Virus record (IMG/VR): IMGVR_UViG_3300002180_000035
Location: 59 to 35,775 of that record
Length of the DNA stretch: 35,717 nt
Source: a virus
Strand: one strand, 5' to 3'
This document shows positions 1 through 35,717 of the stretch, in pieces (the first letter of the stretch is position 1; each line of letters opens with the position of its first letter). Below the pieces are notes generated by a model. The model was not told the origin of the DNA. It saw only the letters and a list, made by a program, of their open reading frames with translations, and did no database searches. The position numbers and the translations under genes were made by a program.

Positions 1-119
1 TATGAGGGGTAAAACTAAAAGTACAATAAAATCAAGCGTTTAAATGATGTTTAGGTTTAATTTGATTTAACTCGAGTTTAATTTTTAGTATTTAAATTGA
101 TGTTTTTAAGTATGTAATG
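1..119. repeat. Left-end region with AT-rich repeats
   Basis: No gene is seen between the window start and the end of the repressor gene. Two near-identical direct repeats, TTTAAATGATGTTTA at 39-53 and TTTAAATTGATGTTT at 91-105, bracket two copies of GTTTAATTT (55-63 and 76-84). The 13-mer TTAGTATTTAAAT at 85-97 recurs inverted at 35475-35487 near the other end of the prophage. By analogy with Mu, whose ends carry several transposase-binding sites, these may be transposase end sites. The exact TG/CA terminus and the 5-bp target duplication could not be identified, and the AT-rich composition makes some of the similarity cheap. Confidence 0.4.
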
Positions 120-959
120 TTAAGTTCTCCTATGTAACCAGCCGTGAATTAGCCAAATTGAGCGAATTGCTATCTTTGGTATTTCAAAATCATCGTAATC
201 TTTATTTTCAGAGCGTAGTAATAAATGCTCTTTATGATTATCAGCACGTCTAATGTATTTTAAATATCTACGACCATCAGTACATATAATACCATAAATT
301 TGCCCATACTCTAAGTGTTCTAGCCAGCTGAGTTCTTTTGTACCAAATAAAATAGATCCACTTTTTATTAATTTTTCCATACTATCTGAATAAGCCCTAA
401 ATGCTTTACAGCCATAAAATTCAGGTATATCCATATAGTATGCTGGAGAAACTGAATTATCATCAAACATCATTATATTACCTCCAGCTGCGAAATCTAC
501 ATTGTAATAAGGTATTAAACCATCTCCTTTACGTTTTGGGAATTTACCTTCAGGACTGTGTTTTACATCGTGGAACTTATTTTCGGCAGTTTCTTCAACA
601 ATATTAATGGGTAGATCAAATTCCATTGAGGACATTTTGTGTACTTTTGGTTTTGTCTCAATAATGTTACCCTTTTTGTTACCCTTTTCTTGGGTAACAA
701 TTTCTGTACTTTTAGTATTGTTATTATCTGTATTAAAAGTCTTTATTTTTCCTAATCCAGCATTGTCAAATTCATCACCGAAAAAATAATAAACATTTTT
801 GTTTATTGCTTTAGCTAAAGCAAACAAAAAACTCACCTTTAAATCTTTGGCATTTAACTTACTTTGTAGGCTTTGCGGACTTATATTAAGATTTTCGGCT
901 ATATCCGTGAGTTGGAAATTACCTTTTCTTAATTTTTCTTTAACATATTCCCCATTCAT
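120..959 (-). CDS. LexA-like phage repressor (HTH + S24 peptidase)
   Basis: A 279-residue repressor that probably maintains lysogeny by shutting off the divergent early operon. Residues about 5-60 form a Cro/CI-type helix-turn-helix (AENLNISPQSLQSKL region). A polar linker rich in Asn, Lys and Glu covers about 65-145. The C-terminal half is an S24 LexA/UmuD-like domain: an Ala158-Gly159 cleavage site (DFAAGG), the catalytic serine Ser193 (YSDSME) and the general-base lysine Lys234 (RYLKYI). All three elements needed for self-cleavage are visible, so induction through RecA-stimulated autoproteolysis is likely, unlike the ClpXP-regulated repressor of Mu itself. It reads toward the left end, as the Mu c gene does. 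Two operator-like palindromes lie in front of the gene and a third lies inside it. Confidence 0.9.
   Translation of the reverse strand: MNGEYVKEKLRKGNFQLTDIAENLNISPQSLQSKLNAKDLKVSFLFALAKAINKNVYYFFGDEFDNAGLGKIKTFNTDNNNTKSTEIVTQEKGNKKGNIIETKPKVHKMSSMEFDLPINIVEETAENKFHDVKHSPEGKFPKRKGDGLIPYYNVDFAAGGNIMMFDDNSVSPAYYMDIPEFYGCKAFRAYSDSMEKLIKSGSILFGTKELSWLEHLEYGQIYGIICTDGRRYLKYIRRADNHKEHLLLRSENKDYDDFEIPKIAIRSIWLIHGWLHRRT
789..806. promoter_or_regulatory. Candidate intragenic operator (O3)
   Basis: ATAAACATTTTTGTTTAT is a perfect 7-4-7 palindrome inside the repressor coding sequence, about codons 52-57. Its arms are identical to those of the palindrome at 985-1002; only the 4-nt spacer differs. This suggests a roadblock or looping operator for repressor autoregulation. 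It is an inference from sequence identity; no binding data exist here. Confidence 0.55.
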
Positions 960-984
960 AAGTAAAGAGTTTTTGTTATTTTAT

Positions 985-1021
985 ATAAACATATTTGTTT
1001 ATTATAAATAAAAGTGTTTAT
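985..1021. promoter_or_regulatory. Tandem operators O1 and O2
   Basis: O1 is ATAAACA-TATT-TGTTTAT (985-1002) and O2 is ATAAATA-AAAG-TGTTTAT (1004-1021). Both have the same 7-4-7 plan and start 19 bp apart, nearly two helical turns. They fill the gap between the divergent repressor and early genes and overlap the predicted early promoter, which is the expected place for repressor and Ner-like protein binding. Confidence 0.7.
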
Positions 1022-1025
1022 TTTG
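994..1025 (+). promoter_or_regulatory. Candidate early promoter
   Basis: TTTG at 994-997 lies 20 nt before TTATTTTG at 1018-1025, which fits the Bacteroidota pattern TTTG-N17-23-TAnnTTTG with one mismatch in the -7 box. Transcription would start near 1031 and leave a leader of about 36 nt before the ATG at 1067. The -33 box lies inside O1 and the spacer contains O2, so repressor occupancy would block it. Confidence 0.5.
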
Positions 1026-1066
1026 TTCTTATAAATAATAATACAAATTAACGTAAAATTTTTAAT

Positions 1067-1249
1067 ATGAGTTCAAAAGTAAAAACAAAATATTTTCATG
1101 GCATTGGACGATTTTTAGAAAAAGAGCTACCATATACTGATAAATATATAAGAGATGTATTGAATGGATTACATGAAGGTAGAGATACAAAAGCTGTTAG
1201 AGAAATTGTAAAGAGAGCTGATGAACTGATGTCTAAAATGGCTTCATGA
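1067..1249 (+). CDS. Small early DNA-binding protein (Ner position)
   Basis: A 60-residue basic protein, the first gene of the early operon. The segment from about residue 24 to 52 (DKYIRDVLNGLHEGRDTK and the following helix) looks like the recognition part of a small Cro-type helix-turn-helix. In Mu the same position is held by Ner, a small repressor that turns down early transcription. I cannot show homology to Ner; the assignment rests on size, charge and position. Its stop overlaps the transposase start as ATGA, which implies coupled translation. Confidence 0.55.
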   Translation: MSSKVKTKYFHGIGRFLEKELPYTDKYIRDVLNGLHEGRDTKAVREIVKRADELMSKMAS

Positions 1250-3339
1250 ATTTTGAAAAAGATGACATATTAGTATTAAATGACGTTGTTTGGCTACATC
1301 AAAGGCTTATAGATAATTTATTTCAAATTTCAGATGCTTATCATAGGAAAGTTAGATCTAAATATAAATTAACCGTACAACCATGTTACAGGCATCATAA
1401 TATTTTACCCGATACTGGTAAAGGTTGGCGCTGGGCAAAAATAAAGCACAATTTCTATTACTCTTTAAACAATATACCTAATAGAAAACCCACATTTTAT
1501 AGAGAATCATTAGGTGATAGAGAGCAATTAGTAAATTCTTATAATGAGGCTATTGAAAACAGAACGACTTCCTTGTTGGAACCTCATTTTTTACATTATA
1601 AACGAGAAATTTACAAGGTTTATTTAAGAAGTTATTTAGATTGTTCAAAAATTCAACAACAAAATTTATGTATTGCAGCTGCTTTGCTAGAAAGTTGCAT
1701 ACAATGGATTGAGGATCAAAATATAGATCTAACCAAAAATACCATTTTTAAAGAATACAGTGAACTGTTAGTTAAATATGACATTCGCTATCTACCACAC
1801 AATTACAGGAAATTTAAAGAAAAAGTAATGGAAGTTATGGGAGAAGGAACTCCTATTGTTGAAGTTATTACACTTCCAAGAAGCGGTAACAATAATGCAT
1901 TGACTTTTATTGATGAAGAAGTAAAAAGTTGGGCAATACAATTACGTTCAATGGGACAAAATTATTCTAATGATGCCATTATTAGAAGAGTTAGCCATTT
2001 ATGCAGATTAACAAGTAAGCCTATGCCTAGCCGTAGATGGTTTGGACAAAATATTTTTGAAAAGCATTATACAAAATTTATAACATCAGTTGCTAGATTT
2101 GGAAGTGGTGAACGTGGATCACAACTATTTGAAGGTTATATACCTATGAAAAACGCATTATTTGCTGGTGATTGTTGGCATGTTGATGCTACTCGTATGA
2201 ATTTAGTAGCTCATAAAACAGAAGCTGGAGAAAAAAAGCACTTATTTATTATTGCAGTGCGTGATGTACATAGTGGTGATGTTTTAGGCTATAATTTTGA
2301 CTATAAAGAAGATAGATGGAGTGTTATTTCAGCTGTTAAAATGGCAGTAATTGAGAGTGGTTATTTACCGTATCAAATTGTGTTTGATAGATTCCCTGGT
2401 CACAATACTGAAGAGGTAAAAAGATTGTTTGCTCAATTGGAGCAAATGGGTGTAAAAGTTACTATTAGCCATAACCCACAATCTAAAGCAAAACTAGAAC
2501 GATGGTTTGGAACGTTGCAAAGTGTGTTTATGGACTCATCAGAATATTATTATGGTGAAGGAGTAAAAAGTAAACGTTTGAATGCTCATAGATCTCCTGA
2601 ATATTTAAAAGAAGTTAGAAAACAAGCCAATAAAGATAAGTTTGATTTATATGATGCTTGGCGTGAAAGCCAGTTTATTGTTGAAGCTTATAGAGAGACT
2701 GCATTTTCATATTACTCGAGAAAATATAAGTCTATAAACCAATCACCAAAAATATTACATGCTGAAAGTGAAAAACCGCATGTAAAATTCCTTGAAAACT
2801 GGCAAATATCTATGCTTTTTGGCTTGAAAAAGAAGAAAAAGATGTCAAATTTAGGGCTAATTACTACCGATATTCAAGGCGCAACACATCACTTTAAAAT
2901 TGAAGATTACAACATTATCAGTAAAGAACCTGAAGTGATATTGAGTTATGATCTAAACGACCTTTCAAAAGTATTTATTTTCAAGAAAAGACATCATTTT
3001 TTAGTGTATTTGTGTGAAGCGTATTCATTTGAAGAAATACAAACGTACAGTCCACAAGCTGAATTTAACAGAATAGCCATTGAAAAAGCACGTATAAAAG
3101 AGATAAATTATCAGCGATCTTTAGAATTAGCCAAACATACTCCAGTATATGATGAAGTTGCTCATTTAATGGGAAAATTTACTACAAAAGATGAAGCTGA
3201 AAATGCTGATACTATAAGATTATTGAATGAAGCAACAGCAGAACCTGTACACATTATAAAAAAAGCCGTAGGAAGTGATATAAACACTTCTAACGACTCT
3301 GATATTGATATAGATGAATTAACCACAAAACAAATATAA
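1246..3339 (+). CDS. MuA-like DDE transposase
   Basis: A 697-residue transposase that would bind the prophage ends, nick them and join them to target DNA in replicative transposition. The N-terminal third is a basic DNA-binding region. The integrase-type catalytic core carries the first acidic residue in CWHVDAT (Asp314; Asp309 also lies nearby), the second in IVFDRFPGHN (Asp381) and the glutamate in SKAKLERWFG (Glu418). The 36-residue gap between the last two is close to the D-35-E spacing. The region after residue 500 fits the Mu-type beta-barrel, and the tail is acidic (SDIDIDEL), where MuA carries its MuB/ClpX-interaction tail. Length is close to MuA (663). The MuB-like gene follows after 4 nt. 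Confidence 0.95.
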   Translation: MNFEKDDILVLNDVVWLHQRLIDNLFQISDAYHRKVRSKYKLTVQPCYRHHNILPDTGKGWRWAKIKHNFYYSLNNIPNRKPTFYRESLGDREQLVNSYNEAIENRTTSLLEPHFLHYKREIYKVYLRSYLDCSKIQQQNLCIAAALLESCIQWIEDQNIDLTKNTIFKEYSELLVKYDIRYLPHNYRKFKEKVMEVMGEGTPIVEVITLPRSGNNNALTFIDEEVKSWAIQLRSMGQNYSNDAIIRRVSHLCRLTSKPMPSRRWFGQNIFEKHYTKFITSVARFGSGERGSQLFEGYIPMKNALFAGDCWHVDATRMNLVAHKTEAGEKKHLFIIAVRDVHSGDVLGYNFDYKEDRWSVISAVKMAVIESGYLPYQIVFDRFPGHNTEEVKRLFAQLEQMGVKVTISHNPQSKAKLERWFGTLQSVFMDSSEYYYGEGVKSKRLNAHRSPEYLKEVRKQANKDKFDLYDAWRESQFIVEAYRETAFSYYSRKYKSINQSPKILHAESEKPHVKFLENWQISMLFGLKKKKKMSNLGLITTDIQGATHHFKIEDYNIISKEPEVILSYDLNDLSKVFIFKKRHHFLVYLCEAYSFEEIQTYSPQAEFNRIAIEKARIKEINYQRSLELAKHTPVYDEVAHLMGKFTTKDEAENADTIRLLNEATAEPVHIIKKAVGSDINTSNDSDIDIDELTTKQI

Positions 3340-3343
3340 CAAC

Positions 3344-4285
3344 ATGACAAATCTACAAAAAAAAGAAATTGTAATTACTATTGATAACGCAATTATCAAT
3401 TTAGGAAGTGCCAACAAAGTAGCCAATAAGTGCAATGTATCACCTGCAACCATTAGCCAAATGAAAAGTGAAAACTGGGATTTGATTAGAGAGGATTTAT
3501 GGCTAAAAGTTGCACATGCATTACATCATAATTTTTCGGAATGGCAAATTGCACCAACTACTAACTACAAAATGATGCAAAGTGCCATTAATAAGGCAAA
3601 AGAGCAACGGTTGTTTATACCAATTGCATACTATGCTGGTGCTGGAAAAACAGAAGGTATAAAAGGTTTTATAGGATCAGCTCCACAACCATATAATTAC
3701 TTTTTAAAATGTCGTCAATGGGCTGCTAGGGAATTTATTGAACATTTAATAGTGAGTCTTGGAATGTCAATTCCTAAAGGCTATAACTCTGTTGATAGTT
3801 TAGGGCAAATAGTCATCAACTTTTTTGTAGATCGTAAAATGCACGCTCCAACTTTAATATTAGATCAAGTAAATTCATTAAAAGCAAGTGCTAAAAAATT
3901 CCAAATTCATTTATACAATGAAATGGAGGATAATATGTCATTGATTGCTGTTGGAACTGAAGCTTTTGAAATGGATATGAAACGAGGTGTGCGCTACAAT
4001 AAAGATGGTTTTGATGAAATGGATAGCCGTTACGCTAGAAACTACATTAAACTTATTGGAAACACATTAAATGATACTCGTATGATTTGTTCAGCCAATG
4101 GTATTACAGATAAAAAGCAACAAAAAGCCATTTTTGAGGAGTGTAAACCAACCTATAAAATGGTTGAAATTAACAAGGAAAAAACTCAAATTTTAGTTGT
4201 TGAAGATACTCGTAGAATTAAACGAATTGTGATCAGGGAACGCTCTATTGTTCCTACAGTAAGAAAGGAGGTTTTAAGTGCTTAA
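3344..4285 (+). CDS. MuB-like target-capture ATPase
   Basis: A 313-residue AAA-type ATPase that would form filaments on target DNA and deliver it to the transposase. The N-terminal helix-turn-helix covers about residues 15-45 (NKVANKCNVSPATISQMK), as in MuB. Walker A is AGAGKT at 98-103. The Walker B strand is TLILDQV, with Asp174 followed by Gln175 where an acidic residue is usual. A sensor-like strand SLIAVGTEAFE follows near 200-210. The gene directly follows the transposase. Its 3' end contains the Shine-Dalgarno-like AAAGGAGG that may serve the next small gene. Confidence 0.9.
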   Translation: MTNLQKKEIVITIDNAIINLGSANKVANKCNVSPATISQMKSENWDLIREDLWLKVAHALHHNFSEWQIAPTTNYKMMQSAINKAKEQRLFIPIAYYAGAGKTEGIKGFIGSAPQPYNYFLKCRQWAAREFIEHLIVSLGMSIPKGYNSVDSLGQIVINFFVDRKMHAPTLILDQVNSLKASAKKFQIHLYNEMEDNMSLIAVGTEAFEMDMKRGVRYNKDGFDEMDSRYARNYIKLIGNTLNDTRMICSANGITDKKQQKAIFEECKPTYKMVEINKEKTQILVVEDTRRIKRIVIRERSIVPTVRKEVLSA

Positions 4286-4454
4286 CCTACATACTAAAAA
4301 CGAGCTTGAAACCAAAATTGCAGAATTAGATCACTATTTAAAACATCATTCACCATCACATTATTTACATAGTAGAAAAAGCCAAGCTAGAGGGTATTAT
4401 GTTGGTAAACTGATTGAGTTAGAAGAGAATAGTTTAAAAGTAATACGAGCATGA
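4278..4454 (+). CDS. Small helical protein with GTG start
   Basis: A 58-residue ORF overlapping the 3' end of the MuB-like gene. No ATG is available, but GTG at 4278 is preceded six nt upstream by AAAGGAGG (4264-4271), a strong Shine-Dalgarno sequence of a kind that is rare in this phage. The stop overlaps the next start as ATGA (4451-4454), as in neighbouring genes, which supports a real coupled gene. The product is charged and helical, rich in His, Lys and Glu. No family is recognised. Confidence 0.6.
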   Translation: MLNLHTKNELETKIAELDHYLKHHSPSHYLHSRKSQARGYYVGKLIELEENSLKVIRA

Positions 4455-5167
4455 CAGCTATACATGATATTGAAGTACACGAATACGAAAATTTAAGTAA
4501 TAACCATAAAAATAATAAGATGAAAGAACCAATTTTAAAAGAAATGACCATTGAAGAAATGGAGGCTAAACTTGCTAAAATGAAAGCAAGAAAACAGAAA
4601 GCTAGAGAAAAAGAGCAAAAGGAATATGTAGAAAATAGAGATACCAATATTGAAGAGTTAATAGATGAAGCTACTAGATTGAATTTGAAAGTTGCAGATT
4701 TTAAAGAAAAGGTAGCTGGAATTATGGTACTTCAATCAGATAAGTTGACCGAATATGGTCAAATAAGGAGTAACTCTAAAGGAGGCTTTAGCATTACTAA
4801 TGCTTCAGGAGATAAACGCATTGTGAGACGTAGAGATACTGAGCCAAATTGGGATGAACGTGCTGAAAAAGGTGTGGCTTTATTAAGAGACTATTTAGGA
4901 GACGTAGTAAAAAAGAGAGATGTAAAAACCTATGAGCTATTAATGGGATTTTTAGTTAAAAATGAAAAAGGCGATTTAGAACATAGTAGAGTTATGGAGC
5001 TTTTAAAACACGAAGATTACTCAACTGATGAACGTTGGGTTGAAGGTATAAAATTGGTTAAAGAAGGATATAGCAATGTAATGAAAGGCTATGGCTATCA
5101 GTTTTTGCATCGCCCAAATGAAGGGGATAAATGGGAAAATATTAACCTTTCATTTTCGAGTATATGA
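4451..5167 (+). CDS. DUF3164 family early protein
   Basis: A 238-residue protein matching the DUF3164 family found in the early operon of many Mu-like phages. A Lys/Glu-rich coiled coil covers about residues 30-75. The central part contains a beta-rich stretch (GGFSITNASGDKRIVRR) followed by helices. The function of the family is not established; the conserved position next to MuB suggests an early DNA-metabolism or regulatory role. It is translationally coupled at both ends through ATGA overlaps. Confidence 0.75.
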   Translation: MTAIHDIEVHEYENLSNNHKNNKMKEPILKEMTIEEMEAKLAKMKARKQKAREKEQKEYVENRDTNIEELIDEATRLNLKVADFKEKVAGIMVLQSDKLTEYGQIRSNSKGGFSITNASGDKRIVRRRDTEPNWDERAEKGVALLRDYLGDVVKKRDVKTYELLMGFLVKNEKGDLEHSRVMELLKHEDYSTDERWVEGIKLVKEGYSNVMKGYGYQFLHRPNEGDKWENINLSFSSI

Positions 5168-5313
5168 GCGTTCAAATAATTACTGTTTCAGACACTGAAT
5201 TTAAGGTAAATAACAAGTTTATTTTTAAAGATACAAACGATAACTGGATATGTGATGAAGAGCTAACAACAAATGAGAATAAAGCATTTAAACTTCATTT
5301 AAACAGTATTTAA
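5164..5313 (+). CDS. 49-residue early protein, unknown
   Basis: A short ORF beginning at the ATG that overlaps the previous stop (ATGA). It encodes an acidic 49-residue product with probable beta-strand character (FKVNNKFIFKDTNDNWICDE). The overlap is the main evidence that it is a gene. Function is unknown. The tRNA-like element at 5321 begins 8 nt after its stop. Confidence 0.5.
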   Translation: MSVQIITVSDTEFKVNNKFIFKDTNDNWICDEELTTNENKAFKLHLNSI

Positions 5314-5320
5314 ACCAACA

Positions 5321-5370
5321 TCCTGTGACAAGCTGGTGAGTACAATGGTTCGAGACCATTCACAGGAACA
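5321..5370 (+). ncRNA. tRNA-like mini-RNA without anticodon arm
   Basis: The sequence folds as a minimal tRNA. A perfect 7-bp acceptor stem pairs TCCTGTG (5321-5327) with CACAGGA (5361-5367). A perfect 5-bp T stem AATGG/CCATT (5344-5348, 5356-5360) carries the canonical 7-nt T loop TTCGAGA. A stub D-like arm GCT/AGT (5332-5334, 5339-5341) has a GGTG loop that supplies the GG expected to contact the T loop. No anticodon arm exists, and the 3' end reads ACA rather than CCA. It sits between two short early genes. It could be a tRNA mimic, an RNase P/Z processing signal or a decayed tRNA. Confidence 0.55.
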
Positions 5371-5382
5371 AAATTAATTATT

Positions 5383-5670
5383 ATGAATACACAATCAATT
5401 ATTAAGCATCACAAAGAAATTGAAGCTTTCAACTGGTATACAAATTTAAAGTACCGATTGAAAACTATCTATAAAGTATTGACAGAGAAGCGATTTATTT
5501 ATATAGGTGTTGATAAAACAGCTAGAAACTTAGACGTCCACTTATACAAATTAAATAATAAAGGTGCTTCTAAAGTATTAGGATCTCTTAAAGAGATTTA
5601 TGATGATCGTGTGTTATTTGGAGAAAGTGTAGATAAAACTGTAAACGAAATATTAAATGGCAACGCATAA
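5383..5670 (+). CDS. Unknown early protein, 95 aa
   Basis: A 95-residue basic protein. The N-terminal part (HKEIEAFNWYTNLKYRLKTI) is helical; a beta-rich middle (KRFIYIGVDKTARNLDVHLY) follows. No family is recognised. It starts 13 nt after the tRNA-like element and overlaps the GemA-like gene by 14 nt, so it belongs to the early operon. Confidence 0.6.
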   Translation: MNTQSIIKHHKEIEAFNWYTNLKYRLKTIYKVLTEKRFIYIGVDKTARNLDVHLYKLNNKGASKVLGSLKEIYDDRVLFGESVDKTVNEILNGNA

Positions 5671-6121
5671 AAAATTGATGACACTATTCTCAAAGAATGG
5701 CTTTGATGAAGGTACTAGACATAATTTAGTGTATGCGTGGACTGGTGGTAGAACCAAGAGCTCTAAATTTTTAAGTCCTAATGAAATTGATGCGCTTTGT
5801 ATTAAGCTGGAGACTTCCTTCAGGTTTGCAACAAACATTGATGCTTATACTGAAATTGAGTGTAAAAAGAAACGAAGTATTGTGCTTAAAATAGCGACAA
5901 CAACAGGAATTCATGACCCTAATGACTGGAATGTTTTTAACGGTTTTATGAAGCGTAAAAGTATTTTAAAAAAACAACTAAACAAGTACAATTTAGAAGA
6001 GTTAGACACCCTAATTAAACAATTTAGAGGTATAGAAAGTAACTTTAATAAATCGGCTAAAAAAGCAGGGAATAAAGCCCATAGTCATAAGTTTAAATTA
6101 CCCCAAATCATTTTAAATTAA
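5657..6121 (+). CDS. GemA / gp16-like regulatory protein (DUF1018)
   Basis: A 154-residue protein resembling the Mu gp16/GemA family (DUF1018), small basic proteins that modulate host gene expression and DNA topology in Mu. The N-terminal HKKLMTLFSKNGFD and the TGGRTKSSKFLSPNEIDALC segment fit the family pattern. It lies late in the early operon, the usual place, and is followed by a stop/start overlap (TAATG) with the next gene. Confidence 0.65.
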   Translation: MATHKKLMTLFSKNGFDEGTRHNLVYAWTGGRTKSSKFLSPNEIDALCIKLETSFRFATNIDAYTEIECKKKRSIVLKIATTTGIHDPNDWNVFNGFMKRKSILKKQLNKYNLEELDTLIKQFRGIESNFNKSAKKAGNKAHSHKFKLPQIILN

Positions 6122-6354
6122 TGGCATATAACAGGAAAAACTATTTAGAAACGGTAATTATTATTCAAAATATTACGAAGCAATATCAAAAAATTGGTTT
6201 GAATAATACTACCATTTTCAACAAATACATTAAAGTGCAATTTAGAATTAGCAAACGCACTTTTGATGAGTATTTAGGCATTCCTGCTGTAAGAGATTTA
6301 AAACGAATTGAAGAAGCTGAAAGTAACCAATTAGATATGTTTAAAGATGTGTAA
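6121..6354 (+). CDS. Small HTH-like protein in Mor position
   Basis: A 77-residue basic protein directly after the GemA-like gene. The helices around NNTTIFNKYIKVQFRISKRT and FDEYLGIPA resemble a compact winged-helix or helix-turn-helix. In Mu the gene after gp16 is Mor, the activator of the middle promoter; this protein is shorter (Mor is about 129 residues), so it can only be called a positional candidate for the middle/late activator. The stop overlaps the next 40-residue ORF. Confidence 0.45.
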   Translation: MAYNRKNYLETVIIIQNITKQYQKIGLNNTTIFNKYIKVQFRISKRTFDEYLGIPAVRDLKRIEEAESNQLDMFKDV

Positions 6355-6469
6355 ATGCAACCATAATTACGAAAAAACAATTGTAGTTCTTCAGGCATTT
6401 GCAATGTTTGAACAAATAGGTATTAAATGCAGTGAATGCAATGAAATAATTGAAGTTAAAAACCAATAA
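6347..6469 (+). CDS. 40-residue zinc-ribbon-like microprotein
   Basis: The ORF overlaps the end of the preceding gene by 8 nt. The product has a Cys-X-Cys pair at residues 2 and 4 and a Cys-X2-Cys pair at 28 and 31 (KCSECNE), spaced as in a minimal zinc ribbon. Overlap with a real gene and the four paired cysteines support it. Function unknown. Confidence 0.5.
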   Translation: MCKCNHNYEKTIVVLQAFAMFEQIGIKCSECNEIIEVKNQ

Positions 6470-6471
6470 AA

Positions 6472-6639
6472 ATGAGTTTTGAAATTGAAATAATTAAAAA
6501 TGAGAGCAGCTACATGTGGTATGCCGACAAAGTTGGGGAAACATTTGAAGTAAATAATTATATGCCTAGTTGTTTTCTGCTTTTAGATGGTAAAAAAATT
6601 ATTTGGAAAACAGATTGTAATATAAAAATAAAATTATGA
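6472..6639 (+). CDS. 55-residue unknown protein
   Basis: A 55-residue ORF starting 2 nt after the previous stop and overlapping the next gene through ATGA. The tight spacing supports it as real. It has beta-strand character (YMWYADKVGETFEVNNY, SCFLLLDGKKIIWK), which looks like a small SH3-like or beta-hairpin fold, but no family is recognised. Confidence 0.5.
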   Translation: MSFEIEIIKNESSYMWYADKVGETFEVNNYMPSCFLLLDGKKIIWKTDCNIKIKL

Positions 6640-7157
6640 AAAATTTACTCACAATAGTACTGCTATTTATAGCAACAAAAGCTATAAGCCAAGAGGCTTA
6701 TTTTATAGGTTTTGGACTTGACCCTAAACTAGCAATTTCAGGTGCTTACGATTATGATAAAACTCCAGTACTGGATATTTCTTTTAAAACTGGTACACGA
6801 TTAGCATCTAATTTTGAAGTTGGCGTTGGAGCTGAGTATGCAAAACTAAATCCTACCTACTTAGCATCTAAGCTATTTGTAAATAAGGTATTTTTTAATG
6901 CAAAAGAGACCTTAGCAATAGCTGTTGGAACTGAATTAGTTTTAATAGATCGTGATCGGTTTAACAACTCACAAAAAATTAATCCACAAATTACTTTCGG
7001 TTTAAATGCAGAAACTCGATGGTACTTTTCATCGTATGCATCTATAGACTTTGCCTTTGGATTACTTCACCGTAGAGACTTACTAAAAATGTATGGTGAC
7101 AAAGTATTTTTTAAGCCAAATGGTACTATTTCAATAACTCTTCAAACTAAACGATAA
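6636..7157 (+). CDS. Exported beta-rich, probable outer-membrane protein
   Basis: A 173-residue protein with a clear signal peptide at residues 1-18 (a Lys, a hydrophobic core, then AIS-Q). The mature part is a series of amphipathic strands separated by short turns (ASNFEVGVGAEYA, LAIAVGTELVLI, INPQITFGLNAETRWYF, ASIDFAFGLL) and ends in alternating hydrophobic residues (GTISITLQT), as in an 8-stranded outer-membrane barrel. A phage-encoded surface protein in the accessory region suggests superinfection exclusion or receptor masking; this is inference. It is coupled to flanking genes by ATGA and TAATG overlaps. Confidence 0.6.
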   Translation: MKNLLTIVLLFIATKAISQEAYFIGFGLDPKLAISGAYDYDKTPVLDISFKTGTRLASNFEVGVGAEYAKLNPTYLASKLFVNKVFFNAKETLAIAVGTELVLIDRDRFNNSQKINPQITFGLNAETRWYFSSYASIDFAFGLLHRRDLLKMYGDKVFFKPNGTISITLQTKR

Positions 7158-7276
7158 TGTTAGACTACAAACAATACAAGCGGATTATTAAAATTAACAG
7201 CTACATAGCCAAGTTAAAAATAGTGTTAATAGTAGTATTTGTGGCTATGATTATTATAGCAGCTACAGACGTTTAA
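7157..7276 (+). CDS. 39-residue single-pass membrane microprotein
   Basis: It starts at a TAATG overlap with the previous stop. The product has a basic N-terminus (YKQYKRIIKI) and one transmembrane helix at about residues 20-36 (LKIVLIVVFVAMIIIAA), so the N-terminus should face the cytoplasm. It could be a small membrane regulator of exclusion or lysis. No family is recognised. Confidence 0.5.
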   Translation: MLDYKQYKRIIKINSYIAKLKIVLIVVFVAMIIIAATDV

Positions 7277-7278
7277 GT

Positions 7279-7602
7279 ATGAAAATTAGTCTCAATTTAA
7301 ATAAAACAAGCTTGAATAGTATTGTTGAAATACTACAAGATCAAGAGATTGTAAAGCCTCAGAAAATTGCTGATAAATGTATGTTCTATTTATTTACAAG
7401 TGCCTTTAAAAAGCTACTAAAAAAGCAAATAGATAAGTCTGATGACTTTAAAGGAAAGCCTTTTAAAATGAGTTTTAAATATGAAGAAGCAACAGGTTTA
7501 TATATGGAATTATGCAAAATAAAACCTACTGAAAGTTACGGCATTTATGAAAATAATTTAGTGGATGCTTTAAGGCGTGATTTACATCAAAAATTATTTT
7601 AA
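7279..7602 (+). CDS. Unknown accessory protein, 107 aa
   Basis: A 107-residue Lys-rich soluble protein, mostly helical (KPQKIADKCMFYLFTSAFKK). It begins 2 nt after the previous stop and the next gene follows after 2 nt, so it is part of one accessory operon. No domain is recognised. Confidence 0.6.
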   Translation: MKISLNLNKTSLNSIVEILQDQEIVKPQKIADKCMFYLFTSAFKKLLKKQIDKSDDFKGKPFKMSFKYEEATGLYMELCKIKPTESYGIYENNLVDALRRDLHQKLF

Positions 7603-7604
7603 TT

Positions 7605-7910
7605 ATGAATAAAGAACAAGAAATACAGAAGTGTCAAAATGTTTTAAAAGCTATTGATGGAAATATATGGTCAATCTATAATTATTTTGATGGAGACTAT
7701 GAAATTGAATCAGAAATAGGTTATGCTGAAATTTATGATGGTGAAGCAAATGATTTCAGTAGTGAGACCAAAGGTGTTAAAGATGAATACCTAGAACAAG
7801 CTGTTAAAGATGCCCACAATAAATATGTATTAATGCTTGCAGAATGGCAAGAAAAAACATCAAAAAAATTAAATGAACTTTTAATTACTAATAACAATGA
7901 AAAAAAATAG
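7605..7910 (+). CDS. Acidic accessory protein, 101 aa
   Basis: A 101-residue acidic protein. The centre is rich in Asp, Glu and Tyr (YNYFDGDYEIESEIGYAE) and the C-terminus is helical. Strong negative charge in a small phage protein is compatible with DNA mimicry, as in several anti-restriction proteins, but nothing specific identifies it. It overlaps the next gene by 14 nt. Confidence 0.6.
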   Translation: MNKEQEIQKCQNVLKAIDGNIWSIYNYFDGDYEIESEIGYAEIYDGEANDFSSETKGVKDEYLEQAVKDAHNKYVLMLAEWQEKTSKKLNELLITNNNEKK

Positions 7911-8127
7911 CAAAAAAGACAAATCACCACTAATATTTACTACCAATAAAGGTATAAATGTAAGCGACCGTATTAAAGATGGGCGTACAATAGCTTTTAC
8001 ATCACATAGCGAAGCTGTAGCACACGCAAATAGCATACGTTCTTATGTGTACGATTTGTATTGCTACACCATAAAAAATGGGCAGTACACTAAGAATGAG
8101 TTTTACGGCTGGGCTGTACCTAAATAA
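7897..8127 (+). CDS. Unknown accessory protein, 76 aa
   Basis: A 76-residue basic protein with a Lys/Asn-rich start and a compact middle (TIAFTSHSEAVAHANSIRSY) followed by a strand-turn-strand end (NGQYTKNEFYGWAVPK). The ATG lies inside the previous gene. No family is recognised. Confidence 0.55.
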   Translation: MKKNSKKDKSPLIFTTNKGINVSDRIKDGRTIAFTSHSEAVAHANSIRSYVYDLYCYTIKNGQYTKNEFYGWAVPK

Positions 8128-8134
8128 TTAAGTT

Positions 8135-8323
8135 ATGATCTACCCAACATTAGAAGCTGCAAAAACAGCAAGTCGTTTACAATTATGCAAATGGTACAGA
8201 TTTTTACCATTTGCTGCTACAGAAAGTGAAATAAAAGTAAACGAACTTATATGTGAACGCTACAACGAGCTTGGAGGAATGAATTCTAAACTATCTAAAC
8301 AAATTGGCTGGGATGCAAAGTAA
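8135..8323 (+). CDS. Unknown accessory protein, 62 aa
   Basis: A 62-residue helical protein (YPTLEAAKTASRLQLCKWYR; SEIKVNELICERYNELGG). Small proteins of this look recur in Bacteroidota phage accessory blocks, but the function is unknown. Its 3' end overlaps the following membrane-protein gene by 11 nt. Confidence 0.55.
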   Translation: MIYPTLEAAKTASRLQLCKWYRFLPFAATESEIKVNELICERYNELGGMNSKLSKQIGWDAK

Positions 8324-8663
8324 AAAACAAAGCTTTATAGAATCATTAACAAACACCTCAATAGGTTTTGTTATTTCGTATGGATCTACATTTATAATAT
8401 TTCCTTTAATGGGCTTTGAAAGTTCAGCATCAAAGAACATAATTATAACGCTGTTTTTTACAGCTGTGAGCATTTTAAGAGGTTATGTAATAAGAAGGTT
8501 TTTTAATAATAAAAAGGTTGTAAAACGTTCAAATGAACCTGATATAAGTGGGTTTCCTGAATTTCCACCACACAGTTGTATAAATCCACATTTTGGAAGA
8601 GCCTATTGTAAAGAACAATGTGATTATTGCAAAGAAAATGTAGTTATGGAATTTGATGTTTAG
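8313..8663 (+). CDS. Two-helix membrane protein with Cys-rich tail (DUF7220-like)
   Basis: ATG at 8313 is preferred over the upstream in-frame TTG at 8304, giving 116 residues. Two transmembrane helices (about 14-32 and 40-60) form a hairpin typical of the small phage family DUF7220, ending in an RGYVIRRFF motif. The C-terminal extension is soluble and has five cysteines in a short span (SCINPHFGRAYCKEQCDYC), which suggests metal binding. The combination is unusual. Function unknown; exclusion or membrane sensing is possible. Confidence 0.6.
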   Translation: MQSKKQSFIESLTNTSIGFVISYGSTFIIFPLMGFESSASKNIIITLFFTAVSILRGYVIRRFFNNKKVVKRSNEPDISGFPEFPPHSCINPHFGRAYCKEQCDYCKENVVMEFDV

Positions 8664-8745
8664 CATTGCATTTAACGGACTGATTAAAATGCGTTTTAAT
8701 GCATTTTATCAGGTGTTAAATGACAGTGCGGCAGAAATGGAATAA
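8656..8745 (+). CDS. Possible 29-residue ORF
   Basis: An ATG overlapping the end of the previous gene opens a 29-codon frame. Part of it coincides with the hairpin at 8680-8712, so the sequence may be non-coding. Weak call based on overlap alone. Confidence 0.2.
   Translation: MFSIAFNGLIKMRFNAFYQVLNDSAAEME
8680..8712 (+). other. Hairpin in accessory operon
   Basis: CTGATTAAAATGC (8680-8692) pairs with GCATTTTATCAG (8701-8712) through 12 bp with a single bulged T and an 8-nt loop. There is no T tract right after it, so it is more likely an mRNA stability or processing element than a terminator. Confidence 0.4.
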
Positions 8746-8775
8746 TTTAAAATATAACCTTAAAACGGAATAATT

Positions 8776-9063
8776 ATGAAAAATAGAAATTGGAATGTAA
8801 AAAAGAAGATTTCAGATTCAAAAATATCAAATGTGTGGTATTTGTATTACAGTATTTTAGAAGATTCAGTAAAATCATGTAATGAAATGGGATATGATAT
8901 ATTTTGCACCAATCAAATACTGATTAATCATACCAAAGATTTTGAAGATTCTCAAAACAGAATAAAAAAGTTTTTGCCTGAATTAAAAATAATAAATCAA
9001 CAATACATTACAGTTGTAAATGGGCAAAATAATGTAGAAATGTTTACTATTCAAAACCTATAA
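8776..9063 (+). CDS. Unknown accessory protein, 95 aa
   Basis: A 95-residue basic protein with helical segments and no recognised domain ([20 protein letters not shown]). It starts a new sub-block after the 112-nt gap that contains the hairpin, and ends 2 nt before the SEC-C gene. An upstream A/T-rich leader is typical of Bacteroidota translation starts. Confidence 0.55.
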
Positions 9064-9065
9064 CC

Positions 9066-9365
9066 ATGCCAACAATATCCGATCAATTAACAGCTGCAAA
9101 CATACCTTTTACAGTACAAAATTTAGCAACCATTGCTAATCTTGAAAAAAGGTATAAAAAAAATGGCTTTAATGTAACCAGTACTACTATTGTAAACTTT
9201 TTAATTAGCAATTTTAAGCAAGGTGAACCTAACTTAAAAAGTTTATTTTCTGAGTTACATAAAATGAAGCTTGCACCCATTAAAAAAACTGAAAAATTAG
9301 GGCGTAACTCACCTTGCCCTTGTGGAAGTGGTAAAAAGTATAAAAAATGTTATTTAAAAAAGTAA
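9066..9365 (+). CDS. Small SEC-C motif protein
   Basis: A 99-residue protein whose C-terminus carries the SEC-C zinc-binding motif: [18 protein letters not shown], with the C-X-C-X8-C arrangement found at the end of SecA and in many standalone proteins. The N-terminal 70 residues are helical. The SEC-C motif binds zinc and mediates contacts with ribosomes or partner proteins; here it may bring a phage factor to SecB, SecA or the ribosome. The partner is unknown. Confidence 0.75.
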
Positions 9366-9377
9366 TATATTTGAAGT

Positions 9378-9602
9378 ATGGATTCAGGAATAATAATAAA
9401 AAGAGCCGAAACAAAGCTACCAAATGTTGAAAATTATGATAAAGACATTGTTTTTATACCTATTTTAAAAGAATTAGATGTTACAGTTTCTACGGATATT
9501 TCATTTTCACCTAAAGACAGCGGTACGTATATAGTTACTTACCGTAAAAGAATTGACCACTTAAATAACCCTTTTTGGGAGTTTGTTTCATTAGATAAAT
9601 AG
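9378..9602 (+). CDS. Unknown accessory protein, 74 aa
   Basis: A 74-residue protein with beta-strand character (DIVFIPILKELDVTVSTDIS; GTYIVTYRKR). No family is recognised. It is flanked closely by the SEC-C gene and the next small gene in one transcription unit. Confidence 0.5.
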   Translation: MDSGIIIKRAETKLPNVENYDKDIVFIPILKELDVTVSTDISFSPKDSGTYIVTYRKRIDHLNNPFWEFVSLDK

Positions 9603-9615
9603 AAAAATTGTTATT

Positions 9616-9852
9616 ATGGGAACTACAACTAGTTTTGAAAAAATAAAAAAAAGTACAGCTTATACTGATGCAATTAAAGCAGGCTATCAAATTTTCTTAG
9701 CTGCTGATTGCCAGTATGTGTATTTATCAGCAAAAAAAGGAGGATATACAACTCCAATATGCGAAATAAGCCAAGTTTTCGGTAGTAACGTTATCGAAAC
9801 ATTTTTGAATAGACAATTAATAGAGTTAAAAAATAGATTAAATAATGGATAA
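9616..9852 (+). CDS. Unknown accessory protein, 78 aa
   Basis: A 78-residue protein: helical start, then a strand pair (YQIFLAADCQYVYLSAKKGG) and a C-terminal helix. It overlaps the next gene by 8 nt. No domain is recognised. Confidence 0.5.
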   Translation: MGTTTSFEKIKKSTAYTDAIKAGYQIFLAADCQYVYLSAKKGGYTTPICEISQVFGSNVIETFLNRQLIELKNRLNNG

Positions 9853-10066
9853 AAGATACTTGATATTTACATATCATACTTACTATCCTTCAGGAGGATT
9901 ACAAGATAAAATTGAATCTTTTGATACACTTGATGAAGTTGAAAAGTACTTAAAAAGTGAAAAGGAATCAGAAAATTTAACACCAGATTATATTGATGTT
10001 TATGACAGAATTAAAGGCGTTGAAATTGATTTTAATATAGATGATTTAAACTTTAAAAATTGTTAA
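9845..10066 (+). CDS. Unknown acidic accessory protein, 73 aa
   Basis: A 73-residue acidic protein (pattern YLIFTYHTYYPSGG, then FDTLDEVEKYLKSEKESEN). The layout of a short strand, turn and helix resembles many small phage inhibitors but is not diagnostic. It is coupled to the preceding gene by overlap and followed 2 nt later by the exported repeat protein. Confidence 0.5.
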   Translation: MDKRYLIFTYHTYYPSGGLQDKIESFDTLDEVEKYLKSEKESENLTPDYIDVYDRIKGVEIDFNIDDLNFKNC

Positions 10067-10068
10067 TT

Positions 10069-10749
10069 ATGAAAAAAATAGCAACCTTATTACTCTTAGT
10101 TCTTGCGCTTAATGTGAGTGCGCAAAATGATGTTAAAACACTACTTAAACAGGCTGATTCACTTACTGAAATAGATAAAAGTAGTCACGATATTAGGTAT
10201 CTTCTAAAAGACGTACTTAAACAAGATCCTAAAAATGAAGAGGCATTATTTAAAATGTGCCTATTTCATGTAAATAATAGATCCAACCATTATGCTGATG
10301 ATTATGCTGATACGCTTATTGAAGTGAACCCAAACGAAGCAAAAAATTATTGGATGAGAGCCAGCGTAAAATTACAAGAACGTGCTTCAATTAACGATTT
10401 AAAGCAATGTGTAAGCGATCTTGAAAAAGCTGAAGAATTAAGTGGTAAAACAACGAATAGATTATTAAGAGGTCAAATGTTAGCTAATTATTTAACAGGT
10501 AAAAGTTTATATTCAAATTCAAAAGGATTAAAAGACTATGTTAATGATCCTGCAAGTTTTGAGGATGCTACATTAAACTCTAAAAAAGTTAAATTGCTCA
10601 AAGAGTCAAAATTGTATCTTAATAAGGCAATTGAAAAATATACTAAACTAGAAGTTAAAGACAGTATTTATGCTAAAGAACAAAGTGAAATAAAAGATAA
10701 TATTGATATGTATTTGAATCTTATAATAGAAAATAAATTAGTACATTAG
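10069..10749 (+). CDS. Exported TPR-like helical-repeat protein
   Basis: ATG at 10069 is chosen over an upstream TTG because it begins a proper signal peptide (MKKIATLLLLVLALNVSAQ, cleavage after residue 18). The mature 208 residues are amphipathic helices typical of TPR-like repeats (DPKNEEALFKMCLFHVNN; NPNEAKNYWMRASVKLQE). The product should be periplasmic. It is the last gene of the accessory operon, directly before two terminators. Phage exported TPR proteins are uncommon; a lysogenic-conversion role is possible. Confidence 0.65.
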   Translation: MKKIATLLLLVLALNVSAQNDVKTLLKQADSLTEIDKSSHDIRYLLKDVLKQDPKNEEALFKMCLFHVNNRSNHYADDYADTLIEVNPNEAKNYWMRASVKLQERASINDLKQCVSDLEKAEELSGKTTNRLLRGQMLANYLTGKSLYSNSKGLKDYVNDPASFEDATLNSKKVKLLKESKLYLNKAIEKYTKLEVKDSIYAKEQSEIKDNIDMYLNLIIENKLVH

Positions 10750-10753
10750 CATT

Positions 10754-10774
10754 TTGCCGAAAGGCAATCTTTTT
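10754..10774 (+). terminator. Rho-independent terminator of accessory operon
   Basis: TTGCC-GAAA-GGCAA hairpin with a GNRA tetraloop followed by TCTTTTT, 5 nt after the last accessory gene. Confidence 0.75.
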
Positions 10775-10785
10775 CATAGCAATTT

Positions 10786-10814
10786 ACCCACCTCTCAACG
10801 ATGTGGGTTTTTTT
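10786..10814 (+). terminator. Second terminator at operon convergence
   Basis: ACCCAC (10786-10791) pairs with GTGGGT (10803-10808) across an 11-nt loop and runs into a T7 tract. It lies exactly where the plus early/accessory operon meets the minus late operon, so it protects against read-through into antisense. Confidence 0.75.
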
Positions 10815-11376
10815 AATCTAAATCATACGGTTTAGCTTCTTCAGTAGCTTCTATTAGTTTTTCAACAAGACTACTTGTTTCTTCTAAATCACCATCAGCT
10901 TCAGAATAGTTATAATTATCAGCAGTATTGGTAACTCTACCACTATAACTGCCCGTAAATGTTAGTAAATGTACGTTTATAATGGCATCGTTCTTATCTT
11001 GGTTCTCTGAGGATAATTTTATCTTTCCTGTGCATTCACTTTCTAAATTGTGTACTAATTTGTATATAATATCTACATAATCAAAAAACTCTAACGCTTT
11101 TACTGGTGTTATTTTTGTGCCTCCAGTTTGCCTAAATGTTTCGTAGCAACAATGTAAAGATATAGTTGTAGCAGCAGGTTTTTTATCATCATCATAAATA
11201 ATATCAAAATCCATTAGTACTGAAGGAAGCACCAACAGATCAAACGACTCTTGAGATAAATATTGTTGTTTGTAAAAATCAATACTTTTTACTGGTTTTA
11301 TATTTGCTGCTGTAAATAAAGCTGTTGCTTCAGCTGAGAATAGTTTTTCTTGTAATTTTAAATAAAATCGTTTCAT
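10813..11376 (-). CDS. Phage structural protein, possible tail terminator
   Basis: A 187-residue protein, the last gene of the minus late operon. Its size and position beside the gpG-like gene fit the gp37-type tail-terminator family of Mu-like phages. The fold looks alpha/beta with acidic loops (FDIIYDDDKKPAATTISLHC) and an acidic C-terminus. No signature motif is visible, so the role is inferred from neighbours. Confidence 0.45.
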   Translation of the reverse strand: MKRFYLKLQEKLFSAEATALFTAANIKPVKSIDFYKQQYLSQESFDLLVLPSVLMDFDIIYDDDKKPAATTISLHCCYETFRQTGGTKITPVKALEFFDYVDIIYKLVHNLESECTGKIKLSSENQDKNDAIINVHLLTFTGSYSGRVTNTADNYNYSEADGDLEETSSLVEKLIEATEEAKPYDLD

Positions 11377-11393
11377 AAGTTAGTTTTATTGGT

Positions 11394-11446
11394 GAGATTG
11401 CTTCACTTTTCCTTCGACAAGCTCAGGATGACAGTTCGCAATGACA
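11394..11446. repeat. Dispersed bacterial palindromic repeat
   Basis: On the minus strand the element begins TGTCATTGCGA, continues through CCTGAGCTTGTCGAAGG and ends GAAGCAATCTC. Both halves are well-known dispersed chromosomal repeat cores seen in many unrelated bacteria. Here it fills the 76-nt gap between two late genes. Its base composition differs from the surrounding AT-rich phage DNA, which suggests a recent insertion from the host chromosome. Confidence 0.7.
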
Positions 11447-11452
11447 GTTAAA

Positions 11453-11992
11453 TTATAGTTTTAAAGCTGTTTTAATATCTCGTTCTACTTGGCGTTCAAT
11501 ACGGCGCATTAATACGGCACTTTCACCAATAAATTGCCTTGGTGGTAATGTTGTATTCATTTTACGTTTATGAGCTTTTACGGTTGTTTCGCCAATTTCA
11601 ACACGTTTTTTTGTCCTTGTTGTTTTTCTAGTTCTAATATTGGTTCTTTGGCGTTGTACCGTTACTTTTCTTTTATGTGATTTTACGGATACCATTTTAT
11701 TAATAGTTCCACCATCATTATGTATTTGTGCGTATGGTACATTTGTACCAATTATAATATAATCTTTAGCAACTCTAATTTTACGTATTGAACGTTTTAG
11801 CCTTCCTGTGCGTACCATTAATGAGCCACGATCTTTACGTTGTCTTGGTTTCCACTTTACTCGACTACGATCTACCCAGTTCTTTTGCCGAAAGCGTTCC
11901 TTACTAAAGTTTACAGCAACCACAGCAATGCGCTGAGGCAGCCGTTCAACTGCCTTAGACACATTGTTTAGTTTTTCTATAAAATTGCTCAT
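11453..11992 (-). CDS. Virion morphogenesis protein (gpG/gpS-like)
   Basis: A 179-residue strongly basic protein of the phage virion morphogenesis / tail completion family (Mu gpG, P2 gpS). Typical signs are the N-terminal helix, the FRQKNWVDRSRVKWKPRQRK segment, the SLMVRTGRLKRSI motif and the NVPYAQIHNDGG motif. An unusually Arg/Lys/Thr-rich insert follows at about 105-140. The ends GESAVLMRRIERQVERDI are family-like. It abuts the tape measure gene (0-nt gap). Confidence 0.8.
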   Translation of the reverse strand: MSNFIEKLNNVSKAVERLPQRIAVVAVNFSKERFRQKNWVDRSRVKWKPRQRKDRGSLMVRTGRLKRSIRKIRVAKDYIIIGTNVPYAQIHNDGGTINKMVSVKSHKRKVTVQRQRTNIRTRKTTRTKKRVEIGETTVKAHKRKMNTTLPPRQFIGESAVLMRRIERQVERDIKTALKL

Positions 11993-14032
11993 TTAGCTTA
12001 ATTCTACACTTCTAATTACACGTAACATTGCTTCTTGAAACCACTCTTCAAGTTCTTCAGCAGATTTATGTGCCAATGTGGTATTTTGTGTATTTATACC
12101 ACCTTCATTCAATACTATTTTTTCAATAGTAATACTTTTTGGTGATGTTGCTGCTGTACTTACATTTTTAATTTCATCTCCAGTAGTTGGAGTAGTTCCT
12201 GCTGGTGTAATAGGATTTCCATCTTCATCTAATAAACTTTTTTCATTCTTCCCTTTTTTAGTTTTAAGTGCAGCACTATTACTCATTTCTTTATCGTATG
12301 CACCTTTAAATGCTTTACCATACTGTTTACCATTCTTAATGATATTAGTTACTGGTATCACATCTATTGCACCTCCTACACCTTTTTTAAAAGCCTTTTT
12401 TAAATCACTAGCACCTTCTTTAACTGCATCGAAATCAAAATCCCACAATCCCTTAATAATTTTCTTTAAAGCACTAAAACCATCACCTATTGATGAAATA
12501 ACAGTTTTTGCACCTTTCCACATATTACTAAAGAAACTTTTAATTGATGCTCCAAAACCGTCAATTACAGCTCTAAATTTATCCCAACGTTTATATAGTA
12601 ATACCACAGCAGATATAGCTAACAAAATCCAACCCACAATTGGAATACTGAAAATTGCTGCTTTTATACCATGCAATGCTAATGTGACTAAGCCAAGAGC
12701 TCCACTTAAACCTCCTGAAGCAATAGCAGATGCCCACGCCATTGATTGAAAAAATAGCAAGCGTGCGCCAAGCACTCCAAAGGCAATAGCAATAGATTCT
12801 ACAATATCTTCTAGTAAGTCAAATTTATCGTACACCCATTTTAACACGTCGTTTACTTTTTGTAAAAAGCGTACCACTAATGGTAGTATTTTTTCTCCTA
12901 GTTTAGCCATAATAGTATTGAACCTTGCTTTTACAATTTGACCTAAAACAGTTGCATCACCTTGCGCATTTTTTAACGCTTTATCCAAATCAAATTTTGA
13001 AGAGTCAAACGCTTCAAATGTTGAGAATAAATCTCCAGCACCATTTTTTAATTTTGTTAATAATGCACGCAATCCTTCAGGTCCACCAATTTTATTTATT
13101 AATTCATCAATTTGTTTTGGAGACATTTTCTTAAACTTACTATCTACTTGGCGTAAAATACCGTCTAAGTCCTTTAAATTTCCCTTAGCATCGTACAATT
13201 CAACTCCAATAGATTTTAAACCTTTAACGGTTGCATCTTGTGTTAAACCTTGAAAAGCCGTCTTAGTTAAAGTGGCAGCGGTTCTACTGTCCTTGGCAAT
13301 GGATGTAAAAGCTGCAAATAGTTTGTTTGCCGAATCTACTTTTTGCCCAGCTCCAGCAGCTGCACCTGCATATTCTGTTTGTACTTGAGCCAATTCTCTA
13401 AATGTTGTAATACCAACCTGCACCGTTTTAGCATTGGATGCTAGTAACATATCAGTATCGTTTGCATTTAAACCAAATGCTTTAATAGCTTTGGAAGTTG
13501 CATTTATAGAGTCATTGAGTTCTGCACCAGTTGCTGTACTAAATTTGGCTACATTTTTAAACACCTTTTCAGCATCTTTACCATAAAAACCTAAAGCAGA
13601 TTGAATATCATAATATGCCTTTGTGGTATCTACAAGCCCTTTCCCAGTTTCAAATGCAGAATCCATGATTAACCCTTTATAGGTTTTTAGATCCTTATTT
13701 TGTTTGTCAAGATTTAATTGCTCTATCTGAAGAAACTCGTAATTGAATTTTTTAGCTTCTACAGTTGCTTTGCCTAACAGCGTGACGACTGACAGCAAGC
13801 CAACCGTCATCAATACATACGGATTACCCAATAAATCCATTGCACGCCCAAATAAAGGAACTTCACTTCGCATTGCACTAAAAGCATTTACAGTTGATAA
13901 TTTCAACTGATTTAGCTTTCCTTTCATACGATCGGTTGTTTTACTCAACTTCCGTTGTGTTTGTACTAATTTATTGTTAAAGAGCTTGTTTTTAAGCTCT
14001 AGCAATAATTCTAATTTTGCTTTTGCACTCAT
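11993..14032 (-). CDS. Tail tape measure protein (TP901-like)
   Basis: A 679-residue tape measure protein that sets tail length and is ejected with DNA. The N-terminal coiled coil (about 5-60) is followed by a hydrophobic helix near 68-87. The TP901-type core is clear (SALGFYGKDAEKVFKNVAKF; TTFRELAQVQTEYAGAAAGA). A long hydrophobic segment spans about 415-485, and the C-terminus is polar. It is short for a contractile phage, predicting a tail of roughly 100 nm. In most phages this gene directly follows the tail chaperones; here those are at 24176-24681 on the other strand. Confidence 0.9.
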   Translation of the reverse strand: MSAKAKLELLLELKNKLFNNKLVQTQRKLSKTTDRMKGKLNQLKLSTVNAFSAMRSEVPLFGRAMDLLGNPYVLMTVGLLSVVTLLGKATVEAKKFNYEFLQIEQLNLDKQNKDLKTYKGLIMDSAFETGKGLVDTTKAYYDIQSALGFYGKDAEKVFKNVAKFSTATGAELNDSINATSKAIKAFGLNANDTDMLLASNAKTVQVGITTFRELAQVQTEYAGAAAGAGQKVDSANKLFAAFTSIAKDSRTAATLTKTAFQGLTQDATVKGLKSIGVELYDAKGNLKDLDGILRQVDSKFKKMSPKQIDELINKIGGPEGLRALLTKLKNGAGDLFSTFEAFDSSKFDLDKALKNAQGDATVLGQIVKARFNTIMAKLGEKILPLVVRFLQKVNDVLKWVYDKFDLLEDIVESIAIAFGVLGARLLFFQSMAWASAIASGGLSGALGLVTLALHGIKAAIFSIPIVGWILLAISAVVLLYKRWDKFRAVIDGFGASIKSFFSNMWKGAKTVISSIGDGFSALKKIIKGLWDFDFDAVKEGASDLKKAFKKGVGGAIDVIPVTNIIKNGKQYGKAFKGAYDKEMSNSAALKTKKGKNEKSLLDEDGNPITPAGTTPTTGDEIKNVSTAATSPKSITIEKIVLNEGGINTQNTTLAHKSAEELEEWFQEAMLRVIRSVELS

Positions 14033-14046
14033 TTTTTATATCTTTG
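14016..14046 (+). promoter_or_regulatory. Bacteroidota promoter for antisense small RNA
   Basis: TTTG at 14016-14019, a 19-nt spacer, then TATCTTTG at 14039-14046: a full match to the TTTG-N19-TAnnTTTG consensus. It fires on the plus strand from within the start of the minus-strand tape measure gene, so it does not serve any annotated protein gene. Predicted start is at about 14051-14053, the first bases of the structured RNA. Confidence 0.65.
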
Positions 14047-14050
14047 CATT

Positions 14051-14144
14051 AGAAGTTTATGAAGCTTCAATTAAAAAATGCGATTAGCATTTATAGAGTC
14101 GGCTCTTTTTAAGAGTTTATACGGACTAAGTTTCATAAACTTTT
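14051..14144 (+). ncRNA. End-closed structured small RNA, copy 1
   Basis: A 94-nt element in the 114-nt gap between portal and tape measure genes. Its two ends pair in a 17-bp stem (14051-14067 with 14128-14144, two G-U pairs, core AAGTTTATGAA/TTCATAAACTT). Inside are hairpin AAATGC-gatta-GCATTT (14076-14092) and hairpin CTCTT-ttt-AAGAG (14103-14115) within an AGTC/GACT helix, giving a three-way junction. A U-rich tract (TTTTACTTATTTTATTTT) follows, and a consensus promoter ends 4 nt before it. The plus orientation is therefore favoured. A terminator read on the minus strand (AAATGC hairpin plus T6) is an alternative or additional role. Confidence 0.6.
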
Positions 14145-14146
14145 AC

Positions 14147-16681
14147 TTATTTTATTTTCAATCCTTTTCTAATTACTTCTTCTTTAGCTTTCATTTTATA
14201 CCACGTTGTTATTTCATTATTGGTACTTCCTAAAATTGTTTCAACTACCAATACATCATTTGCGAAAAACTTTAAATAACGCATTTGGTATTTTTTGTCA
14301 GATACGGCATTTAACCAAACTTCATCAGCATTATTTAAAGCATTTTTTACATGTGGAAAAAGTTGGTGTCTGTCCTCTCCAATTTTTAGGTATTTTCCTG
14401 AAGTATGCGATTTATACACATCATTTTTTAGTATTATTTTACGTTGTAAGTGGTCGCTAAAGCCCATAAACGCTTGTTTTCCACGTTTACCATCAATCCT
14501 AAACAATTCATCTTTATTCCCAGGAATAATTGTAGTGTCTAATTTTAGTTTTTTTAAGCCTTTTTGAAGTACTTTCAAACTTGATAATCCACTATATGAA
14601 GTGTAATTGATATCGTTTATTTTATTTAGTATTTCGCCATCATCAGTATAAAATTGACTTTTTGTAAATACTTGTTTAGCATCAGCTCTGTTAAAACTAA
14701 AGTCAGAATCTTTAAAACTATCACCCATTAATGACATTGCAGCTTTGCCAGTTACAACCTTACTTTTATCACCTACATATTGAATCATTTCGCAACGGCA
14801 ATTGTAACCATTTGGCGGATACAAGCGCATTGCTTCAGGATCATTTAAGTTAAAAACTTTACCATCTAGTAATTGATGCTCTTCACGAACATGATCATCG
14901 CCTACAGTTTGATATTGTACATAAGGCGTTACACTATCAGCTTCAGATTTTTGGCGTATGTATGCTGCTGAATTTTGAGCAGTTGCAATAGTAAAGTTAT
15001 ACTCAGTCTCTAGCCAAGTTTTATTATAGTTACTAGTAACTTTATCAACTTCATTTTTAAAATCGTTAAAAGATCTGATCTGATTTTTATCACGGTTGAT
15101 CATTAAATCTGTCATTGCTGCTAAACGAGCTTCGGTTTTTGAAGCTGCAAATTCAACAATATTTAATTCCATTGTTTGCAACATTAAATGATCAGGTGCA
15201 TCCCAAGCAGCTTCAGCTCTTCCAGTCCATCCATTTTGAAAGCCTTTGATGTATAATAAACTTTCATCGGCAATAATTTGAGCCTGAGAACCTATTGTAT
15301 TTTTATTTTCCCATATATCACGTGCTAATTGTTCTTGAAGTATTTTTATTTTATCACGAACACTTGAAGCTACAGCTGTAAAATTTCCACAACACAAAGC
15401 TTCAGGATAATTTGGAATTCGCACACCTAAAGCTGTTACATTAGTTAAGTTTGTTGGTTGGGTTTGGACTTTTTTTTTACCAGCAATAGGAATGTGAAAC
15501 GTTGAAGATAACCACTCTATATCATCAATTTCATAATCTTTTAAAACACCTTGTGTAATTTTCCAAAATTTATCAAGTGCTAAATTGTGTGATTTATTAA
15601 ACGTAAATTTATCATTGTCTTTTATAAATGTATAGCCTTGATTTTTTAATAAAGGCATCAATACGTCGTTCACTAAAAAAGTTAATGAACGCTTTTCAGC
15701 AATGGCAATTTTATCATCTAAATTACGCTCGTGTACTTCACTTTGACTTCTACTAGCTCCATCGTTGGTTAACATTGTTCCACCTACAATAGCGACACTA
15801 ATTTCTTCACGATTAAAAGCAATAAAATTGCTGTATGTTTGGTAGGCATCGGTTCTGCTGGCTTCTTTAATATCAACCGTAGTACCTAAAGGGAATACTC
15901 CAGTTGAAGCTTCACCAATTTGCTGCAACATATATTCAATTTTATCTAATTGTTTGCTATCAGTTGTATTGGTTGTTGCTGTTACCATAGGCATTCCAAA
16001 TTTTTCGCAAAACTCAGCCCAAGATTGCGCTACATTTCGTTTCCAAATTAAGTTAGGTACAATATCATTTAAGATACCAAGATTGTCAGCACTTCCAATT
16101 TCAATTAACCAGTCTTCAAAAAATGGATCAGTATAATCAACCGTATCTTGCTTTCCCAAATCAGGGATCACTAATTTATCTTGAGGCACAACATTTCTAC
16201 GAGGTACTAATGCTAATTCAATTTTATCTTTCCAAAATGCTTTAAATTCAATTAATGTGTGACCTCTAAAACTAGCATCTATAGCGTGTGATAAAAAGTC
16301 GTAAAACCATTGTTGGTTAAAAAACTCACTAGCTTCTTCATTAGATTTATTATTGGTTTTATCAATAATACTAAATTCAGTATTTAAAATAGAATAAGTA
16401 CGAAGTCTAATTTGCGCTTTTAAATGTCCATCGGTACTTAAATCATCGATTAAATCTTGAAACATCTGAAAGCGAGGCTTCTCAGGTAGTTGTGTTAACT
16501 GAATAGCAGTACGCCATTTTTCAATATTTTTTCTGCTGGTATCTTTAAAGGCATTTACTATTTTTGCAATAATATCTTTATCAGCCTGAATTAATCGCCC
16601 TCCAGCTCCAGTATCTTTTTGTTTCGCAAAACTCTCAATAAAGCGTTTGTAAGCGTTTGTTTCAAATCCTAAAATCTTCAT
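14147..16681 (-). CDS. Portal (gp29/DUF935) + MuF + C-terminal nuclease-toxin-like fusion
   Basis: An 844-residue three-part protein. Residues about 25-430 are a Mu gp29-type (DUF935) portal (SRSQSEVHERNLDDKIAIAE near 310-330). About 540-640 is a MuF head-morphogenesis domain with DDHVREEHQLLDGKVF and the closing motif PPNGYNCRC (~630). Residues about 700-844 form an extra domain: FSDHLQRKIILKND, then DEVWLNAVSDKKYQMRYLKFF, then TWYKMK. This resembles the phage Barnase-EndoU-ColicinE5/D-RelE-like nuclease modules (PBECR) often fused to MuF. In Mu, portal and MuF are separate genes. The fusion would place the nuclease-like domain at the portal vertex for delivery with DNA. Confidence 0.85.
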   Translation of the reverse strand: MKILGFETNAYKRFIESFAKQKDTGAGGRLIQADKDIIAKIVNAFKDTSRKNIEKWRTAIQLTQLPEKPRFQMFQDLIDDLSTDGHLKAQIRLRTYSILNTEFSIIDKTNNKSNEEASEFFNQQWFYDFLSHAIDASFRGHTLIEFKAFWKDKIELALVPRRNVVPQDKLVIPDLGKQDTVDYTDPFFEDWLIEIGSADNLGILNDIVPNLIWKRNVAQSWAEFCEKFGMPMVTATTNTTDSKQLDKIEYMLQQIGEASTGVFPLGTTVDIKEASRTDAYQTYSNFIAFNREEISVAIVGGTMLTNDGASRSQSEVHERNLDDKIAIAEKRSLTFLVNDVLMPLLKNQGYTFIKDNDKFTFNKSHNLALDKFWKITQGVLKDYEIDDIEWLSSTFHIPIAGKKKVQTQPTNLTNVTALGVRIPNYPEALCCGNFTAVASSVRDKIKILQEQLARDIWENKNTIGSQAQIIADESLLYIKGFQNGWTGRAEAAWDAPDHLMLQTMELNIVEFAASKTEARLAAMTDLMINRDKNQIRSFNDFKNEVDKVTSNYNKTWLETEYNFTIATAQNSAAYIRQKSEADSVTPYVQYQTVGDDHVREEHQLLDGKVFNLNDPEAMRLYPPNGYNCRCEMIQYVGDKSKVVTGKAAMSLMGDSFKDSDFSFNRADAKQVFTKSQFYTDDGEILNKINDINYTSYSGLSSLKVLQKGLKKLKLDTTIIPGNKDELFRIDGKRGKQAFMGFSDHLQRKIILKNDVYKSHTSGKYLKIGEDRHQLFPHVKNALNNADEVWLNAVSDKKYQMRYLKFFANDVLVVETILGSTNNEITTWYKMKAKEEVIRKGLKIK

Positions 16682-16748
16682 ATAACTTTTTATAAATAAT
16701 TAATCTACGGTTAATTTAAACGGTATTTAAACAGTGTTAAAGAGCTTG

Positions 16749-17198
16749 TTACCATCTATTATCTTCATTTTCTCTTTCAGAACCTATCCTAAAATCAAAT
16801 TTTTCCTCTCCAGCATCATCTAATTTTCTCGGTAAATCTGCATTAATATCTCCTTTTGCAACATCACGTAGCCAGTTTAAAGCATCTTGATAACGTGTTG
16901 CACGATGCTCAGGCATTAAATTAGGAGCAATAGAAGTGTACAAATGATACAAGGCACAATCAATCGTTGTCATAATAATATGCGGATTTCTTGTGTCAGG
17001 TTCTTCTCCAGCATCTACAAATATTTTATCGGTATCGTACCTTCCAAATAAGTAATTCTTTACTTGAGATATTGCCATTTGTTCAGCCTTTGAAAGTTTT
17101 TGAACTTCATCGACACTATTAAATTCAGTTTCAGCCAATACGTCTTGTATTTCTTTTCTGATTAATGCGGAATAATCTTCATTTGTTAAAAATGCCAT
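16749..17198 (-). CDS. gp36-like head-tail protein (DUF1320)
   Basis: A 149-residue protein of the DUF1320 family (Mu gp36), thought to act at the head-tail connector. The helical N-terminus (NEDYSALIRKEIQDVLAE) and DALNWLRDVAKGDINADLP near the C-terminus are family features. It sits between large terminase (1-nt overlap) and portal, whereas Mu places it after the capsid gene, another sign of late-gene rearrangement. Confidence 0.75.
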   Translation of the reverse strand: MAFLTNEDYSALIRKEIQDVLAETEFNSVDEVQKLSKAEQMAISQVKNYLFGRYDTDKIFVDAGEEPDTRNPHIIMTTIDCALYHLYTSIAPNLMPEHRATRYQDALNWLRDVAKGDINADLPRKLDDAGEEKFDFRIGSERENEDNRW

Positions 17199-18769
17199 TA
17201 GTATCTGTTTTTACTTTTTTCTAAAATTTCAGCTCTTGTTTTTAATCTAGTTTCAAACTTTTGCACATAGGTTACTGCGTTTAATTTTGAAATTGCACCG
17301 TGTTGTGCATCAGGTGAATCATCAGGAGTTCCACTTCCTTTTTCAAAAGCAAGTAAATGTTCAATGTGTAACATTGTATCAGGATCTTCTCTCAGCGCTT
17401 CATCAATAAATATATTATTACGCTCGTAATAACCTGCCATAGACTCTACACGGTCATGTTTATCTCCTTTTGGTCGCTGATCTGCTTCAACTGGAACATG
17501 GTAGCCTCTAAAATCTCCTTCAGTATCAAAGTCATTTACAAATTCATCTTGAGCAAACAAACCTTCAATAAAATAGCGGATGTTGTATTTGGCTAAGTTT
17601 CTATCTTCATACAAGTCATAAAGCCACTTAGCACATTCAGCTCTTGATCCTTGTCTATTGTAAACTGCTAAGATGTGATATTCACGTCCTGTTTTTCCTA
17701 TCAGTAACATGGCTTTGTGATCTCCAGCATCTTTATAACTTAAATCGCCATACAATACCAAACCATCGTACTGTCGTAATTGTAAGCGTTGCTTATAATG
17801 AATTTGCTCATTTTTAAATATTGTACCGTCTGTTATGTGAACATGCATATATTCACGCATAAATGAGCGATACGGTGTTTTTCTAAACTTCTTTTTCCAG
17901 TATGCAGCACTTGTTTTTTCTTTCCAAGCTGGCTCAAAATTTTCTAGATCCTTAACAGCTTTTACAGATACTACAAAATGTTCAATTTTATCTCCGTATT
18001 CTTTGGCAATTTTATTGATGCGTTTAAACTCAATCTTCAATTTATTAATGATGGTGTTTTTGTGGAAGTTGTTATTTGCAACTATAAATCTTCTGCGTAA
18101 TGATCCTTCATCAAAAGTACCTTGTAAATCTTCCCACACCCATTCTAAAGCTTCACGGCTTAAACGATCGTTTTTCATTCTTTTTTTGGTGTCAATATCA
18201 TCAACAACGATATAATCTGGTCGTTCAGCTAACTCACGAATACCTCTTGGATTTTGACCGTAACCTAACGAGTAAAATTTAACGCCGTCTGTAGTACTGA
18301 AATCTCCATTAGCCCAGTTTCCACGTTTAAAACGCATACCGTAATCAGAAATTAACCGCTGATTGTGTTGTAGCATCGCCTGAATGTCAGACAGTAGCTT
18401 CTTAGCTTTAGTTTCGGTTTGACCGACTAGCAGCATAAAGAACAGCTCTTTTTTCACTAAATACAAATACAGCGGTATTCCTAAATCTACGTGGACAGAT
18501 TTTGCACCACTTCTATAAATTTCAGCCAGTACTGAGGCTGTGGGGTTGTCTATTATAATTTTTGCTAAACGCTTATGAAATGGGGCGCATTTAGACTTGG
18601 CGTACATGTTAAAATGGTACTCGAACCAATCTACATAATTTGCCTCCAGTTTTTTTATACGAGCATTTTTATCCTTGGGAGATTCGCCAAGCTTTAATTG
18701 TGTAGAGCGATATATTCGCTTACAATGCTCATCATACTGAAGTATAAATTTTTCAAACTTCTTATCCAT
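17198..18769 (-). CDS. Terminase large subunit
   Basis: A 523-residue packaging motor of the Mu gp28 type. The ATPase half shows a degenerate Walker A (YRSGAKS, near residue 85), Walker B with acidic pair (YIVVDDID, near 195) and the coupling segment FIVANNNFHK. The nuclease half begins near 330 with LYGDLSYKD, the first metal-binding Asp of the RNase H-like fold, followed by FIEGLFAQDEF and a late Asp in the DSPDAQHGA segment. It overlaps the small subunit stop. Headful packaging from integrated copies is expected for this family. Confidence 0.9.
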   Translation of the reverse strand: MDKKFEKFILQYDEHCKRIYRSTQLKLGESPKDKNARIKKLEANYVDWFEYHFNMYAKSKCAPFHKRLAKIIIDNPTASVLAEIYRSGAKSVHVDLGIPLYLYLVKKELFFMLLVGQTETKAKKLLSDIQAMLQHNQRLISDYGMRFKRGNWANGDFSTTDGVKFYSLGYGQNPRGIRELAERPDYIVVDDIDTKKRMKNDRLSREALEWVWEDLQGTFDEGSLRRRFIVANNNFHKNTIINKLKIEFKRINKIAKEYGDKIEHFVVSVKAVKDLENFEPAWKEKTSAAYWKKKFRKTPYRSFMREYMHVHITDGTIFKNEQIHYKQRLQLRQYDGLVLYGDLSYKDAGDHKAMLLIGKTGREYHILAVYNRQGSRAECAKWLYDLYEDRNLAKYNIRYFIEGLFAQDEFVNDFDTEGDFRGYHVPVEADQRPKGDKHDRVESMAGYYERNNIFIDEALREDPDTMLHIEHLLAFEKGSGTPDDSPDAQHGAISKLNAVTYVQKFETRLKTRAEILEKSKNRY

Positions 18770-19203
18770 TATTCAATCGATGCTTTATACATGATAAAAT
18801 TCTTATGCCATTTTAAAAATGTAATTGCTATTTCAGGTTCTTGATCAGCTAGCCAATTGTCAAATTCTTTAAAAACACTTAACACTACTTGTACAGATGT
18901 TTTAGAACTTACATCTTGAAGTACTCGTGATATTTTGGAAAGTGCATCAGCATCAACCGTTGCCTTTTCGCCACTTGCAACCAACTCGAGCTGCTTTACT
19001 AGAAGCTCTTTTATTTTATGCGGTGCAGATAGGTTTTCAGCTCTACGTTCATCCCATGTTTTTTCTCCTTTACGCCCTTTACGCCATCGGCTTAAAGTTT
19101 GCTCAGAACTACCTAGAAATTCAGCAATGTATTTTGCTGTATCTCCATCTTCAATGAACATTCGTTCAGCTATTGCTAGTTTTTGTTTGTTGTTTAAAGC
19201 CAT
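18769..19203 (-). CDS. Terminase small subunit
   Basis: ATG at 19203 is preferred: the longer frame to 19263 would run through the tRNA gene. The 144-residue product has an N-terminal helix-turn-helix (YIAEFLGSSEQTLSRWRKGR) for DNA recognition, then a helical middle with LLVKQLELVASGE and a C-terminal helix. It starts 13 nt after the tRNA 3' end, so tRNA processing would create the mRNA 5' end. Confidence 0.8.
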   Translation of the reverse strand: MALNNKQKLAIAERMFIEDGDTAKYIAEFLGSSEQTLSRWRKGRKGEKTWDERRAENLSAPHKIKELLVKQLELVASGEKATVDADALSKISRVLQDVSSKTSVQVVLSVFKEFDNWLADQEPEIAITFLKWHKNFIMYKASIE

Positions 19204-19216
19204 TATTAAAATTTTG

Positions 19217-19289
19217 TAGCGAGGGACAGACTCGAACTGCCGACCTTTGGATAATGAGTCCAACGAGATACCAACTTCTCCACCTCACG
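19217..19289 (-). tRNA. tRNA-Met (CAT), initiator-like
   Basis: A 73-nt cloverleaf on the minus strand. The acceptor is CGTGAGG/CCTCGCT with six pairs and an unpaired C1/U72. The D arm is GAGA-AGTTGGTA-TCTC, the anticodon stem TTGGA/TCCAA with loop CTCATTA (anticodon CAT at 19254-19256), the variable loop AGGTC, and the T arm GGCAG-TTCGAGT-CTGTC. The unpaired 1/72 position and overall likeness to bacterial tRNA-fMet point to an initiator, but only two of the three G-C pairs expected at the base of the anticodon stem are present and position 37 is U, which is odd. CCA is not encoded. It lies 8 nt downstream of a terminator. Confidence 0.85.
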
Positions 19290-19296
19290 ATTTTAA

Positions 19297-19327
19297 AAAA
19301 TCCCTCCTTTGATTAGGAAGGATTTTT
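19297..19327. terminator. Bidirectional terminator
   Basis: AATCC-TCCT (19299-19308) pairs with AGGA-GGATT (19315-19324) with one C/A mismatch and a 6-nt loop. T/A tracts on both sides give T runs in both directions. It should end the lipoprotein transcript on the minus strand just before the tRNA. Confidence 0.65.
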
Positions 19328-19349
19328 ATTATTAATTAGGGTATCTTAT

Positions 19350-19769
19350 TTATGATTTAGCACATTTACGACTATCAGCTCTTATTTTAATTGAGTTCTT
19401 AGTGAACTTATTTAAGTTTAGCTGGGTCTGATTGTGATCAGTTCTTGTGTATAATTTATGATTGAAATTAGCTGTATATAAATTAGTGTCCGTTATATGG
19501 CTGACGACATATTTATCCTCCATAAATAACAAGGGATTCTCTAATTCTAAACATACAATTGGTTTGAATACATGAATAGCCTCACTAACTTTAAAAGTTT
19601 GTAAAACCTCCATATTTTCATCTGCTAAAATTACTGTAGCTGTCATAGTCATTTGACTAAAACTGATATCAGTTGTTTGTTTTTTGGTTGGGGCAGCATT
19701 AGCGTGGCTGCAACCCATAAATGCCAACATTCCGATGACAAATACAAAGACCGATAAATTAAACTTCAT
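19350..19769 (-). CDS. Phage-encoded lipoprotein, moron-like
   Basis: ATG at 19769 gives a clean lipoprotein signal (MKFNLSVFVFVIGMLAFMGC, lipid on Cys20); an ATG five codons upstream (19784) is less likely. The 139-residue product has a mature beta-rich part (FSQMTMTATVILADENMEVL) with no known domain. It lies alone between the late control region and a terminator, like a moron gene expressed from the prophage. Lysogenic conversion or superinfection exclusion at the envelope is a reasonable guess. Confidence 0.6.
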   Translation of the reverse strand: MKFNLSVFVFVIGMLAFMGCSHANAAPTKKQTTDISFSQMTMTATVILADENMEVLQTFKVSEAIHVFKPIVCLELENPLLFMEDKYVVSHITDTNLYTANFNHKLYTRTDHNQTQLNLNKFTKNSIKIRADSRKCAKS

Positions 19770-19799
19770 TCTAAAATGAATCACATTGTTTATGTGTTT

Positions 19800-19823
19800 G
19801 TATGTGTACGAAAGTACACATAC
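19800..19823. promoter_or_regulatory. 10-bp inverted repeat with GAAA loop
   Basis: GTATGTGTAC-GAAA-GTACACATAC is perfect over 10 bp with a GNRA-type loop. It lies in the divergent control region about 30 nt from the lipoprotein start and may form an RNA hairpin in the lipoprotein leader or a DNA operator. Confidence 0.5.
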
Positions 19824-19841
19824 TGAACCCTACTTTTTTAC

Positions 19842-19885
19842 TTGCTTGCAAGGCTTGCAACGTTGTTTGCAAGCCTTGCAAGCAA
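19842..19885. promoter_or_regulatory. 19-bp perfect inverted repeat, candidate late activator site
   Basis: TTGCTTGCAAGGCTTGCAA (19842-19860) is repeated exactly inverted at 19867-19885 around CGTTGT. Each arm is itself built from two TTGCAA-type half-palindromes. It is GC-richer than the neighbourhood, has no clear T tract, and sits between the two divergent late transcription units. A binding site for the late activator is the best guess. Confidence 0.55.
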
Positions 19886-19887
19886 TG

Positions 19888-19929
19888 TTGTTTTAAGCTA
19901 TTTATTACATCACTTTTGAGGCTCAAAAG
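19888..19929 (+). promoter_or_regulatory. Candidate late promoter with overlapping palindrome
   Basis: TTG at 19888-19890 is followed after 20 nt by CACTTTTG (19911-19918), one mismatch from the TAnnTTTG -7 box. CTTTTGAG-G-CTCAAAAG (19913-19929), an 8-1-8 palindrome, covers the -7 element and the start region. The capsid operon begins at 19945. The imperfect -7 box is compatible with activator dependence. Confidence 0.45.
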
Positions 19930-19944
19930 CAATAAAAATAACGG

Positions 19945-21078
19945 ATGTTAATACGAGTTAAAGACAATAAAATAACACTACATGGTGTGATTTGGAAAGG
20001 TGATGACACCTATTTTGAGCATTATTTTTCAGCACTTGAAGAAAAGTACGATACTATTTTTGTGCATGTTCATACAGATGGTGGTAATGTATTCGCAGGA
20101 AATTATATGAAATCTCGCTTACAATTATCAAAAGCAAAAATTATAATTCAAATTGATGGTACTGCTTTTTCAATGGGTGCTTTTTTATTAGCTGCTGCTG
20201 ATGAGAGAGTTATTGTTTCTAACGGATTTATAATGATCCATCAAGCGCAAGGATCAACTCGAGGAACTGCGAAGGATCACCGTTCAAATGCAGACTTGTT
20301 AGATGATATGAATGAGAATTTCATTGTAGATCTAATGCGTATAACAGGAAAGACTCGTAAATATGTAATGAAGTGGTTTGATGGGGATACCTATTTCAAT
20401 GCAAAAAAAGCCGAAAAAGAAGGACTTGTTGACAGGATTGTAGATCCTGTAATTGATATTAAAATTAATGAAACAAAAGCACTCGCCGAAACAGATGTGT
20501 ATGGACGTTTTTCGGCACTACTTACACATACACAAGAAAATAATCATAATAATTTAAAAACAACAAAAACAATGAAAACTGCAATTATTGCAAGATTTGG
20601 ATTGGTAGGTGTTTCGGCGGATTCATCTGATACGGCAGTATTAGAAGCGATGCAAAAACATCTTGATTCACAAACAGGAGGTATTCAAACAAAATATGAT
20701 GCCTTAAAAAAAGAACATGACACTTTAACTACTGATGTAGAGGCAAAAACGAAAGTAAAAATTGATGCTTTGTTAAAGCCTCTTGAGAAAAAAGTTACTG
20801 CTGAAAAACTAGCCACTTATAGAACTATTGGTGAAACCAGTGGTGTTGAAGCTTTAGAAGTTGCTTTAGAAGGAGCAGTAGGTAAACAACGTAAAGGAAT
20901 TACTGATTTTATCACTGGTAAAGATGGTGATGTAGACGGAGCTCAACCAGTTGCTGGATGGAACTGGGACAAGTACCAAAAAGAAGATCCTAGAGCTTTA
21001 GAAACTTTAGCTAAGGAAAATCCTGACGCTTTTAACGCATTGTACAAAGCCAAGTTTGGTTCTGAATACAAGGCATAA
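19945..21078 (+). CDS. Prohead protease with C-terminal scaffold
   Basis: A 377-residue ClpP-type head maturation protease (role of Mu gpI). Catalytic Ser76 lies in GTAFSMGAF, His99 in FIMIHQAQ and the acidic residue is probably Asp148 in FDGDTYFNA; the oxyanion glycines are at TDGGNVF. After about residue 200 the protein becomes a charged, coiled scaffold-like domain (KYDALKKEHDTLTTDVEAKT). An in-frame ATG at 20572 (Met210) could start a separate scaffold, as Mu gpZ is nested in gpI. The major capsid gene follows after 27 nt. Confidence 0.85.
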   Translation: MLIRVKDNKITLHGVIWKGDDTYFEHYFSALEEKYDTIFVHVHTDGGNVFAGNYMKSRLQLSKAKIIIQIDGTAFSMGAFLLAAADERVIVSNGFIMIHQAQGSTRGTAKDHRSNADLLDDMNENFIVDLMRITGKTRKYVMKWFDGDTYFNAKKAEKEGLVDRIVDPVIDIKINETKALAETDVYGRFSALLTHTQENNHNNLKTTKTMKTAIIARFGLVGVSADSSDTAVLEAMQKHLDSQTGGIQTKYDALKKEHDTLTTDVEAKTKVKIDALLKPLEKKVTAEKLATYRTIGETSGVEALEVALEGAVGKQRKGITDFITGKDGDVDGAQPVAGWNWDKYQKEDPRALETLAKENPDAFNALYKAKFGSEYKA

Positions 21079-21105
21079 TACTAATTAAAAAAAAGACATT
21101 AAATA

Positions 21106-22017
21106 ATGGCAGGCTTAAATCAAGAAATATGGACAGATGTTGCAGTATCTCAATTTAGAGCAACTGAAGAGGCAACTTTCCTAAATGAAATTACTGACGA
21201 ATCAAGATTCGTTACGGCAACACGAGGTGATAATCAAGTGATACACCTTAATGATATTGGAGTAGATCCTGAAGTGTTAATCAATAACACTACATACCCA
21301 ATTCCAACGGCATCACAAACTGATGGCGATATCGCAATTACTCTGGACAAATATCAAACTGAAGTAACGGTTGTTACTGATGATGAGATTCAATACTTGG
21401 CATACGATAAAATTCGTATTGTTCAAGATAAGCATGTAAAGGCTATTATGAATAAAAAGCATTCAAAAGCTGCACATGCAATTGCTCCTGCTGAAAATAC
21501 AGCTACAACTCCTGTAATGGTTACTACTGGAGCTGATGACGGTACAGGGCGTAAAAAAATGCTTTTAAAGGATATTTTGACTCATAAAAAGCAATACGAC
21601 AAACAAAAAATTCCATTGCAAGGAAGAGTGTTGGTATTGTGTTCGGATCACTACAACGATCTTTTAGAAGATGCTATTGATAAGAAAGTTGATTCAAAAC
21701 AATTTAGTGATGATCAAGGCGGAATGTTGTCAGCTCGTTTGTATGGGTTTAAAGTGTATTGGTATATCGAAAACCCTTATTACTCTGCTGCACTAGCTAA
21801 AAAAGCGTATGGATCTGTTCCTGCTGGAACTGACTACCAAGCCTCTGTTTCATTTTACGCTCCTGATATGTTCAAAGCAAATGGTAGTACTACCAATTAC
21901 GATGAAAAACCTAAGCCAAGAACACAGCAATGGGAATTCAATATGAAGCATCATTACATTGTGTTGCCTCGTAAAAATAGAGCTACTGGAGCAATTGTTT
22001 CTGTAGCTGTTGTATAA
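21106..22017 (+). CDS. Major capsid protein (HK97 fold)
   Basis: A 303-residue capsid protein directly after the protease/scaffold, as expected. Features include an N-terminal helical arm (NQEIWTDVAVSQFRATEEAT), a beta-rich E-loop-like region (IHLNDIGVDPEVLINNTTYP), a spine-helix region (LLKDILTHKKQYDKQKIPLQ) followed by a P-domain strand (GRVLVLCSDHYNDLL), and a final strand pair. No processing site is obvious. Confidence 0.85.
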   Translation: MAGLNQEIWTDVAVSQFRATEEATFLNEITDESRFVTATRGDNQVIHLNDIGVDPEVLINNTTYPIPTASQTDGDIAITLDKYQTEVTVVTDDEIQYLAYDKIRIVQDKHVKAIMNKKHSKAAHAIAPAENTATTPVMVTTGADDGTGRKKMLLKDILTHKKQYDKQKIPLQGRVLVLCSDHYNDLLEDAIDKKVDSKQFSDDQGGMLSARLYGFKVYWYIENPYYSAALAKKAYGSVPAGTDYQASVSFYAPDMFKANGSTTNYDEKPKPRTQQWEFNMKHHYIVLPRKNRATGAIVSVAVV

Positions 22018-22040
22018 TTAACTTAAAACTATTTTAGATA

Positions 22041-22508
22041 ATGAAAGTTACAAAAAAGCATAAAGAAGATGCTGCCAAAATTTATGGCAGCAATCCTTCT
22101 ATTACTGGACTTTGGGTAAATAAAAACGGTGAGTTTTTTACAACCGACAACCTAGCTAATTTAAGCGTAAAAGGTAAAAAATCGGATTATGCATCTATTA
22201 ATAAAGTTGATGTAGTTGACCCTGAAGATGATAAAGATGATTTTGACCATGATACAAAAAAGACAGTAAAAGCTGTTGATGGTAAAATGGTTATTATCAC
22301 TGAGGATAAAAAGGAATTAACGTTTCCTGCCATAAAAGAAGAAGTAAGAGAACCAAAAGAAGGTGATGTTGCTGAAGTTGATGGCAAACCAGCTGCTGGA
22401 AAATTTGTGTACCAAGGTACTACTATGATCTTTGATAAAGGGACATTGAAAACCGTTACCTTTAAATCAGGTGCTGTTCGCTCATTCTTTAAAAACATCT
22501 TAGGTTAA
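22041..22508 (+). CDS. Capsid-associated or decoration protein candidate
   Basis: A 155-residue protein between capsid and tail sheath genes. The N-terminal part (about 1-45) resembles the short domain found in FluMu/gp35-type proteins (NPSITGLWVNKNGEFFTT). The middle is acidic and disordered (VVDPEDDKDDFDHDT). The C-terminal part is a small beta domain (VDGKPAAGKFVYQGTTMIFD). Position suggests head decoration or head completion; not shown. Confidence 0.55.
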   Translation: MKVTKKHKEDAAKIYGSNPSITGLWVNKNGEFFTTDNLANLSVKGKKSDYASINKVDVVDPEDDKDDFDHDTKKTVKAVDGKMVIITEDKKELTFPAIKEEVREPKEGDVAEVDGKPAAGKFVYQGTTMIFDKGTLKTVTFKSGAVRSFFKNILG

Positions 22509-22509
22509 G

Positions 22510-23757
22510 ATGGCTAGTTTAGACGGAGCAAAAATTGAAAAAGGCAAATTTGGTGCTAATGCTTTGGCAATCGGCGACGGTGTTTCAGGACTCGTCGCTG
22601 CTGCTGTTGCAGCAACAAATCTTGCGCTTGGCATAGTTAAGGACATTTATAATGTTGTTGATGCCGAAAATTTAGGAATTAACGAAGCTTACGATGAAGA
22701 TAACAATGTGAATGTTTACCGTCACATTACAGAGTTTTACCGTATTGCTGGTGAAGGTGTAAAACTGTTTGTTTTACTTGTGCCACAAGCTACAACCTTG
22801 GTTGAAATTTGTGAAGGAGCAAATGATACATTAGCAAAAAAGTTAATTACTGAAGGAGCTGGTGAAATTAAACAAATTTCGCTTTCCGTAAATCCAACTG
22901 GATTAACTACCATGTTAAATGGAATTCCTGATGATGTTTATAATGCGATACCAAAAGCGCAATTGTTATATGATTGGGCAGGTGCTCAATTTATGCCGTG
23001 TCAAATTTTATTAGAAGGTTATGATTATGGTGGGGATTCAGCACCAGCTGCTAATTTAAGAGCTATTGAAGGCGTTGCTGCTGATAAGGTTTCTGTTGTA
23101 ATTGGACAGGATTATGACTATGCAGCAACTAAAATTGACAATGCTCAAAAAATGGCAGATGTAGGAACTGCACTTGGAACTGTAGCAGCTGCCAAAGTAA
23201 ATCAGAATATTGGTGACAATGAACGATTTAATTTAACCGATGCTTTACGTAAAATTTGGATTGTTGCTGCTTTAAGCAATCATACAAAAAACAAAGATCA
23301 ATTAAGCAGCTTGCAAACCTTGGAAGACAAAGGTTACATTTTTGGAGTTGATTATGTTGGTATGGCAGGCGTTCGCTGGAATGGAGATCATACCTGTGTT
23401 GAAATTATTATTGATGCTGAAGGTAACATTAACGATCACTCAATTTCTTACGGTAGAACGCACGATAAAGCTCGTAGATTGTTAAGAACTGTATTACTTC
23501 CAAAAGTAAAGACTTCGCAACCAGTAGATCCTAAAACAGGAAAATTACCTATAGGAGTTGTAAAAAACTTTGAAAATTTAGGTGATACCGTTTTTGGTGA
23601 TATGGAAAAGAGAAAAGAGATTTCAGCTGGTCAAACAGTTGTTGATCCTGAAAGTGATTTAATTATTGAAAAATTATTGAAAGTAACTTATAAAATAGTG
23701 CCTTACGGACATGTAAATGCTATTGAGGGTACTTCTAATCTTAAAAACGCATTGTAA
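22510..23757 (+). CDS. Tail sheath protein (DUF2586-like)
   Basis: A 415-residue sheath-type protein that would contract to drive the tail tube. The C-terminal half carries the sheath-conserved pattern of subunit-joining strands (SISYGRTHDKARRLLRTVLL, then a closing domain ending in VTYKIVPYGHVNAIEG). Similar proteins in Bacteroidota Mu-like phages fall in DUF2586. It is followed by the tube gene through a TAATG overlap, the usual sheath-tube order of contractile tails. Confidence 0.8.
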   Translation: MASLDGAKIEKGKFGANALAIGDGVSGLVAAAVAATNLALGIVKDIYNVVDAENLGINEAYDEDNNVNVYRHITEFYRIAGEGVKLFVLLVPQATTLVEICEGANDTLAKKLITEGAGEIKQISLSVNPTGLTTMLNGIPDDVYNAIPKAQLLYDWAGAQFMPCQILLEGYDYGGDSAPAANLRAIEGVAADKVSVVIGQDYDYAATKIDNAQKMADVGTALGTVAAAKVNQNIGDNERFNLTDALRKIWIVAALSNHTKNKDQLSSLQTLEDKGYIFGVDYVGMAGVRWNGDHTCVEIIIDAEGNINDHSISYGRTHDKARRLLRTVLLPKVKTSQPVDPKTGKLPIGVVKNFENLGDTVFGDMEKRKEISAGQTVVDPESDLIIEKLLKVTYKIVPYGHVNAIEGTSNLKNAL

Positions 23758-24170
23758 TGAGTACAGTTATTAGAAACAATAAAGCGTATGATAGTGCTGA
23801 TGCTGATGTTGTAATTGCAGGAATTCCAACGGATATTGTTGAGATTTCATATACAACAGAACAGGAGCATCAATTAAACCATACGCTGAAGGAGAAAGCA
23901 ACTTCTTGGTCAAAAGGTAAAATTACTGATACTTGTACAATGACTTTAATGGTACAAGATATTTCACCTATTGAAAAATCATTAGGAGGTGATTTATTGA
24001 AGGCAAAACCGTTTTTTATCAATGTATCTCTTGTAAATGAGTACAATGATATTGTGAACGATACGATACTTGCTAAGTTTCAAAACCAAGGACGTGAAGT
24101 TACTGGAGATATGGGCTTAAATAAGCAGTACGATTTATTTGTATTAGATATTAAATATAACAACGTATAA
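23757..24170 (+). CDS. Tail tube protein
   Basis: A 137-residue beta-rich protein following the sheath gene. It has tube-like alternating strands (DIVEISYTTEQEHQLNHTL; TCTMTLMVQDISP) and the length of a typical tube protein. Position between sheath and chaperone supports the role strongly; sequence alone is less specific. Confidence 0.75.
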   Translation: MSTVIRNNKAYDSADADVVIAGIPTDIVEISYTTEQEHQLNHTLKEKATSWSKGKITDTCTMTLMVQDISPIEKSLGGDLLKAKPFFINVSLVNEYNDIVNDTILAKFQNQGREVTGDMGLNKQYDLFVLDIKYNNV

Positions 24171-24175
24171 GAATT

Positions 24176-24490
24176 ATGAATAAAGATCAAAAAGAAGCAC
24201 TTGTAAAAAAGTACGGTAAAGATAATTTGAGAATTTTAGAAATTCCAACAACTGAAGCAGCAACAAGTATGCTTGAAGTAACTGCTGTAATTCCTTCGAG
24301 AAATGTTTTAGGGCAATATATGAAGTGGACAGATGCAAATCCTAAAAAGGCTCAAGAAATTTTAGTAAGAGGTTGTATCCTTTCAAATCGTGAGCAAATT
24401 GAAGCTGATGATTTTATGTTTAACACAACTGTTGCCTTATTGGCTGATTTAATACCAATAGGACAGGGTAACATAAAAAAGTTCTCTTAG
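24176..24490 (+). CDS. Tail assembly chaperone, short form (gpG-like)
   Basis: A 104-residue helical protein in the standard chaperone position after the tail tube. It is translated alone when ribosomes stay in frame and stop at 24488. The last codons contain the slippery heptamer A-AAA-AAG (24475-24481) used for the longer form. The family binds the tape measure protein during tail assembly; here the tape measure gene is elsewhere (11993-14032, minus). Confidence 0.8.
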   Translation: MNKDQKEALVKKYGKDNLRILEIPTTEAATSMLEVTAVIPSRNVLGQYMKWTDANPKKAQEILVRGCILSNREQIEADDFMFNTTVALLADLIPIGQGNIKKFS

Positions 24491-24681
24491 ACTGTTCAGG
24501 ACTTCATTTTTCAGCAGAAAAGGATGCTATTTATAAAATTGATGCTTACATAAGTCATTTTTTACATGTGCCTTTTCCTGATAAATTAAATGATACTGAA
24601 TGGTCTATAAAATGGGCTCAAGTGAAGTTTTTAGCTGAAACTGGAGTTTTAGGATCAAGCATGAAAAAAATGTTAGAATGA
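24176..24681 (+). CDS. Tail assembly chaperone, -1 frameshift form (gpGT-like)
   Basis: A -1 slip at A-AAA-AAG (24475-24481), the same heptamer as in E. coli dnaX, moves ribosomes into a 66-codon open frame reading VLLDCSGLHFSAEKDAIYK and ending WAQVKFLAETGVLGSS...LE. The product is 168 residues. The frame has no start of its own, is open exactly to 24679, and its TGA overlaps the next ATG as ATGA, like other gene junctions here. The frameshift is strongly implied by position and heptamer, but no stimulatory structure was verified. Confidence 0.8.
24475..24481 (+). promoter_or_regulatory. Programmed -1 frameshift heptamer
   Basis: A-AAA-AAG in the correct phase (codons AAA at 24476, AAG at 24479), 7 nt before the zero-frame TAG. 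Confidence 0.8.
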
Positions 24682-25286
24682 CGTTAATAACAATATCCTT
24701 GTCGGACAGATACGCAGCTGCTTTTGGTAGGTTGGCATCAACCATCACACCAAAAGCAGTTAGTGTACACCGTGATGAAAAAGGGTATAGCCTTGATTTT
24801 TATGAAAAATCTAAAGATGATTTTGAAGAGCTTGAGTTTGAGTTTGGAAACAATGAAGTGAAATTTGGAAGCATTCCTTTTATAACTGGAGGCACGGAAG
24901 CTAATAACAACATTATTGCTCCACCTCCATTACTAAGTTTTACGCAAGAAAAACAACATATTGTTACTGAAATTAACGGTACGGACAGCGATGTTGTTGA
25001 ACGCTGGAGAACAAAGCCTTTTGAAATAAGAATTAGAGGCTTATTAATAGATATAGAAAATCACCAATACCCTGAAGAAAAAGTACGAGAACTATACAAT
25101 TTATTTAAATACAATGGTGTAGTTGACGTAGCAGGAACACAGTTCTTTGACAAATCAATATCAAGCATATATTTTAAGAGTTTTGAAATTAAAGGTGTAC
25201 AAGGTTTTGAAGATACACAACAATTTACATTAACAGCTCGTAGTATAAAGCCTGTAGGGTTTACATTATTAAACCCTAATATATGA
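24678..25286 (+). CDS. DUF6046-like tail protein
   Basis: A 202-residue protein in the place between chaperone and hub, where the tape measure is usually followed by a DNA circularisation/tail-tip protein. The region WRTKPFEIRIRGLLIDIENH resembles the DUF6046 family of Bacteroidota phages, whose layout matches LysM-anchored or gpN-type tail-tip adaptor proteins. It overlaps the hub gene by 4 nt. Confidence 0.6.
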   Translation: MTLITISLSDRYAAAFGRLASTITPKAVSVHRDEKGYSLDFYEKSKDDFEELEFEFGNNEVKFGSIPFITGGTEANNNIIAPPPLLSFTQEKQHIVTEINGTDSDVVERWRTKPFEIRIRGLLIDIENHQYPEEKVRELYNLFKYNGVVDVAGTQFFDKSISSIYFKSFEIKGVQGFEDTQQFTLTARSIKPVGFTLLNPNI

Positions 25287-26275
25287 TATCATTATACTAC
25301 AACATGATGTGTAAAATAACACTTGGAAATGTAGTTATTGAACACGTTAACAGCATTACTATTGAAGAAAGTATTAAAATACTTGAAGACAAGGGAACAA
25401 TTATTTTACCTCGTGAATATCGTGAAGCTGTTGTAAATGGAAAATCAGCCTCTTTTGCTGGTAAAAACATTTTAGACTTTATAAAAGTTGATGATCCTGT
25501 AACCATTGAACTAGGTTATGATGATGATATTGAAACTGAATTTACAGGATATGTAAGTAGTATTTCGGCAGATATACCTTTAGTAATTGAATGTGAAGAT
25601 GAGATGCATTTTTTGCGAAAGTCAAATTTTATGCAGGCATTTTTAAGTATCAGTCTCCAGGAATTATTAAACTTTATTGCACCTGATTATGATCATGATA
25701 TTATAGATGATATTTCCCTGGGAAAATTTACAATAAATAATGAATCAGCCTATCAAGTTTTAAACCGTTTACGTAAAGATTATGGGCTTCATTCACGTTT
25801 TGTAAACAAGGTGCTTCAGGTTGGTTTTCCAATCTCTTTAAAGCCTCAAAAAGTACATGAAATTAACATAAACAGGAATGTAAGAGCGCAACAAAATGAT
25901 TTAAAGTTTGTAAGAAAAGAAGATTTTAAAATATTACTGAAAGCAATTTCTATTAATAAAAATGGGGAACGTCTTCAGGAAGATTTTGGAGATAAAGGAG
26001 GAGCGCAGCGCACACTTCATTTTATGAATAAAACAAAGGATGCTTTAAAAGAATTAGCCGAAAAAAATTACAAGAGCTTGAATTTTGATGGTTACCAAGG
26101 TAACATACCAACGTGGGGTATTCCAAGAACTAAAGCTGGAGAAAGTTTTGAAATTACAGATCCTAACTATTTAAATAGTGAGCGTGATGGACAATATTTA
26201 ATTGAAGGTGTGACAAAGAAATTTAACGGTACAGCTGGCTTTTTAAGAATTAATAAATTGAGTTTAAAATTATGA
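25283..26275 (+). CDS. Baseplate hub protein (gpD / gp44-like)
   Basis: A 330-residue protein with the design of hub proteins related to P2 gpD and Mu gp44. The N-terminal beta-barrel includes GYDDDIETEFTGYVSSISAD, followed by IPLVIECEDEMHFLRKSNF and a helical SLQELLNFIAP motif. The C-terminal part has ELAEKNYKSLNFDGYQGNIP and a final barrel strand. It would cap the tube and hold the spike encoded at 27266. Confidence 0.8.
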   Translation: MISLYYNMMCKITLGNVVIEHVNSITIEESIKILEDKGTIILPREYREAVVNGKSASFAGKNILDFIKVDDPVTIELGYDDDIETEFTGYVSSISADIPLVIECEDEMHFLRKSNFMQAFLSISLQELLNFIAPDYDHDIIDDISLGKFTINNESAYQVLNRLRKDYGLHSRFVNKVLQVGFPISLKPQKVHEININRNVRAQQNDLKFVRKEDFKILLKAISINKNGERLQEDFGDKGGAQRTLHFMNKTKDALKELAEKNYKSLNFDGYQGNIPTWGIPRTKAGESFEITDPNYLNSERDGQYLIEGVTKKFNGTAGFLRINKLSLKL

Positions 26276-26808
26276 ATAAAGTAGCAATATTAATAGGACA
26301 TAGAAGTAACAGAAAAGGTGCATATAGCGAATGGATGGATGTTACAGAGTATGATTATATGAGAAAAGTAGCTTCTTATTTAACAGACATTGCTGATGTA
26401 TATGAACGACCAAATACTTTTGGTGTTTCTGAAGGTTACCGAATTAAACAAGTAGTTAACAAAATTAACAAACGTAGATATGACTTGGTGATATCGCTTC
26501 ATTTTAACTCGTTTGAACACTACAAAGCACACGGAGCAACGGCACTACATTATATTACAAATGTGTTTACAAAAGCTGTAGGTAAAAGATTTATAGAATT
26601 ATGTCACCAGCAGTTTGGATCTCGTGAACGTGATTTGATTCCAATCACCTCCAAAAAACAACGTGGAGGCACTTTTATAATGGGCATTCACTCTCCAGCA
26701 ATTTTGTTAGAACCTTTCTTTGGATCTAACCCAGCTGATTGTGTTGAATTTATAGATGCTGAAGAAAAATACGCTAATATTTTAAGACAATTGATATGCG
26801 AGTTATAA
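26272..26808 (+). CDS. N-acetylmuramoyl-L-alanine amidase (endolysin)
   Basis: A 178-residue Amidase_3-type zinc enzyme that cleaves the bond between the glycan chain and the stem peptide. Zinc ligands are His10 (LIGHRS), Glu26 (VTEYDYM) and His77 (ISLHFNS); the catalytic glutamate is Glu147 (AILLEPFF). It lacks a signal peptide, so release should depend on the holin at 28245. It sits within the baseplate genes and overlaps the spanin-like gene by 13 nt; a tail-associated role cannot be excluded. Confidence 0.85.
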   Translation: MNKVAILIGHRSNRKGAYSEWMDVTEYDYMRKVASYLTDIADVYERPNTFGVSEGYRIKQVVNKINKRRYDLVISLHFNSFEHYKAHGATALHYITNVFTKAVGKRFIELCHQQFGSRERDLIPITSKKQRGGTFIMGIHSPAILLEPFFGSNPADCVEFIDAEEKYANILRQLICEL

Positions 26809-27269
26809 AGATATTAATGATTTTAATTTTGTTTTCAGCTTGTAAAACGAATGAACCAATAGTTACTTCAGAAAAAAGAATTGTAAAAGATTCTGTAAGT
26901 GTTGTAGAGCGTATTATACCAAGAGACACCTTAATTGTAGTACCAGCTGACTCTTTAAAACTGACAGCGAGAATACAAGATATTACTGAAAAGGAAATAG
27001 TAAAAACTACCAATAGATTGCGCTTGAGCTTGAGACGTGAAGGAGATAAAATAATAGCCGACTGTCATGAAGGTGAGCTACTGCTAAAAATAGCATTGTT
27101 AGAAAAGGAAATTGAAATAAGAAGAGAATTACATACAGAATTACAAACAACCATTAACACTTTTGTAAGCTATGTTCCAAAGGTTGTAAAGTGGTTAGCT
27201 TGGGTTGGAGGTATATTTATTTTGTTGGTTGGTATTGGTGTTATTTTAAGAGTTAAAAAAGTTATATGA
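26796..27269 (+). CDS. Probable unimolecular spanin
   Basis: A 157-residue protein with an N-terminal lipoprotein signal (ILMILILFSAC, lipid on Cys16) and a C-terminal transmembrane helix at about 133-152 (WLAWVGGIFILLVGIGVILR) ending in RVKKVI. Between them lies a helical periplasmic stretch with ALLEKEIEIRRELHTEL. A lipid anchor for the outer membrane plus an inner-membrane helix is the hallmark of u-spanins such as T1 gp11, which fuse the two membranes at lysis. Its start inside the amidase gene supports a lysis role. Confidence 0.7.
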   Translation: MRVIKILMILILFSACKTNEPIVTSEKRIVKDSVSVVERIIPRDTLIVVPADSLKLTARIQDITEKEIVKTTNRLRLSLRREGDKIIADCHEGELLLKIALLEKEIEIRRELHTELQTTINTFVSYVPKVVKWLAWVGGIFILLVGIGVILRVKKVI

Positions 27270-27736
27270 CAGCATTTACAAAAGCAGTTGAAGCAATACT
27301 GAAGAAAAATGAAAAGATGATCATTACTTCAGGAATTGTAAAAAATGTGAATGAAAATTCAATAGATGTTGAGCGTGATGGAATGCCTGATCTGCTAGAG
27401 GTTCGGTTCAATGCCATTTTAACAGTTGTTGAAAATGAGTTTAAAATAACACCAAAAAAAGGAAGTACCGTTTTATGTGGAATTATTGAAAATGATACTT
27501 CAGAAGCTTATTTGTTAGGATGTAGTGAAATTGAAAAAATAAGTTTAAAAATTGATGAATGTGTTTTTGAGTGCAATACTGACGGTGTGAAGATTGACAA
27601 TAAAGGAGATAATTTAAATACTGTTTTAGGTGATTGGATTGATGAAGTTTCTAAGATAGTGGTGATACAAGGTAAAACAATAAACGTTACTGAGATGACA
27701 GCAATTAAACAGCGTTTAAATAACATTTTAAGATAG
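27266..27736 (+). CDS. Baseplate spike protein (gpV / gp45-like)
   Basis: A 156-residue protein beginning, after a short helix, with an OB-like barrel (SGIVKNVNENSIDVERDGMP) and continuing into beta-helix style repeats (SLKIDECVFECNTDGVKIDN). This is the layout of the small spike proteins of Mu (gp45) and P2 (gpV). No apex iron-binding HxH motif is visible at the C-terminus, which is helical. Confidence 0.65.
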   Translation: MTAFTKAVEAILKKNEKMIITSGIVKNVNENSIDVERDGMPDLLEVRFNAILTVVENEFKITPKKGSTVLCGIIENDTSEAYLLGCSEIEKISLKIDECVFECNTDGVKIDNKGDNLNTVLGDWIDEVSKIVVIQGKTINVTEMTAIKQRLNNILR

Positions 27737-27741
27737 TTTAA

Positions 27742-27945
27742 ATGGCAGCAATTACAGAAGCACAATTAGCAGATGGACTGGAGCAAATTTATGATGATTG
27801 GTCTGATAGAACTGATATTTCTCCAGCTGAAGCTCGTAGAGCAATAGCAGTTGCTCAAGCTAGCTTAATTGCTCAGTTTACAATTGGAAGACAAGCAATA
27901 GGAATTGGATATAATGGTGTTCAAGTAATTTCAACAATAGAATAA
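27742..27945 (+). CDS. Small baseplate-region protein, unknown
   Basis: A 67-residue protein, helical (EAQLADGLEQIYDDWSDRTD; AEARRAIAVAQASLIAQF) with a Gly-rich end (GRQAIGIGYNGVQVIST). Genes of this size are common between spike and gp25 genes; role unknown. Confidence 0.6.
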   Translation: MAAITEAQLADGLEQIYDDWSDRTDISPAEARRAIAVAQASLIAQFTIGRQAIGIGYNGVQVISTIE

Positions 27946-27947
27946 TA

Positions 27948-28244
27948 ATGAGAACTGATTTTTTAATAGATGAAGCAACTGGAGATCTAAAAATTGTTGA
28001 TGGCGATTTTGTAATTGGTGAAAGTGATACTGAACATGTGATAGATATTTTTAGATCATTTAAAGGAGAATTTAAACAGCATCCTCTATTGGGTTTTGAA
28101 GCAACAAAAAAGCTGAAGACTGTTGATGATTTGAGTCAAAGTAAATTTAAAAGAGATCTAAAGCTTCAGCTGGAGTTTGATAATTATGAAAACCCAACAA
28201 TTGATTTAACTGAAGGAATTGAAAAATTAAAAATAAACGTATAA
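27948..28244 (+). CDS. gp25/gpW-like baseplate wedge protein
   Basis: A 98-residue protein of the GPW/gp25 family. The signature is the DGDFVIGESDTEHVIDIFRS region followed by EFKQHPLLGFEATKKLK. In T4 and P2 this protein starts the wedge and nucleates sheath assembly. It is placed just ahead of the holin and LysM genes. Confidence 0.8.
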   Translation: MRTDFLIDEATGDLKIVDGDFVIGESDTEHVIDIFRSFKGEFKQHPLLGFEATKKLKTVDDLSQSKFKRDLKLQLEFDNYENPTIDLTEGIEKLKINV

Positions 28245-28772
28245 ATGAAAGAAATAAATTTTTTATTACAAGGATTAGGATTTGAAAGTTACACAGAGTT
28301 TAAGGTTTCAACCTTTGGTTTTATGACATTTCAGATGATAAAATTATCAGCTGTTTTAGCTTTTTTCGAAACTATTTTTGGAGTTGACTGGGTATTCTTA
28401 ATTGCTTATTCGGTATTAATTGGTTTAGAATGGTGGTCAGGCGTTCAGGCATCTTATAAAAAAGGTGAAAAACATGAAAGTAAAAAACTTGGGAGAATGC
28501 TATTTAAATTGGCTGTTTACAGTGCTATCCTTTTTATATTAAACACTTTTGAAAGGCGAACACAATTTCCTGTAATATTTAATTATGAAATAGATCCATT
28601 CTTATGGTTGTATTGGACGGCGCTATTAGTAATTATATGGCAATTATTAATATCTCTTTTAGAAAATTTGGACGTATTAGAGTTTCCATTTGCAGGTAAA
28701 TTATTACGCATTGTAAACAATAAATTTTACAAACAATTTGATTTAAAAAATGACAGTAACAGTCCTAAATAA
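28245..28772 (+). CDS. Phage holin (holin_4 type)
   Basis: A 175-residue membrane protein with three or four transmembrane segments: about 27-45, 47-66 (WVFLIAYSVLIGLEWWSGV), 88-104 (LFKLAVYSAILFILN) and 124-146. The positively charged loop YKKGEKHESKKLGRML after the second helix matches the holin_4 / TcdE-like pattern. It would open the inner membrane for the amidase. It is embedded in the baseplate genes and overlaps the next gene by 23 nt. Confidence 0.7.
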   Translation: MKEINFLLQGLGFESYTEFKVSTFGFMTFQMIKLSAVLAFFETIFGVDWVFLIAYSVLIGLEWWSGVQASYKKGEKHESKKLGRMLFKLAVYSAILFILNTFERRTQFPVIFNYEIDPFLWLYWTALLVIIWQLLISLLENLDVLEFPFAGKLLRIVNNKFYKQFDLKNDSNSPK

Positions 28773-29055
28773 TCAGTCTTTATTTGACCTTTCAATTCAA
28801 GTATTTGGATCTGCTGAAAGTGCTATGGAAATAGCACTTTTAAACGGTTTAAGTATTACGGATAAATTAATATCAGGACAGGAACTAGAATTACCTGAAG
28901 TAAGTACTTATGAAAATAGTGAGATTTCAAAATTCTATTCAAGAAACACTATTAAACCAGCAACTTCTGATAGTATTGAAAAATTTGAAGAATTAATTAA
29001 TGTACCTGATGGAATTGGTTATATGATTATTGGTAACACATTTATAGTAAGATAA
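28750..29055 (+). CDS. LysM-domain tail protein (gpX-like)
   Basis: A 101-residue protein with a LysM fold over about residues 1-50: NNQSLFDLSIQVFGSAESA, NGLSITDKLISGQELELP. Phage X-like proteins of this type connect tube end and baseplate. The ATG lies 23 nt before the holin stop, in another frame. Confidence 0.7.
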   Translation: MTVTVLNNQSLFDLSIQVFGSAESAMEIALLNGLSITDKLISGQELELPEVSTYENSEISKFYSRNTIKPATSDSIEKFEELINVPDGIGYMIIGNTFIVR

Positions 29056-29897
29056 TGGATCAAACAGAAGAAACATACAACGAAATAATGACTGCGGTTG
29101 GAGATAATGAAAATTTAAATCCATTAAACTCTACAAGTAAAACTGCAAGATATAGCTTATTTGCATACATAGTTTCATATGCAATTTCAGTATTAAAAAC
29201 TTTATTCAATTTAGGAAAGGCAGAATTTAAAGAAGCTCTTGATAATCAAAAAAGTTTAACTGTTCCATGGTATAGAACAATGGCTTATAATTTTCAATAT
29301 GGGTTTGATCTAATAACAGATACTGACAAATTTAATAATGAAGGTAGAACTGATGAAGAAATTGAAGCTTCAAAAATTATTAAATATGCAGCTGTTAAAG
29401 ATGGTGATTTAGAAAGTGTAATTATTGTAAAAATAGCTGGAGAAACTAACGGTGTTTTATCCCAAATATCAGCAGATGCACAAATAAGTATTGAAGCGTA
29501 TTTTGAAGAAATTAAAGGAGCAGGAGCACGAGTTAGAGTTATCAATTATTTAGCCGATAAACTGAATTTAACCATAGAAATTGAAGTTGATGTATTGGTT
29601 ATAAACTTACAAGGGCAAAGTATTTTAGATGGTGGTATGCCTGTTGAAGATGCACTTAATGAGTTTATGAAAGAATTGCCATTTAATGGGCAATTAACAC
29701 TGCAAAGTTTGGTAGATAAATTACAGTTAGTTGAAGGTGTTAAAATTGCTACAGTATTTGAAGCTTCAAGTAGTTGGATAGATCCTTTAACTGATGATTA
29801 TGGAATTGCTACACAATTTAACGTAAAACGAATCCCTGAAAGTGGCTATTTTGAAATAACAACATTTGACAATATAACGTATGTGGTACAAAGTTAA
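29055..29897 (+). CDS. Baseplate J-like protein
   Basis: A 280-residue wedge protein of the baseplate J (T4 gp6-like) group. The stretch SVIIVKIAGETNGVLSQISA and the following EIKGAGARVRVINYLADKL are family features, as is the late VEDALNEFMKELPFNGQLTL. It overlaps the next gene by 17 nt. Confidence 0.75.
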   Translation: MDQTEETYNEIMTAVGDNENLNPLNSTSKTARYSLFAYIVSYAISVLKTLFNLGKAEFKEALDNQKSLTVPWYRTMAYNFQYGFDLITDTDKFNNEGRTDEEIEASKIIKYAAVKDGDLESVIIVKIAGETNGVLSQISADAQISIEAYFEEIKGAGARVRVINYLADKLNLTIEIEVDVLVINLQGQSILDGGMPVEDALNEFMKELPFNGQLTLQSLVDKLQLVEGVKIATVFEASSSWIDPLTDDYGIATQFNVKRIPESGYFEITTFDNITYVVQS

Positions 29898-30345
29898 TTG
29901 GAAATTTTTAGCTGTTGATTTTACGCCAATTGAATGGCGTACACCTATTTTGTTAGGTTACGTAATAGCATTGTTACAACCAATTATAACAATATATGAT
30001 AATTGGCTAAAATTAAGAGAAAGTAACTTGTATAAACTGGCGCATACAGGTCAGGTTTGTTATTTACGAAAATCTTTAAATGATAGTTTTGATCCAAGTT
30101 TAAGACGTATTTATATAGGAAATGGTCGCCGTTATACTAGAGAATATATTTATACAAGAGCTGAGGAAAAACCAAAATACTTAGGCACAATGTATTTGCG
30201 CTCAAGATTAGATTATGAAGGAACTGGAGTTGATTTTATTGTGTTTGTTCCTAGCGCAATTGTAGACAGTCAATTAGACGAATTAAAAGCACACATCAAC
30301 TTTTATAAAGAAGGTGTAAAACGATATAAAATTGAAAAGATATGA
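29881..30345 (+). CDS. Tail protein, probable gpI-like wedge partner
   Basis: A 154-residue protein between baseplate J and the collar-domain fibre, where P2 gpI and Mu gp48-like proteins lie. The centre is basic with aromatic residues (DPSLRRIYIGNGRRYTREYI). No signature motif is recognised; role inferred from position. Confidence 0.5.
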   Translation: MWYKVNWKFLAVDFTPIEWRTPILLGYVIALLQPIITIYDNWLKLRESNLYKLAHTGQVCYLRKSLNDSFDPSLRRIYIGNGRRYTREYIYTRAEEKPKYLGTMYLRSRLDYEGTGVDFIVFVPSAIVDSQLDELKAHINFYKEGVKRYKIEKI

Positions 30346-31175
30346 ATCATATAGATTTTGACAAAACAGGCGGTTTTCCATTAGAAACTGAAACGCTAGA
30401 CGAAATGCAAAAAGCATACAAACTATTGCAGTCGCTTGGTGATATAGTTGGTGAAAAATCCATTATTAAAGGTTGTAATGTTGTAGGCTCAACAATAACA
30501 GATGGTATTATTTATTTAAATGGAGAATTACTTGAGTTTAGAGGTGGTGCTGCACAATCTAAAATTATTATTGTAGATGAACCATTGGCGGTTGAGTTTG
30601 AAGATGGTGATACTGAAGATGTGTATCATACACGTTACGCAACATTTGGCACAGGAATTAATGCAGTTAATTGGAGCGAATTTACACGAGCTTATCCATT
30701 AACATCGGCTTTGTTTGTTGATGAAGTTAGAATGTATGCAGGTGATATTGCAAAAATTCCTTGGGGATGGTATTTAATGGATGGAACTAACGGAACTATG
30801 GACTTAAGAGATAAGTTCCCAGTACCGTACAATCCTGATACAGCCGATTATGACGCTATTGGTAAAACAGGAGGTTTAAATGATGTAACATTAACTAAAG
30901 GTAATTTACCTGATTATGATTTGAATCATAATTTAGTTACAGTTCCTGAGCAAGTTCCTAGCAAGTATATTGGTGATGATGGTGATGGATGGCCAGATGG
31001 TCACACAGATAGGATTGTTGAAGGTGATGAGAGCAGTTATGTTAGAGATACAGAAGTTTTAACAATTCCTGAATTAGCTATTAATGGTACAATTTCAAGT
31101 GGTGGTTCTAGTGAATCTTTAGACAATAGACCTGCTTTTAAAGTAGTAGGATTCATACAATTTAAAGGAGTATAA
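30342..31175 (+). CDS. Tail collar-domain fibre protein
   Basis: A 277-residue protein with a phage tail-collar domain at about 130-200: AGDIAKIPWGWYLMDGTNG, then DLRDKFPVP, then IGKTGGLNDVTLTKGNLPDY. The N-terminal 125 residues are a trimer-forming shaft type. The end (DNRPAFKVVGFIQFKGV) matches the typical final strand of collar domains. It probably attaches the long fibre encoded next. Confidence 0.8.
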   Translation: MNHIDFDKTGGFPLETETLDEMQKAYKLLQSLGDIVGEKSIIKGCNVVGSTITDGIIYLNGELLEFRGGAAQSKIIIVDEPLAVEFEDGDTEDVYHTRYATFGTGINAVNWSEFTRAYPLTSALFVDEVRMYAGDIAKIPWGWYLMDGTNGTMDLRDKFPVPYNPDTADYDAIGKTGGLNDVTLTKGNLPDYDLNHNLVTVPEQVPSKYIGDDGDGWPDGHTDRIVEGDESSYVRDTEVLTIPELAINGTISSGGSSESLDNRPAFKVVGFIQFKGV

Positions 31176-31177
31176 TT

Positions 31178-33355
31178 ATGGCAAAAGTAAATTTAAGCAC
31201 AATAAAAAACTGGTTTAAAACTGGTTTAAAACCAACACAAGCACAATTTTGGGATACGTGGGATAGTTTTTGGCATAAAGACGAATTAATCCCTGCTGAC
31301 AAAATTGAAAACTTAACAGAAATATTGCTTGAGAAGGCAGATGCTGAAGCATTAGCAAATCATACAATTGCAGCAGATGCCCATAGTGCATTATTTGATG
31401 CTAAAGTTGATAAAGTAGCAGGAAAAGAATTAAGCGATAATAACCTTACTGATGAGATGGTTGCAAAAATTAATGCAAGTAACCCATTATCAGGTTCGCG
31501 ACTTATAAGAGGGAATTTTGCTATTTTACCAAACCGAATTATACGCTTGTTTATTTATGAATATGTAATAGCCGATGAATATTTTGACACGCCTATATTA
31601 ACTGATGTTCAATTAGATGTAGGTGGTGCTGAAGATAGAGCTGATACAGTTGCTATTAATAACCAATCTCAGGCAGTTGTAAAAAAAGGAATTGAAGGTA
31701 ACCCTTCACCTCCAGATATTGATATAGCAACTGAATTGTTTATCACTTGGCGATTAATGAAAGCAGGAGCAACTGAACCTGATGGTGTAACTGCTACAGC
31801 TATTTATAATGAAAATTTAGGAGAAGCTGGTGGTGAGTGGAATGCTGCGGTTTATTCAGCGGGTTCAATTAATGTAGATGGAGCATCAAACCCAAGTTCA
31901 GGACTTAAATCTGTAACTGTAAGTAATAGTGTAAAATATGAATCATTATTTTTAAGTAATTCAGTAGCAAAAAAAATTGACCCTGACGGAACACTTCAAT
32001 TTAAACTATTTTTAGAAAATGCGTGGGCTGCTTCAGATAAAATTTGGATTGTACTTTACAATGGTGATACTCGTATTACTTCAAATTTTCCAACCATACA
32101 AAGTGGTGTTTATGGTTTTGATGGTACTCTAATTAATGAGCATCAAGTTGTATCAGTTCCTTTTAAAGACTTTTCACTTTTAGATATAGAGTTTACAAGA
32201 ATTCAATGGTTCTTTTTCCCTAAAGGTAAAAATTATAGTATAGATGAAGTACAACTATTTGATGCTACAGGACAACCTGATACTGGAGGCGAAACGGCTC
32301 AAGTTATTAGCCGCACCTCTCAAATACCTGTTAATGATGGCTTAACTGGAAATGATCCTTATGCAACTGAAAGCCAATTGCCAACGCCATTTACTAAACA
32401 ACAAGCTTGGGAAGGAGAGTTACAAGCGCCTGCATACCCAAACTCACGAAATGACGGACAAATACCACATAACAAAGTACTAAGTACAGATGAAAACGGA
32501 AATGTAAAATTGTATAGTATTGCAACAGCACCAGCACCATATTTAGAAGAGTTAATACCAGATAGCCATTTACCCAGTACAACAGGTAATTTTATATTAA
32601 AAGGTAGTTTTTTTATACCAGAAATGTGTGATATAGTTAACAATCCTAATGCAATAATTGTGCAAGGGCAAACAATTAATTATGCAACATTTATTAGCGA
32701 TAACGAAATACATTGTAACATTACTACTGGAGCAATAGAAGGATTATTTGATGTAACTTTAAATAATGGTTTAGAGGTAACATTTTCTGAAATTTTATTT
32801 ATTATTGAAGGAGATGTTTCTAAACCAAAAGAAGTGGATTATACTATAATAAGTGGTAATCCTGATTTATCAAAAGATGGAGAAATTATATCAACATTGG
32901 GAGATGTTGCCTTTCAAGTAAACCTTGACAGTCCAACCTTTCAAATACCAACAAATGTAAATTTTTCTTTATATTTTTCAAGAGCAAAAAGCCCTTTAAA
33001 TATAGCTCCTGATATTATAGGAGAAAATGAAAAATTTTATTTAAGAAGTCTAGCAGATAACACCCAAGAGCTATATTTAATTTTTAATTATCGAGGTTCA
33101 GATGGATATAATTATTTAGGTATAAGAGATAGAGATAATGTTTATTTTAATTATTCTTCATCTCCAACTTATGCTTCAGTTGATACTTATTGTAAAAAAA
33201 TAATAAAAATATCTCGAATAGATGATGTTTTTACAATTTCAGTTGATGGTAATACTCCAAAAGTGATAAATACAATTCCATTAGGAGCGATATATGCAGA
33301 CTTCAGACCTAAAGAGTTTGATTTTGACAATATCAGATTAGTAATACATCCTTAA
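31178..33355 (+). CDS. Long tail fibre / receptor-binding protein
   Basis: A 725-residue fibre. Residues 1-95 form the baseplate-binding part (KNWFKTGLKPTQAQFWDTWD). A first carbohydrate-binding-like beta domain covers about 220-365. An IPT/TIG-like domain lies near 455-545 (IIVQGQTINYATFISDNEIH). The last 170 residues resemble a concanavalin/LamG jelly roll (FQIPTNVNFSLYFSRAKSP). It probably recognises surface glycans. A collar protein upstream and a possible assembly protein downstream frame the fibre module. Confidence 0.75.
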   Translation: MAKVNLSTIKNWFKTGLKPTQAQFWDTWDSFWHKDELIPADKIENLTEILLEKADAEALANHTIAADAHSALFDAKVDKVAGKELSDNNLTDEMVAKINASNPLSGSRLIRGNFAILPNRIIRLFIYEYVIADEYFDTPILTDVQLDVGGAEDRADTVAINNQSQAVVKKGIEGNPSPPDIDIATELFITWRLMKAGATEPDGVTATAIYNENLGEAGGEWNAAVYSAGSINVDGASNPSSGLKSVTVSNSVKYESLFLSNSVAKKIDPDGTLQFKLFLENAWAASDKIWIVLYNGDTRITSNFPTIQSGVYGFDGTLINEHQVVSVPFKDFSLLDIEFTRIQWFFFPKGKNYSIDEVQLFDATGQPDTGGETAQVISRTSQIPVNDGLTGNDPYATESQLPTPFTKQQAWEGELQAPAYPNSRNDGQIPHNKVLSTDENGNVKLYSIATAPAPYLEELIPDSHLPSTTGNFILKGSFFIPEMCDIVNNPNAIIVQGQTINYATFISDNEIHCNITTGAIEGLFDVTLNNGLEVTFSEILFIIEGDVSKPKEVDYTIISGNPDLSKDGEIISTLGDVAFQVNLDSPTFQIPTNVNFSLYFSRAKSPLNIAPDIIGENEKFYLRSLADNTQELYLIFNYRGSDGYNYLGIRDRDNVYFNYSSSPTYASVDTYCKKIIKISRIDDVFTISVDGNTPKVINTIPLGAIYADFRPKEFDFDNIRLVIHP

Positions 33356-33366
33356 AAAATTAAATT

Positions 33367-34002
33367 ATGAAAAAAATACAAATAGTTCTAAATTATTATT
33401 TGGACAAGTATAAAACATCAGCTAATACTGTAACAGATATTACTTTCGATAATTTACCTTTTTTGTATAGCAAAGAGCCTATTTATGATATGAAAGGGCA
33501 AAAAATTTCTAAAAGCTACTACGATAGAAGTAAAAACAAAGAAGCTATACGAATTATGTATCACAAACTTTTTGAAACTAAAGAAGGAATTGAAAATGTC
33601 TTTGTTGGTATTCAAAAAGAAATTTTATACATAGACTGGGTAGGAGAAGTTGGGTACACTAAAAAGTTACAACCATACTACTTTAGTCTTATTCCTGTTT
33701 TCGATGTTGCTACTGGAGAAACTATAACAGGTTATTCAAGTATGAAGCAAATGCAAATTTTAGAGAAAGAACGTTATAATGCAGATTACTTTTTGCAAGG
33801 TCATAATCCGCAATTGTACAGTTTGATTTACAATGCATATACAGCTGATTATGAAAGCTATTTAAAAACTGGTGATAAAACTGCGTTAGTTAATGCATTA
33901 ACAAACGAAACCGACACAACTCTTTTAGGTTACTTTAATAAAGATGTAATAGGTATGGATGGCGTTACTGTGAAGGACTTAATAATAATGAATTTACAAT
34001 AA
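33367..34002 (+). CDS. Fibre-module protein, possible assembly factor
   Basis: A 211-residue protein directly downstream of the long fibre. It begins with MKKIQIVLNYYLDKYKTSAN and has an acidic and aromatic middle (YTKKLQPYYFSLIPVFDVAT). Size and position fit a tail fibre assembly protein, but no signature is visible. It overlaps the DUF1353 start by one base (TAATG). Confidence 0.5.
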   Translation: MKKIQIVLNYYLDKYKTSANTVTDITFDNLPFLYSKEPIYDMKGQKISKSYYDRSKNKEAIRIMYHKLFETKEGIENVFVGIQKEILYIDWVGEVGYTKKLQPYYFSLIPVFDVATGETITGYSSMKQMQILEKERYNADYFLQGHNPQLYSLIYNAYTADYESYLKTGDKTALVNALTNETDTTLLGYFNKDVIGMDGVTVKDLIIMNLQ

Positions 34003-34433
34003 TGAAAGTTTACCCACTTATAACAGTACCAAAAATACCATTAGCGTATTTACCTACAGCAACAGGAGAGCGCACGTTTGAAATATTTGAAGATATTGCA
34101 ATCTTACTACCTGAAGGTAGGCTTATAATTATTCCTAAAGGTTTTCAAACCGATTTAAGTAGTATACCAAGTTGGTTGTGGAGCATAATTAAACCAATGG
34201 ACAAAGCGTTAATTGCAGATATTATTCACGATTACCTTTGGGTAACTCAAGCTGAAGAAATAATACGTTTTAATGGCAGTAGCTATGAAGCTCGTAAATA
34301 TGCCGATGATTTACGTTTAAAAACTCGCAACATTTTAGCGCCTAAAAAGAAAATTAAAAACTATTTAACTCACTATGTAATTAGACTTATTGGAGGTTTC
34401 TTTTATAGTAGGCAAATAAAAATACCGAATTAA
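34002..34433 (+). CDS. DUF1353 family protein
   Basis: A 143-residue protein of DUF1353, a family common near phage tail-fibre and lysis genes. The signature is IIPKGFQTDLSSIPSWLW followed by IADIIHDYLW. The conserved His-Asp suggests an enzyme or metal site, but the function is not established. It ends the plus late operon; the structured RNA on the minus strand starts beyond it. Confidence 0.75.
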   Translation: MKVYPLITVPKIPLAYLPTATGERTFEIFEDIAILLPEGRLIIIPKGFQTDLSSIPSWLWSIIKPMDKALIADIIHDYLWVTQAEEIIRFNGSSYEARKYADDLRLKTRNILAPKKKIKNYLTHYVIRLIGGFFYSRQIKIPN

Positions 34434-34488
34434 TATTATGAAACCTTAGGAAGGCAGGTTTAAAAAAGCCCTCCAGCATTAAAAAAAT

Positions 34489-34581
34489 CTCTTACCACTT
34501 TTTTAAACAAACGAGCCAACGGCTACTGGAGGACAAAGTCTTCTAGTTGTCGTTGGCTTTTATTGTTTCAAGTGGTAAGAG
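34489..34581 (-). ncRNA. End-closed structured small RNA, copy 2
   Basis: A 93-nt element in the 183-nt gap before the methyltransferase. Read on the minus strand it starts CTCTTACCACTT, ends AAGTGGTAAGAG (12-bp closing stem, 34570-34581 with 34489-34500) and runs straight into ATTTTTTT. Two inner helices stack on it (AAACAA/TTGTTT and AGCCAACG/CGTTGGCT), with an apical hairpin near GAAGAC-TTT-GTCCTC. A -7 box TATATTTG ends 4 nt before the RNA. A second pairing, CCTCCAG inside (34526-34532) with CTGGAGG downstream (34470-34476) followed by GCTTTTTT, could form a pseudoknot or alternative terminator. Same size and layout as 14051-14144. Confidence 0.6.
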
Positions 34582-34585
34582 GATA

Positions 34586-34593
34586 CAAATATA
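34586..34593 (-). promoter_or_regulatory. -7 box of the minus-strand small RNA
   Basis: TATATTTG on the minus strand matches TAnnTTTG exactly. The -33 region overlaps the methyltransferase start codon and shows no good TTTG, so the promoter is weaker on paper than that of the first copy. Confidence 0.45.
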
Positions 34594-34616
34594 AACGAAT
34601 AAATGATTAAATAATA

Positions 34617-35453
34617 ATGAAAAATTACAGTACAGCACCTTTGCCTTTTGTTGGGCAAAAAAGAAATTTTATAAAAGTGTTTAAAAATGAATTATCAACA
34701 AAAGAACCTCCAAAAATATATGTAGATCTATTTGGTGGAAGCGGTTTATTAAGTAGAGTGGCAAAAGATACACACCCAACAGCTAAAGTTGTTTATAACG
34801 ATTATGACAACTACCGTGAGCGATTGAATTCCATTGAAAAAACCAACAGAATCCTCGATGATTTACGTCCTTTGGTTGCGCACGTTCAACGCAAAACAAA
34901 AATTGATACTAGCACTAAAGAAAAGATAATTAAGCGCATAGCCAAAGAAAAAGGTTTTGTTGACTACATTACATTATCAGCATCGTTGCTGTTTAGTATG
35001 AAATATGTATTGAACCTTAGTGAATTAAAAAAGGAAACTTTGTACAATAGAGTTAGGATAACTCCTATTGCTTCAGCTGAGGATTATTTACGAGGCTTAG
35101 AAGTGGTTAGCTTGGATTATAAGCAGTTATTTAAAAAGTATAAAGATTGTAAAGGAGTGGTGTTCTTAATAGACCCTCCATACCTATCAACAGATTGTTC
35201 TACTTATGCCAGTGATAATTATTGGAAGTTGAAGGATTATTTAGATGTACTCAAAGTACTACAAAATCAAAATTACTTTTATTTCACATCAAATAAGAGT
35301 AGTATTATTGAGTTATGTGAATGGATTGGAGACAATACAGGAGCTGTAAATCCTTTTGATAAGGCTGATATTAAAACACACTTTACAACGATGAATCAAA
35401 GCTCCAGCTATACTGATATGATGTTGTTTAAGTGGGAGACATCAACTACATAG
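34617..35453 (+). CDS. D12-class adenine-N6 DNA methyltransferase
   Basis: A 278-residue Dam-like methyltransferase. Motif X/substrate segment PFVGQKRNF lies near residue 10, the SAM-binding motif I is VDLFGGSGLL near 36-45, and the catalytic motif IV is DPPY at 186-189, which specifies adenine N6. The target-recognition segment lies between about 70 and 165. The last gene of the phage, it occupies the place of the mom modification gene in Mu, so it probably protects phage DNA from host restriction or regulates phage genes. No cognate endonuclease is present. Confidence 0.9.
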   Translation: MKNYSTAPLPFVGQKRNFIKVFKNELSTKEPPKIYVDLFGGSGLLSRVAKDTHPTAKVVYNDYDNYRERLNSIEKTNRILDDLRPLVAHVQRKTKIDTSTKEKIIKRIAKEKGFVDYITLSASLLFSMKYVLNLSELKKETLYNRVRITPIASAEDYLRGLEVVSLDYKQLFKKYKDCKGVVFLIDPPYLSTDCSTYASDNYWKLKDYLDVLKVLQNQNYFYFTSNKSSIIELCEWIGDNTGAVNPFDKADIKTHFTTMNQSSSYTDMMLFKWETSTT

Positions 35454-35464
35454 TTTAAATACAA

Positions 35465-35503
35465 TTTAAAAGGCATTTAAATACTAATTAAATGCCTTTT
35501 AAA
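35465..35503 (+). terminator. Strong hairpin after the methyltransferase
   Basis: TTTAAAAGGCATTTAA (35465-35480) pairs perfectly with TTAAATGCCTTTTAAA (35488-35503) around a 7-nt loop. The stem carries TTTT on its 3' arm, so it can terminate in either direction. It includes the 13-mer ATTTAAATACTAA that is inverted at 85-97, so it may double as a right-end transposase site. Confidence 0.65.
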
Positions 35504-35516
35504 AACGAACTCCGTA

Positions 35517-35550
35517 TTGCACTGCATTGCCTTAAAAATTTGTACTTTTG
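35517..35550 (+). promoter_or_regulatory. Candidate promoter in right flank
   Basis: TTG at 35517-35519 and TACTTTTG at 35543-35550 with a 23-nt spacer match the Bacteroidota pattern. No gene follows in the window, so it may be a host promoter cut off by the prophage, or an RNA promoter. Nothing else is recognised between 35504 and 35643. Confidence 0.3.
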
Positions 35551-35643
35551 GATTTGCCGATTATACAATCAGTTGTATTCATAAGAGTTATTAATTTTTA
35601 AGTATACAAAATTCTAAAGTTTTAGTATGTGAAGCTAAAATAG

Positions 35644-35679
35644 TTAAAGCTCTTCTATATGCAAATAGAAGAGCTTTAA
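35644..35679 (-). terminator. Hairpin downstream of a flanking minus-strand gene
   Basis: TTAAAGCTCTTCTAT (35644-35658) pairs perfectly with ATAGAAGAGCTTTAA (35665-35679) around ATGCAA. It lies 20 nt beyond the possible stop codon of a host gene on the minus strand and is followed on that strand by CTATTTT. Confidence 0.55.
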
Positions 35680-35698
35680 TTAATATGCAATATTTATA

Positions 35699-35717
35699 TT
35701 AATCATGACCTCCGTGT
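35699..35717 (-). CDS. Possible 3' end of a host gene (partial)
   Basis: On the minus strand the last bases read His-Gly-Gly-His-Asp-stop, with a strong hairpin just beyond. The reading is too short to identify. It is reported because it suggests that the window ends in chromosomal DNA. Confidence 0.25.

What the first reader, a model, noticed from the sequence alone, without database searches (positions are those of the whole stretch)
14016..14144. Promoter-driven, end-closed 94-nt RNA antisense to the portal/tape-measure junction
A full-consensus Bacteroidota promoter (TTTG-N19-TATCTTTG) points away from the tape measure gene into a gap with no plus-strand gene. Four bases after the -7 box begins a 94-nt element whose ends pair in a 17-bp stem, with a multi-branched interior and a U-rich tail. 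Promoter, closed structure and tail together describe a small RNA gene hidden in a minus-strand late operon. It could regulate the portal-to-tape-measure transcript, act as a decoy for RNA polymerase or a protein, or be packaged.
Basis: partly seen in the sequence, partly recalled or inferred. Interest (0 to 1): 0.82.

Follow-up and report, generated by a model that had tools for sequence, protein, structure and literature searches.

The report
RNA antidote beside a phage toxin
Many viruses of Bacteroidota bacteria carry, back to back with the RNA-cutting toxin domain of a head protein, a small folded-RNA gene that is kept only where the toxin looks active and is swapped together with it, which suggests that an RNA, not a protein, gives immunity to the toxin.

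Summary
A Bacteroidota promoter (TTTG-N19-TATCTTTG) and a closed 94-nt fold (z -4.65) lie antisense in the gap after the gene 14147-16681, which is a portal-MuF-PBECR2 fusion: a phage head protein ending in a predicted RNase toxin. Among 186 MuF loci with a nuclease-type C-terminus or none, an antisense TANNTTTG box lies between MuF and the next gene in 100 of 121 with a PBECR2, CdiA_C or LPD3 C-terminus, and in 3 of 65 without one. Stems and a pseudoknot covary; the window's 17-bp stem is fully kept in L213 with three double compensatory changes. In PBECR2 loci the RNA was lost at least five to six times, each time with the active-site His (36/36 vs 0/9). Toxin domain and RNA are exchanged as one cassette, with homology resuming at the RNA's first base; with non-nuclease toxins the same antisense promoter can drive a small protein instead. 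Two RNAs persist without an intact toxin. Best reading: the RNA is the immunity factor of the MuF nuclease, working like but not belonging to type III antitoxins. Function, expression and toxicity are inferred; nothing was tested at the bench.

The parts
14016..14019 (+). -33 element TTTG of the antisense promoter
   Evidence: sequence; the -33 is only T-rich in the family
14039..14046 (+). -7 box TATCTTTG (family consensus TATATTTG)
14051..14146 (+). predicted small RNA (immunity RNA candidate); 5' end about 14050-14053, 3' end about 14144-14156, inferred
   Evidence: folds; homologues:
14051..14067 (+). 5' arm of the 17-bp closing stem P1
   Evidence: 17 of 17 pairs kept in L213 with 3 double and several single-side compensatory changes
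14128..14144 (+). 3' arm of P1
14076..14092 (+). hairpin P2 (shorter than in L213)
14097..14127 (+). hairpin P3 (AGTCGGCTC...ACGGACT), near identical in L213
14141..14159 (+). U-rich tail at and just past the toxin gene's stop codon; weak terminator in this genome, U6-U8 tracts in relatives L010, L221, L223
14147..16681 (-). portal - MuF - PBECR2 fusion gene (head protein with C-terminal predicted RNase toxin)
   Evidence: Pfam PF06074, PF04233, PF18810:
14192..14461 (-). PBECR2 nuclease domain
   Evidence: residues 741-830
14405..14407 (-). codon of the conserved active-site His (residue 124 of the C-terminal region), intact
   Evidence: role from PMC5512222
11993..14032 (-). tape measure gene; neighbour only, replaced by other genes in other phages

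Best explanation
The element is the gene of a small structured RNA that acts as the immunity factor (antidote) of the nuclease domain at the end of the neighbouring MuF head protein. It is transcribed from its own host-type promoter on the opposite strand, so it can be made in the lysogen while the late operon is silent. It would protect the cell against MuF toxin made during lytic growth or brought in by other virions. Shown by sequence: the RNA gene and its conserved fold; its tie to nuclease-type MuF C-termini; its loss together with the catalytic His; its exchange with the toxin as one cassette; protein genes in the same slot for non-nuclease toxins. Inferred: that the RNA is made, that the domain is toxic, and that the RNA works by binding and blocking the nuclease (as a decoy substrate), in the manner of type III antitoxins, and not by pairing with the toxin mRNA.
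For: (1) Association: antisense TANNTTTG between MuF and next gene in 100/121 loci with PBECR2, CdiA_C or LPD3 C-terminus vs 3/65 with short MuF; at 60% identity clusters 64/74 vs 1/32, p 6e-17; sense-strand control near zero (first count). (2) Active site: in PBECR2 an unbiased column scan picks the single conserved His as the best predictor (31/34 vs 3/12); after inspection 36/36 with RNA vs 0/9 without. The tree needs 6 changes, at least 5 forced by supported branches. Phage Mu, whose PBECR is described as inactive (PMC5512222), has F and G overlapping, no gap. Three CdiA_C loci without RNA have lost or altered conserved residues or are truncated. (3) Cassette: L012 or L015 (PBECR2) vs L013 (CdiA_C): homology breaks near the toxin domain and resumes exactly at the RNA's first base; 18 locus pairs, several between toxin classes, restart within 25 nt of it. 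(4) Same slot, other cargo: with Gln-deamidase or metallopeptidase-like C-termini the antisense promoter drives 69-85 aa ORFs; L179 (RNA) and L188 (protein) share the region up to the start site. (5) Structure: pseudoknot found de novo as best helix, 93% paired in 12 sequences with 10 double-change cells, 0/500 shuffles; CdiA_C hairpin 18 double-change cells, 0/500; RNA strand folds better than its complement in 88/101. (6) RNA similarity follows the toxin domain more than the MuF domain (partial r 0.54 vs 0.16 for CdiA_C; 0.27 vs 0.14 for PBECR2). (7) A DNA-only scan of viral contigs: the 9 hits with promoter and pseudoknot all lie beside PBECR2, the 22 others have neither promoter box nor toxin. 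(8) Two RNAs without intact toxin: L400 in a chromosome with no PBECR2 or Portal_Mu match, L399 beside a PBECR2 remnant; both keep the pseudoknot by compensatory change.
Against: No transcript, toxicity or neutralisation data exist here. The RNA always overlaps or abuts the toxin mRNA's 3' side, so pairing with it is never excluded; cassette and cophylogeny results are partly forced by physical closeness. The pseudoknot is shown in one subfamily, not in the window's own RNA. RNA shapes differ widely between toxin subtypes. The clean 36/36 vs 0/9 table includes calls made by eye (L083, L087, L246, L249 counted as having an RNA; L218 as lacking; L254 left out as unclear). The AlphaFold model of the domain (pLDDT 82) matched no PDB fold. 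About half of the 'other' C-termini also have the antisense box, some without a clear ORF.
Confidence: 0.62

Rival explanations
1. Cis-antisense control, like phage lambda OOP RNA, P22 sar RNA or a type I antitoxin: the RNA pairs with the 3' end of the toxin gene and the intergenic part of the late mRNA and lowers toxin or downstream gene expression, mainly in the lysogen.
For: The RNA is perfectly complementary to the junction of the late mRNA in every locus; its 3' end reaches the toxin stop codon or coding end; it is lost when the nuclease is inactive, which this model also predicts.
Against: Pairing needs no conserved fold, yet stems and a pseudoknot are kept by compensatory change; the same slot carries small protein genes for other toxins; two RNAs persist without an intact toxin gene; it would not protect against toxin arriving with virions.
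Confidence: 0.2
2. The RNA is a partner of the nuclease other than an antidote, such as a cofactor, guide or natural substrate, or an RNA loaded into the head with MuF that keeps the domain folded and silent until injection.
For: Same association, cophylogeny and loss with the active site. MuF is a head protein and PBECR proteins are thought to be packaged (PMC5512222).
Against: Toxin-less copies and exchange with antisense protein genes in the usual immunity position (compare PMC5576092, PMC11699363) fit immunity better. Nothing shows packaging.
Confidence: 0.12
3. The structure works on the minus strand, in the late mRNA, as a processing site, attenuator or translation element between MuF and the next gene; the antisense promoter box is incidental.
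For: Compensatory changes support pairing on either strand; the gap lies inside the late operon.
Against: The fold is better on the antisense strand in 88 of 101 loci; U tracts and the promoter box are antisense, with low sense-strand controls; homology breaks at the antisense start site.
Confidence: 0.04
4. Chance: a promoter-like match and a stable fold in an AT-rich gap.
For: The promoter pattern alone is at chance level in the window.
Against: Conservation over dozens of divergent loci, covariation and the association statistics.
Confidence: 0.01

Closest known systems
MuF polymorphic toxins of temperate phages (Jamet 2017 PMC5576092; Alexei 2024 PMC11699363)
   Same: Portal-adjacent MuF head domain with an exchangeable C-terminal toxin domain; an immunity gene directly beside the toxin; cassette-like exchange.
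   Different: Known immunity factors are small proteins (a small ORF after 89% of MuF toxin genes in PMC5576092); here the nuclease types have no such ORF but an antisense structured RNA gene.
Type III toxin-antitoxin systems (ToxIN, CptIN, TenpIN; PMC5086642)
   Same: A structured, in part pseudoknotted RNA paired with an RNase toxin; toxin and RNA types go together.
   Different: No tandem repeats, not upstream in one operon with the toxin, own promoter on the opposite strand, unrelated toxin families (PBECR2, CdiA_C), toxin part of a virion protein.
Type I toxin-antitoxin systems (reviewed in PMC4147584)
   Same: Antisense RNA beside a toxin gene, reaching its 3' end.
   Different: The toxin is a large head-protein nuclease, the RNA fold is conserved, and toxin-less copies exist.
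Lambda OOP RNA and P22 sar RNA (from memory, not tested)
   Same: Short phage antisense RNA with its own promoter, starting in front of one gene and ending at the 3' end of the gene before it.
   Different: OOP and sar act on mRNAs by pairing; they are not tied to a toxin domain and not exchanged with protein genes.
PBECR nucleases and polyvalent proteins (Iyer 2017 PMC5512222)
   Same: The window's C-terminal domain is PBECR2, with the described His.
   Different: No associated RNA is mentioned in the passages of that paper read here.

Membership tests
Type III toxin-antitoxin | antitoxin RNA made of tandem repeats of about 35 nt | tested here: not met
   no direct repeats in 14050-14146; none evident in 122 homologues
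Type III toxin-antitoxin | RNA upstream of the toxin in one operon, terminator between them | tested here: not met
   RNA is downstream, antisense, with its own promoter
Type III toxin-antitoxin | toxin of the ToxN/CptN/TenpN families | tested here: not met
   Pfam PBECR2, CdiA_C, LPD3
Type III toxin-antitoxin | pseudoknotted RNA | tested here: inconclusive
   met with covariation in one PBECR2 subfamily; not shown for the window's RNA
Type III toxin-antitoxin | RNA binds and inhibits the RNase protein | not testable with these tools
   needs biochemistry
MuF polymorphic toxin | MuF domain next to the portal, with a C-terminal toxin domain | tested here: met
   PF06074 + PF04233 + PF18810 in one protein
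MuF polymorphic toxin | small immunity ORF (<150 aa) after the toxin gene | tested here: not met
   no ORF of 60 aa or more confined to the gap; median gap 92-122 nt to the next gene for nuclease types
MuF polymorphic toxin | C-terminal domain is toxic | not testable with these tools
   active-site His present in the window
Type I toxin-antitoxin | antisense RNA complementary to the toxin mRNA | tested here: met
   by position; the RNA covers the gap up to the stop codon
Type I toxin-antitoxin | small hydrophobic toxin peptide (typical members) | tested here: not met
   844-aa head protein with nuclease domain
Known Rfam RNA family | match above gathering score | tested here: not met
   window and 15 related loci: no match at these RNAs

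The most novel reading that the evidence does not exclude
Phage MuF polymorphic toxin systems have an immunity slot: one antisense promoter behind the toxin gene, whose cargo is swapped with the toxin domain and is a small protein for non-nuclease toxins but a folded RNA for RNase toxins. The RNAs would be the first known RNA immunity factors of polymorphic (virion-delivered) toxins, of several unrelated folds, and would also occur as toxin-less immunity genes in bacterial chromosomes.
Probability: 0.55. Interest if true: 0.95.

Novelty: new variant of a known kind. Interest (0 to 1): 0.9.

Why it matters
Immunity to polymorphic toxins is thought to be carried by proteins, and searches for it look for small ORFs; for one large set of MuF toxins no such ORF is there. 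If RNAs fill the gap, a class of immunity genes has been invisible to annotation, type III-like RNA control of RNases would extend to toxins that travel in virions, and the exchange of RNA and protein antidotes behind one promoter would be a direct test of what an immunity gene must do. It also explains a recurrent noncoding gap in Bacteroidota Mu-like phages.

Tried and rejected
Rfam search of the window and 15 loci: nothing at these RNAs. DNA search of phage records with the gap itself: no match. Close homologues of the tape measure gave none, so alignments were used. A tie to the tape measure was rejected because the downstream gene varies. A conserved small peptide was rejected: the antisense ORFs in nuclease loci are short (medians 18-24 aa), and the window's 17-codon ORF has no counterpart in L213. 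A signal on the mRNA strand was rejected by strand asymmetry and promoter/terminator controls. The PDB fold and sequence searches of the PBECR2 domain found nothing reliable. The simple sigma-70 scan did not show the promoter because Bacteroidota use another consensus. My automatic terminator detector was strict and found antisense terminators in only 14-38% of nuclease loci (sense 0-2%). The model search of 399 genomes in the order of G409 gave no further toxin-less RNA. Literature searches for RNA immunity to polymorphic toxins or small RNAs by MuF genes found none in the library held.

Full report
What is in the window. The window is a virus record (35,775 bases), a Mu-like phage. Its late minus-strand genes include terminase- and Gp36-like proteins, a portal-MuF-PBECR2 fusion (14147-16681), a tape measure (11993-14032) and a tail gene. 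Promoter and fold are as described. The promoter match alone is at chance level; the fold is not (z -4.65 to -5.84), and it is much weaker on the other strand.

It is conserved where the toxin is. Syntenic relatives (Flavobacterium phage fF4, a Urechidicola contig, ten viral contigs) all have a 75-133 nt gap at this junction with TANNTTTG antisense. Going out through Portal_Mu in two draws of 400 and 396 Bacteroidota genomes and three viral scans gave 227 distinct MuF loci. The gene after MuF differs (tape measure, neck protein, others), but the antisense unit stays with MuF. It goes with MuF proteins that have a PBECR2, CdiA_C or LPD3 C-terminus: box present in 100 of 121, against 3 of 65 MuF proteins without a C-terminal domain, where the next gene usually overlaps (median gap -1). 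Clustering at 80, 60 and 50% identity keeps the contrast (94/112 vs 2/37; 64/74 vs 1/32; 29/36 vs 1/17). Some loci without the box still have an antisense closed fold with U tract behind sigma-70-like promoters (L108, L113, L114; L127, a PBECR2 gene with no recognisable MuF upstream in the stretch read).

It is a structured RNA. Window and L213 RNAs align; all 17 pairs of the closing stem form in both, with three double compensatory changes and several G-U exchanges. In a PBECR2 subfamily an unbiased helix scan puts a pseudoknot first; in 12 sequences it is 93% paired with 10 double-change cells, none of 500 shuffles as high, and slid controls fail. These 12 include two RNAs found with a model that did not contain the pseudoknot (L399, L400). 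A CdiA_C subfamily has an 8-pair hairpin with 18 double-change cells, 0 of 500 shuffles. The antisense strand folds better in 88 of 101 loci.

It depends on an active nuclease. Scanning all PBECR2 alignment columns for association with presence of the RNA, the conserved His ranks first (31/34 vs 3/12, p 3.5e-5). Inspection of the exceptions gives 36/36 with His among loci with an RNA and 0/9 among loci without (Fisher 1e-9; not corrected for kinship). On a tree, loss happened about six times, at least five forced by supported branches; L212 (His, RNA) is sister to L217-L219 (no His, no RNA). That this His is the BECR active-site residue is from Iyer et al. (PMC5512222), who also call the Mu gpF domain inactive; in Mu, F and G overlap with no room for an RNA. 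Three CdiA_C loci without RNA have altered or truncated conserved residues, a small sample.

It is exchanged with the toxin. L012 and L015 (PBECR2) and L013 (CdiA_C) are close relatives in the portal-MuF part (L015 vs L013 91%) and in the tape measure (82-90%); toxin domain and RNA in between are unrelated, and homology resumes at the very first base after the promoter box. Eighteen pairs of loci show a restart within 25 nt of the start site, mostly within 5. RNA similarity follows toxin similarity beyond MuF similarity, though nearness on the DNA contributes.

The slot is an immunity slot. Where the C-terminus is a glutamine deamidase or metallopeptidase-like domain, the antisense box is followed within 4-8 nt by ORFs of 69-85 aa. 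L179 (RNA, CdiA_C) and L188 (antisense ORF, ATLF-like C-terminus) share the sequence up to the start site. MuF toxins are known to have small immunity ORFs beside them (PMC5576092, PMC11699363). The RNA takes the place of that ORF for nuclease toxins.

Toxin-less copies. A covariance model found two RNAs in genomes without Portal_Mu or PBECR2 matches in the lists made earlier (G181 was covered only by the Portal_Mu search). L399 sits beside a PBECR2 remnant with stops, in a chromosomal context; L400 sits between a GH16 gene and an unnamed gene, 2.3 kb from a decayed MuF-CdiA_C fragment that has its own antisense RNA. Both keep a promoter-like region, stems and pseudoknot. This is expected for immunity genes and not for cis-antisense control, but rests on two cases.

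Mechanism. Shown: gene, fold, association, loss with the active site, cassette exchange, protein alternative. Inferred: transcription in the lysogen, toxicity, and neutralisation by binding. RNA antidotes for RNases and protein antidotes for other enzymes suggest a decoy mechanism, as in type III systems, but the defining features of type III (tandem repeats, operon order, toxin families) were tested and are not met. Antisense pairing stays the main rival. No earlier report of such RNAs was found in the papers searched; that library is incomplete.

Noticed in passing
window 19216-19289 (-): A tRNA-Met (cat) gene in the phage, upstream of the terminase-region genes.
   Followed up: no
L156, L183, L188, L191, L280, L284 and L138, antisense after MuF: Small ORFs of 65-85 aa directly behind an antisense TANNTTTG box beside glutamine-deamidase, metallopeptidase-like or unnamed MuF C-termini: likely protein immunity genes in antisense orientation.
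   Followed up: partly
L401 9500-9830 and 12380-12700: Chromosomal region with a toxin-less PBECR2-type RNA and, 2.3 kb away, a decayed MuF-CdiA_C fragment with its own antisense RNA, near a Cas1-like gene (recognised by eye only).
   Followed up: partly
L127 814-1366 and just downstream: PBECR2 gene with no recognisable MuF upstream in the locus, with an antisense closed-stem RNA behind a sigma-70-like promoter TTGACA...CATAAT.
   Followed up: partly
L078: RNA with a hairpin loop TTCCGTG complementary to CACGGAA in the next hairpin (kissing or pseudoknot), and a second MuF-like ORF at 2808-3405.
   Followed up: no
L027 3913-4060 (+): Rfam RT-3 RNA (RF03068) in the same human-gut phage contig as a MuF-LPD3 gene with its antisense RNA.
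   Followed up: no
L218 gap after MuF: A TTTTA microsatellite fills the gap where the RNA would be, in a locus whose PBECR2 His is replaced by Phe.
   Followed up: partly
window 35641-35682: Nearly perfect 21-bp inverted repeat with no spacer near the end of the record.
   Followed up: no
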